From assembly GCA_030737835.1 (NCBI GenBank), contig JAUJYN010000012.1, forward strand, positions 960,688 through 1,024,687: a DNA stretch of 64,000 nucleotides, written 5' to 3'. Under the pieces are notes generated by a model. It searched no databases, was not told the DNA's origin, and saw nothing but the letters and a program-made list of their open reading frames with translations. The stretch's first letter is position 1. Every line of letters begins with the position of its first letter. This DNA comes from Acorus gramineus. Taxonomy: Eukaryota; Streptophyta; Magnoliopsida; Acorales; Acoraceae. Positions 1 through 64,000 of the stretch are shown here, one piece after another. Both the position numbers and the translations under genes were made by a program.

Positions 1-450
1 CCAGATCACACAATCCTTCTCAATTTCTCCGAATCCCCACCAAAACCCGAAATTTAAAGACCCTCACTTCAGAATGAATTAGGCCACAAGCGAAAGCCGA
101 GGAGAAGAGAAGAAACCCAATTGGGTAGGATTCAAAAAAAAAAACAAAAAAATAACAGAAACCCAAATCAAAACTGAGGGATCTCGGAATCAGTGCTAGC
201 GAACCCACAAAGCGATCCCTTCTCCCCCACCCAGCATTGCCAAGCCAAAACCGAGAAACCCAGATCGGATTGAACGAGGGAGGGTTTTGGGTGCCCTCTC
301 TCCTTCGAGAAAACAAGGGAAAACGAGGGCCTTTTGAAGGAGGAGTTAATGAAGAGAAAGAGAGAGAGAGAAGGCGAAAATTATGGGTGGGTGAGGATTA
401 TACACACACAGATCAGACTCTCTCTCTCTCTCTCTCCCAAACAAAGACGA
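1..450 (-). promoter_or_regulatory. Probable promoter and 5' leader of a minus-strand gene beyond the left edge
   Basis: Read on the minus strand, this stretch is rich in CT runs and T-rich leader sequence with many plant-leader-like blocks (GATCTGGGTTT, TCTTCTCTTCTCC) and has no convincing long coding frame. It is less A/T-rich than the next kilobase and contains GA/CT microsatellites at about 355-372 and 412-438. This pattern is typical of the transcribed leader and core promoter of a plant housekeeping gene. The coding region would start left of base 1. The open frames seen here look like chance frames with low-complexity phenylalanine- and serine-rich translations. Confidence 0.5.
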
Positions 451-639
451 AAACGAAGGCCCCCGACAGCCGGGGAAGTGACGGCGTTTGTTCCGCCGTT
501 AAAACCGTTAACGGCGTTTTCTTTGAGAGAGGGAGAGGGAGGAAGCGTTTGCGTTTGGATTTTGATGGCTTTGGTTTTGGACCACACTCCTTTTTTTGGG
601 GGTTGACTAAATTACCCTTGTACTTTATTTGTTAAACCC

Positions 640-1640
640 TAACTCGTTTGGAATGTAATAAAAAGTCATATCTAAACAAGTCACCCTAACTCTTTTTTAC
701 TATTCTGACGGGGATTGAAATTATTTATTAGAGTTTATTTATATCTATGGATGAAACTAATTTTAATTTTTAATAAAAATTATCACATCTAACACTCTCA
801 CACATATCTTAATAAAATTTCATTTGTAATATTATTCACAAATCTATCACACTTATTCTTAATAAAGATAATTTTTTAGTAGCAAAAAAATACTACTATT
901 CAGGACTTACCTATAAAAATGGTAGATCTTCGTATTGAGTTTTTGCACTAACTTACCATCTGTGTATTGACAAAAATTGATTATTTTTCTATGGGATTGA
1001 AACACACAAACGAAGATAACCTACCCAACTTGACCAGCGGGAGGTCCCTCCAATATAAAATTGTATGCATATTGAAGTCAAGATTCAAAATATATATAAT
1101 CTATGTAAATATTCTTTGGCCAGAGAACTAGTAAGTTGGCATTTAAATTGGGTATTGTGATAAAGGGATAAGATTTTAGAGTTAAATAAAAGCATCAATT
1201 TTGTGCTTTATTTGGATGTGTCAAAAACTAAACAAACATAGAAAATAAATTAAAAATCCTTATTTCCATTTTTAATTATGGTACGACTTTTTTTTTCCCC
1301 GATTTGGACTTTTTAGCATTAAAAAAAATCTCTGTTTATTATGTTGAAGGTTTGGTGAAAATAAAGTTGTAAAATGAGACCTACCAATCCATCACCAAAA
1401 AATCACACCATATACACATGATCAACCAAAAATCAACCTTAGAATTAACCATAAAAAAGGAACAAAACACAATTTGTAAAAATTTAATTATCTAAAGGGG
1501 TAATTCAGTCAACCCAATAAAATATCAGTTATTATATTCCCTCCCACCCTATCGAACTTTTCGCGGCAAAAAAATTTGAAAAACAAAACAATAATTTATG
1601 TATTTATTTAGTTATTCTATGCGTGTACGCAATCATGTTG
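640..1640. other. A/T-rich intergenic DNA, no feature recognised
   Basis: Simple A/T-rich sequence with stops in all frames. I see no terminal repeats, coding pattern or RNA gene. Confidence 0.5.
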
Positions 1641-1884
1641 TCCGTATAAATACAGGCTATACAGTTTTTCTTTAATGTATTTTATACGGTCAAAGTCACG
1701 TGGAGAGCCGAAAGCAACGAATCTTACGATACGGGGAATCTACGTATTTTGTAGGCTGCGTCTCAGGATTACGTTAAGTAAAGCGGATCCGCACAAAAGA
1801 CGGGTCTTTCAATACGTACCGTGCACGGTCCCTGACGAGGACCACAAACAACGCGTTAGAGCAAAACTCGAAAATCAAGGGTAA
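1640..1884. other. Low-A/T, CpG-rich island with a TATA-like box
   Basis: A sharply bounded island of more balanced composition, with many CG dinucleotides and an ACGT core (TCACGTGGAG near 1696). It starts with a TATAAATA-like motif at about 1647. A 69-codon plus-strand frame (1675-1884) spans it, but I recognise no protein family and would not call it a gene. It abuts the 9-bp TSD of the MULE-like element that follows. Confidence 0.3.
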
Positions 1885-1892
1885 TTTTATGA

Positions 1893-2351
1893 AGGGTCAA
1901 TGACATCTGAATCCCTACAAACCTGGATAATCTCATATTAGTCCTTGAGAAAGTTGGGAGAGACACATGAGTTCCTAAAAACTCATAAATATCTAATTAT
2001 CATCATTGGGTTAAAATTTCATTCAAATTAAACAACATATTTTATCATTATGTAATTATGTAGACATTATAATCTTTATAAATAATCATAAAAACAAATT
2101 AGTTCATGCAAATATCAAATTATCATTATAAGACTTTTTATATTTCTTCATATTCACTGATGTATTGTTTGAAAATGATTAAAAATTTAAGGATATTTTA
2201 ATCATTTTATGATTATATGTTAAAGTGAGGTAGGTAGGTTGGATTATAATTAATTTTTGTTGAAACTTGGGATTTATATGAGTTTTTATAAGTTTTCAAT
2301 GATCTGTATATTTGTCTCAATTTTGATAAGCAGACTTGGATGCCTTTAACC
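1893..2351. mobile_element. MULE-like non-autonomous element
   Basis: Long imperfect terminal inverted repeats: the left end GGGTCAATGACATC matches the reverse complement of the right end (GGTTAAAGGCATCC), and similarity continues for about 90 bases. Flanking 9-bp direct repeats ATTTTATGA (1884-1892) and ATTTTATAA (2352-2360) differ at one base. A 9-bp TSD with long inverted ends indicates a Mutator-like origin. It is 459 bp with no coding capacity. Confidence 0.6.
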
Positions 2352-2360
2352 ATTTTATAA

Positions 2361-3336
2361 ATCACATACGGTTATTTTTAAATTACAAAATTGGTCCTCA
2401 GTTTTAATTGTGAATCGAAACCAGGTTCTTTTTGTGTGTCATGATGACGTGAATTTTTCTATTATACATAAAAAAAAAAGTCTATAATCAAATAAAAAAT
2501 AACTGCGGTCAATAATAAAACTTGCTCGATTTTTAACATATGAAATTAAATAATGAACTTGACATTGACATTTCCGGGAAGATAAGGTAATGTTATGCCC
2601 ATCATTTGAGTTGGTCCCCACAAAAAAAAACACAAAAAAAAAAATCTGTGGTCCCAGGATTTCTTCAATCAACGGCTCTAATTAAAAACAGCCAATATCC
2701 GGTTTGTTACACTCTTCTTTTTTTTTTTTTTTAAGTTTAAAATACAATCATATATATTTCATTAACAATCCAGTGAAACATATACTATGTTAGATGATAT
2801 ATCTATATATCGTTAAATATTTTCTTACACTTACTAAAAATGAGTTCATTCAACTCGAAATGGAGCAATGTATATACTTTTTACCATGTATATTTTACTT
2901 CATTAAATGATGTTTGCTATTTTAAAAAAATAAAATATGTGTGATCTGAGTTTTGATTGATAAAAATGATTGAGTCTAATATTTGTCATAAGATTAAAAG
3001 CAGTGATACACTTAATCCATTCTCTAACATGTTTTGCACCCTTAAAGAACATAATAATGTATGGAGTTCTGTCATAGTGTGACGCAAACAAATTTATCAT
3101 TTTACTACTTGAAAAAAGAAATACTAATATATCTTAGTATGTGATTCATTTCACATAATTGTATATACTTGAATGGAGATTGAACATATTATTTTCTAAT
3201 GTTAGACTCAATCTGTTTTACAACTGTTTGTTTGTCAGTCCAATCATAATGTATAAAATTATTTTTTAAAAAAATATAAAAATATATTATTGTATCTCAT
3301 AATATACTTTATTTTGTACAACAGTATATACTTTAA
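2361..3336. other. A/T-rich DNA with a possible degenerate MITE copy
   Basis: Mostly simple A/T-rich DNA. The part around 2870-3110 shares short blocks (ATGATTGAGT, 'ttcattcaactcg') with the dispersed GTTGTTACA-ended repeats at 24.4, 34.2, 50.4, 60.5 and 62.4 kb. I see no coding sequence. Confidence 0.35.
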
Positions 3337-3779
3337 GCCCATGTTTGGTTACAGAATAAGCCCAGTATAAATTGCAATTAGTCGGAATAACTTCATTATA
3401 GTTGTTTGGATAACTAGAATAAATGAGAATCTGTATGTCAGAATTAACTAGTATAAAGTGGTATATGAATTTCATCTACCCATTAGAATTAAATTATTTC
3501 AGGTTATTCAAACTAAAATAATATGTGGGCCCACTATCAAATCAACCATCATCACCTCTTATAAATCAACTATCCGATCAACTGTCATCATTTTTTTTAT
3601 TTTTTATAAATCTTTATCTGCATTTTATTCATATTTTATCCAAACAACAAAAACATTATTATTACGTTTTCCAATAGAAATAATTCAAAACACAACCAAA
3701 CAGAAAATCATTTTATCCTTATTTATACTAGAATAGTCATAAATCTTAGAATAATTACATTCTTGAACCAAACATGTGC
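3337..3779. mobile_element. PIF/Harbinger-type (Tourist-like) MITE
   Basis: The ends GCCCATGTTTGGTT (left) and the reverse complement of the right end (GCACATGTTTGGTT) differ by one base. They are flanked by the 3-bp direct repeat TAA (3334-3336 and 3780-3782), typical of PIF/Harbinger. It is 443 bp with no coding capacity. The interior (about 3540-3650) is closely related to the MITE at 33702-34089, and a third partial relative lies near 34490-34715. Confidence 0.75.
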
Positions 3780-3782
3780 TAA

Positions 3783-4419
3783 ATGAATAGTGGGGTTGCA
3801 CGATAAAATTAAGTGTATTATTTTTCTACAATTTATCCAAAAGTATCTATATATAAGAAATGTAATTTTTTTAAAAATTATTTAATATTCTAAAATTCAT
3901 ATAAGATACCAATATGATGATATCCAATGTTCGAAATAGTATTATATTATTATTTTTATATTAATATATTTATGTCTTTTGGATTAATATGATTTTTTAT
4001 TTTCATTTTTATTTTTTTAGATAATATTTTTCTTTTAAATTCAATTCATAGCATCTTTCCATTTTTCTAGTTATATAAAAATAATAATAAATAAATATGA
4101 ATAAATATGAAATGATCCAAATCAATATATATATATATATATTAGGAATATATTAAATTATCATTTAAAATTATATGTTAAATGTATTCAATATAGTTCT
4201 CATTTTAAATGTCTTAAACAATTAAATTTGCAATGATATATACAAAAATATTGTAAATTTAAATCACCATGACATAAAATTACCTCATTTCAGGTTACAA
4301 ATGTTGAAAAAAGAATATCTAAATAAACGTTTTAAAAAATGTTGATCAGGGTATTTAACTCCTTAAATGATTTTTTTTGTTTTATTACAAAAAATATAAG
4401 TTTACAATATAAAAAATAT
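3783..4419. other. A/T-rich DNA with a short (TA)n tract
   Basis: Low-complexity A/T-rich DNA, with a TA microsatellite at about 4125-4142. Nothing else recognised. Confidence 0.5.
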
Positions 4420-4429
4420 ATAAGAAGAA

Positions 4430-5144
4430 AATTAATTAGGGGTCCCTATGATCACCCGTGAATTATTTTTAAGTCTCTGAAAGTTTTCAAGTTATTTTAA
4501 GATCCTTAAAGTGAAAAAAAATTATCTTTGGATCCTTAGAGACAGATACTGTTAGTTTGTCTGTCAAATATACCGAAAATTCCTCTCACCGTTTGTTAAC
4601 ATTTTGCGAAGGTTAACAATGTACCGAAAAGTATTAACATTATACTGAAAAAACTTAACAATATACTAGAGAATATTAACAGTGTACTAAAAAATTAAGG
4701 GTTTTTTAATTTTCAATTCCCGTTAACATATCTATTTAGAAATCGATCCCTCATTTCTTCATATTTTTGTTTTAACCCCTAGATTTAAAGGATATGTTTC
4801 TTTTTAGTCCCTCCTAGGGACTAAAAACAAAACTAAATAATTTAAGGATAAGCCACTCTCAGGGACTAAAAAAAACATATCTTTTAAATCTGGGGACTAA
4901 AACTAAAATATAAAGAATTGAGAGATCGATCACTAAGTCCTATGATTTATGGGGACTTAAAAATAAAAATTTCAAAAATTAATTGGATTTTTTTTACATA
5001 TTTTTAACGGACATAGGAGCGGCATCTGTTTTCAAGCACTTAAAAATATTTTTTTTATCATCTCAAGGACTAAAAGATAACTTAAAAATTAGAGAGTTCT
5101 AAAAATAATCCACAGGTCATCCCTGAATAAATATTTGTTATAAA
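4430..5144. mobile_element. MULE-like element containing a foldback MITE
   Basis: Subterminal inverted repeats of about 70 bases: left GGGGTCCCTATGATCACC, and on the right the reverse complement of the bases around 5110-5128. It is bounded by the direct repeat ATAAGAAGAA (4420-4429 and 5145-5154), fitting a 9- to 10-bp MULE TSD. The interior holds a short run of 26-bp degenerate repeats (about 4590-4700, 'ttaacaatgtac' type) and a palindromic MITE (4739-4970). Confidence 0.55.
4739..4970. repeat. Foldback MITE, copy 1
   Basis: A near-palindrome whose halves both read GGGACTAAAA and ATCTCTAAATC-like blocks and end in 'ggggacttaaaaat'. A better preserved copy with longer arms lies at 41899-42166. 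The copies share the order of motifs (GATCGATC, ATTTAAAGGATAT, CAGGGACTAAAA). It is nested inside the MULE-like element. Confidence 0.6.
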
Positions 5145-5164
5145 ATAAGAAGAACCAGATTTTC

Positions 5165-5500
5165 TGATCAGTAGGATCTATGAGCTCTCAGAAACAGATA
5201 AACACGTGTCGGAAAGAGAATGGTTAGGATGATAACACGTGGACTGTGAAGAGCTGAAACGTGGAAGCGACCGTTCCTTTTAAACCAGTTGAAATAAAAG
5301 CTTTGATAAAATTTTCGCTTTCGCTTTTTGCAGGAGGTGAAACTCGAGTGGCTTATGTTATAGGAATCCGTGTAAACGTGAGCCTGGACATCATCATTAC
5401 GTGATCCCCCAACCGTCAATCCAATTGAAGTCCACGGATCATGTGGTCCACATCGCTCGTGTAAAAAAAGCCCCACCCCCTGTTTTAGCCCGGTACAACG
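5165..5500. promoter_or_regulatory. ACGT-box-rich island
   Basis: A balanced-composition island with several ACGT cores: ACACGTGTCGG near 5203, ACACGTGGAC near 5236, AACGTGG near 5259 and TTACGTGATC near 5397. G-box/ABRE motifs bind bZIP and bHLH factors in plants. I see no gene start beside it, so it may be a relic promoter or distal element. The calling of function is inference. Confidence 0.3.
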
Positions 5501-5532
5501 AATAAGTTTTGAAAAGAGATATCCAAATAACT

Positions 5533-6409
5533 GGATTTGTCAACGGGTCAGGTCCAGACCAGTACCCGATCAGACTCGGATCTGATTACACGCGTAATAT
5601 ATCCGTCTTAATTTGGATCTGACCCGAGTTGGACCCGATCCGGTGAACCCGAACAAACAAACGGGTCGGGTTCGGGTTCACCCCGCCCCGACCCGTTGGA
5701 CCCCAGACCCGATTGTTTTATTAAAATATGCTCATATATTATAAGACCATCAGTATTAGTTGATGCATAATTTTATTTCTTACTTAACTTATTTTTGTAT
5801 CCACAAATTCATAAATCATAATCATAATCATAACATTTTTTCCGTTGTGTTGATGTTGCAACTTGCAAAAACTTAATTGTTTAATATGTAATAAACTTAG
5901 TAATGTATTGTCGTTGGTTTGTTTTAGACAATTAACTTATTAGCTTTTGAATTTGTATAATTAATTTGTTTGTTGCATGATTTATGTTTATTATTTAGGT
6001 TAATATGTTAGTGTCTATTGTTTTGAATGTTGTTTAGGTTAATATTGTTTTGAATGTTTGTATAATTAGTTATGTTTATTATTTAGGTTAATATGTTTTT
6101 TATGTTAGTGATTATTGTTTTAAATTGTATAAAATTATATTTAAACATGGTCTCATTAATAATAATGTTTTATTACAAAATTTTTTAAATAGAATGATAA
6201 TACAAACAAATACATGAGCTCTTCTTATTTTTTTTTATTTTTTTTTTCACCAACCATCCGGGTTGGGTTGGACCTGGACCCGACCCGGGTCCGACGGGTC
6301 CAGGTCCACATTTCCCCGGACCCGTCGGGTCCTGGGTTGGATTCGGACCCGCCGGGTCTTGCCACAGGTTGGGTCCGGGTCCACCACGACCCGACCCGTT
6401 GACAGGCCT
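5533..6409. mobile_element. Non-autonomous hAT-type element
   Basis: The ends GGATTTGTCAACGGGTC and the reverse complement of the right end (AGGCCTGTCAACGGGTC) match over their inner 11 bases. The exact 8-bp direct repeat AAATAACT flanks the element (5525-5532 and 6410-6417), diagnostic of the hAT superfamily. Both ends (5533-5710, 6245-6409) are dense in palindromic GGGTCGGGT / ACCCGACCC units, while the middle is A/T-rich. There is no transposase. Confidence 0.85.
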
Positions 6410-6417
6410 AAATAACT

Positions 6418-6900
6418 CATAAATTGTTTGAAATTCATATAAGGCCATGACTTATATGAATACGTATGCAAATTTAAATAAGCATCTGATTTAAACTTTC
6501 ATTGACAGATTTAAAATATTCTACAAATACACTGTTTTGGTTAACCCCAACAAATAAAAAAGTATAAAAAATAGTGTATAATTTTTTTAAAAAATGAAAA
6601 ATCCTTTTATAAATAACAATAATGGTTTTATCTATTCGAATAGATAATAAACCCTATCCAAACAAATAAATTTATTTTTACAGTTTTAACACATTGGAGG
6701 GTTTTTTGTATATTGTATTTTTAGACACAGCTAACCAAATAAAATATTCATAAAGTATTTGTCACCTGTCAATAAAAATTTAAATCAATATCATTTGGAT
6801 TTACATGAATGTTTTCAAAAGATACGTGGACTCTAAAAAAAAAAAAGCAAGGGCTTATATGGATGTCGGACAATTTACAAGCGGTTATATGAATTTTTCC
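6418..6900. other. A/T-rich DNA
   Basis: No coding pattern or terminal repeats recognised. Confidence 0.45.
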
Positions 6901-6919
6901 CTTTTGAAAAATAAAAAAA

Positions 6920-7320
6920 GGGACGGCTCTCTTTGACAGCACCAATTTTGTCGTTTTGTGGCGGCCGCTTTTAAACGCAAAAAGAATGGATTTGTTTTTT
7001 TTATTTATTTAAAAAAAGTGGATTAACAGATAATCCTATCCACTTAAAAAATTGATTTGGCCTAAGAAACTTACACGTGGCGTAACAATGAAGAACCGGA
7101 TTTCGATGGTGGGTTTTAAGAGAGAGAGAGACGACGAGTTGTGGTGGCGACACGTAGACAAAAGAGGATATCGTTGACTGAGTGACATGAAACGCCGGAC
7201 TCGACGTGAGCGTTCGTGACGGTTTTTGCGGAATTGAGAAACCAATCGAGGATCAGGCGACACGTGTTTGTGCGCAATATCCAGCCGTCCGTCTCGTGGG
7301 ATTTACATGTGGAGGATTAT
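6920..7320. promoter_or_regulatory. Second ACGT-box-rich, CpG-rich island
   Basis: A balanced-composition island with ACACGTGG near 7072, ACACGTAG near 7150 and ACACGTGT near 7260, plus a GA run at 7120-7130. It resembles the islands at 5165-5500 and 8690-9190. No gene is recognised in it; a 75-codon minus frame here has no family features. Confidence 0.25.
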
Positions 7321-7499
7321 AGGTGGGATGATAATATTTTGATGGTAACTCTCGTTCACAGGAAATTTTAATTACACATTAATACAGATACGATGGATTC
7401 CATAAAATTAGAAGTATAGATAGATTTTTTCTAATATTCTTATACAATGAGAATGAGAATGAGTATGAGAATGAAAATGAATGTCATACTGGTTTTAAA

Positions 7500-7870
7500 A
7501 TTCAAATATACTGATATGTTTGGTCTATTGGTATGGTCTGTTATTTAAGTATGTGTTTGTTGGTGGTGTTGTCATGGATGGTCCAGGTGTTATGTTGTTT
7601 GTTTGTGTGCAATGTGTATCAAGAGTCATGTGTTAGTGGAGTCAATGTTGTGGTATGTCAGTTATTTGGTCAGTTGTTGTGTTTGGGATTGTGAGGTATT
7701 TATATTATCTATGTGAATAGGAAAACAACATCTATCTTTTGCTGTCTAAATTTCACCATTGAGTGATGAGGAGAGTTATTGGGTTCCTCTCAAATTGAGC
7801 CCACTGTGTTGTTGTATTTCTCACAATAGGAAGGAAGAAGAAACTTATCATATACTTATACATTAATTTC
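7500..7870 (+). other. GT-rich segment, possibly a solo-LTR remnant
   Basis: A GT-rich block with TATTTATATTATC near 7698 and a 'cacaataggaaggaagaag' purine block near 7832, reminiscent of the U3-R-U5 order of Copia LTRs. No TSD or second copy was found in the window, so this is a weak guess. Confidence 0.2.
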
Positions 7871-8139
7871 GAGGACCGGATCAAATTTCACTTTCAACAA
7901 AATGTACAAAAACTGGATCGTTCAAAATGAAAAATTCTCTTTTACCAAACTGACCCTGAATCTTCTGCTCATTCCTAAGTATCAAAATTGAATATGTTCA
8001 TTTTTTGATATCCTAGATAGGATTTTCCTTTGCATGAACATGTCTAAACCATGTTACTAATTAACAAGAAATATTCTTTTATCTTGATATGAATGATTAA
8101 ATTGACACTTAAATAAATATAAATAACCAATAGATAAGT

Positions 8140-8640
8140 AGGTTTATATAATGTTTTAAAAATCGAACCATTCAATGAACTGGAAAAGTCAACGGGTCAA
8201 AGGTCATTGATTCAACTATCAGGTCAACTTGATTTGACTTGTGACATAATTACAATATAACAAATATATTAATTATCAACACTAAATAACAAAAATATGA
8301 AACATTTAGAAAAAATTTACATTATTTTTTTATTTAATATCATAACATAATTTTAATATATAAAATCTTTTTTTATTATAATTCATATTTATCAAGTAAT
8401 TAATCACAATTTATATAAATAAAAAATCAATCAGTTTAATTAACCCGTGTCGGTTCACAAAAACCGTTTCAACCGATAGATTGATTGAGTTTTACTGGTT
8501 TTTTATATTATTGGATTTTAAGGATAAACTGAATCAGAATTCACTAGGTTTATGAGGTTCTTAGCTTTTCAAAATTCGTGTTTGAAAAACGGCTTTAATT
8601 TAATTATTTAAACCTTGTTTTTCAACATCTTACTTCAATA
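8140..8640. repeat. Possible MITE with AACCG-type ends
   Basis: TTTTAAAAATCGAACC on the left and several AACCGTTT / AACCGATA blocks on the right give a loosely inverted structure like that of many plant hAT-like MITEs. I could not define exact ends or a TSD. Confidence 0.3.
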
Positions 8641-8689
8641 TGCAAATAACATTGTATTTGGAAACTAAACTTTGATTATTTTGTTAGAA

Positions 8690-9190
8690 CCTCTCCTCTC
8701 CATGGAAGAGGCAAGTGTATCAAACCTAGGGGAGTGCCCATTTTCAATATAAAAAAAAAAAACCACTGAGAGCATCGAACGGTCCGGGATTGTTGAACGG
8801 ATCAAGATGAACCCCGACCGTGGGTTGTTTGGATGTTGGACCACCGAAAGATCGCCAATGATTGGTCGACCGGGTTTGTGCGGACTCGGGCATCGAATTT
8901 GTCGGGTCTCGGTGGGCCCGGTTAAAGTTCGAGTAGGATGAGACAAAAGAAGTACAGATAAGGGAAAAAAAAAAGAGGCACGGACACCGTCAGATCCTCA
9001 TCGCACGGATGTCCCCTCTTCGTGTTTGTGGGGGCACGACTTACGAGGATCGATTTCATCCCTCGAGATCCGTGCAATGGCCCACGGGTGAACGCTTTTA
9101 TCTTTTGATTTTTTAAACAGGGTTAGGAGTGATGATTCACCTGGCGCATGTGATAAATCTCGGCCGTCCATTCTCGTGTTTAGATTTTTG
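8690..9190. promoter_or_regulatory. Third CpG-rich intergenic island
   Basis: Balanced composition with blocks such as CGGCCGTCC and CACGGATGT that often occur in plant promoters. There is no long open frame with protein-like composition and no gene assigned on either side. Confidence 0.25.
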
Positions 9191-9194
9191 ATCA

Positions 9195-10660
9195 ATTGAG
9201 TTCAATGTAATTATTATTATAATGATATCTGACATGAATATCGTCTAAAAAATAATTCTCATTAAAGTGATTGCATGGAAGGAAAATTTCACTATTTACG
9301 AAATACAAAACTAATAAATTCAGTTTTTTTCAGATTATAACACTGCATATTAAAAATCTTTATTCTGATATGAGTATATATTCACGCGTAATCACAATAT
9401 TTACACAGACATATTATAGATTTTTAGGATTATCATTACACATGATACACATGAAAAATGTATACGCATAAAATTTATAAATCATCCATCCGAGCCCTCA
9501 AAGGGGAAGCATCGCTGCCTGTCTCCTTCCAGCGAGTTGACTCTGTAACTCAATCCATTTTTTTATTTGTAAATGTGATCTTGTTAGAATAAATCTTAAA
9601 TATCCTACATAAAAAATCTCATGTGTAATGTTTTAAATTTTAAATATGTCAGTGGAAAACTCTGACAGTACAATTTCTTCTAGATACTAGAATGCAAGAT
9701 GTAAACCTAATAAAATCATTAATACATCATTATTTTTAGATCCATATACCATTAAAAATGTAGATTCATCATGTTTTAATTTGTAAAAACATTAATTTGC
9801 GCTTTAATTTTAATCTATTTAAAAGAAGCATTTTTTCTTATTTTTTCATTTAAACAATGAGTTTGATAAATTGATTGGAGAGGACAAGAAATAAAAATTT
9901 TAGGGTAATACTTAGAAATTTTTTACCTGTGACAAACGTGGCATGTGACGGATCAGCATAATCATGAATGAGGATCTTTAATGAAACAAAACTAACATAT
10001 AAAGTGAACATCCAGATCTATCAATGCTTTTAATTAATGCAAAATAATTTATTTTACATTTTTAATGAAAAGAAGAATGAAAGTTAACAAAAGAATAATA
10101 TTACAAATATGTTTTTGAAGAAAATGTGTAATAGAAAACTATATCTATAATAAAATCATATGATTCATATAATTATACGAATTCATTTATTTCATTTGGA
10201 TATACCTAAGACAATACATATCCAGTAAACTATTATTTGATAATAAATTTAGAGCATTTTGACTCTCTGTTGTCCAATAAAAACTTGTCACATAAGTACT
10301 AAACTGAGTTTCAATAAAAATCTCATTTTCGATGTTATTTACAAAAAAAATAAATGTATACAGATGCAAAAAAACTATTTATCCAATATACATGGTAGTT
10401 TTTCATGGGCCTACACAGAGTTTTAATGCTCATCTATAAACATGACATCTTTTATCTTATATGTTTAACATATAAACTATATGATAATTTTGATCATGTG
10501 TAAATCCCACGTTGAATACTCACATAAAATTGATGGGATCTAACCTTTATTGGATCCATTTTTTTTTTTTTTTTTAAATAGGTAAAGCTCATCATCATAT
10601 GGGAGGAAAAGCTTGTGCCAAACCAAGCAAGAAATACAAACTATAAATAGATAGTTCCCT
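9195..10660. other. A/T-rich intergenic DNA, no feature recognised
   Basis: Long A/T-rich stretch with only short chance frames. A small low-A/T patch at 9487-9550 has no recognisable coding content. Confidence 0.45.
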
Positions 10661-10668
10661 TGAAATAA

Positions 10669-10878
10669 GGGTTTGGATCATCTACTTGTTTTTTTTTACT
10701 TGTTTTGTGCTTTGATCAATCAGACGGTCATAAATTCATCAAATAAAATGGATCCATTTATCCATTCATGATTTGATGTATTTATAACCGTTTGATTTTA
10801 ATTGCAATGATGTGGCAATCACGCAATAAAAATAAGTAAGATACAAGCAGAAAAAAACAAGAAGATGATCCAAACTCT
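10669..10878. mobile_element. MITE with hAT-like 8-bp TSD
   Basis: The left end GGGTTTGGATCATCTAC and the reverse complement of the right end (AGAGTTTGGATCATCTTC) match closely for about 30 bases. Direct repeats TGAAATAA (10661-10668) and TAAAATAA (10879-10886) flank it. Its right TSD coincides with the left TSD of the adjoining MULE. Confidence 0.6.
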
Positions 10879-10887
10879 TAAAATAAA

Positions 10888-12987
10888 GGGTAAAATGCAT
10901 TTGGACCCCCTAAAATATTCCAAACCTGCATAAACACCCCAGGTATTTTAAAAACATGCAATTACACTCCCGCGCGTTACCTTTTCCATCAACATGAAAT
11001 TATTCTTATACCCTCTGATTAAACCTTTCAGTGTTTTAACCTTTCATCTTCTCAATTGTTTTGCCTCTAGTTTATACCCAAAAAAAAATTGTTTTGTCGC
11101 AAGGGCAATATTGCATCACCACGGAATCCACGAGGCATCCATCTTCACTCCTTTTTTTTCTTCTTATCGACGAAGCATCCATCTTCATGAGTTAATTTTT
11201 GGGTTATGTTTTGTTTAAGTTGATTTTGTGGATGAAAGATTTTTTTTTAACTTCTTTTGGTATTTGTTGGAAACTTGGAATTACAAATATGGAATAGTGC
11301 TGTTTGACCATATCTACTTGTGTTAATGTATTTGCATCCCCTGGAGTTTCAAAAGGAAGAGGAATAGAGCATTATTTAAATGAAGATTTGTTTAAAAGGG
11401 TAAAATGGTCAATTTTAGGTTATTTTTAACGATAATGATTTTTAAACCCCAAATTTTAGGCTCCATCAAAAGTCTCATGAATTGGCACGTGTACAATAAC
11501 TACTCCCCATCTTTTGAGGAAGCGGTTATAATTTGGAATGATTGTATCATAGAATCGTGCTATCTTCTTTAGATTTTTTTTTTGTGTGATCCCTTACAAT
11601 TCAATCATATATACACATCTTCTCTTTGTTTTTTTGGAGGCGGATGTGAAGGAAAGTTGGGGTTTTTATGAGGGTTTTGGGAGTTCTATCGATGAAGATT
11701 GGTTGATTGTGAGTTTGGAAAGGCTGAGATTTTATGATCTGGGTCGGTAAAAAAATTGAATTTTTTTTTTTGAGTTCTAATGAAAAGCTTGGTTTGACAG
11801 TTTTTTTTGTCAAAATAAGATGTTTTAGGTTTCGGTCTGATTCAGTTTTGACTCTTTAGATTCTCTAATTTTGATTATACATATTTGATTTTGATATGAA
11901 ATTGAACACAAAACAACAATTCAATTTTAGTTTTTTTAGAGGAATTTCAGTTTTTTTTTTTTGATCCGAGTAATTGTTTATTATTTCAATGATGGTGATT
12001 CTTTTCAGATTTCGCTCATTGGATTTTTTATTTTGATTATATAGATGTTAATACTATATATGTTAATACATATTCATTTATTTTACATACATTTCCGATG
12101 TATATGAAAAAACTAATATATGGTGTATATGGAAAAATTAATATAGAGCTGTATTTTTAGTCTATATGTGTATCTGAAAAAAACTAATATATTCATCCCT
12201 ATCAGTATCTATCCGTATATGTATATAAAAAAACTATCTAAATATGTATTTGTATATGAAAAAACTAATATACTCATCTATATCTATGTATGAAATTTTT
12301 CAGATACATCTATCTGAAAAAACTAATATAAGACTATATCTAGATTTGTATCTATGTCTAAAAATTTTAATAAACTCACATGCATCTGTATCTGTATTTG
12401 AAATTTTTTGAAATCCTAATATATTCATTTGTATTTGTAACTGTATCAGAAAAAATGTGGAGGTGGAGGTTGAAGGAGGTGTAAGCCGGAAGAGGAGGTC
12501 AGCCGGAATGAATTTTTGAAGTGGCAGATGACATTTGAGAGTAAAAAATGGATTTTTCAAAAGATAGAGTGTTGCATTGGGAGGTGGTTATACATATCCG
12601 ACTAATGAGGGATTTCTTTTCTTGGGAATGAAAACTCAAATAAAAAAAAATGATAGTATTGTTTTTGTCATTTTTACATTTTTTAAAAGTTAAACAGAGA
12701 ACCAATGAAATAATGACACATGTTGGAGTTTCTCAATAGAGCCTAAACTTTGGGGCCCATGTAGTGTATTTTTAAATGTATTTGCATCTCCTGGAGTTTC
12801 AAAAGAAAAAGGAATAAATCATTATTTAAATAAAGATTTGTTTAAAAGGGTAAAACAATCAATTTAGATTATTTTTGTTTCATGTTTACGGAAAAATTAA
12901 CGGTAAAGGGTGTAATTGCATGTTTTTAAAATATAGAGGCTGTTTCTGCAGGTTTTGAATATTTTAGGAGCCCAATGCATTTTACTC
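10888..12987. mobile_element. 2.1-kb MULE with long terminal inverted repeats
   Basis: The left end GGGTAAAATGCATTTGG and the reverse complement of the right end (GAGTAAAATGCATTGGG) continue as an inverted repeat for about 110 bases. The exact 9-bp direct repeat TAAAATAAA flanks it (10879-10887 and 12988-12996). Inside are a 110-bp direct repeat (11331-11440 and 12776-12885) and, between its copies, a second unit with inverted ends of type CCCCAAATTTTAGGCTC (about 11446-12765). There is no transposase, so the element is non-autonomous. Confidence 0.85.
12040..12450. repeat. Degenerate A/T-rich minisatellite inside the MULE
   Basis: Irregular repetition of units of the form 'gtatatgaaaaaactaata' followed by 'tattcatctatatctat'. 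The units vary in length and sequence. Confidence 0.6.
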
Positions 12988-13624
12988 TAAAATAAATCAT
13001 GGTCCACAAAAGAAACAATTAAAAATAAGTGAGAATAAGGTGGCGTTTGGCGCGGCAGAATGCGGATTTTAAGTTCTGATTAATAAGTGCAGAAAGAGGT
13101 TATGCTGATAATCTTTAAGGAGTTCAGAAAAAAAAGTGTTTGGTTCAGCAGAAAATATTATGCAGTTATTTAGATAAGTGTGTTTGGTTGACCACTGAAC
13201 ATATGTGCTTATTAGGAGGGTATTTCAGTCCATTTCATAAGTGCTGAATGTTATTTTGATGTTTGATTGAAACCCTGAAAACATGCTTTGAGATATTAAA
13301 GATTATTGCTTTTTTCCATTAAATACATCAACTTATTTGTCCTATGTAGAACATAGAAATATTTTCGTGGATTAGCCTACACGTGAAAAATAAATAATTT
13401 TGTGTTAAATCTGTTGAGAACTCTGATAATTATAAATTTCCATCTATCTCTGGAGATTGCAAAGAGTAATATGGAGCACAAAAATTTTCAAATGCCATTG
13501 TTGAATAACAAGGAGAGCAAATTGACCCAAACATCCTTATATTTTAAAGGTCTAATGATCCAGCCAGGCTAGAGCCTTGGTTCTGATGTATGCAAGTCCA
13601 AGAACAAATTTTAACACAAACATA

Positions 13625-13795
13625 CACTACAAGAAAAGTAGTCTTTTGCGGCTATTTTGTTTGCGTCGATACGAAAAGCAGTTGCAAATACAACTTTGTT
13701 TTTACTGGTTTGTTATTTACAGCGGGTGGTGCTAGAGAGCCGCAAATAACACAAAATTATCTTGTGTCATGAATATACTTTCCAACAAATAATAA
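13625..13795 (+). mobile_element. CACTA (En/Spm) terminus
   Basis: CACTACAAGAAAA at 13625 is the characteristic end of plant CACTA elements and is followed by the usual GC-richer subterminal repeats ('tttgcggct', 'gccgcaaataac'). I found no matching inverted end nearby, so only one end can be supported. Confidence 0.5.
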
Positions 13796-13839
13796 AAAAA
13801 CACCAAACCCTCAAAAAAAAAAAAAGAGCCAAACCCTAG

Positions 13840-14048
13840 TTTCTCCTCTGCCGATTGAATGTCGGCCATCGCTTCTCCTCTCCTCGCCGCTAGCTCCTTC
13901 CTGAAGGAGCCTTGACAGAGGCTTTGACTGCGCAACAGATCGGACTTAGTGGCAGATCGTCTTTTGTCGCGGATCGTTCCTCTCCTCCTCGACAGCGGCG
14001 GAGGTGAAGAAATCGAGCTTGGAGGACCTGACGCCTCTCATCACTGTA

Positions 14049-14095
<47 letters not shown>

Positions 14096-14510
14096 ATGGT
14101 GGACGTCAGGGCTTAGAGGTCGAAACAGAGGAGGTCGGACGTGGAGCGGTCGTTCGGTGGACGGGAAGAGGCGCCTGTGGTCGGGAGGCTCTCGGACGGT
14201 GGAGCAGTTGTTCGGCGACGGTGGCAGGGGTGTTCTGCGACGGTGGAGGGGAACACACGCGACGGTGGAGGGGGTGTTCGGCGACGGTGGCAGGGGTGTT
14301 CTGTGACGGTGGAGGGAAACACACGGGACGGTGGAGGGGGTGTTCGACGACAGTGGAAGGGCTCGAAAATGGAGGTTCTGGCAACAGTAGAGGGGTTTCA
14401 TTTGTTTCTTTCTCCAGCGGCGCAAATGTGTTTGGTGAGGAGAGAGAGGAGCTCGAAAATGGGCTTTTATACCGTCTGTAAAAATCACAAAGTATGCGGG
14501 GTATTATAGT
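13840..14510. repeat. CpG-rich block with (CT)n and a 66-bp tandem repeat
   Basis: A CT microsatellite spans 14051-14093. From 14210 a 66-bp unit (starting GTTCGGCGACGGTGG) occurs at 14210, 14276 and, partly, 14342. Several frames on both strands stay open here because of the repetition and GC content. I do not consider any of them a gene. Confidence 0.7.
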
Positions 14511-14897
14511 CTTTTTACGTCGGGGACCAAAATGCGTAAATTGAAGGCGGAAAAAAAAAGTGTCGTGGAGGAGATGAAAAATTCCGAGGTTTATATGCAA
14601 AATGAGGAAGAATTTCTGAATTTATTTGTAACTCAACCAAACACTGAATATTACACCTTCAGTCCAATAAGTACTGAATTTTTGAGTAACCAAACACCAC
14701 CTAACTGATATTTCCCATCAACGGTTTCAAAGTGGGAATTGTTGGGAAACCCAAAGAATAAAAAAATGTTAAAATAAAGTTTACACATGCATCCTCAATC
14801 ACCCATTAATGTCATTTTTATTTAAAGCAATATTTATTGTGGTTGTAGAGGCTGCAAGGCAAATTAGAGCTTGATTTGATGGCCTAGATTTAAAGAT

Positions 14898-15541
14898 GGG
14901 AGCTTATATTTCCACCCCTTCAAATATTCAACCCACCCCCAAAAAATTAAAATTTATTTTTCTTTGTACGGAGACGGACCCACCCCGCCTCTTCTCTCTC
15001 AGGTCTTTCGCCGGGAGCTCCTCAACCTCGTGAGCTGTGCTGCCCCCGGTGGTGGAGGGACGAGATCCCGGAGGATCAATCGCATTGTCGAAGGGCTCCC
15101 CCTCCTCCACCGCATGTGAAACCTGTTCGACGTCCATGTCGTCGTAGTAACCTGAGGAGACATTACAGATCGCGAGGACGCCGTCCCTTGAAATTGATCC
15201 CCGCCATGTTCTGTCGGTGGAGACCGACCATGAAGAGGTTGATCTAGTAGTGGAAGACGTCGCCGACCTCCACTCCGAGGATGGACCCCACGATCGCTTC
15301 CCCGGTGTTAACCCACCGGTTCTTGAGGATCTTTGCCTTCTTGAAATTGACGTAGCAGCACTTCCGAAGCTGCCACGAGTGGGTTTGTTGGGAAGGGATT
15401 TAGAGAGGATGCGTGAGGAGCTTCCGGCATAAGGCCCAAGAGAGAAGGGGCGGGATAGATTCCTCTCTGTGATAAAAAAAAATGAATTTTTTAATTTTTG
15501 GGGTGGGTTGAATATTTGAAGGGGTGAAAATAAACGCCCGC
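14898..15541. mobile_element. Pack-MULE carrying an SRA-domain gene fragment
   Basis: Terminal inverted repeats of about 100 bases: left ATTTCCACCCCTTC..., and the right end in reverse complement ATTTTCACCCCTTC..., each followed by CAAATATTCAACCCACCCC. The exact 9-bp direct repeat TTTAAAGAT (14889-14897 and 15542-15550) flanks the element. The arms are A/T-rich and the 400-bp core is GC-rich and gene-derived, the hallmark of a Pack-MULE. Confidence 0.88.
14960..15425 (-). pseudogene. Captured SUVH-type SRA (YDG) domain fragment
   Basis: On the minus strand the core encodes pieces of an SRA domain, the 5-methylcytosine-binding module of SUVH histone H3K9 methyltransferases. Visible are RWVNTGEAIVGSILGVEVGD and FMVGLHRQNMAGINF (about 15210-15340), then in a shifted frame VSSGYYDDMDV (about 15125-15155). 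In SUVH proteins these correspond to the 'NT..RIG.VPGVEVGD.F', 'VGLH.Q.MAGID' and 'VSSG.Y.D' blocks. A TAG codon sits where the family has an arginine-like residue after HY, and a frame change separates the second and third blocks. There is no SET domain. This is a fragment carried by the Pack-MULE, not a functional gene. The parent gene should exist elsewhere in the genome. Confidence 0.75.
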
Positions 15542-15550
15542 TTTAAAGAT

Positions 15551-15880
15551 ATGTTATGATGCATTTGACAACACATTTTGGATAAATTTTATTTTCTATT
15601 ATATAAAAATTCAAGTTAATATAGAATCAATTGGAATTTGAATTATAATTTTAAAATAAATAAAAATCACAATTAATTGAAATATGAAATTATATTTATG
15701 TGAGAAAATCTGATTTCCATCTTATTCTAAATATTATATTTGAGTCCAACCAAATGAATTTATGTGTTCTCACAGAGTTCGTGAGTAATTCTATCCATAA
15801 TCACGCATTCAAAATTTTTCTCGATTAATGTTGGTTATTCATCACCAAACAAATTATTACACAAGTACATTATACACAAG
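15551..15880. other. A/T-rich DNA
   Basis: No feature recognised. Confidence 0.45.
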
Positions 15881-15884
15881 TCCA

Positions 15885-16012
15885 CAACCGCTTGCTGGCC
15901 AAGTGGTTGAGATACACTGTTCTATGATTCTATCTTAGTAATAATGGGTTCAAATCCCAATGTACCAAGGGAAATTTGAATTCATGACTATTGCAATGAG
16001 CCTTGAGTTCAG
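15885..16012 (+). mobile_element. tRNA-derived SINE
   Basis: A pol III A-box-like block (TGGCCAAGTGG, near 15896) and an exact B box (GGTTCAAATCC, near 15948) lie about 50 bases apart, followed by a unique tail ('gagccttgagttcagttg'). The upstream and downstream parts cannot form a tRNA cloverleaf with matching acceptor arms, which favours a tRNA-related SINE over a tRNA gene. Confidence 0.6.
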
Positions 16013-16016
16013 TTGA

Positions 16017-16922
16017 GAGCATCTCCAATGGAGATCTCTAAAATAAATACTCAAAAAATATTAAAAAATAAAAAAATGAGTTGAGAATCATACTATTCAT
16101 TTATTAACTACAATCACAATCTTTATTTTCATATCTATTCTATTTTATATATTATTTTTTATAAAACTTTAATTTGTAATATCTCTATTATTTTTTTATA
16201 TATAATATACATAATTGAGAAATATTAAGAAATTAAAAATATATTTAAGTTAACATTATCAATTTCGAACCATTTAATCAGCTTATCTGTTATTTAAAAA
16301 ATTGAAATCTATATCCGAAAAAACTGTATTTGGATATAGAATAAATGATATGTTAGTATATAAGTGCAAATCATAATTAATAAGAATAAAATCAATATTG
16401 ATGTTAATGAAAAATAAAAAAACATTTTTACATATTTCTTTTAAGAAAAAAATCCATATAACCCCTTGTAAATTGCTTGAAATCCATATAACCTACTTGC
16501 TTCTTCTAAATGTCATATAACTTTCTGAAAACACTTATGTAAATCCAAATAGCTCTATGAGTTAAATTTTCGTTGACAAATATGGACTTTAGGAAAAACC
16601 AGGGTGTTAGATGGATTTTAGATAGTTTATAGGGGTTTTTTTTTGGTTTTTTTTTCTTTTTTTAAACATATGTTAAATACATTCAATAGTATACTCATTT
16701 GAATCGTATCGAGGATATCTATCCAATGATACTAATTTTATAAAAATTAAAATTGTGTAGAAGAAGTTACACACTTTTTTTTAAAGAATAAATAAAAAAT
16801 AAATCAAACCTCCACATTTGGAGGCTCAAATGCCGTCCGCCAAAATGCAATATCATTTTGGCAAACGGTTGGAGCCCAACCGTGCTCCATTTTAAAGAAA
16901 AGGTGCACGGTTGGAGGTGCTC
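16017..16922. mobile_element. PIF/Harbinger-type MITE or small element
   Basis: The left end GAGCATCTCCAATGG and the reverse complement of the right end (GAGCACCTCCAACCG) share the widespread plant MITE terminus. The flanking 3-bp sequences are TGA and TTA, close to the PIF TWA consensus. At 906 bp it is large for a MITE and may contain a further insertion. Confidence 0.55.
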
Positions 16923-16959
16923 TTACGCCCCTTGTGGGCCTTTCCTATATTAAAAAAAA

Positions 16960-18657
16960 TAATAATGATTCTCAAGCCTCATCTTATAAGCCTCATTGTA
17001 AGCCCCATGAGGTGGCATGGAGCAAATACCTAATATACCTCTCTTTCATTTTCGTTAACTTCTCCCCTTAATCAAGAAGTTTGTTATATTTTCCACATTT
17101 AGAACCGACTAGTGGGGTCATAATTCCCTTTTTTTATTATATTTTTATTATCACTATTATTGTCTCTAAGAACTATCAACTGATCGATTTTTTTTTTTTT
17201 TTTGGAAGATTCATCAACCACCACTTATTTGATTTGAACGATTTTGGTTATCGATTCAGGTGTATCTTTTTTATTTGTTTGGTTATGCAATTGAGATCGA
17301 AAATTCTATTTTTAAGGTTTTGGAAGGCACATAAGCTTTTTTTTTTTTATCTGGATCTCACCTCAATGTCTCTTGGATCAGGTTTGACATTATTGGATTC
17401 GTAATCGAATTGTGTTTTGTTTTTTGTTTTAAATGTTTAAACATGAATTTTTTTCATGTATTGAATGTCATTTTTCACGGTTTGATTTGTTTTTGTCTCA
17501 ATATCTAAATATAACACTCGATACTGTTACATTTTATATATAAGTAGTTTGTTTGATGCTATTGTTACATTGTTAAAAATGTAACAGTTAAACACATTTA
17601 TACATTATTATTTGTTACATTGTTACACATTTTTAGTCATAAGACTATCAGATTAAAAGTTACTGTTACATTTATACAACATAGTTACACAATCATAAAA
17701 CTGTTACATTCACATTTATGCAACACTGTTATATTCTGTAACAGTTATAATTACATAAATGTAACAAAACCAAAACAACAAATTTTACATTCATGATTAA
17801 AGTTCATGAATGTTTCAACTCATATATTATTTTTTATTACATTTATATATAAATGTAACAAATTTAAACATTTACCAGCACATCTTATATTGGTTTCACA
17901 AATTTAAAAATAAATAATCTCTTTAATTGTTTGTTATATTTATTGAAGGAAAAAACTAAAAATGTCACATTCTTGCATATCATGCAATAAAAAAATATTA
18001 AAACGTATGAGACATCATGTCTTTCATATAACAAAATGTAACAAAGTAACATAAAACTGTTACATTTCACACAGTTTCAGAAGAGTTACATTTATTTGAA
18101 AAATTCATTAGAAACCTAATTAAAAGTTCCATTTCATCAAAAAATTGTTTGGCAAAATGCAATCTATATTACTTTGAAAGCATAAATCTATATAAAAAGG
18201 ATGTGATTCAAGCAAAAAAAAAATGAAATAAAAAATAAAACAGGAAAAAAATAAATAGAAGGTGCTTAATGCTCGTCGTCATTATTTGAATTTGATATTT
18301 AAAAAACTACAAAGAATTTTCATATTGAAATGGGAGGTATCTGAAGAACAGATTTTGGGTTTACAAAGGGAAAAAAGAGAGGTCTGATCGGATTATCCAA
18401 ACGGAATGAAAGGGGATTTTGACTAAACGATTGGAGATTTTTTGGACATAGATTTCATTTGTTGTTTTGATTTTAAATATTGGTTTTGGCTCACCCAAAG
18501 TGAGGGGGATGGGCTGTTATGAACGAGAAATCGAAGTTTTTAAGTGGGGGTGCTTTTTTACCCCTTTTTAAAAGTTAATAAGCCAACCAATAAATTGATG
18601 ATACCTCATGAGGCTTGTGAGCGAGGCCTATAACTTGGGGTCCGAGTATCATCACTC
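16960..18657. mobile_element. MULE-like element A of a four-member family
   Basis: The left end (AATGATTCTCAAGCCTC) and the reverse complement of the right end (GAGTGATGATACTCGG) match the two different end types of elements B, C and D in this window. Flanking 9-mers TAAAAAAAA and TAAATAAAT agree at 7 of 9. The interior from 17490 to 18080 is full of TTACAT/TGTAAC repeats. Bases 17405-17600 match 36840-37010 of element C in inverse orientation. Confidence 0.65.
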
Positions 18658-18659
18658 TA

Positions 18660-19480
18660 AATAAATAAAAAAAAAAGTACACGACCATATATATCCTACA
18701 GATGATGCCACAATTATTTGTAGTAATCTTGTGGCTGTCATTTTTAAAGGAGTAAAAATATTACTTTCATTCATTCCTGCAGTATTTTGAAGACCAAGCA
18801 TTTAAAAAAAACATTAATTATATTTTTATCTAATGCAACATATAATTTCACTGAAACAAGACACATGTTCAATTAAATGTTTCATATATTTTATTAAAAA
18901 ATTCAGTTGCGTATAATTGTATCAGAGACATGTGGTTGTATCATGGGAAGGAGAATCTTACATGCATCAAGAACTGATTTTTTAAAATGGAAAGAAAAAA
19001 TGAGTGTTGGATCACCCAATTTAAAACCCTCCCTCTCCTTGTAGGTGTCAGTGGCCTATCTGAGAAAGAAAATAATGAAGCCATTAAGGTACAGTTATAT
19101 TATATATATAAAAAAAAAACAAGGGAACGATGTTTGATGTCAGCTTTTGACCATGATACCTGCTATCTTTATTATTCATTGACATTTGATACATGTACAC
19201 ACAAGAGTTCAAACTACATAGCAATAAAAAAAACATAGAAAACTTGTTAGATCATGAAAATGGTGTTACTTGGAGTGATAACCTTCTTCTTACCTAACTT
19301 ACATGGTTAATGACATAAAATACATGACTTGGTGGATATTCCCTCTACTGCTTCTTTTTCCTCCTCCCCTCTCCCCTTTTCTTGTTACTTTTGGGGCACA
19401 TTTTAGACTTTATTGTAACAATTTTTGTTAATAGATTTCTGTAAAAAAATATATACCTAAAATCTAAGCTTTTCAATTTT
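18660..19480. other. Unassigned DNA
   Basis: A/T-rich with two exon-like scraps bounded by AG and GT (after a CAG near 18781, and 19035-19088), neither of which I can connect to a family or to one another. No transposon ends were recognised. Confidence 0.35.
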
Positions 19481-21150
19481 ACAATCGTGCAACCAAATGC
19501 AGCCTAAAGTAAAATCTGCTTTAAAACAACAACAATGGGTGTACAATAAAAATTCCTAAAACACTTTGAAGTATCTCATACCACAAATATGATCCATTAG
19601 TTGAATTTTTTTTTAAAAAAAATACAGATGAACATGATTTTGTTACAAATAAATAGATAATTTCCGTGATGTCACATTACGCAATTCCATCAACCAATAA
19701 ATAGATAAATTTCGTGATGACACGTGGAATGCTTTTGAGATTCCAGGATCTCATCAATTCTATTCCAAACATAATATAATTTAGTTCGTTTGGAAACACG
19801 TATGAAAAATAAAATTTTGAATAAAGTGGTTTAAATAGACTTGATTCCTGGAAAGCAGATTTTTTTCATTTTTTAAAAATCAACCTTTTTGCACTAATAA
19901 AAGCTGAAAGTAACTTTTTAATTAAACCAATTTTTTAGAATGCGTTTGACAATACTTTTTAGCTTTCTGCTTAATTAAAACATAATCACACCATGCAAAT
20001 AAATGGGTAATTTTTATGCCATGCAAATAAATGGGTAATTTTTATGACATCACAGTCTGATCCATCCAAACATAATTAAACCATGACAATATGATGCAGG
20101 GTTCCACCAAATACAACAAGAATAAACTAATAAATGAGTGATTTTCATGATATCATTATAGGACATGGATAATTTTTGAGATATCACAATCTAATTAATT
20201 CCATCAAGACAAAATGATAAGAGCATGATACATTGAGTCCTTTTTATAGCCTGTTTTGCAGGCTGCACTATCATAGTGTATGGTTTCTATTATAGTGTAT
20301 GTTGTAATATTTTTTTCAATTTTTCATAACAAAAAAAAAATACATTAATATATTTCAGTATATACAATATTTTATATAACAGTAAGTACTTCAATAGGAG
20401 AGTGTGATTAAAAAAACAAAAAAAAATGATGTGGATTATAAATGCGGCTACACAAGACATCATTTTCCAAATCATAATCCAACAAATAAATGGGTAAGAA
20501 TTTAGACCACATTGATAGATTTCAAGGGGGGACCACTAATGAAAACCAAACCCAAAATCAAAAGTATACCTTAAGTTGAAAATAACAGATCAGCCCAAAT
20601 TAAAAATTATTATTTAATTATGAAACTCAATCAAAGTATTTTTAAATTTATATATCATAAACGAGAATAATTTGCTATGGACAGTGACTGACAACTGATT
20701 CATAATTCCATGGTTTGCAAATTTTATTAAAGTAATGTCTGCTTTAAACAACAACAATGGATGTAAAATACACACACTTGAAGTATCTAATTCCATCTAG
20801 ACAAAATCGTAAGCCAACAAATAAATGGGTAATTTTTGTGACACAGCACTTCTTTCTTTATCTGTTTGGAAACACGTATGAAACATAAGATTTTGAATAA
20901 AGTGACTTAAATAAAATTGATTTCTGAAAAATGAATTTTTTTATTTTTTAAAAATCAACTTTTTTTACACTAAAAATTGAAAGTAATTTTTTTAATTTAG
21001 TCAGTTTTTTAGAATGTATTTGACAACACTTAATTAAAAGCAGAATCGCTTAAAAAAAACGAAACCAAACGGAGCTTAAATCAAGACGTTGCGATACGAA
21101 CAATTCCACCTAAGCATATCAGAGAGCGCATTCCAACCAAACATATCATA
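19480..21150 (+). repeat. Dispersed repeat R1, copy 1
   Basis: Contains internal direct duplications: 19790-19960 is repeated at 20866-21040, and 19500-19560 resembles 20735-20795. Short units of type 'ataaatgggtaatttttatgac' recur. A related copy lies at 42780-43800, sharing 20526-20720 with 42780-42975. A MITE at about 20225-20475 is present only in this copy. Class unknown. Confidence 0.55.
20225..20475 (+). mobile_element. MITE of the 'atcatagtgtatgg' family
   Basis: Left part GAGCATGATACATTGAGTCC; interior 'tatcatagtgtatgg' and 'acattaatatatttcagtatata'; right part 'ggctacacaagacatcat'. Related copies lie at about 23805-24085 (inverted), 24640-24914 (inverted) and 25337-25600. Exact TSDs were not defined. 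Confidence 0.5.
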
Positions 21151-22391
21151 TGGTAAGCCCAAAACATATATATATATATATATACTCTCTCTCTCTCACG
21201 ACTCTCTCGACTCTCTCTCTCTCTCTCGACTCTCTCTCGCCGGCGACCATCGGCGAGCACCCGCGACCACCCGCGACCATCGGCGAGGTTGAGCTCTCTC
21301 TCTCTCTCTCTATGATTAGGGTTTTTATCTAGGGTTTGTGATGTTTAGGGTTTTATCCTTTAGGGTTTGTGATGATTGGGTGTTTTTTTATCTAAGTTTT
21401 TTGGTGATTGGGGTTTTTCATCTAGGGTTTGTGATGATTATAAGGAGCATAATAAAACTTGTGTTTTTCATTCTTACTTGTTGTAATTTGTGCAATTTTA
21501 TTTAGAACAAATGTGTAACTTTTATTGATATTGTAATCATTTTGAATATTAGTTTAGATTATGCAATGTTGTTGGTTCTGATCTTGTACTGAAACTTGAT
21601 GGTTCAAATTATGTAATTAATAGAATGTGTTAAGTAGATTATGTAATGAATGGATGGTGTTGTGTTGGTTTTGATTTTGTTATTCAAGTAAGGTTTCCAG
21701 AAATAGGGAATTCAATTAACAGTCCGCAGGAAAGGGAATTCATGAAATTTGAAAAATGGTGGGGAAGCCATGAAATTTGAAAAATGTTATACTTTTAGTC
21801 ATTGTTGCGGTCACTTTTGCAAACCGCACACAATTTGAAAGTATGTACTTTTCTAATGGAAGGACATACTTTTTCAAAGAATGGAGTATATATGTTGTTT
21901 GAGGTGATTTCATAATTGTGCTATGTGACATGTTGTCTACAGGAAGGAATGACTGCAGAAGTGTCTGAGTGTAACAACGCCCATGAAAATTTTGCTTCCC
22001 CATTGCAATGTCTCCTTGATTGCATGATTTCTGCCAATGATAAAACTTTGATCTGAACTCTTTGCCTTCCTTATTGAAAAAGCTATATTACATATTGTAG
22101 GCCACTGCTGGTGAATGATATGTTTCAGGTTGGAAGGAAGAATACACACGTTTAGGAAAAGAAGAGTATATATATATATTTGGCATTTATCATATTCTCC
22201 TTGGTTTTGGTCATCATCAACATGAAGGTTGTAAATTCAGCTCCATCCATAAAGGAATTTTTCTGAAAGAATGAAAGTTATTTTAAATTTTTTGGGAACA
22301 GTGTGAAAATGTAAATATGTAATATAATGAATTCAATTCAATTATTAGGTTCTTATTTGTGGGGGTTATTTTTTTTTTTTTTTTTTTGGAA

Positions 22392-22489
22392 AATGAGTTG
22401 TGGGGGTTACTGTTGAATGTGTGTGATTATTTATGCTAAAAATGAGTTGTGGGGGTTATTGTTGAATGTGTGTGATTATTTATGCTATA
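22392..22489 (+). repeat. 49-bp tandem duplication
   Basis: Two nearly identical copies of a 49-bp unit (core GAGTTGTGGGGGTTA...) in the spacer of the inverted-repeat element. Confidence 0.8.
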
Positions 22490-23149
22490 CACGTTCAATA
22501 ATGGTTGGTGCTGAATTTTTGGACTTTGGTTTAACATAAACATTTTATGAAATTATTACTTTTATGTTTGATGGGGGTAAACTAATGGCAACATTTTTCA
22601 CACAAATGCTTTGAAGAAATTGAGGTTCAGATATAAATGGCATCCGAGAAACATTTCAGTTCGTGTTTCTTTTGACAACATGAAAATGAAAATTTTGGAT
22701 TATAGTGAATTGTTGACCTGCTCAGAGCTCCCTTTTTCAAAATAAAAATGAAACTGGGAGAATCATTTTGACACATTCACATTATATGAAATTTAATCAA
22801 ACCAGTGTTAAAATCATTGAATAAATGTATCAAAAAATCATCTTGGTTCAAGTTTGTACAAGCATCAATGCAGGGAGTCATGTTTTGTTCAAGTTTGTAC
22901 AATCATCAAAACAGCCATCAAAGTTGTCTACATAGCGAATGAAGGCAATACTATAATTATTGTAATACACTTTTATTGACATGAATTCTGATCCATTCTA
23001 TTTGAAAAAAAAAAAACTTGACAGTCTTGATAAGAAGATCAAGAGCAGCTGAGAAACATATTTTTTCTTAACTTCAGAGATAAAGTCATATTAATAACCC
23101 CAGCTGCTGGTCAATGTTATCCATTGTGTTATTCTTCCAATATCATGAT

Positions 23150-23300
23150 CATAAACCCTAAATGAAAAATCCCCAATCATCACAAACCCTAGATGAAAAA
23201 CCCCAATCACCAAAAACCTTAGATAAAAAAACACCCAATCATCACAAACCCTAAAGGATAAAACCCTAAACATCACAAACCCTAGATAAAAACCCTAATC
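23150..23300 (+). promoter_or_regulatory. Cluster of six telo-box motifs
   Basis: AAACCCTA occurs six times in 150 bases, and its complement five times in the left arm (21310-21440). Telo boxes are known in promoters of plant translation genes and as binding sites of telomere-repeat-binding factors. Here they may be a captured promoter duplicated as inverted arms, which is inference. Confidence 0.4.
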
Positions 23301-23340
23301 ATAGAGAGAGAGAGAGAGAGAGAGAGAGAGCTCAACCTCG

Positions 23341-23490
23341 CCGATGGTCGCGGGTGGTCGCCGATGGTCGCCGATGGTCGCGGGTGGTCGCGGGTGGTCG
23401 CCGATGGTCGCGGGTGGTCGCCGATGGTCGCCGATGGTCGCGGGTGGTCGCCGATGGTCGCGGGTGGTCGCGGGTGCTCGCCGATGGTCG
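23341..23490 (+). repeat. 10-bp binary minisatellite (15 units)
   Basis: Fifteen exact, in-phase 10-mers of just two kinds, A = CCGATGGTCG and B = CGGGTGGTCG (one B has a single change), in the order A B A A B B A B A A B A B b A. The left arm carries only the four distal units (A B b A). Confidence 0.95.
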
Positions 23491-23614
23491 CCGGCGAAAG
23501 AGAGTCGAGAGAGAGAGAGAGAGTCGAGAGAGGGAGAGAGAGTCGTGAGAGAGAGAGAGAGTCAGAGAGTCGAGAGAGTCGTGATTTGTTTGTTTTTTTT
23601 TTTTTTTTTTTTTG

Positions 23615-23690
23615 GACCGTCCGATCGTGCTCGATCGGACGGTCGAGATCTGATCCGCACGGCGACGAGGTCCGCTCGTCCGCAGCGGAT

Positions 23691-23698
<8 letters not shown>
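23615..23698. repeat. Two adjacent perfect hairpins
   Basis: Stem 1: GACCGTCCGATCG (23615-23627) pairs with 23632-23644 over a 4-base loop. Stem 2: a 14-bp stem (23645-23658 with 23685-23698), whose loop holds a further 6-bp stem. A T-run precedes, and long (CT)n and (TA)n tracts follow (23695-23761). Confidence 0.85.
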
Positions 23699-23765
<67 letters not shown>

Positions 23766-23804
23766 AGAAATAGTAGGCTTATGTCATTGATTAAAGGAAA
23801 AAGA

Positions 23805-24085
23805 TACATGCAGTTCCCATTGCAACCCTGATTACAGTCCATTCTATTTTTTTTTTCTTTAAAAATCATACATTCACTCTTTGAAGTACATGCTGTTATA
23901 TGAAATGAAGTATATATTGAGATACATTAGTATATGTTTTTTTATAGTGAAAAAATAGAAAAACAAATTGGGTCATATAGTATGATATGACTCATACGCT
24001 ATGATAGTGTAGTATATACTACATTATCATAACGTATGGACTGCAAAACAGGTTATAAAAAAGACTACGTGTATCAACGCTCTTG
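23805..24085 (-). mobile_element. MITE of the 'atcatagtgtatgg' family, inverted copy
   Basis: Read on the minus strand it begins GAGCGTTGATACACG and contains 'ttatgataatgtag', as in the copy at 25337-25600. Ends are approximate. Confidence 0.5.
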
Positions 24086-24300
24086 ATTAAATCAAGGCGT
24101 AAGCCCAAAACAATAAAAGAAGGGGTGAGAAAAAACCCCAATAAAAAAGAGAGCACACAAGGAGCCATCAAAGGCCCGCCTGCACAACCCGTTCCCCAGC
24201 ATATGATGAATCTGCCAAGAAACAAGCAAAAAACACAACCTCACCTGCCCCCATCACTTGATTATAGTAAGAATCCCTTGTGTAAAAAGGATTGACTGCG
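24086..24300. other. Small GC-richer unidentified segment
   Basis: A 70-codon plus frame is open but lysine/proline-rich and matches no family I know. It may be a scrap of a LINE 3' end or of another inserted sequence. Confidence 0.2.
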
Positions 24301-24309
24301 TGCCCGTCC

Positions 24310-24500
24310 AACATCATATAATGAGATATATGCTTTGATAAAAAATGTATATCATTCTATTTCAAGTTGAATGAATATATTTTAAGTAAATGTAAGAAAA
24401 ATTTAATAAGGTGTATACATCATTTATGCTTCACTTAATTTCTAACGAGGTATATAGAACTGTACTTTGATTAGTAAAAATGATTGAGTGTAACAACGCT
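24310..24500. repeat. MITE-like repeat ending TGTAACAACGCTC
   Basis: Shares 'atgctttgataaaaaatgta' and the terminus TGTAACAACGCTC with the repeats at about 34126-34351, 50370-50770, 60529-60720 and 62375-62560. Ends are approximate. Confidence 0.4.
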
Positions 24501-24917
24501 CAAATTTTTTTGTACATTGCTCGTTATAAGAGTTCGCCTAGGCCCATATGATCTCCGTGTCACCACCAAATATCTACATTCATTTTGTAGATTTGTTTGC
24601 ATCGCATACACTTCGATCGCGCAATATTGATAGTTGTGCTATTTCAATGTATGAGTTTTATCACGATGTATAGGATTGCAATTTTTTGAATATTTTTTAA
24701 AAATATATTAATGTATTTCTATGTATAATTTAAGTCAATGTCTTTTAATAAACAAATATTTGTTACAAAAAAATTAAATAGTGTATCTTTTTTATTGAAA
24801 AATAAATAAATAAAAAATTTAACATCCATATATTATGATGAAGCCCCTGCACTACGATAGACAATATATATTGTGCTATTGTAGTGTATGTTGTTGTAAA
24901 ATGGATCGAGCGTATTA

Positions 24918-25319
24918 GAGCATCTCTAATGGCTACGTTAGCTAAACAAGATGTTAAAGTGTCATGTCAGCACTTTATACCTCAACTATATACTCATTTA
25001 CTATACCTCTATTTAGTTGGTTGTTGTTGCTCCAATTGACTAACGAAATAAACTAGCTAAAATAATAGTGGGCCTCAACTCAAGACCCACTTAACCTCCC
25101 AGATGTATATTTTTTTAATTCTTTAAGGAGAACTATCAAGTGGGGACCACATTTGACTAGCCAAAACACTAGCCACAGTTAGCTTGAAAGATAACACATG
25201 ACACGTGTGGCTCACATTTAGCTCCCTTTTAACATCTCCATTGGAGTAACATTTTTACATATTATGTAACAACATGACACTAACATGTTAGTTAGTTAAC
25301 ATATTCATTGGAGATGCTC
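24918..25319. mobile_element. PIF/Harbinger-type MITE
   Basis: The left end GAGCATCTCTAATGG and the reverse complement of the right end (GAGCATCTCCAATGA) are flanked by the direct repeat TTA (24915-24917 and 25320-25322). It is 402 bp and non-coding. It separates two copies of the 'atcatagtgtatgg' MITE family. Confidence 0.8.
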
Positions 25320-25336
25320 TTAGTGCTATAAAAATG

Positions 25337-25600
25337 AGCGCTGATATATTCAGTCCATTTTGTAGCCCCATACGTTATGATAATGTAGTTTATTATAGTG
25401 TATGGAGTTCTTGTATAATTTTTTTTATCATTTTTTTAACTTGCAAAAAAATATATTAATGTATCTTAGTATATACTTCATTTCATATAATAACATACAC
25501 TTCATTTGGAGAGTGTATGATTTTATAAAATAAAAATAAAAATCGGTATGAACTACAATTGGGGCTGCAATGGGGGCTAGATGTATCATTTTATTCTAAG
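25337..25600 (+). mobile_element. MITE of the 'atcatagtgtatgg' family
   Basis: Begins GAGCGCTGATATATTCAGTC and ends near 'gggctagatgtatcat', with the same internal order as the copies at 20225 and 23805. Confidence 0.5.
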
Positions 25601-26001
25601 AATATTTTGTACATGGCCCGTTATATGAGTTTGCCTAGGACCATATCATCTCAGTGTCACCCTGCCAAATGGGGATATACATTCATTTTGTAGATTTGTT
25701 TGCAGCTACATACATTTCGATAGCGCAATATTGACAGTATTATGCTATTTAAGTATATGAGCTTTATTTCAATGACAAACAAATATTGGACTAAACACAA
25801 ATTTTTATAATTATCACATCAAGAATATAAACATCAAATGAAGTCATGCGTGCTCTAAAATATATAATAAAAGCATGAAATAAAAAAGATGGAAATTAGA
25901 AAAGTGTATTTGGAAATGTGGAAGCGAGTGAAAACACTCTGCCTTCGATGAATAAGACACTCTCACGCACATGGTTGAATGGATCCTACCACGGAGAGAT
26001 A
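25601..26001. other. Unassigned A/T-rich DNA
   Basis: The first 150 bases resemble 24520-24660, so it is a duplicated non-coding segment. Nothing further recognised before the solo LTR. Confidence 0.4.
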
Positions 26002-28439
26002 CGATTTGTCATGCCCCAGGGCGGCGTCCCCGAGACGTGGCAATGCATAAAGTATCAGCTATCAAGTACAAGAGGTCAACAATGACTCCAATAAATAACA
26101 CACAAGCTGGCAAAGCAATGATAACTGATAACTCAACTGAAAGGCGGAAGCATAAAAATATCAATAAGTCTGTAAATCAAAAATATCATTACAGACTCGA
26201 ATACACAATCAATGTCCTGTGAGAGCCAAGTTTAGTCCAAATAAAATACAACCCGTGCCACGTGAACTATTTACAATACATAAAATGAATCTAGGACTGC
26301 TCACAGCCTCACACTCGTCACCCACTGGACAAAACTTTCCACGCACATAAGACCACGTCACAGGGAAGCTCTAGCTCCACGCCCAACACTGTCCCTGAAA
26401 AGAAACAGTATGCGAGGGGTGAGCTACAAGCTCAGTGAGTGGCTGGAAACCAATCACCATCACAACAGTTCAATGTTAAGGCAATTTCTTTTCAAGGAAA
26501 ACATGGGTGGAAACCCAATGGATAACAAGGTCACGTGGCGGCGCGACCAACCTCACCCTCGCTCCCAGAGGGAGACTCTTGGGACTCTTGGGGATAGACC
26601 ATACTGTTGGTCGAAGAGACGCGGAATTACTAGTCTACACAACACTACTGGATCATCTACATCGAGATAACTGCTCAACGATATCTTTGAACATCGATAC
26701 ATAACTGGACCCAACAACTATGGGAATGGACGAAAACGAATGGGTCAGGCGGTGACGTGACTTCACCTCATCCTCACCCTCACCCCTAAGGGTGACACAG
26801 GACTGTTGAAAGAAAATCTTTTGTTCTACACCCTTCGTCATCCAGTAGCCCTCTCCCGAGTAGCCTCTACCTGGTATACTCCCATGATCAGTACATTTAC
26901 CGAACGCATCGGTAGTACCTACAGGTGGGAGCCCTCTGTCAGGACAGCTTTAACGTCGGGTAGCTTCAATGCGGATCCGAAGAAGGGGAGAACGATTCCA
27001 CGCTTGCAATATCATCCGGTAGCCCTCTCCCGCGTAGCCTCTACCTGTCGACCTTCCACGATCGGTACATCAGCCAGATGTGTACCGCGATACGCATCAG
27101 TAGCACCTACAAGTGGTGGCACCCAAACAGGACAGCTTCGACGCTGGGGTGTTTCGACGCACGACAATGTCGGGATGACACACCCCATGTTCGCAAAGCG
27201 AACCCTATAGAGAGTCAACTACGCTCGATAATCACATATCGATGATATTGAATACTCTTGTACTCCCACACGGGTGCGTCGCTCAGACGCGAGGGGTTAC
27301 CTCTGCTCTCACGCAGAAATAAGCCCAAGGCATATAACCCAACAAGCAGTTCATATACACACCTAGCACGGGTAGGCCTAACTTAATGCCATAGCCATCG
27401 GTTTAACAAAACCGATACAACAAATGAATTCTCTTGAATTCCATTCAAGTGCATCTCACGGATGCAGGGTGGCGATTATATCGCTCGCGCTCTAATTAAT
27501 AAGGTACATCCCGACAGCGGATTGTACCCACACCTATTTCAGATAGGCCTAATTAGCTTTAACATGCGCATATATATTACAGGAGAATTATATCTTAGTT
27601 ATGTACATGAACTACATGCACGATAACATATCAATTAATTATAGGGATATTCCCTAACATGGATAAAAAGCATAAACAATTCACATATCATGCATGGCTA
27701 AATAATATGCATACAAGCGTGCAAGCATATAAGCATACAAGGAATACCCTAAAAATGCGTTGGATATAATCAACTTAAAAGGGAAGGGTCAAGCGCGATC
27801 TCGTGCACTAACAGGTGCATGCCAATATTCCAGACGAACCTGAGTCGAGTAGGAAATCACATCTATTTACTCAGTTCGTACAAAGGGAGAGGGCGAGAGA
27901 GAGCTCATCATCTCTTGAAGTTGGTCATAGCTTTGCCCCATTAGCATGGACGCAACAACTACACCACGCCCTCGAGTCTTATCGCAATGGAATATTAGGA
28001 ATATGCTCGTTATTAACCCAGACTTAATCATATTGGACATTCCAATTAATATGGTAGTATTACTCATAGGGACTACCTAAGACATACTTATTCTATACAT
28101 TTGTGAAAACACACATCACACATGCCCATACATGAAGGGCGCATGCATACATAATAATTCACACATGAATATGATACATAGGCAAGTATATGGTAGAAAA
28201 AGGGGTTCTATGCAATATACGAGCTATACAAGCCTAGCATGCAAATATCTAGAATATTTAGGGTGCAAAGAAGCCCTATGGATGAGCGATGCACGACTAC
28301 GTGCATCGAGCGCACCCCGAAGGGTTGGATCGAACCACTCACCGCAACCCGGGTCGATGCGTGACCGATCGCCAAGATCTGCAAGACAAGGGTATCCAAT
28401 TTGGTGAGTAAAATCCCATTAAAACACTTAGAATTTAAC

Positions 28440-28800
28440 TAGAAATACCAAAGACTTAGACATGCATGCATGCGAGCGAGCACGTACGCACGCATGCCCG
28501 AGTGCCCCAGCACCTACTCGAGCCCCTGGGCAGCCCCGCGTGTGCCCTGCATGCGCACGCACACCCGCACTGGCGCCTAGGCTCGCCCAGACGCGCTGCC
28601 CCGCGCGCGCGCAAGCTCGCGCTCGCCCGTGCACACTCGCGCGCACCACGCTTCAGCCAACACCCCGCGCGCCCGCATGTATGCGCACGCACCCGCCTGC
28701 GCCCCTCTGCGCGCGCGTCTGCACGCACACACGAGCAGACTGCCCCGCGTGCGCGCCCAGCCACCCAACACCCCTCCCCACCCCCCCTCACACACCCTAA
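28440..28800. repeat. GC-rich alternating purine-pyrimidine core of solo LTR 1
   Basis: About 360 bases dominated by GCGC, GCAC, CACGC and CGCGCG steps in an otherwise moderate-GC LTR. It is absent from the corresponding place in copy 2, where unrelated sequence (about 38260-38740) stands. Many frames remain open on both strands only because of composition. Confidence 0.85.
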
Positions 28801-28994
28801 CTCAATCATCTAGCATGCATGACCCCCCTACAGCCCGTAACACATGAAAAACCAAAGAAAAGAAGGGGGAGAGCTCACCATGGGAGGGGGAATGAAAGGA
28901 GGAGAGTCGGGGGCCCTCGATACACCTGCGATCATCTCAACCACCACTACCACCACCTCCACAGCCTCTCCTCAGCCTTCTTTGGCTGAAGAAC

Positions 28995-29175
28995 AGGGGG
29001 GGGGGGAAGACATGAGAGGGAGCTTGAGAGAAGAGAAACCACAACAACAACAACACATACATACAAACACACCTTCTTGTGTTTCTTCTTACTTCTTGTG
29101 CTTCTTCTTCTCCTTCTTTTGCTTCTTCAACACACACACACACACACACACACTCAAATCAGAGAGGGAGAGGGA
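28995..29175. repeat. G10 run, (CA)n and GAGAGG runs in solo LTR 1
   Basis: A run of ten G near 28996, a CAA run near 29040, a (CA)n tract at about 29131-29152 and GAGAGGGAGAGG repeats to 29180. Confidence 0.85.
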
Positions 29176-29799
29176 GAGGGAGAGACATTTGGGCATTTTA
29201 TAGCCAAAAGAGGGGTCCAAACGACCAAATCATCCCTGACCCGAAATTCTGGACAGACTTAACTAGAACAGCCATAACTTCCACAATATAGGTCCGAATT
29301 GCACAATTCAAAATCTATTGGAAAACCAAGAAGATTATCTACAACTTTCATGTCTATGCTTAGATCGAATAACCCCTCCAACTATTTCAAAATGTGAGCT
29401 AAACATCAAACAGGGCTGCTGCCAGGACTTTCTCATCCCCGGGGTATACTTGGAAAAATACCCATAACTTTTACTACATGAATCCAGTTGATCCAATTCC
29501 ACTTTTGTATGAAAGCTAACTCAAAACTGAGTATCTCATGCTAAAATCATATTTAAACCTCTTCATCTTGGATATTAACAAAATTAAATCTGAATATCAA
29601 TCGGAATGCATAACTTCTTCAAAGACGTCAGAATGCGACGCGAATTTACAGGTAGGCTAATGCCAATACCAGGAGAACAATTATGCAGACAGATTTTCAA
29701 TCAGAGTACTCCAACTCCCGCAGGTGGCTAAAAACTAAAATTTTAGCGACTCCGATTGAAAAAAAAAAAGGCTCCAAATGACACAGGCATAACACGATT

Positions 29800-30171
29800 A
29801 TAATGGGTTTTGTTTTTTGGGAGTGTGAGCTACGAAAAAACCTCGGTGAATAAACTGCGATTCTTTCAGACACCCAGATAGACTGATAAAGAATGAAAGA
29901 TTGTGTTGCAACTAGAAAACTGAGCATGGTTGACCACTCAATGGATTATGTATGCATTGTAAAGAAGAATTAGAATTCCATTTTTACTGGGGATGGATGT
30001 CGACTACACACACTAGTTGGATATAAAATCACACATATATCATGTTCTCTCTTGGTGGAGGATCACTGGACTATTTATAGGCTGAACAAACGTTTAAAAA
30101 GATGAAATGTTTTTCCCCTTTAATTTCTATCCTCCACTAATTACATATGCATGCAATGATTCATTGATAAC
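29800..30171 (-). other. Unassigned region with a minus-strand TATA-like box
   Basis: Read on the minus strand there is a CTATAAATAG motif near 30072-30081 and a moderate-GC sequence downstream as far as the solo LTR. It could be the start of a small transcript interrupted by the solo LTR, but no protein family is recognised. Confidence 0.2.
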
Positions 30172-30176
30172 TCACC

Positions 30177-30852
30177 TGTAATGCCCAGGCTTATACAATA
30201 AGAAATTATTTGTTTTGCCCCTAAATGGACTCACGGGTTTTAAAACGCGTCTTGGTATATTCTAATCCTAACAACGGGTCGCCGGTTGACCCGGATCCGA
30301 CCCGGACTCAACCCAATAAAAGGCGTAAATACCCGACCCGAAGGACCCGACAATCAAAACGGGTCGCGTCTGTGTCTGCCCCGACCCAATCCTATAGACC
30401 CGATGGACCCGATTGACCCAACCCAAATATCATGTATTTTTTTTTATTTATCACGATCCAACTCAATCTTTATAACTAAATACTGAATAATCATTTAAAA
30501 TTTTAAGCATTTGAAATATTCTTACAACTTTTTGGCTTCATGTAAAAACATAATAATTCAAACTGTATTCCAAATGACGGGTCGGGTCCAGGTACACTCG
30601 GACCTGACCCGTTGATATGCCTAGTATATACCAATTGTAATGCCCTAGGTTTGCACAACAAGAAATTATACGCTTTGTCCCTAAATAGGCTCACAAGTTT
30701 AAAACACGTCTTGGTGTGTAAGAGCTGTGCTCACATATAAACACATACTATCTCCTCTCATTAGGCGATGTGAGACTAAACACTAAACCCTCACCCAATC
30801 CATGGGTCTCTTGGGATTGTTGGACTTCCTCCTCAACGGGCTGGGCATCACA
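30177..30852 (+). mobile_element. Cassandra-like TRIM remnant with a nested hAT-like insertion
   Basis: Two copies of a terminal repeat start TGTAATGCCC (30177 and 30636), the second ending GGGCATCACA at 30852. An exact 5-bp TSD TCACC flanks the whole (30172-30176 and 30853-30857). The repeat contains TTTTAAAACGCGTCTTGG and GGCGATGTGAGACT blocks like those of Cassandra, a TRIM whose LTR carries 5S-rRNA-like pol III promoter sequence. The element is broken and lacks any coding region, as is usual for TRIMs. Age not estimable here. Confidence 0.55.
30264..30622. mobile_element. hAT-like GGGTCGGG-rich insertion
   Basis: Ends AACAACGGGTCG (left) and, in reverse complement, ATCAACGGGTCAGG (right), with dense ACCCGACC-type palindromes as in the hAT element at 5533-6409. 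The flanking 8-mers share only GTATAT, so the TSD is not clean. It lies between the two Cassandra-like repeat copies. Confidence 0.5.
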
Positions 30853-30859
30853 TCACCCG

Positions 30860-31655
30860 TATTTATTTCCATATTATTTCCATTTATGCATGCAATTATA
30901 AAACATTTATATGTGAATGAACCTCCAAATCGTTTATAATTATATGGGCCTGTTATAACACATTATTATGTATTTTTGGTCACCAAATTCCAACAGTGTG
31001 TGTTGAATTTTGTAACAAATCGATGGCGCATTTGAAAAAATGTTTGAACAACTTTTATTAGAGATTATGTTTTTGCAAGATTTATACTCAAAATACAGAT
31101 TTGTTTTCAAATGCTCCCAGCAATCCCAACTTTATCAAAAGCTAAAAAACAGCCTTTTAGAAATCTAATGAAAGTGAAAAGCTAAATTTTAAATTCGTTT
31201 CGAATAATTAGTAAGCCCCTCTCATCAAACTCTATCTCTCATCTATGTGGGCTTCGACTATACCCCATTATTTGGTAAAGAAAAAGTCATCCTAATAACA
31301 AATCACAAAATAAAAAAAAACTTCTCATTCTACTTTTCTTTTTTCGCACAAGGATAAATATATATTAAAAAATTTATAAATAAATAAAAGAACTTATACG
31401 GGAAGAGGACATTTTTATTAAAAGAATGTTAATTAAAAATTTTATTAGAAAATTAGGTGGCCAATTATTGGGGTGTAATTATTAAAAAAAAATATTTAAA
31501 TGAATCTTTATCAACAAAATCCATTTAAGAGAACTTACTAATCATTTAAATTTAATTTAGAGGGGCTCGAATAAATCGACTCATCAAAAATGACATTATA
31601 AATCGCAAATAAATAGCGACTTCAACCGATTAAAAAAAAAAAAAAAACTAGGCTT
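30860..31655. other. A/T-rich DNA with a MITE-like repeat
   Basis: A short repeat at about 31023-31205 ('gcatttgaaaaaatgtttga' at one end, 'ttcgtttcgaa' at the other) has a relative at 44129-44302. The rest is A/T-rich and unassigned. Confidence 0.4.
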
Positions 31656-31659
31656 TGTT

Positions 31660-33701
31660 AGAGCATCATCAATTCATCATCAACCGAAGCGAATTTGAAT
31701 TCGAATTTGAATATTAGTTAGGATAAATATGAAGTTTGTTTGTGATTTATTAGTTAGAATTATATATGAATTTCTTTGTGATTTTCAAATTTAGAAAATC
31801 TGTTAAAATTCTATTTAACATATTTAGATAAGCAGTTAATATTAAGGATTCTCTCATCTATAAATAGACTTGTAAATCATATTATGAATTCAGATTATTG
31901 ATTATTAAAGTTTCTTTATTTTATCTACTGTATTTTGTTATCCTAGGAGGATTAACATCTACATAGAGTTTCAATCATCTGGTATTTCGTAAAAAATCAA
32001 CAAATCTTTGAAGCCCAACGTCTTTGGTATTCTGTTTGAAGAATCAACAGCGTCGCTGAAGCCTGTGAATTCGTGTATTCGATCGAATTAGCAGAAGAGC
32101 GTATTCGTACGCTGCATCAGTTGGTCTCAGTGCCTCGTCGATTCGTCGAGGTAATCCGTGATCCATCTCATTTATCCGAGAAAAAAAAAGAAAAAAAAAA
32201 AGAGAGAACATGTCGCTGAGAAGACGTCCTCTTAGCGACACCTACGACCGTGAGGAACATCAACAAGCCATCGCAGCAGCTAACAAGAGCATGGATAAAA
32301 AAATTGAAGCACTCACGTGACAGATGGAGGTGATGATGGCATTTATGCAATGTCATGAGCGATCTCCAACTCCACGACCTCGATCGCCAGCCCCACGATC
32401 TCCAACAACGCTATCTGAAGTGGATGATTCTATTGATAGTGATTTTGATAATCCGTTCGAAGAGACGATCCGTCCATCTATCTTCAATGAAGATGAAGAG
32501 ATTGAAGAGGCAAAACATTTCTTCGATGAAGATGAAGAGATTGAAGAGGAGAACTTTTCACCTATCTTTGATGAAGAGATTGACGATGCGAGACTTCCAC
32601 ATATTTTTTATGCAGAGATCGAGGAAACAGACCTTCCACCTGTCTTCGATGAAGAGATGGAGGAGATGGAGTCTAAGAGTTCCCCTCAAATACTTCTTGT
32701 CTTTCTCTACTGCCTCTCATCATAGCTTTTCCACCACCAAAATCATTAACACCCACATATTTTACGTTACTGAAGCTTCATCCAAATCTTTCCCGCTAGA
32801 CCCCTTTCAAGTCACTCATACCTCTTCACCATCGTAAAAGCTATCACATGAAACATTTAACCCACTCTACCATCATTTTGTTGATTCATTCTTTCCATCC
32901 TTCATTTTTCCTCATCCACCACCCCTTCTCAGGAGGTTATTACTTGAAAGTTGGATTTGTGAGCATTGGTTCGATTTGATGGATGTGATGTAGTATCCTA
33001 AAAGATTCGTTGTTTGTAAGAAATCCATATCTGAAGTTTATGGTGACAATTTTACAGATGAGGATTTGAATTCAAGGACGAATTCTCTTAAACCCGGGGA
33101 GAATGATGCAGCACGATCATGAACCGTTCGATTGGCATTGAGGACCATCAAATGGACAATTATAGATGATTTATAATTTTTACTATTTTTAGCAGTTTTA
33201 GAGTTTGTTATGATTTATTTTATTTGTTTTAGTTATTATATTTAGATTTGAATTTCAAATAATTATTTGAATTCGTATTTGAATGTTAGTAGTGATAGAT
33301 ATGAACTTTGTTTGTGATTTATTAGTTAGGATTAGATATGAATTTCTTTGTGATTTTCAGATTTAGAAAATCTATTAAAATTCTATTTAATAGATTTAGA
33401 TAAGCAGTTAAGATCCTAATATTTTAAGGATTCTCTCCCCTATAAATAGACTTGTAAATCATATTATGAATTCAGATTATTGATTATTAAAGTTTCTTTA
33501 TTTTATCTACTGTATTTTGTTATCCTAGGAGGATTAACATCTACATAGAGTTTCAATCATCTGGTATTTCGTCAGAAATCAACAGATCTTTGAAGCCCAA
33601 CGTCCCTGGTATTCTGTTTGAAGAATCAACAGCGTCGCTGAAGCCTGTGAATTCGTGTATTCGATCGAATTAGCAGAAGAGCGTATTCGTACGCTGCATT
33701 A
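31660..33701 (+). mobile_element. Short non-autonomous LTR retrotransposon (fossil)
   Basis: The right LTR (33104-33701) starts TGATGCAGC and ends with its inverse. The left LTR ends at 32119 (GCTGCATCA) and is followed two bases later by TGGTCTCAGTGCC, a primer-binding site close to the initiator-tRNA-Met type. A purine tract (CCCGGGGAGAA) precedes the right LTR. The ~1-kb interior encodes at most a glutamate/aspartate-rich Gag-like stretch (about 32210-32725) and no polymerase. The element is broken, with unequal LTRs. The family is probably Ty3/gypsy, at low certainty. Confidence 0.75.
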
Positions 33702-34089
33702 GGCTGTTTGGGTAATGGAATAGGGAGAGAATAGGAGGAGAATAAGTGTAAAAAACTATTTGTTTGGAAAGAATATACGAGAAAAAGATGATTTTCTAGA
33801 ATTGCGTTATTCCACCAAATTTAGTTAAATTAACTGTCATCACCTCTTATAAATCAGAACGCTCATGTATCAATTCATTTTTTTACTTTTTATAAATCTT
33901 TATCCACATTTTATTTATATTTTATCCCACAACTTTTTCATAGACAATCAAAACAACAAAAATTTCATTCTTATTTTTCCCAACAACAATAATGAAAAAC
34001 ACAAGAATCATTTATTCCACTAATATAGTTATCTATTCTTAGAATAATCATAAACTTCTGAATAACTTATGTCTGTATCCAAATGACAC
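33702..34089. mobile_element. PIF/Harbinger-type MITE adjoining the LTR end
   Basis: Left end GGCTGTTTGGGTA after TTA, right end in reverse complement GTGTCATTTGGATA. The interior matches the MITE at 3337-3779 ('catcacctcttataaatca'). Its first base follows the last base of the right LTR of the preceding element. Confidence 0.6.
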
Positions 34090-34125
34090 TTTTCTGAATA
34101 ATGTTAGTGATTTCTCCTAAAGAGA

Positions 34126-34351
34126 ATGCTACAGACAGTCCTCACATGTTTTAAAGATAATAAATATATGCTTTGATAGAAAGTGTATATCGTTATATTA
34201 CGAATTGAATGGATTCATTTTTAACAAACTAGAAAACAAAAAATTAATGAGTAGTATACTTTAGTTAAGGAGGTATACTTTGGTGTCAGTTAGTTTACTT
34301 TGGAGGTATAGGGGCGGTCCGGGCGGACTATATGTAACAACGCTCTTTTTA
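34126..34351. repeat. MITE-like repeat ending TGTAACAACGCTC
   Basis: Left part GAGAATGCTACAGACAGTCC, right part in reverse complement GAGCGTTGTTACATATAGTCC; interior 'atgctttgatagaaagtgta'. It belongs to the same family as the repeat at 24310-24500. Confidence 0.5.
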
Positions 34352-35044
34352 ATTCTTTTGTAGTTGTGTTAGATTAGGGATTCCTCGAGTACTTTTATTA
34401 GGCGCTTTTTTTTTTTTTTAATCCTGATGACATTTGTTAAGCTTTTATATGTTTTTTTTTTTTTGGAGGGGATTGTTTCTTGAGATGTTTGTATAGATGA
34501 ATAGGGGGAGAATAGAGTGGAATAAGCCTAAAAACCTATTTATTTGCAAAGAATAAATGGATATAATTATGCTCATATGTAAATCAAATTCATCATCTCT
34601 TATGAATGAGAGGGTATCCAATAAGAATAACTAAAATCAGAATAAAAAAATAATGATTTGTTATTTATTTGTACTGAAATAATTATCTATTTCAAAAATA
34701 ACTTATGGCGCTACTTTTGAAAACTAATTTCAGGGTAACATATCTATATGATCTAGAAAAAAAATCATTTTAAAGGATATGTTCCCTCGATGTGTTCCGT
34801 GTAGAGTTGGTTCTCATTTGGATACTTACATTTCTTATCTTATATTTAAAGAAGATTCACTTACATTGGGATTCTCTGACATATTTTTTGTCCATACAGT
34901 GTGCGACTCTTCTTAAGATTATGGACTTACGAAATCTGATAAAGAGAGGGGGGCCGCGGAAAAAGATAAGAAAAACTACCAAGGACATTAGTGATAGTTC
35001 TACTTAGAAGGTAAATAGAACAGTTTTCTTTGTTTCGATGATCT
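34352..35044. other. Unassigned DNA with a partial PIF MITE relative
   Basis: At 34490-34715 there are blocks shared with the MITE at 33702-34089. A 71-codon plus frame (34792-35007) has no recognised domain. T-runs lie near 34415 and 34455. Confidence 0.35.
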
Positions 35045-35053
35045 TTATAATAT

Positions 35054-35973
35054 GAGTCCTAATACACAGGTCTCACTTTTTATGTCTCATTGACAAGCCC
35101 CATGAGGTGTCATTATTTCATTGGTTGTTTGTTTGACTTTTAAAAAAAGGTTAAAAAAGTAAAATACAATATTACTAATTTAAGATCAAATGCCAAAAAG
35201 CACATAAAAAAATATATATAATAAAGGCCGGACCAAAGATTGTTTCTTTATTTTTTAACGGCGGTTCCAAAGAAATATAATTCTATATCATAAAAACGTA
35301 TTTGTAACAAATTAATAAAAGAGTATTTTTCCATGGTAAAAGCTATTTCTTTGGCTAAATCAGTTTCTACCAAGCAGTCAAAAAGTTTTTTTTGTGCGAC
35401 AAACAAGTAATAAATCATTAGAATAATGCAAATTGAATGAATTCAAAAATGGATTTAACATCTAACACCAAATTCAATAATAAAAAATGTAACAAATGCA
35501 AAACAAGAAATATGATCAAAATACAAATTTTGTTTTAGGTGGAGAAGAAAATGAAGTTGCAGGTAGACAGACTGAAATAATAGAAAGAAAGAACCTTAAC
35601 CATCGGCTTTGTCATGTTTTTTCTAAAATTACGTGCACTGTGTACAATTCAAGCAAAAACAGCAATGCCCAAAGACAAAGTTTGGATGAGGTATTAGACC
35701 ATCCAGATGATCCAAGAGTGTAACCTGCCGCTTATCAACTATGCTCTCAGGTATTTTTTTTTTATTTTATAAAACAAAAGAGAGAAGAATATTAATTATA
35801 AAAAATCATAGAATTTAAATTTTTTTAAAAAATTATGCCACATCAGCAACAATTATAACTAATTCCTTGATTATGGAGAGTAATTATCGAAAAAGACAGA
35901 AAGGGTAAAAATAGGCATTAATACTTGTGCCACCTCATGGGGCCTATAAAATGGGGCACGTGAATCATTATTC
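35054..35973. mobile_element. MULE-like element B of the four-member family
   Basis: The left end GAGTCCTAATACACAGG and the right end in reverse complement (GAATAATGATTCACG) are the two end types of the family. The 9-bp TSD TTATAATAT (35045-35053) and TTATAATGT (35974-35982) differ at one base. It is 920 bp. A 75-codon frame (35496-35723) lies inside and could be captured coding sequence, but I do not recognise it. Confidence 0.7.
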
Positions 35974-37072
35974 TTATAATGTATAAGAGTCATGATACCC
36001 AGGCCCTAAAATATAAGCCCCACTCACAAGCCTCACGAGGTGTCATCATTTCATTGGTTAACTCGTTGACTTTTCAAAAATGGTAAAATATCAAAATGCA
36101 AATATGCCCTTCATTAAAAATATTTCCTATTAAACCAAATCCCTTTTTTTTCTCAAATCAATTACTAATTTTTTATATTTCAAAATTTAAATTTTGGAAT
36201 CATTACCTGTTAACTGAATTTTCTATTTCACTTACACCCAAAATTTACCTAAATTACATAAAAACTTACATAAATTATTTTTTTTGTCAAAATCCTTCAA
36301 ACGGCTACTCATTTTTTTCTTCAAATTACATTCATACTATATACATTTTTTAAAGAATGCTATTAACTAAACTTTATAGCATTTGACAAACATTTTTTCA
36401 ATTTACATAAATAAGATCATCTCTGAAAATGCAAATATATTTCCTAAATGTTTACATACGTTACAATTGTTTGTTATATTTACATAAACACTGAATGCAA
36501 CATTACAGTTACATTTACATAACTGTTTACATTTCATGCAATGTTTAAATTTTTTTAAACAGATTCTCTTTTTAATAGTCAGTTACATTTTATGAAAAAT
36601 ATAAAACAGCTTTTTTGTTGTGAGTTACATTTAACAAATATTACATTAACTATTTGATTCATTTTCATAAAAACTGTTACATTTACGTAACTGTTACATT
36701 TACCTAAATGTTTTATATTACATGCAATTTATCTGTAGTTGACACATTTATGAATGTAATAAATATATCTATACATGCATGCGGTTGACTGTTACATACG
36801 AATGTAACAAAAATAACACAAATTTGAAAAATGACTATTTACATTGTCAACAATGTAGAAGTATCATCAAACAAACTACCCACATATAAAATGTAACAAT
36901 ATCGAGTGTTACATTTAGATATTGAGACAAAAACAAATCAAACTGTGAAAAATAACATTTAATACATGAAAAAAATTCGTGTTTAAACATTTAAAACAAA
37001 AAGCAAAACATCAATACCTCCACCAAGACTGCTCATCCCCTCAGTCTCTCTCGACGGAGTTAGCCTTCCAAA

Positions 37073-37300
37073 ATGCAGTTTTTGGTGGTCATCGTCGCGG
37101 ATGGACAACGAAACAGCGGGAAAGGCGGGGCTCTCAAATCCAAGCACCGGCGACCACGTGGACACGAAGAGGTGGTGGTACAATACGTGGTGCTTCGGAG
37201 GGACCTGATCGATTCATGGCCGTTCGAGAGCGTCGTCACCCAAGGCTGCCACGCTTCCGTCATCACCGTCTAGGCCCACAAAGATGATGCTCTGTTGATT
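37073..37300 (+). pseudogene. Captured PTRHD1 (peptidyl-tRNA hydrolase-like) fragment
   Basis: The frame from 37165 reads VVVQYVVLRRDLIDSWPF and then SVVTQGCHASVITV, a TAG codon, and AHKDDAL. In the PTRHD1/PTH2 family the corresponding blocks are 'V.QY.VLR.DL..', 'G.LV.QACHA..AA' and 'H.DHP'. The TAG stands where plant proteins appear to have a tryptophan. Only the N-terminal third of the domain is present and nothing continues after about 37300. Its position inside element C marks it as transduplicated sequence. The upstream part (MQFLVVIVADGQRNSG) may derive from the gene's leader or exon 1. Confidence 0.75.
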
Positions 37301-37545
37301 TTTATTACGATTTGTTGTTGACGAGGGAGAGAGAAAGAGAGGGTTTTTGGGTTTGAAACGGGAATTGATTTTGAATTTGAATGAAGGTTGAATCTTAAGA
37401 AGAGAAATGATATAATAACAAAGATTTTGAGTTTGAATGAAGGTTGAATCTCACGATTCTTGGAATAAATCTTGAAGTGATTATCAAATAAAGGATATAA
37501 TAGAATTAAGGGTATAATAGACAATGTACACATGTTACATCATGG

Positions 37546-40500
37546 TGTTATACCTGTGTCATTTGGAGCCTTATTTTTTTATCGGAGTCGCTAAAATTTT
37601 AGCTTTTAGCTACCTGCGGGAGTTGGAATACTTTGATTGAAAATCTAATTGTATATTATGGGTCTTGGTACCGTCTTGTAATACCCATAAAAATTTCATC
37701 GAATTCGGGTATTGTTTCAGAAAAATATGCAGTTCCAATCGCATTCGGGTTTGGTCGTTACTGGTTTGGGAGGTGGGATTTCATGTGCACGTCTAAATGG
37801 GGGTATTGACCAAGTCTTGATGTTTTGTTTTCTTTCTTGGTTAGGTTGACTTGTCAACCCATCCCACCAACCCCCTTTATTCATGATAAATGCCCCCCTT
37901 AAGTGAAAAACCCCTCTCTCTCCCTCCCAACCCATCCGACCACTTCCCTTCCTTTCCCCTCTTTTGCTTCCCTTTGTGTTGGAAAAGAAGATGGTGAAGA
38001 AGGAACATGAAGGAGGTGGATCAAGTAGAGAAGATGATTAAGGTGTGTGTGTGTGCATTCATGTTGTTGTTGTTGTTGATTCTCCTCTCCTTAGCTCCCT
38101 CTCATACCCCCCTTCATCCCTTGTTTTCAGCCATGAAAGGCTTGAGAAAATGCTGATGAGGTGGTGGTAGTGGTGGTTGTGGTTGAGGTGGTCGTGGGTG
38201 TATCGAGAGCCCCGCATCTCCCCATTTCCCTCCCCCTCTTTTGGTAAGGTAGATCTCTGCATTGTAAAGATTTATGTGAAACTAATATTTAGAGGCATAT
38301 TTTTGGGATTGTGTTCGCATGTGATATGATCATCTATGTGTCTAGTTGTTATATATGAAATTTGGTGTCATTATGATATATGTGTTGTAAGTTATAACCT
38401 GATTTGCAAGGCCTGTCCAGATTCGTGGGGGAATTGACCAGTTTCTGGAAATATTTTAGTTCGGGCTTGTAGAGGCAAAATTAGGTTATAATGTCTTCAA
38501 GGATTATGATCCCAGCATGTCAAAGAATGTGTATGATTTATTTCATAATTTTGGGATGTGTATTTGGTGCTGTGGAGATCGAATAGTAGAGCTGGTTGCA
38601 GCAGGTTTAGCAGATTTGCTCGATTGCGTGTCAAGGAGTTGTTATGCATGTTGTGGAAAATATCAGGAGTTAGGGTCTTCATGAAGTAGGCCTATACGTG
38701 TGTCAGGAGGTTCCATATTTTAATTATGGATCATTGGTTGTGTTTTGCAGATCTTGTAGACCGGATGCGCTGCGATCCGGGTATCATTGAATGGTTTGAT
38801 TTAACCCTTCAGGAAGCGTTGGATGCACGTAGTCGTGCGTCGCGTATCCGTTGGGCACCCTGACTATACTACTTATTTAGATAAGTAGTATGGTCATGTC
38901 TAACCCATAATATGCTAGATATTTGCATGCTAGGTTAGTATAGCTCGTATATTGTGTAGAACCCCCTATTCTACCATATGCTTGCTTATGTATCATGTTC
39001 ATGTATGAATTATTATGTTTGCATGCGCCCTTCATGTATGGGCATGTGTGATGTGTGTTTATATGAATGTATAGAATATGCATGCCTTAGGTAGTCCCTA
39101 TTTATAGTACTACCTCCCTATGTTAGTAATATCTAGCATGATTAAACTTGGGTTAATAATCGGGTGCATACTTAATATTCCCTGGTCATAAGATTGGAGG
39201 ACGTGGTATGGTTGTTACACTCATCTTGTTGGGGCTATGACCAGCTTCCGAAGAGGATGAGACTTTCCCTCTCTCTCGCCCTCCCTCTTTGCGTAAACTG
39301 AGTAAGTAGATGTGACTCCTACTTGACTCAGGTCCGCTTAGGATTATCGGCAGGCACCGGTTGGTACGCGAGATCGCACTTAACCCTTCCCTCTTAAGTT
39401 AGTGATACCCAACGCATATTAGGGTAATGCTTGTATGCTTGTATGCATATTAGTTAGGCCATGCCTGGTATGTATGTTGTATATATATATATTGCTTATG
39501 TTTTATCCATGTTAGGGAGTATCCCTATAATTAATTGTTATGTTATCGTGCATGTAAGTTCATGTAAATAACTATGATATAATTCTCCTGTAATGTATAT
39601 GCGCATGTTAAAACTGATTAGGCCTATCTGAAATAGGCGTGGGTATGACCCGCTGTCGGGTTGTACCTTATTAGTTAGAGCGCTAGCGATGTAATCGCCC
39701 CCGTGCATCCGAGCGATGCACTCAATTGAAATTCAGGATAATTCATTATATTATCGGTTTTGTTAAGCCGTAGTTATGGCATTAAGTTAGGCCTACCCAT
39801 GTTAGGCGAGTGTATAAACCGACTGTTGGGTTATGCCTTAGGGCTTATCTCTGTGCGAGAGCAGAGGTATCTCCCTGCGTCCGAGCAACGCATCTGTGTG
39901 GGAGTTCATATGTATTCGATAGCATCGGTAGGCGATTACCGAGAGTAGTTGTTTTTCCATTAGGTTCGCTTTGCGAACATGGAGTGTTTCCTCCCAATGT
40001 CGTCCGTGTTGAAGCGGCCCGGGTTGTAGCTTATCTGACAGAGGGCCCCCACCTGTAGGTACTATCGATGCATGCGGCAAGATGTACTGATCATGGGGGT
40101 ATACCAGGTAGAGGCTACCCGGGAGAGGGCTAATGAATGATATTGCGAGCGTGGAATCGTTCTCCCCTTCATCGGATCCGTGTCGATGCTGCCCGGCGTT
40201 GTAGCTGTCCTGACAGAGGGCCCCCACCTGTAGGTACTATCGATGCATGCGGCAAGATGTACTGATCATGGGAGTATACCAGGTAGAGGCTACCTGTGAG
40301 AGGGTTACCGGATGATGAAGGGTGTAGAGCAAGCGGATTTATCCTAAAAGTCCCTAGGGTCACCCCTCCAGGGGCTAGGGTGAGGATGACTTGAAGTCAC
40401 GTCGTCACGTGATCCTAATACCCATAAAGTATACTCTGGGTATGCTACTCCTAACGCTTGATGTATCGTAATATAGCTCTGCCTCGTAGCGGAGGGACTA

Positions 40501-41362
40501 GTTGGTTAGGTTATCCAGTAACACTAGGTGTTATGGTTAACCTTTGCTTCTCCCCGGGTGTCCCAGGAGTTTCCCTTCGGGGCAGGGGCGGGGGATGAGT
40601 TGTAGTCACGTTGCCGCGTGACCCATTTGTTGTTCGTCCGTTCCCATAGTTATTGGGTCCGGTTATGTAATGATGTTCAAAGACATCGTTGGGCAGTTAT
40701 CTCGATGTAGATAATCCAGTAGTGTTGTGTGGATCAGTAATTCCGCATCTCTTTGACAAACGGTATGATCTCTCCCCAAAAGTCCCAAGAGTCTCTATCC
40801 GGGAGTGAGGGTGAGGGTGATATTGGTCGCACCGCCGCGTGACCTTGTTATCCATTGGATTTCTACCCATGTTGTTCCTTGAAAGGAATTTGTCTTAGTA
40901 TTGAATTGTTGTAATGGTGTTTGGTTTCCAGCCACTCACTGAGCTTGTAGCTCACCCCTCGCATAATGTTTCTTTTTTAGGGGCAGTGTTGGGCGTGGAG
41001 CTTCCCTGTGGCGGGGTTCGAGTGCGTGGAGTGTCCCGTCCGGCGGTTGGCGAGTGCGAGGATGTCAGCAGTCCTAGTGTCATTTATGTATTTGAAATCG
41101 TGCGTGTTGCACTGGTTGTACTTTATTTGGACTAGACTTGGCTCTCACAGGACAGTGATTGTGTATTCGAGTATGTAATAATGTTTTTGGTTTACAGACT
41201 TATTGATATTTATATGCTTCCGCATTTTCGTTGAACTATCAGTTATCATAGTTTTGCTAGCTTTGTGTGTTATTTATTGGAGTCATTGTTAACCTCTCGA
41301 AATTGATAGCTGATACTTTATATATTGCCATGTCTCGGGGACGGCCGCTCTGGGGCGTGACA
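37546..41362 (-). mobile_element. Giant solo LTR (3.8 kb), copy 2, nested in element C
   Basis: On the minus strand it begins TGTCACGCCCCAGAG (at 41362) and ends GGTATAACA (37546). An exact 5-bp TSD CATGG flanks it (37541-37545 and 41363-41367). It aligns over most of its length with the solo LTR at 26007-29794 in opposite orientation, including the 175-bp tandem pair (starting near 40026 and 40201), but differs in the core (38260-38740). No internal retroelement region is attached. Confidence 0.8.
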
Positions 41363-41423
41363 CATGGGGCTTGGTTTGGGGCCTATAAAGTTGGGGGTTT
41401 GTGAATCATTATTGAATATATAA

Positions 41424-41890
41424 TAGTTCTGTTGACCATAGTTGTCTTGCCGGTCAGGTGAGCATAGATGATGGTCAAGTGCCTAGCCACCTAGGCATGC
41501 TTAGCAATGTTTAATCACATATGTTTTTCTAAAATTGTGATTTTCTTATTTTTAATTCTCTAGCAATTCATGCTTTGTTTTTTTTTTTAAGAAATGCATT
41601 TAAGATGAAAATGATGATATTTGTGAAAGATGGGAGTTATACACCATTGTTATATAGAGTTTCTGATCAGATTACTGTGCGTTACATTCCTGCTGACACT
41701 TTGCTTGTGATTTTGTGTGTTTTTAATTCTCCAGATAATTTTGTCTAGAATATGAAAAAGAAAATGTTAAATTTTCAACCCCGTAAATCTGTACATCTCA
41801 TCTAATAATATATATGTTTTTGTAAAACAAATTAAAGTTTATACTTTAATGAATTGTATAGATCTATTTATAAAAAATGTGAAAAAAAAA
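41424..41890. other. Unassigned A/T-rich DNA
   Basis: No coding or repeat structure recognised. Confidence 0.4.
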
Positions 41891-41898
41891 ATTTAGGG

Positions 41899-42166
41899 TT
41901 TTTATTTTTAAGTCCCCATAAACCATATGATTTAGTGATCGATTCCTCACTTCTTCGTATTTTAGTTTTAGTCTCCAGATTTAAAGGATATATTCTTTTT
42001 TAGCCCCTCCCAGGGACTAAAAAGAAAATTAAATAATTGAGGGATCGGTCTCTTCCAAGGACTAAAAAGGAACATATCCTTTAGATCTGGGGACTAAAAC
42101 CAAAATACAAAGATGTGAGGGATCAATCACTAAATCCTATAGTTTATGGGGACTTAAAAATAAAAA
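41899..42166. mobile_element. Foldback MITE, copy 2
   Basis: An almost complete palindrome: the left arm TTTTTATTTTTAAGTCCCC is inverted at 42147-42165, and the pairing continues through the ATTTAGTGAT, CCTCAC and AGTTTTAGTC blocks to the centre. It is about 268 bp. Copy 1 lies at 4739-4970. Confidence 0.75.
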
Positions 42167-42201
42167 ATCTAAAAAATTAGTGAGGTATATACTTCGTTAA
42201 T

Positions 42202-42351
42202 ATGATTGACTGGATTTTGGGCTTGAAAAATAAAAACGGTGAAACTATTGTTGAAGAACTGAAATCTTTGAAATGGTCTCAAGAATCTCTCATACTTTTT
42301 AGGGCAAAGAACTTTTGTAATGGTCTCAAGTGCAATGGGAAAAAAAACTAA
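42202..42351 (+). CDS. Possible 49-codon ORF or exon fragment, unidentified
   Basis: ATG at 42202, stop at 42349. The translation has a balanced, protein-like composition (starts MIDWILGLKNKNGETI and continues with an amphipathic stretch ending in CNG-KKN), unlike the low-complexity chance frames around it. No family is recognised and no promoter or splice signals are convincing. It lies directly after the foldback MITE, so a transported exon scrap is possible. The reverse strand is also open here, which weakens the case. Confidence 0.2.
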   Translation: MIDWILGLKNKNGETIVEELKSLKWSQESLILFRAKNFCNGLKCNGKKN

Positions 42352-42359
42352 AATCATAA

Positions 42360-42775
42360 TTAGTTGAAATCTGAATTATATATCTACATGAAAACTGAAA
42401 TGATAGTTTTATGTTTGACTTGGTACTCCATGGATAATCTAATTCCATTTTATTTTAAATATTATTACTACAGTGATTTTATGCATTCAAAATTTTCTAA
42501 GCTAATATCTGTATCGTGTCTCTAAAAAACAAAAAAAGTTCTACACAAATATGTGTTCTTGAATTAGAGAATTCACTAAAAAAAATACTTTTGATTAGAG
42601 ATTTTATATATTAAATTATGTGATGCGACGTATGTACATGTAATTATATTATCCATAATTGGTGGGGTCTTTTATACAGTTTTTTTAAAAAAAACACTAC
42701 AATGCCTGATCAAAGAAATGATCAAATCATCACCTGCCATAAGAAAATCATGTAATATGAACTTATATAAGTCAG
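42360..42775. other. A/T-rich DNA
   Basis: No feature recognised. Confidence 0.4.
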
Positions 42776-42779
42776 TGGG

Positions 42780-43800
42780 GAGTGGGGACCAATAACAAAA
42801 ACCAAACCCAAAATCAAAATATACATCCAGTTGAAAATAACAGATGAGCCCACATAGACAATATTAGTTAATTATGGAACTCATTCAAAGATTATTTTAA
42901 TTTAAATCATAAATGAAAATAAGCTGCAAAGGACAGTGACTGAAAAGTGATTCATAATTCCATGGTTTGCAACTTGCAAGTCTAAAGCCTGCTTCAAACA
43001 ACAATGGGTGTACAAAAAGAAACCTAAACAATTGAAGTATCTCATATCAAATCACAGATACCATCCATTAGTTGAATTAAAAAATAGGGTACAGATTAAC
43101 CTGATTTTGCCACAAGTTTTTGATGATGTTGAAAAACTAAAATACAAACAATGGATAATTTTCGTGATGTCATGGTACACCATTCCACCAAATATAACAG
43201 GTCAACCAACATATAGATAATATTCATGATGACACGACATTATATGAATAACTTTTGATGTCAGGATCTAATCAAATCCATCCAAACATTTTAAAATCCA
43301 ACAAATAAATGGACAATTTTTATGACACCACGTATGATCTATCCAAACATAATCAAATCATGATGTGAAGATTCCACTAAATACAATTTATTTCAATCAA
43401 TAAATAGACATTTTTAAATGGGTAATTTTCGTGATACCATGTGTGATCCATCCAATATAATCAAATCATGATGTCATGATGCGGAGATTCCACCAAATAC
43501 AACTTATTTGAACCATTTATGGGTAATTTTTGCGGCACCACAATCTATTCTCCCAAACATAACGAGAGAAACATAATTAGATCAAGATGCTGATATACGA
43601 TCAACCACCTAAAAATACCAAGGCAAACAAATCAGATTGTGATGTTACAATACGATCAATTTCATCCAAACATATCGGGACGCGCTGAAATGTTTGGGTG
43701 GAATTTTATCCATTTATTGACTAGATTCACCGATGTGTCAAAAAAAATTACTCATTTATTAGCTAGATTTCCATGGCATTAAAGTTTTCATTCGAGTTTT
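42780..43800 (+). repeat. Dispersed repeat R1, copy 2
   Basis: Same order of blocks as 20526-21150, followed by four to five degenerate units of about 100 bp built on 'aaatgggtaattttcgtgat' and 'atccatccaaacataatcaaatcatgatg' (43130-43570). Class unknown; no coding content. Confidence 0.55.
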
Positions 43801-44492
43801 AACAAACAATTTATTTTCAGAATGAAAGCACTTGTAGCAAACAACTTTTTTTAAACCCCACCCCACACAAACACACACAATACCAAACAGAACAATTAGC
43901 AGTCACAAGCATGAATTGGCAACATTTTTTTGCAATCATGATATCTATCCCTCTAGGCCTAAACAATGAATAACATAATAGCATGTCAAATACCTTCCTG
44001 TTATACATATCTTCAAAGGTTTAACCTTTTAGACCGTTCTGAAACTGCTAGAATTAGGAAAACAAAATAGAGGGACCACTGTCCATGATATCCATTATAA
44101 TTGTGTGCGCTGTAATTTGGAAAAAATTGATGGTGCATTTGAAAACATGTTTAAACAACTTTTGAAGATTATGCTTTTGTAGATTCATACTTAATCCAGA
44201 CTCGTTTTCAAACACCCCCAGCAATCCTAGCTTTGACAAAAGCAAAAAATGGCCTTTCAGAAATCCAACGAAAGAGATTTCAAACTCGTTTCCAAAAGTG
44301 TGAGATGCTAGCAGTTCGGATGGGGTAGTTAGTCTCGGCCAAGGCTTCAAGAAAGGAAAACAGACCATGTAATGAATGAAAAAGAATCAGAGAAAAGAAG
44401 AAATTGTAAAGAACAGAACTGAAGGCACTGTGGTTAGTGGATTGAGGGCAAGTGGTTGTTCGATTTTAGTGACAAAAGCTGCTACACTTATA
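43801..44492 (-). other. Downstream region of the MHF1/CENP-S-like gene
   Basis: It should contain the 3' UTR and polyadenylation site of the gene at 44493-49879, but no canonical AATAAA stands out near the stop codon. A MITE-like repeat at 44129-44302 resembles 31023-31205. Confidence 0.4.
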
Positions 44493-47400
44493 TCAATCTG
44501 GAATCCCTATATCGTCAGCTTTAGATTTTTTCCTCTTCTTTCCAATTTGGGGATCTTTCGCTTTCATTTCTTGAGAAAAGGACCTCAAGGAAGCAGCCAG
44601 ATCTTCGTTCCTATGTGCTGAAACCAAATAGAAAAAAAAGTATGTTTAAGTTGGATTGTCTACATAAAGCTATCCTTCAAAACCATCGAGAAAATGACAA
44701 AACCCTCATGAATCACTAGTTCACTATGACTACTTTTCTTTGGATCAGTTGTGGCTCTGATATCATCAGGATTAATGATTTGCATGCAGAGTGATGCTAA
44801 AACCATCTGTTGAATTTAATAAGATGGTAATTGGATACACATGTATCATCAATAAATTGCATGCGAAGTAATGCTAAATCTTTTTTTTTCTTCTTCTTCC
44901 TAGTTTTCATGTCTTACATCATATTTCCATCATCAGCCACAACTCTACAAGCAATACATCACACATTTCTTGTCCATCAATTTTTGGTTAACTATAACAA
45001 GCACCATCAACTATTAAAAATTTTCTCACTTACACTGCTGACCCATCAACTAATGGTCAGACATAACAACCACTTGATGAATGGGTACATATGGTACATA
45101 GATACAGAGGTCAAATCACTATTTTTTAAAATATGGATTTCTATAGAAAGATAAAATTATCATTAAAGGCTGGACAGAAAAACTTTACCTGAGAGAATGA
45201 CATCTTCCATGTTCACAGACTTCCGATTGGCATGCCGGGCAAATAGTTCTAAGTCCTTGGCCAACTGCTCTATATTTCATTAAGTCCATTAACCAGTATA
45301 GTAGCAGGAAGATGCACTTTAAAGTTGAAATGATATACACAACTAAAAAATAGTGAAAAAAACTCTATTGTGGAAGAAAATCAAACAATAAAACAGGAAG
45401 ATTGAGAAAATAATATGGGTTTATTGTTTGTTATCTGCATTGGATATCTAAATAGTTATACACAGTAGATAATTTGTAATGTAGTGGATAATATGATCAA
45501 CGGGTTGAAATTAAATTTGATTTACTAAAAGAAAACATGTGAATGGAATAAAAGAATATCATCTCTTCCGAGAAAATATTTCATTTCCTGGTTCTTTGTT
45601 CTCTCCTGCCCTTTAATCTTTTCTTCTTCCATTCAGACTAGCAGGGCAATGTGTATACCTGCTTCTCACTTACTTCAATATTGACAGAATTTCTGGAGTA
45701 TCTTAAATTTAAATTCTTAGGATGACACTATAATTAGTCTCTCCAAGGTAACTCCTAAATTCCATTTCTTTCTATGTTTTTGGTGAATTCTCAAAATAAC
45801 ACAGAATCATAAATAAATATTGATCAGTCCACCTCAAGTCGAGGTATTAGATTCTATCATCCGTGGCTAACCAAAATGATTACATGTTCTAAAACCAAAT
45901 GCTTTGGAGGAAATTCAACCCATGGACTGTATCTCTAACAGAGGGTTTGAGGCATATGTAACAATATTGCTGCTTTGACTGACCTGAGAATCTGATGCAC
46001 AGATGTGTAGACAGTTAAGCTAATTAAGATTTGTTATGGCAACCACTCAAAGAGCAACAAACAGCATGGTTCATATCTAATCACTCATTTAGTACAACTT
46101 GAGTTATCCTCATCAGCTAAATGAAGAGTTGTGATGTGCCAAACTCCACCTGTATATACCCATGAAAATTTATACCATGTATGAAACTCTGGGTGTATGA
46201 CTTTATTACTTTCAAAGCATTTAGGACTAGGCATGGATATATATTATACCAATATCCATTGGATGCCATTGTACATGATTTGGTCCTACTTATGGATTCA
46301 ATAGCTCGGCGTGGATTTCACTGGCTGAAGTTGTTTGACTCAAAAGGTTGCCCCTCTACGTGACTTAACTACCTTCGGACCGTTCACACTTCAACTCTTC
46401 GCTATCTATTTCCAGCTGACCTATGGTATTCTCCCACCATTCACGGATTCCCATATGTTCAATCATGGAAAAACATTTACATCCACATATTTAAAGATCA
46501 CTAAACCAACGAGTTTCTCAGATTCTGATCAGCCAGTTCACCACCCAATCAACTTCAGCCACACTTGAGTACTTGACATATTAACTATAAATATAACACT
46601 ACCTCATTATGCCACACCTATAATCTTCTCAACCAGTCCCTTATCTAATTCAATTTTCTATTACTGTTCTGTCTTTACGACTCTACCACCTAAGCTTCCT
46701 CTGATGCACTCATTCCTAACAAAAATCCGCTAAATAAAAGCCTGAACTGCAAAGTACGCTCGCAGATATACTAACTTCCTATAATAAACTTAAGTTTAAT
46801 AAGAAAATGTTGTTATCTTCATTCATCCAAAGAGAATGAATTCAATATCACAATCAACCCACCAATCCTTCACTACTCATTTCCAAACACAACCCCACCC
46901 ACTCTCTTATGAGTTTGCATAATGGGTTTCTCCTACCATGAACATATTATATGGTATTCAATGATTCTTATCAACCAAATCCACAAACCCAATCCAACAA
47001 TCCCCTCATTTGTAACTGTTAAAGAGTCATTATTAGAATAATATTATGTCTTTATTATCATTATTATTATATTATTAGTTTCCTAGTTTTCCTATATTCC
47101 TTTTCTGGTATTTTAGGGTTTCCTCTATGTATCTATAAATAGAGCATTTGACTCCTCTAATACAATAACAAGAATTCCTTTTCCTTTATTCTAACATGGT
47201 ATCAGAGCCTCCACCTCCACCTCAAAAATCCTAGATCCACAAAAGCTTCTCTTTCTCTTCCCTGCTTCGATTGAAGACTCTTCAATCGAAGCAAGGGAGG
47301 AATTTTGCTCACGAGATCTAAAAGCTCCACCTTACACTATCACGCACATTCCCACGCCTTCGCGCTTCTCTGCATATCGTCGCGCCCTGCCGTGCCCTGC

Positions 47401-49879
47401 CGACGTGCCCTGCCAACGTGCCCTGCCAGCCCTTCAGATGTGCCGTGCTCGCCCTGCCGTTGCGCCAAACGTGCCCTGCTGTGGCGCCCTGCCAGCCCTG
47501 TCGACGTGCCCTGCCAGCCCTGCCGTCGTGCCTTGCTGACAGACCTGCCAGCCCTGCCGTTGCGCCCTGCTGTGCCCTACTGGCTCGCCCTGCCATCCCT
47601 GTCGACAGTCCCTGGCTCGCCCTGCCAGCAGCCCTGCCGTCCAGCCCTACCAACCCTGCCGTCCAGCCCTACCAACCCTGCCATCGCGCCCTGCCGTGCC
47701 CTGCCGTCGTGCCCTGCGTGCCCTGCCAGCCCTGCCGTCGTGCCTTGTCGACGGACCTGCCGTTGCGCCCTGCCGTGCCCTGCTAGCCCTGCCGACAAGC
47801 CCTGCCTCGCCCTTCCAGCAGCCTTGCCGATGTGCCCTGCCAGCCCTCGCGCATCGCTGCCTGCCAGCCCTGCCAGGGCGTACCAGCGCTCCCGGATCTC
47901 CAGGGATCTGCACTGCCAGCGCTCCCAGATCTCGCTGGATTTGCCATGCCAGCGCGTGCCAGCGCTCCCGGATCTCTCGGGATCTGCCCTACCAGCGCGT
48001 GCCAGCGCTCCCGGATATCCCGGGATCTGCCCTGCCAGCGCATGCCAGCGCTCCCGGATCTCCCGGGATCTGTTCTGCCAGTGCGTGCTAGCGCCTGCCA
48101 GCAAGTGCCAGGCCGTGCAAGCGCCTGCCAGCGCTCCCGGGATAGTGCCCCGGATCTCCTGGGATCTTGCCCCGGATCTCCCGGGATCCTGTCCGGGACG
48201 CCTCCCCAGCGCGACCCAGCGTGCCCCATGTGCGTCCCGGAGCCACCCAGCGCACGCCACCACCCGCCAGCGTGCACCACCAGCGGCTGCCGCTCTCCTC
48301 TGCCGGCACCAATGTCCGCCGCCCTCCGGTGCCGCTGGCCACCGACTCCGGTCGCCGCCTCCCGGCGATCCTCCGGCCGCCCTCCGCCACCTCCGGCAAT
48401 CTTTCGGCCGCCCTTCGGCAATTCTCCGGCTGCCTGTCGCCACCACCAGCTGCCCTCTGCCACCTCCGACAGCCCTCGGCCGCCTCCGGCCTCTCTCCGG
48501 TGGCCCTTTGCCACCCTCGGTGATCCTCTGGCTACTCTCGACCATCTCCAGCCACCCTTCGGCGCTCTCCGCTGCACTCAGCCGCTCTCCACAGACCTCC
48601 AATGCATCCGGCCGCCCTCCTATGGCTCTGGCGGCCACCTCGGGATTTCAGAACACTAAATTGGATTTTATTTCCTATCTAAAGGTCCGATTAAGGTGTT
48701 CCAGGGGTCCGTTTCGCTCGATTTTTCATTCTCTATGCATCTGTGTGATTCTTTTCTTCATCCGAGATCTCTACGATCCTCCTCGCAGATTTGCACACCT
48801 CCGCGCATCTCCTTGCGGCATCGACCGCTCTCGCGCTCTTCGTGCAATCTCGCGACTCCTCTTGCTGCCTCTGCACATGTCTTCTTCTATGTGCGCTCTT
48901 TCTCTTTTCGCAGCATTGCGGCCGCCGCACACGTCTTCCTTTATGTGCGCCGTCCACGTTCCTGTCCTTGCCCCTCCCGCACCGTGCAGCACCCATGCCG
49001 CACCTCTGTAGCGCCCCTACCGTGCCTCTATTGCACCCCTGTCGCGCCCGCACGTGCCCCTGCTCCTTCTGCACGTGCCTCTACCGCGCCATGTGGCACC
49101 TCTGCAGCGTCGTGCCGTGCCTCACCCCACCGCTCGTCGCTGTCGCCAGCCTTCGCCACCTTCTCATTTTTGTGCAAACTCTAAGGGTTCTACCTTTCAG
49201 AGTTTGAGAGGGGGTGTTAAAGAGTCATTATTAGAATAATATTATGTCTTTATTATCATTATTATTATATTATTAGTTTCCTAGTTTTCCTATATTCCTT
49301 TTCTGGTATTTTAGGGTTTCCTCTATGTATCTATAAATAGAGCCTTTGGCTCCTCTAATACAATAACAAGAATTCCTTTTTCCTTTATTCTAACAGTAAC
49401 ATTTGTAACCCCAATCAAAACGATTCTCAAATCCTCCCCCAAAAAGAGTCCATTCTCAATTGAAATTCTTCTAAAAAACACAGTTTTAAAACATACCCAG
49501 ATGGAAAAAAAGCTTGGCAATCCATAAAAGCTACAGAAACACTGACATTCTATCGTTTTAAGCACAAATAAATCCAAAAGCCACTCAAAGATGAGATTTT
49601 TATCAAAATTTTACCAGAGAATTTGAAAGCCAAGTCTGCAATGCAAGAAACGACGGCTTCGGAGGCCTCCATGTCGTGCTTCTTAGCTGGGTCTCATTCA
49701 AGATTTTATTTTTTATTATATTTGTTTTTAAAAAAATTAGCATTTCAAAAACCAAAAAAAAAAATTTGAAGACCTTCGTTTTGGATGATTGAGATGGCGG
49801 AGAGCCTGAACCGGTCCTTCAGAAGCTCGGCCTTCTCGATATCGTCCTCCCTCTCTGTATCGCTCTCACCCCTCTCCAT
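44493..49879 (-). CDS. MHF1: MHF1/CENP-S-like histone-fold protein, four exons
   Basis: The product is predicted to be a 127-residue nuclear histone-fold protein that pairs with MHF2/CENP-X. The MHF dimer stimulates FANCM at stalled forks and, in plants, limits meiotic crossovers; in the CENP-T-W-S-X complex it contacts centromeric DNA. Coding exons: 49774-49879, 49615-49686, 45189-45269 and 44493-44617, all with GT-AG introns and consistent phase. An in-frame stop upstream of the ATG at 49879 fixes the start. Residues 16-40 contain LLKDRFRLSAISII; 41-59 EAVVSCIADLAFKF; 60-76 EQLAKDLELFARHANRK; 77-90 SVNMEDVILSAHRN. These match the helices of the CENP-S fold. A basic tail (GKKRKKSK) ends the protein. 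Intron 2 is 4345 bp and holds an LTR element. The identification rests on recalled family motifs; no search was run. Confidence 0.88.
47017..49395 (+). mobile_element. Small young LTR retrotransposon with GC-rich interior
   Basis: Two LTRs of 180 and 181 bp (47017-47196 and 49215-49395), each TGTTA...TAACA, differ at three positions. An exact 5-bp TSD GTAAC flanks them (47012-47016 and 49396-49400). TGGTATCAGAGCC (47197-47209) is the initiator-tRNA-Met primer site typical of plant Copia, and a G-rich polypurine tract (GAGAGGGGG) precedes the right LTR. The interior is C/G-rich low-complexity sequence and encodes no Gag or Pol that I can recognise. It is non-autonomous yet structurally intact. 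At common plant rates the LTR difference suggests an age under about one million years. Confidence 0.9.
47390..48200. repeat. GC-rich tandem repeats inside the small LTR element
   Basis: 47390-47870 repeats the word CCCTGCC(A/G)(G/T)CC in irregular units. 47870-48110 repeats units of about 45-50 bp containing AGCGCTCCCGGATCTC followed by GGGATCTGCC, with many CCCGGG palindromes. Because the repeats rarely contain stop codons, long frames stay open in five of six readings. One of these spans 47305-49011 but has no domain and is best seen as a by-product. Confidence 0.8.
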
Positions 49880-50110
49880 TGATCGTCGATCGATTTATTG
49901 TGTTCGTTTCATATGGACTTTCATGTTCTTGAGAAACAGAGTGTGGACTATAAGAAGCAGGGGTGACATAAGACGGCCCAGTGGGCTCGAGTTTGGAGTT
50001 TGGGCTGGACTTTCAGGCCGGGCTTTTGTTTGGGCCTTTCTGGTGCAGATTTTCGGGTTGGCCCGCACCGAATATTACAATGAAATGTCCAGCCCAGTCT
50101 ATATTCTCCG
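49880..50110 (-). promoter_or_regulatory. Promoter of the MHF1/CENP-S-like gene with site II cluster
   Basis: Five TGGGCY motifs (either strand) lie at 49975-49980, 49982-49987, 50001-50006, 50031-50036 and 50091-50096, just upstream of the ATG. Site II elements bind TCP factors and are enriched in promoters of plant genes for replication and ribosome biogenesis. No strong TATA box is seen. Confidence 0.6.
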
Positions 50111-50765
50111 ATCGTTTTAATTTTTTATAAAAAATAAAATATATAATTAGATATATCAATGTATATATTTTTTTATTTTAAAAAAAATTAGAAAAATAAT
50201 CAAATATATACTGCACTGGTGGAGTATATATTATGCTAGAGTAATTTATACTTCACTGTATATGTTTGTTTGACATATCACTTTTGAATTACAAATGGAG
50301 ATACACATAGGATTAAGTATAAAAATATTTAAAATAAAAAAGAAATATATTGACGGAATGATGGATGAACGCTGTTACACATAGTCTACGAGGACTGTCA
50401 TGCATATAGTTCATCGAGGTATATACTTTGTTAACAATTTTTTTATGTTTTTCATCTAATAAGTCTATACAACACATCATGAAAAAATATATAATTTTGT
50501 AAAAATATATATATATTATTATATGATGTTTACTATTTTGAAAGATAAAAAACTATGTGAACATTATTCATGTTGGATATAAAAGTATAAAACCCATGTT
50601 TAATTAGATGGAAAATGTTAAACTCATATCTTTTTTATAGTCCAAAACGCATATCATATATGTTTTTATTTTTAAAAAATAGTAAACACCATCTAACAAT
50701 TTATATACTTTGATGAAAAGTGTATGTCATTCAGTTTTCGAGTTGAATGAACCCATTTTCAGTAA
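50111..50765. repeat. A/T-rich DNA with GTTGTTACA-type MITE remnants
   Basis: 'gaacgctgttacacatagtc' near 50369 and 'actttgatgaaaagtgtatg' near 50707 link this to the repeats at 24.3 and 34.1 kb. Boundaries unclear. Confidence 0.35.
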
Positions 50766-51785
50766 CAATAATGATTCACAAGCCCCATTATATAGGCCTC
50801 ATGTAAGCCCCATGAGGTGACATAAGTTGTATTACCGATAATACCTTCCTAAGCTATCTGCCACTTCAAAAAGTTATTCCGGCCGGCCTACTCATCTCTA
50901 GCGACCGGCATCACTACCCTTGGATTCCTCTCGCTGCCCTCTATTATATGAGAGGTGGTTAGGCTATCTTTTGAGCCCTCATCTGACCCCCACATCCTCC
51001 TACCTCCACCTACACTTTTTTTTTTAAATTCAGATACATTTGAAATGTATTTGATAAACCAGTTACATTATGTTTATGTGAGTTTTTTTGCACATGTGTT
51101 TTTTTTTTATGTAATGTTATTTAACGAATGACTATTTTGTTATGTTAATTATATAATGCTAAGTTATATTTTTGCTCCATTTATGTGATTGTTGATCATT
51201 TTTTTTTTTTTTTTATGTCTTTTCCCTAATAATCTAATTATATTTTCTGAAAAAGTAAGATGCATTTTCTAAAAAATCAAGATACATTTGAATTTATACT
51301 ATACAATAATCTAAGATTGTTGTTTTACCTCCCAGAAGTGAGCCATGTTTCACCTTTTTTTTTTGTTTAAGTGAATGATTAATTTGTTATGTTAGCTACA
51401 TAAGTTTCAGATGCATGTTTAAATTTTGAAAACTCATTTACATTGGAAATTCGGTTGTAATTAAATTTAGATACATCGTTCCAAATCCAATAACATTCTA
51501 TGAAATTCATATCCCGATATATTTTGAAAACTCAATTACATTAAAAATTTAGTCATAATTAAAATTCAGATACATTGTTCCAGATCCAGTTACATTCAAT
51601 GAAATCTAAATATATGTTTAATTAACCGCATGCATGACATTGTAGAATGAATTCATTTTTCATGTTTTCTATGTATACTTCTTCCTTTCTTTCTCTCATT
51701 TCAATTGGTGGAATCACTTACACATTTTGTTATTTAGACACATTCATTTTGTTCCTATATGATTTTCAGGTAAAAAAATATATTT

Positions 51786-54700
51786 TGTTGTGAATATGGT
51801 GGATAACCACCACTTCTCTAACCTATAACCTCCCCCACTCTTCAACTCCATAACCTCCCCCACTCTTCTATTCCATTAACACTCCCATTAGTGCCCCACT
51901 ATCTCCCCCTCACCTCTATAGACTTGTAACTCTCCACCTTTGGGATTCCTCTATGCACCCTATAAATAGAGGGGTTCTCTCTTGTATTCAAACAACAAAT
52001 AGTGAATAACAATCTCTCTCTACTTCTCTTCTCTATATACTTGTGTGCTTTGTTTATATACTCTTATATATCATATTCTATTTAGTTTACAACACGTTAT
52101 CAGCACGAGAAGCTCTTTGTTAAAGAGAAAGGTTTGTATCGATGGGTTCTTAATGATCTATATCAAAAAATATACTCTCCTTTGATGTTATGTATTTTTA
52201 TGTAAATCATCTACTACATACATATGATTAATTTTTTTTTTTCAATATGCATGGAACCGTATGAAAATTATCAAAATTTTTCATACATATGTTATGATAT
52301 GATTAATTTATGAAAACTAGTATGCGGCATCTATCATTTGATTATTTATTTTTCATGTAACTGTTTCATGTTTGTCATCTTTTATTAAAATTTAAATATT
52401 ATACATCTATGTGTAGAACCAGAAGTTCTCACAAATATCAATTAATTTGATATTTATATTTGATTTGAAATTCATTTTAATGTTACAATGTCATGTGTCC
52501 CTATAGGATCATACAAAAATTGTAATTACATGGATCCCTGAAGGATCATGTAGAAGTTATGAATAATGTGTTCCAATTAAGACCATGCAAATTTTATTCT
52601 ATCCCTGAAGGACTACAAAAAATTATTACATGGATCCTTGAAGAATCATGTAAAAGATATGATTAAAAATGTCCCTGAAGGACTATGATTATATTGTAAG
52701 AATCATACAAATTTTATTTTATTTTATCCCTGAAGGACTGTACAAAAATTATGATTATATGAGAGATAGTCCGCATGCAGTACGAATATGATGAACCAAA
52801 GACCTTATCCACACGCATTCCCGGCTTGCTTCGTGGAGTGCAAGAATCTCAGAGTGGTTAGAAGACGTGGCGACCAAAGTCTGTTTCGTAGATCGCCAAG
52901 AGATTGCTGTGCCACCGCAAGTGAATACATAGCCTGTTTGTGAGCGAGCCTTGTGAGGATCTGAAAGATATCCTGAATCTGCATAACCCTTTAGTTGTGC
53001 ACCATTATTGGAATCCTTTGCATAGAATAGACCCATGTCTGACGTTCCACGAAGATAACGAAAAATGTGCTTCACACCATTCCAATGCCTTCGAGTTGGT
53101 GCAGAGCTAAATCTGGCCAATAAATTAACTGAAAATGCAATGTCAGGTCTAGTGCATTGGGCCAAATATAATAAGGCACCAATTGCACTAAGATATGGTA
53201 CTTCAGGACCAAGAAGATTTTCAGTATCTTCTTTTGGACGAAAAGGATCCTTTTTGGGTCAAGTAACCTTACTACCATTGGAGTACTTAATGGATGACAT
53301 TTGTCCATATTAAAACGCTTCAGGATTTTTTCAACATATGGTTTGATGAACAAGTATCCCATTTGAACTTTGCTCAATTTGCAAGCCGAGACAATATCTT
53401 GTTTTTCCAAGATCTTTCATTTCAAACTCCTTTTTCAGATATTCGGAAGCCTTTTTGAGCTCTTCAGGAGTCCCAATTAGATTAATATCATCAACATATA
53501 CTGCAATAATGGTAAATCCGAGTTCCATTTTCTTAATAAATACACAGGGGCATATTGGATCATTGACATATCCTTCTTTTATTAAGTACTCACTAAGACG
53601 GTTATACCACATTCGTCCAGATTGCTTTAATCCATACAAGGATCGTCTTAACTTTATTGAGTACATATTTCGTGGTTTTGCTTCAGGCAATTTTAGTCCT
53701 TCAGGAACTTTCATATAAATGTCGGTATCTAATTTTCCATATAAATATGCAGTAACCACATCCATTAGCTGCATGTCAAGTCCTTCTGAGACTACAAGAC
53801 TAATTAAATACCGAAATGTGATTGTGTCCATCACAGGAGAATATGTCTCTTCAAAATCTATCCCAGGTCTCTGCAGGAAACCCTGTGCCACAAGACGAGC
53901 TTTGTATCTAACAATCTCGTTTCTTTCATTTCGTTTTCTCGCAAACACCCATTTACATCCTACTGGTTTAACACCTTCAGGGGTTAGGACTACTGGTCCA
54001 AATACTTGGTGTTTTGCAAGTGAATCCAATTCTGTTTGAATAGCAGCTTTCCATTGTGGCCAACAATTTTTTCGTCTGCATTCATCCACTGAACGTGGTT
54101 CTAAATCATTATCTGAAATGATTTCTGTAGCTACTGCAAATGAGAATATATCATCAACAAGCACTTGCTTTCGATCCCACAATATTTGTGAATTTGCATA
54201 ATTTATGGAAATTTCTTCATTTCCATGTACTTGTTCTTCATGCACGGGCGTCACTTCAGGGACGTCAGTCTCTTCAGGGACTTCTTCCTCTGTAGGAGTT
54301 ATTATTGTGGGTCTTTCAAGTGTTTCATACTCTTCTAGAGAATTATTCTTCATTGTTTTTCTCCTTCGGGGAGCTGAATCTTTTGAGCCTATAGGTCTTC
54401 CACGCTTCAGGCGTGTTTTTGTTGATTCATTAGCCGGCATATTAGCAGTTTTTCCTATTGGAACATTAATTCGAGCTGGAGTATTAGCAGCTGGAATATG
54501 TGATTTCATCACTTTTGCTGCATCATTGAATGCATCTGGCAATTGATGCGCAATTCTTTGAAGATGAGTGATTCTTTGCACTTCAGTTTCACATTGATTA
54601 GTGCGAGGATCAAGATGAGACAAAGATGGAGTTTTCCATATAAGTTCACGTCGTTCTTCTGGCGACGGATTTTCTCCCCCTAATGACGGGAATATTGTCT

Positions 54701-56780
54701 CATCAAAATGACAATCCGCAAATCGAGCGGTAAAAACATCCCCTGTCAATGGTTCAAGATATCTTATAATAGAGGGAGAATCAAAGCCTACATAAATTCC
54801 CAATCGACGTTGAGGGCCCATTTTAGTTCGTTGTGTAGGGGCAATAGGAACTTGTACAGCACAACCAAAAATTCGAAGATGTGAAATATTTGGTTGATGA
54901 CCCAGTACGAGCTGTAAAGGGGAATATTGATGATAAGCAGTTGGCCGAAGGCGAACTAATGCTGCTGCATGCAATATAGCATGACCCCAAGCTGAAACGG
55001 GTAATTTTGTCCTCAAAAGCATAGGACGTGCAATTAGCTGAAGATGCTTAATAAATGATTCAGCTAATCCATTTTGGGTGTGCACATGAGCAACAGGGTG
55101 TTCAACATCGATGCCATGCGACATACAATAGTCGTTAAAAGTTTTCGATGTGAATTCACCAGCTCCATCAAGACGTATTGACTTTATATGATAATCCGAA
55201 AAATGCGACTGTAATCGGATTATCTGAGCAAGTAGTCTTGCAAATGCAGCATTCCGAGTGGATAATAGACAAACATGCGACCATCTAGCAGATGCGTCTA
55301 TCAATACCATAAAATACTTGAATGGTCCACATGGGGGGTGGATTGGGCCACATATATCCCCTTGGATTCTTTGCAAAAATGTTGGTGACTCAACATTGAC
55401 TTTTGTAGGGGATGGTCTAACTATCAATTTTCCTTGTGAGCACGAAGTGCATTGATAGTGATTAGGTAAAAGAATCTTCTGGTTCTTTAACGAATGCCCA
55501 AATGAATTATCAATTATTCGACGCATCATTGTAGATCCTGGATGCCCGAGACGATCATGCCAAAGTGTAAAAATATCTGAATCATAGAACTTCTGGTTCA
55601 TTACAGCATATGATTCGATTGTTTTTATGGTTGTATAATACAACCCAGATGAGAAAGCATGAAGTTTCTCTAATACATGTTTTTGGCCTGAAACAATTGA
55701 AGTAATACATAAATACTCCATATTGTTTTCATTGATAGTCTCAATATGATATCCATTAAGACGGATATCCTTAAAACTTAGCAGATTTCTTCTGGATCTT
55801 GCTGAATATAATGCATCATTAATACAAAATTTTGTACCTCCTGGTAATATTATATTTGCTCTTCCGGAGCCTTCAATTAATTTCGTAGTACCAGAAATGG
55901 TATTAACATTTGCATTGATTAATGTCAATGTCGAGAAATATTGTTTATTTCGTAGGATCGTATGTGTTGTAGCGCTGTCTGCTAGACAAATGTCACCAAC
56001 CATAGCCATTCTTGTAAAAAAAGAAAATGAAATAAATAAGATAAAAATAAGAAAAATGGATTTTAGATAACAAAGAAAAATTATAATTATAAAAATTATA
56101 AAAGTCTGATCGTACATCAGGTACGTGACCATATTTTTAAAGCACCAAATACATAACAATCATTTTCCTTGTGTTAGGGGTTTGTTCTGCAACCCTTTTC
56201 CCTTCAATTATGCTTTTGTTTAATAGCAAATCACTTCTAGTGATTTGAGATATTTTACAAACTTTATGATTGTTGTGCTTTCTCAACTATATAAATCATG
56301 ATCTCATCATTCATGACCACAACTTCCATGGCGAACATAAAATAAAATGCATTTACTTCGGGTAATGATGCTATGCCATTAGCCGGCATATTAACAATTT
56401 TTCCCATTGGGTTTTCTAAGCAAGGTTTTAATGAGGCAATTTTCTTAGCGTGGTGGTCATCCAAGGGGGAGTGTTGTGAATATGGTGGATAACCACCACT
56501 TCTCTAACCTATAACCTCCCCCACTCTTCAACTCCATAACCTCCCCCACTCTTCTATTCCATTAACACTCCCATTAGTGCCCCACTATCTCCCCCTCACC
56601 TCTATAGACTTGTAACTCTCCACCTTTGGGATTCCTCTATGCACCATATAAATAGAGGGGTTCTCTCTTGTATTCAACCAACAAATAGTGAATAACAATC
56701 TCTCTCTACTTCTCTTCTCTATATACTTGTGTGCTTTGTTTATATACTCTTATATATCATATTCTATTTAGTTTACAACA
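51786..56780. mobile_element. Young Ty1/copia retrotransposon, broken, nested in element D
   Basis: Two 309-bp LTRs (51786-52094 and 56472-56780), TGTTGTGAA...TTTACAACA, differ at only two positions, so the insertion is young (well under one million years at usual rates). Near-matching 5-mers TATTT and TCTTT flank it. TATAAATA (51961-51968) in each LTR, a TTATCAGCACGAG leader after the left LTR and a purine tract (AAGGGGGAGTG) before the right LTR set the plus orientation for the frame of the element. The coding body (52755-56159) reads on the minus strand. It is broken by at least a few changes, and most of gag is not seen. Confidence 0.88.
52755..56159 (-). mobile_element. Copia pol body (protease, integrase, RT, RNase H remnants)
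   Basis: Domain order on the minus strand: protease-like LADSATTHTIL; GAG-pre-integrase LWHDRLGHPG; integrase with CTSCSQGK zinc-finger part, GDICGPI and DGAGEF; RT with KARLVAQGF, SLYGLKQSGRMWY and YVDD; RNase H-like SWRSTKQTLVATSS. This is the Ty1/copia order. The body is a fossil and opposite in orientation to the LTR pair. Confidence 0.9.
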
Positions 56781-57235
56781 TCTTTCTCTTTAAAATCGAT
56801 GCTTGCAGCAATGACAAACACATTGAGATTAAAAACTCAGATTCTTTTCTCGTTTTTGATTAAATGTGTAAATTTTCTTCACATAGCCTACTGTTGACAT
56901 TGACGAGTGTCGTTGAGCCGCCGTCCCCAAGATCTGTGTCAAGGAGCTTTTGAGAAAAAAAAACGCTAAAGATCAGCCAACCTGATTGATTAAAAAGAAA
57001 TAAAAATCATCCACCACACGATTAATCATCCATGCGTGTGATTGATTAAATAAATAAATAAATCACGTTCGTTGTGTGCCCATCATCCACCGCTGTCAGC
57101 CGTTCAACCTCGTTCTTGATACAGATTAGATAAGAAGGGTATTTAAATATTTTGTCTTTTCAAGACATGACATCTAATAGGGCTTATAAATAAAGCTTAA
57201 AACTTGAGATCCATGTAGTAGGACTTTTTCAATAA

Positions 57236-57760
57236 ATAGATAAAAACAACGTTGTATATATCTCATCTATCATAGTCATTCTATAAGAAATGCTCATTAT
57301 TATTTATGGGCCGTGGATGTCGGCCCATCAATCTAATTAGGGTGTTAACACTTAATTATTTTTATAATCCAAAATGTAATCTCATACACTATATTAGATA
57401 TTTCATATATTGAGTCAAAACTTCATGAATGGATACAAGAATGGTTGAGTGTAACAATGACCATTAGGATAGTGTCATGGACAATCTTATACATAATTTT
57501 TTTAACAGATGTTATTTTTTAATAAAATAAATCATTTACCTCCACAAAAAAATGAAGAATGTATACTCTAACAAATTGTATATACTGTTTTACATATAAA
57601 TGAAAAATCATATACTTAATCTAATCAAATATAAGGAATGAATCGTCTACTTGTTCTTTATTGTGCTTGTTTAAGTGTTTGGATTTTTCAGGTGGTTCAA
57701 AATTCACTAAATGAAATGAGTCCATTCACTGCGTATTGTCTCCTTCTTTTTTTATGAAAT
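57236..57760. other. Unassigned A/T-rich DNA
   Basis: Contains a GAGTGTAACAATGACC-like scrap near 57448 related to the GTTGTTACA repeats. No coding sequence. Confidence 0.4.
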
Positions 57761-57814
57761 GAGAACCGTTTGATGTAGCACGATCAGCCCTCATAATTGA
57801 ATTTTTTGAATAGG

Positions 57815-58212
57815 TCATAGACAAAATTTTAAAGCCCCTAACATTTTTTTTTTAAAATCTAAATTGTTTTAATCTAGCACATTATTAATATTACTAAATA
57901 GATGCACAATATTATATAATAATTTAAATTAAAACATTATATAATATCATATGCACTTAATAAAACAAAAAAATTAAATTTTAAAAATTGAAATATCTAT
58001 TGAATTATAGTTGGAGAAATTTAGGGAAAAGAACAATTTTAGGTGATTATTAAACAAATTGAGAAAGTTTGTTGAGAGGAATTAATTAAAGTAATACATC
58101 TCGTAGTATATTTTATTAAAGTCCATTGAATAGATGATACTTAGAGGCCCTTGTTGGGTGAGGGCCCTAAACAATTGCCTTAGTGGCTTTGTTCCAAGGC
58201 CGACTCTGAATG
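57815..58212 (-). repeat. Possible MITE/SINE-like repeat with AGAGTCGGCC end
   Basis: On the minus strand it starts CAGAGTCGGCCTTGGAAC with GGGCCCTCACCC, a terminus seen in several plant non-autonomous repeats, and ends near 'cccctaacattttttt' read from the other side. TSD not defined. Confidence 0.3.
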
Positions 58213-60520
58213 TAGTTAAGCACAAACAGATGATTAATTCTGTCAAATATATATAGGGGAAATAGAAATCCATAGAAAGATCATTGAATAAAAGAATTAT
58301 ATGTAAAAAAGGAATAAGATCTGGTTAGTGTCAGTTTTATCAGTTTTCAATGAGATATTGACATATGTTACTTCATATAGATAACATATGAGAGTTTATA
58401 AAATTTAGAACTCATATAAGTTTGTAAATAAGTCAACTCATATAATTAACATATGAGAGTTTATAAAATTTTGAACTCGTGTCAATCCCTCGTTAGATGT
58501 TGATAGAATATTTACAGTGCAACAAGGAAAGAATAAATGACATGCTTTGGAGATCTACTTTTACTACGAGATTTAACAGAATCCAGTCAACTCAATGGTA
58601 CTCTGTTTATGTAGAGGAAAAGTATCTCTCATACCCCTCTTTTGATCTTAAAATATTATTATTAATATTATAATTATTTTGGTAGGATAAAATATTATTT
58701 TGTAACGGTCACATTAATGATCTCTCTTTTTAGTGCTCATTTGAAATTCATAATCATCCTTTTATTTTGTTTAATGGTCAATCTCACTTTATGTTCCACG
58801 TCACTTAATAGAAAATTTAATCTAAACCACTAATATCAAATCAATACCTTTTCTTCGATTAACTTTTCTACTTTTTGTAGACACATACATAGATCAAAAT
58901 GGGTGTTAACACAATCTTGTATTGGGCAAAAATTTACCAAATGACAATGAATCAGGAAACAAAACAAAGGCTCCAATCAAAATTCCTAAAACTATAAAAT
59001 TGATAAATGAACATTATTAGGTAACGACACGACATGATGCGACGTGTTTTAAAAATCTCTCACACACAACATGGTAGGATTATGCTATTTATGCGATGTG
59101 ATATTGAAACATTGTTCATGCTCATATAAAATCAAGTGATGCTAAAATCTGAGTGGAGTTGATAGTTGATATTTCATGATCGTTGTCGTGTCATTTTTTT
59201 TGTGATTTATGAATATATTTTTTTAAATAATTATAATTCATAACAAATATTTATTTATTTAATTTTGTGTTGTCATGTCAATATCAATTTTTTTCAAGAT
59301 TTGTCATGCCATTGTTGTATTTGGTCAGGGTAGTCTGAATCCTAGCCCAACCTCCCCAAATGCCAATAAATAAATAAATAAGTTTTATTAAAAAAAATTA
59401 TTTGTGAGGGTGCTTACCTAATATTTTTGCATTGATATATTGGGGGTGCCAATGTAGGAGTAATGATTAAGATTGTTCATTTCCTTGTCTGTGTTTGTGT
59501 TGTGTACGTGTTTGTGTCATTGTCCATGCTACAAGGTTTATTGTAACAAATGCCCTAAATATTTTCTAATAATTTCATTCTAATGAACAAGTTTTAAAAT
59601 TCATTCAAATGTTATAACTCAGGGGGATTTTTTTAATGCTGCCCTCTAAATCATGACAAAGAGATCATCATAATATAATAGGTGACTTTAATCCACCCCC
59701 AAATAGAAAAGCAAATCCACTGTACCCACCAAGGATTGAAACAAATGAAAATATTGGTTTAGACAGACCCACAAAACTATCATTCCAAATCCCCCCATTA
59801 AAATAAAACTGAACCTACACCACAAGAAAGGCATATCACTGTATTATAATGGAATCTTTGGATATAGGGACCCCATTATAATTAAATGCTCTATAAACAC
59901 CCTACTAAAAGAGAAAAAACCTTACAATTAACTGCCCAAAAACAGTGCATGCCATTATGCATAATTAAACAAAAAATAAAAAAGTTAAACAAACATTTTG
60001 TCTCTCTTTGATGACCACACAGATACAGAGTATCATTAAAGCACCATAAATGATATCATAACATATAATCTTTTTCGTAATTTTTTTAAAGTTTTTTTTT
60101 CAGTTACGTCCTCTAAACTCTTCTAAAATCATTATTTGTGATTATACCCCTTAGAAAGTGATAATGGTTTATTAGTTTAATATTTTTCATTCCAACAGTG
60201 AAAATAATATTACGGGCTAACCCTAACCACAAGAAGAATTCATTTTTGTTTTAGGAATCCAATTCTGATAGATTTTGTAAAAAGAGAAATTTAATTTAGA
60301 ATATTCAATAATAAACTTTGAATGTAGGAGTTCAAAGTAATTTTTTTGAGTGTTCGAATGAGAATGAGAATGAACGTCAATATATTATTTATTGGGCACT
60401 ACACATAAGTATATTCTAATTTTTTAAAATTAAAAGGATCATTGTTTGGCTCAGTCAATCTGATCTAGATCACCTACTTTTAAACTAAGAAAAAACAACA
60501 TATGGGTGTATATAAATTTT
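58213..60520. other. A/T-rich intergenic DNA, no feature recognised
   Basis: Long A/T-rich stretch with frequent stops. A direct repeat of 'acatatgagagtttataaaatt' occurs at about 58386 and 58448. No gene, RNA or clear transposon ends. Confidence 0.45.
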
Positions 60521-60528
60521 TTTGAGTA

Positions 60529-60850
60529 TTGTTACACACAGTCCCCATTACAGGCTTGCTTGTAGTCTCAGTGAGGTATATATCTTATCAAAATTCTTTC
60601 ACATATTCTAAAAATGAGTTCACACAATTCGTTGGAGCATATACATCATTTTTTTTTTATAAAAATATATATCTCATTCAGTGAGATGTATTGTTTTAAA
60701 AAATTCAAACGATGCATACTTCAAGCGGTGGCATTTTTTTTTTCCTTTATGAATTTAAGTGTAAAACCCCCCCTAAACCTTCCCCAACACAAATACAATA
60801 TCAAAATTTTTATTTTGTTATATCTGATCCACTCACTTTATAGCCTTTGA
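60529..60850. repeat. GTTGTTACA-type MITE-like repeat
   Basis: Begins TGAGTATTGTTACACACAGTCC and contains 'aatgagttcacacaattcg'. Right boundary unclear. Confidence 0.35.
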
Positions 60851-61435
60851 GGCCCCAACAAATTTTCTAATCTATGGCTCCTCCAAAACATCATAAAGAA
60901 AACAATGTGTGGCCATGTCACACCCCTCCCCTTCTCCAACTGAAACAAAGGAGGTTGGTTGATATAAACCCATCCAAAGATGCTCATTAGGGTTCTCCAT
61001 CATCCCATATGTGCAATGGACCATTCCCTCCCGACAATGCATTATAAAAAATTGAAAAGGATTGGATTCATTTCCCTCTTTTGGAAGGCTTTTGCTTGTA
61101 TTGTATTCCCTCCATGAGGGAGCCTTTCATTGCTCCCTCACCTTCTCATCCTACACATTTGTTCAACAATTGTCATGGCTTTGATAAGGATGCATAAAAA
61201 GAAGAAGAAAATATTGGAAATATATTCATTCTAGTTGAGACTCTAGTCATATTTTTCTTAAACATATGGTTCCATAAAGAAGATGCTGATGAACTGTCTG
61301 TAGTAGGTTCAGTGTTTATGTCTTAACTAAATGGAAGAGTAAAATATGAAAGAGAGAATTAAACTCAAGACCCATCAATAAAGAAAAATTACCTCTACCA
61401 ACATGTCAATAGTATTAAAAAAATATTAAGCAGTA
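60851..61435. other. Unassigned region with a short perfect hairpin
   Basis: TGAGGGAGC (61115-61123) and its inverse (61132-61140) form a 9-bp stem with an 8-base loop; nearby are pyrimidine-rich blocks. I could not match it to a known microRNA family. Confidence 0.25.
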
Positions 61436-61439
61436 TGGA

Positions 61440-61967
61440 GTTATTTCTACAAAACTGGGAAGAAGAACAACGCGTACTGAATTGGAGAATCTGTTTTGAT
61501 GAAGAGGAAGACTGAGGTTAGAGTTGGACTCTATGTCCTTAAAACGTTATTCGCCCCGCACTGGTACTTATGGATAGCGATGAATGTCTCCCAAGATACA
61601 AGAACGTCCTTTGATAGTAGCACTTCAAACCAGAGGACCAGTGAATCAACTCTATTTGTAACACTCTCTCTTTTATGAGATTCTGAAAGACTGGACAGTA
61701 TGTAAACTTGAACGCAAGAAGATTTGAATACCGAATGAGATGATCCCTAATGCAAAGTATGGAATGCTATATATAGAGGGAAAAATTAGTTGTTGAGGCT
61801 ATTGAAGGAGGCCCTTCATCTATTTAGTTTTTCACTAAGTGCGCCTCTAAAACGCCCAATACGCCCTCGCACGTGCGTGTGCCGTGCGGTCCACCAGAGG
61901 GTGTCCACAAAAAACAATTCACTAGAGTACAAAGAAACTATCTTATAAATCTACAATGTTTTTCCCA
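61440..61967 (-). mobile_element. Probable solo or partial Copia LTR (fossil)
   Basis: On the minus strand it starts TGTTGGGAAAAACATTG (61967) and includes a CG-rich block around 61850-61900 and a CTCTATATATAG TATA region near 61772-61783. A moderate-GC U5-like segment follows to about 61440. No partner LTR or TSD was found, so the far end is approximate. Confidence 0.4.
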
Positions 61968-62860
61968 ACAACCGATACAAGACTATAACTTTTTTCTTTT
62001 CCAACCACCAATCACTTTTATCATGTTATTGAGAGAACTTTGGTGCCCATTTTCTCATTCACCCAAAATTGGTCTTGAGAATGTAAATATACTACGTTCA
62101 TCACCTCAACGAAAGGAACGCAATCCAATGAGTTTCCACTAAAAAATAATTAGTGGAACTCAAATCCATTTTAACCAAGAAATGGTTAAAACCCAATTTT
62201 TTTTTCAACAAATAGATGATATAATAATGTAAATCCAAATTAGTTAGAATAAGAATAACATATTTAAATCAAAATAAGAATGTTTGAGAGAGTCATTCCT
62301 ATAATCACTTTTGCATTCCGAACGTGATTTGAATTTTTAAAAGTATCTACTTGTTTAATAAAGTACATGCATTCACGAAAGGGCGTTGTTACACCTAGAT
62401 CAGTTTCCAGCCCCAATTCCTCCCCTATATGCGTCAATAGAAAATTAACGACGCATATGCTCACATTAATAAGGCATATGCTTTGAAAGAATTTTTTTAT
62501 ATTTTCTATAAATGCATCCATGCAATTCATTAGAGTATATGTTTCATTTTTTATAAAAGCATGTACCTCATTAGATGAGGTATACTATTTTTAAAGAATT
62601 CAAAACTCATGTAAACTAGAATTAAGACTAAAAATAAGACTGAATGTAATATTATCCTTCACGAAATGTAAATCATATACTCGAATAATTAAAATGAATG
62701 AACATCCTCTTTCACTTTCTTTAGTCGAGTGTATAACCTCATTGAATATGATATTTTATTTAAAATTTTATATATTCATGAATGATTGAGTGTATTCTGT
62801 GCACTAAAACACGTGCATTTGCCTCGAGATTGTGATTAATCAATCTGATAGGAGCATCTT
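61968..62860. other. A/T-rich DNA with a GTTGTTACA-type repeat
   Basis: GGCGTTGTTACACC near 62382 and 'aattcattagagtatatg' near 62525 link it to the MITE-like family. Nothing else recognised. Confidence 0.35.
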
Positions 62861-63060
62861 GGTCCCCCCCCTTTTCCCCACCCCAAAACTTAGCCTCCCC
62901 CTCACTTTCTCCATCACAAGGGGATTGTGACAACCTCCCCTGCACAATGCAGCATCACCTCACAGGACATGTACCTCTCAACCTCCCCTTCCCTTTCATT
63001 ACTAATAATACAACCTCCCCTCTCCCCTCCCCCCCCCCCCCCCCCCCCCCCCCCCCAAAC
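62861..63060. repeat. Pyrimidine-rich segment with a C28 run
   Basis: CCTCCCC words recur and end in an uninterrupted run of 28 C (63029-63056). The complementary G28 run could form quadruplexes. The length of such a run in an assembly should be treated with caution. Confidence 0.9.
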
Positions 63061-63700
63061 AGAGGCCCTTTATTGGCTTGAACGCACATTTAAAATAAAA
63101 ATCATGTACTAGTATCATTTTGTGGAGGAGTGCATGATAGAATACAAGGAGAATAATAAAAACAATTGTCAAGGACACTTTTGACTATAAATGCTATTCA
63201 CTGAATAGCCCTTCCACTCCCAGGAATAAATCAGTCTTATGATAAAGGTTTTAAAGAGTTAAAAAAATATATTATTATAAGAATAAGATTTTTTTTTCTA
63301 CCATTGGATTTAAAAGGTAAAATTTTAATGAGATAGATTATTGTATTAGACATCTGACACTTTTTTAACTCTTATCTCTTCACCTCAACCAAAAACAAAT
63401 TAATAGAGGTGTTGATATAAAAAGAAATATGCATTTAACTGATTCGAGTATATATTTCACTATAAAAATTTATATATATTTGAAGAAAATTTCAAAATAT
63501 GGTAGAGACAGCAAAAATGACCACAAATAATTGTTCCTAATAGTTTCAATTAATAAAACTAGCCAAAAATAAACACAATAAACAAGGAGCTCTCCGAAAA
63601 AGAAAAAAGCCAAACATCATAGGGAGCCAATAACAACAAAAGATCCACTCTTAAACCATATTGACAATTCCCCATAATAAATAAATAAAACTCATTTAGA
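63061..63700. other. A/T-rich DNA
   Basis: No feature recognised. Confidence 0.4.
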
Positions 63701-63934
63701 AATAGTGAATACTGTGGGAAGAAGAGGGTGGTGGTGCATTATCAAAGCCAACCATTCTTTTCCCTTATTGTACAAAGACCCAACCCAACACAAAGAATAA
63801 TAATAATATAATAATAATATATGAAACCCCCCCTAAATAAAAACACCCATTAAACTATACAATTAAATAAACCAAATCTTCTAAAAAGATATCATTAGAT
63901 TACATTTTTTTTTTCATAAACTTGAGCCACCAAA

Positions 63935-63965
<31 letters not shown>

Positions 63966-64000
63966 TTTATTAGTCTTTCCCTTCTCTTCCAAACCCCTCC
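63700..64000 (+). promoter_or_regulatory. Possible promoter and leader of a plus-strand gene beyond the right edge
   Basis: GC-richer patches (AGAAGAGGGTGGTGGTGC), then A/T-rich DNA and a pyrimidine leader-like end with a (CT)n tract at 63941-63965 and TTCCCTTCTCTTCC after it. This resembles a plant promoter followed by a CT-rich 5' UTR. The gene itself would lie outside the window. Confidence 0.35.

Follow-up and report, generated by a model that had tools for sequence, protein, structure and literature searches.

Does a small plant gene still make its protein when a young retrotransposon has entered its longest intron, and does the insertion alter its output? The question arises at a locus in a 64,000-nucleotide stretch of the Acorus gramineus genome (hereafter the window; C32:960688-1024687 of the assembly), in which an antisense LTR element lies in intron 2 of an MHF1 (CENP-S) gene. 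Breeders seek to change crossover rate, and MHF1 acts in support of a helicase that limits crossovers; a natural variant in the only intact MHF1 copy would, if true, be a usable breeding handle.

The MHF1 gene and its decayed duplicate

The 127-residue product is encoded by four minus-strand exons that join in phase across GT-AG borders, the TGA stop codon having its last base at 44493.

49774..49879, minus strand: MHF1 exon 1, from ATG to the phase-1 donor GAAG/gt (own-genome protein search, 9.1e-13)
49687..49773, minus strand: intron 1, gt..ag, 87 bp
49615..49686, minus strand: MHF1 exon 2 (own-genome protein match, 1.3e-7)
45270..49614, minus strand: intron 2, 4,345 bp, gt..ag (some 1.96 kb once the element and one copy of its target-site duplication are subtracted)
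45189..45269, minus strand: MHF1 exon 3 (CENP-S match above cut-off in the genome profile search)
44618..45188, minus strand: intron 3, gt..ag
44493..44617, minus strand: MHF1 exon 4 with the TGA stop (own-genome protein search, 3.3e-19)

This reproduces nearly to the base the model put forward in the sequence-only reading (four exons in phase with GT-AG borders, 127 residues, a stop ending at 44493), and the CENP-S/MHF1 identity proposed with it is borne out by the Pfam family CENP-S (PF15630), which the product matches with 69.5 bits where the cut-off is 28 (3.2e-19), and by a search of solved structures with Centromere protein S as the top match (E 1.2e-12). CENP-T_C scored 8.1e-9, above its own cut-off, and TFIID-31kDa 1.2e-4, below its own, placing the predicted product closer to CENP-S than to the other histone-fold families. 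The coding sequence is supported as a complete MHF1 (CENP-S) gene. The own-genome match to exon 2 runs on across intron 1 and carries two stops inside that intron because it is read straight through. The exon 1 donor (AAG/gtcttc) shows no strong fit to the consensus, which counts against an intact, spliced gene.

Copy number was assessed in the window's own assembly (398.6 Mb in 137 contigs). The CENP-S profile gave a single match in the whole assembly, to exon 3 of the gene in the window, with matches in two archaea among 14 control genomes. The MHF1 protein search (E up to 10) returned four matches in the window, which together span the four exons, plus a weak one on contig C5 (E 1.02). A better intact MHF1 elsewhere, which the sequence-only reading had itself named as the case that would tell against it, was not found in the assembly by an exon-by-exon six-frame search, in which the best candidates were scored and a strongly diverged copy could escape; nor was any second intact MHF1, the sole other match being the decayed one on C5.

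At about 16,560,900 on C5 the gene start and intron 2 are collinear with 43.9-50.0 kb of the window, and since both align in order the C5 match is, on this alignment, a true duplicate of the MHF1 locus, now decayed. More C5 blocks in the same order reach 61.1 kb of the window amid many dispersed-repeat matches. Exon 1 of the duplicate has a 21-base gap and exon 2 is eroded, with no counterpart of exon 3 in the alignment and nothing recognisable of exon 4 by tblastn. Together with the aligned intron 2, these exon losses indicate that a segmental or whole-genome duplication took in the MHF1 locus and that the other copy has since decayed. Between the window and C5 the K2P distance is 0.199 for exon 1 including its edge (98 sites) and 0.466 for intron 2 (1,215 sites in five alignable blocks picked by hand); the lower divergence of exon 1 would fit constraint in the past, though a single short exon is thin evidence. 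A chance origin of the gene model appears very unlikely because of the CENP-S family score and the recognisable decayed duplicate of the 5′ part of the gene. That the duplicate is a relic could suggest that the MHF1 locus in the window is likewise a pseudogene or an untranscribed relic, a reading that is barely credible against four intact exons in phase with GT-AG borders, a family-level score and a search of the assembly that found no better copy.

The anti-crossover role that had been ascribed to the product has genetic support in Arabidopsis, where the excerpted text of one study reports that crossovers are limited by MHF1 and MHF2 together with FANCM (PMC4132730), and an excerpted review refers to work in rice that reached the same crossover result (PMC11794483). 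The accompanying label of kinetochore factor fared less well and is doubtful for plant MHF1, CENP-S not being localised to kinetochores in Arabidopsis or the moss P. patens according to the portion of a study available (PMC12526889), with the same review, as excerpted, calling its plant kinetochore role ambiguous (PMC11794483). The profile of the partner CENP-X/MHF2 gave two matches above cut-off, both on C5 and covering only positions 37-74 of the 74-position profile. These two matches (C5:23496885 and C5:23533466) are separated by 36.6 kb and sit in stretches that share 98.1% identity over 3.1 kb, which points to the MHF1 partner having been duplicated recently, whole or in part. The profile for the MHF-binding region of FANCM (PF16783) had no match in the assembly, nor in any control genome, making that search uninformative.

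The LTR element in intron 2 and its family

The element runs in the opposite direction to the gene.

47017..49395, plus strand: LTR element, 2,379 bp, inside intron 2, antisense to MHF1
47012..47016: left target-site duplication, GTAAC
47017..47196, plus strand: 5′ LTR, 180 bp, holding TATAAATA
47197..47214, plus strand: primer-binding site, beginning TGGTATCAGAGCC, directly adjoining the end of the 5′ LTR
47197..49214, plus strand: internal region with tandem repeats, 2,018 bp, 65% GC
49206..49214, plus strand: polypurine tract GAGAGGGGG, directly adjoining the start of the 3′ LTR
49215..49395, plus strand: 3′ LTR, 181 bp
49396..49400: right target-site duplication, GTAAC

The LTRs end in TG..CA inside a target-site duplication, as in a two-LTR element, and the primer-binding site and polypurine tract both adjoin them, as in an LTR retrotransposon. 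The first 13 bases of the primer-binding site are identical in 10 other paired elements that were fetched, and TGGTATCAGAGC presumably fits initiator Met tRNA, a Ty1/copia-like primer site. The 180-bp and 181-bp LTRs differ by two substitutions and one 1-bp indel, and the right GTAAC ends at 49400, 214 bp from the splice donor, with intron 2 starting at 49614. Both results match the earlier description of a 2.4-kb element in intron 2, opposite to the gene and 214 bp from the donor, with LTRs differing at three positions. The core, much of which is tandemly repeated, has 65% GC, whereas the intron on either side has about one third.

A scan of five open frames in the internal region gave no Pfam match, and the gag-pol domains of an autonomous Ty1/copia element are not in evidence there. 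The plus-strand frame of the core (578 aa) is longer than any in 500 dinucleotide shuffles, whose maximum was 498, and this favours a real protein; the minus-strand frame (356 aa) has a length reached by 2 of 500, which goes against a conserved one. The frames that share its start in two related copies stop at 353 and 404 aa. A conserved gene in the core was rejected because of the shuffles that matched the minus-strand frame, the tandem repeats, the lack of Pfam domains and the shorter related frames.

The element belongs, by these sequence comparisons, to an abundant small family. Searches of the assembly gave 899 candidates for the LTR and 748 for the core, the best 40 of each being scored. 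Junctions of LTR end and primer site with at most one mismatch numbered 810 (430 forward and 380 reverse, against 0 and 0 for a reversed-pattern control), a count that may take in other families with the same junction. The 11 paired elements, window copy included, are 1.1-6.0 kb long with a GC-rich tandem-repeat core and have LTR distances of 0.0056 to 0.066, the window copy being tied second lowest among pairs of which the ten others were chosen with both LTRs among the best 40 of 899 matches, a choice that favours young copies. Identical 5-base flanks were present in 5 of the 11 LTR pairs, the remaining six differing by the automatic cut. An autonomous partner was sought in the frames of the three longest (5.1, 6.0 and 5.7 kb) of the 10 fetched pairs, in which no polymerase was recognised by eye, the frames consisting of core repeats and other sequence; one further copy checked proved to be another core-repeat copy. 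No partner was identified among these copies, the 18 unmated LTR matches among the 40 scored lying outside the search. Six family LTR/primer junctions lie in one direction within 15.2 kb at C1:14038980-14054170, two consecutive intervals between them measuring exactly 1,814 bp each, and this cluster is likely a tandem array.

When the element and one copy of its target-site duplication are removed, intron 2 of the window aligns on both sides with its counterpart in the C5 duplicate, where the matching place is without the element and the exact insertion site itself aligns poorly; at another place the C5 intron contains about 0.7 kb of additional sequence. Since the duplicate's intron aligns on both sides without the element, intron 2 is judged to have been long already (about 2 kb) before the insertion. 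The LTR distance of 0.0112 (2/180 sites) compares with 0.466 K2P for the duplicated intron 2, which would make the insertion roughly 2% as old as the duplication, a value that comes from two substitutions alone and is several-fold uncertain; the claim of a recent insertion is upheld by the same comparison. Arrival by ordinary retrotransposition is directly supported by the target-site duplication, the primer site, the purine tract, the near-identical LTRs and the duplicate's matching place without the element.

Other repeats occupy the window. A young minus-strand Ty1/copia element (51786-56780), in the same direction as MHF1, lies about 1.9 kb upstream of its start codon with the downstream LTR aimed at the gene. 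It has 309-bp LTRs that are 99.35% identical, 5-base flanks TATTT/TCTTT and a 942-aa frame in which RVT_2, SH3, gag_pre-integrs and Pol_BBD exceed their cut-offs with the integrase core just under; the fetched C5 duplicate matches it in one piece only, of 84 bases at 69%. An inverted repeat pair (26004-28264 and 38903-41365) is 80-85% identical, and a frame within it (26761-27210), without a Pfam match, resembles by eye one in a fetched copy of the intronic element's family (L045). Direct repeats at 31693-32117 and 33265-33699, 93% identical with starts about 1.6 kb apart, are possibly the LTRs of another small element and enclose an acidic repeat frame (32321-32725) without a Pfam match.

Consequences of the insertion for MHF1

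Some disturbance of MHF1 by LTR signals, through splicing, polyadenylation or antisense transcription, is possible because both LTRs present AATAAA on the sense strand of the gene and the TATA box of the 3′ LTR is aimed at exons 2 and 1. A promoter in the 3′ LTR could drive an antisense transcript over the promoter of MHF1 as well as exons 2 and 1 and so regulate the gene, and the presence of TATAAATA in all 30 fetched LTRs (loci being returned for 30 of the 40 scored, the window's two included), with the 3′ LTR facing these exons, speaks for this. A TATA match alone is not a promoter assay and young elements are usually silenced, leaving such regulation very unlikely. Lowered MHF1 output, by premature polyadenylation in intron 2 or by spreading of silenced chromatin, would make the locus a natural hypomorph with more crossovers; this is unlikely, if less so than antisense regulation. 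In its favour are the antisense AATAAAGG in both window LTRs and in 18 of the fetched set of 30, which includes those two, the distance of only 214 bp to the donor and the failure to find a second intact MHF1 in the assembly. Against it, in grass introns one class of small LTR elements, often intronic, is reported in an excerpted study to leave gene structure mostly unchanged, with some exceptions (PMC3281118). The combined proposal is that, through polyadenylation inside the intron or through antisense transcription, the element turns the only intact MHF1 into a natural hypomorph, possibly a polymorphic one, and thereby modifies meiotic crossover rate; it is very unlikely.

Most likely the gene still makes MHF1 and the element is removed together with intron 2, since neither exons nor splice borders are damaged and the insertion would leave with the intron. 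With good confidence, the locus is read as the only intact MHF1 found, its other copy decayed, with a young antisense non-autonomous LTR element in intron 2 and a gene that most likely remains functional, the element being spliced out. A segmental or whole-genome duplication would have been followed by decay of the second copy, and the element would then have entered the long intron 2 by retrotransposition. Splicing of intron 2 would discard it, and the MHF1 so produced would pair with MHF2, which has matches in the genome, and aid the helicase FANCM both in repair and in keeping meiotic crossovers down, as family and literature suggest. The arrangement would mostly be ordinary biology. What was shown here is modest, namely a correct model for a small multi-exon gene with evidence of its duplicate's decay, a polarity for the insertion from the counterpart that lacks the element, and an account of an element family that is high in copy number and has an odd, GC-rich core.

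Comparison with known systems

Cassandra elements carry 5S RNA sequence. For the element in intron 2 both 5S RNA and a hammerhead ribozyme, as in a retrozyme, were rejected, with no Rfam family at gathering score anywhere in the window, in which it differs from Cassandra. The closely spaced junctions on C1 suggest tandem arrays here too, like the Cassandra TRIM arrays described in the excerpted text of PMC7215508. With TRIM and SMART elements the present one has in common short LTRs, a 5-bp target-site duplication, a primer site and purine tract, an intron location and many copies, and neither has a recognised coding domain, such that in coding capacity it fits a TRIM. TRIMs are given as 500-900 bp in the portion of PMC3281118 available, a length exceeded by the window element at 2,379 bp and by all 11 paired elements of its family at 1.1-6.0 kb. 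Likewise, it has in common with LARDs a long internal region without recognised proteins, which in LARDs belongs to elements described as > 8 kb in the same excerpt (PMC3281118) against 2.4 kb for the window copy. The host gene has the histone-fold family and conserved core in common with Arabidopsis AT5G50930 (MHF1/CENP-S). Within the MHF1/CENP-S family the predicted protein has nothing unusual about it, and the difference at this locus is the insertion in intron 2, which its own duplicate lacks.
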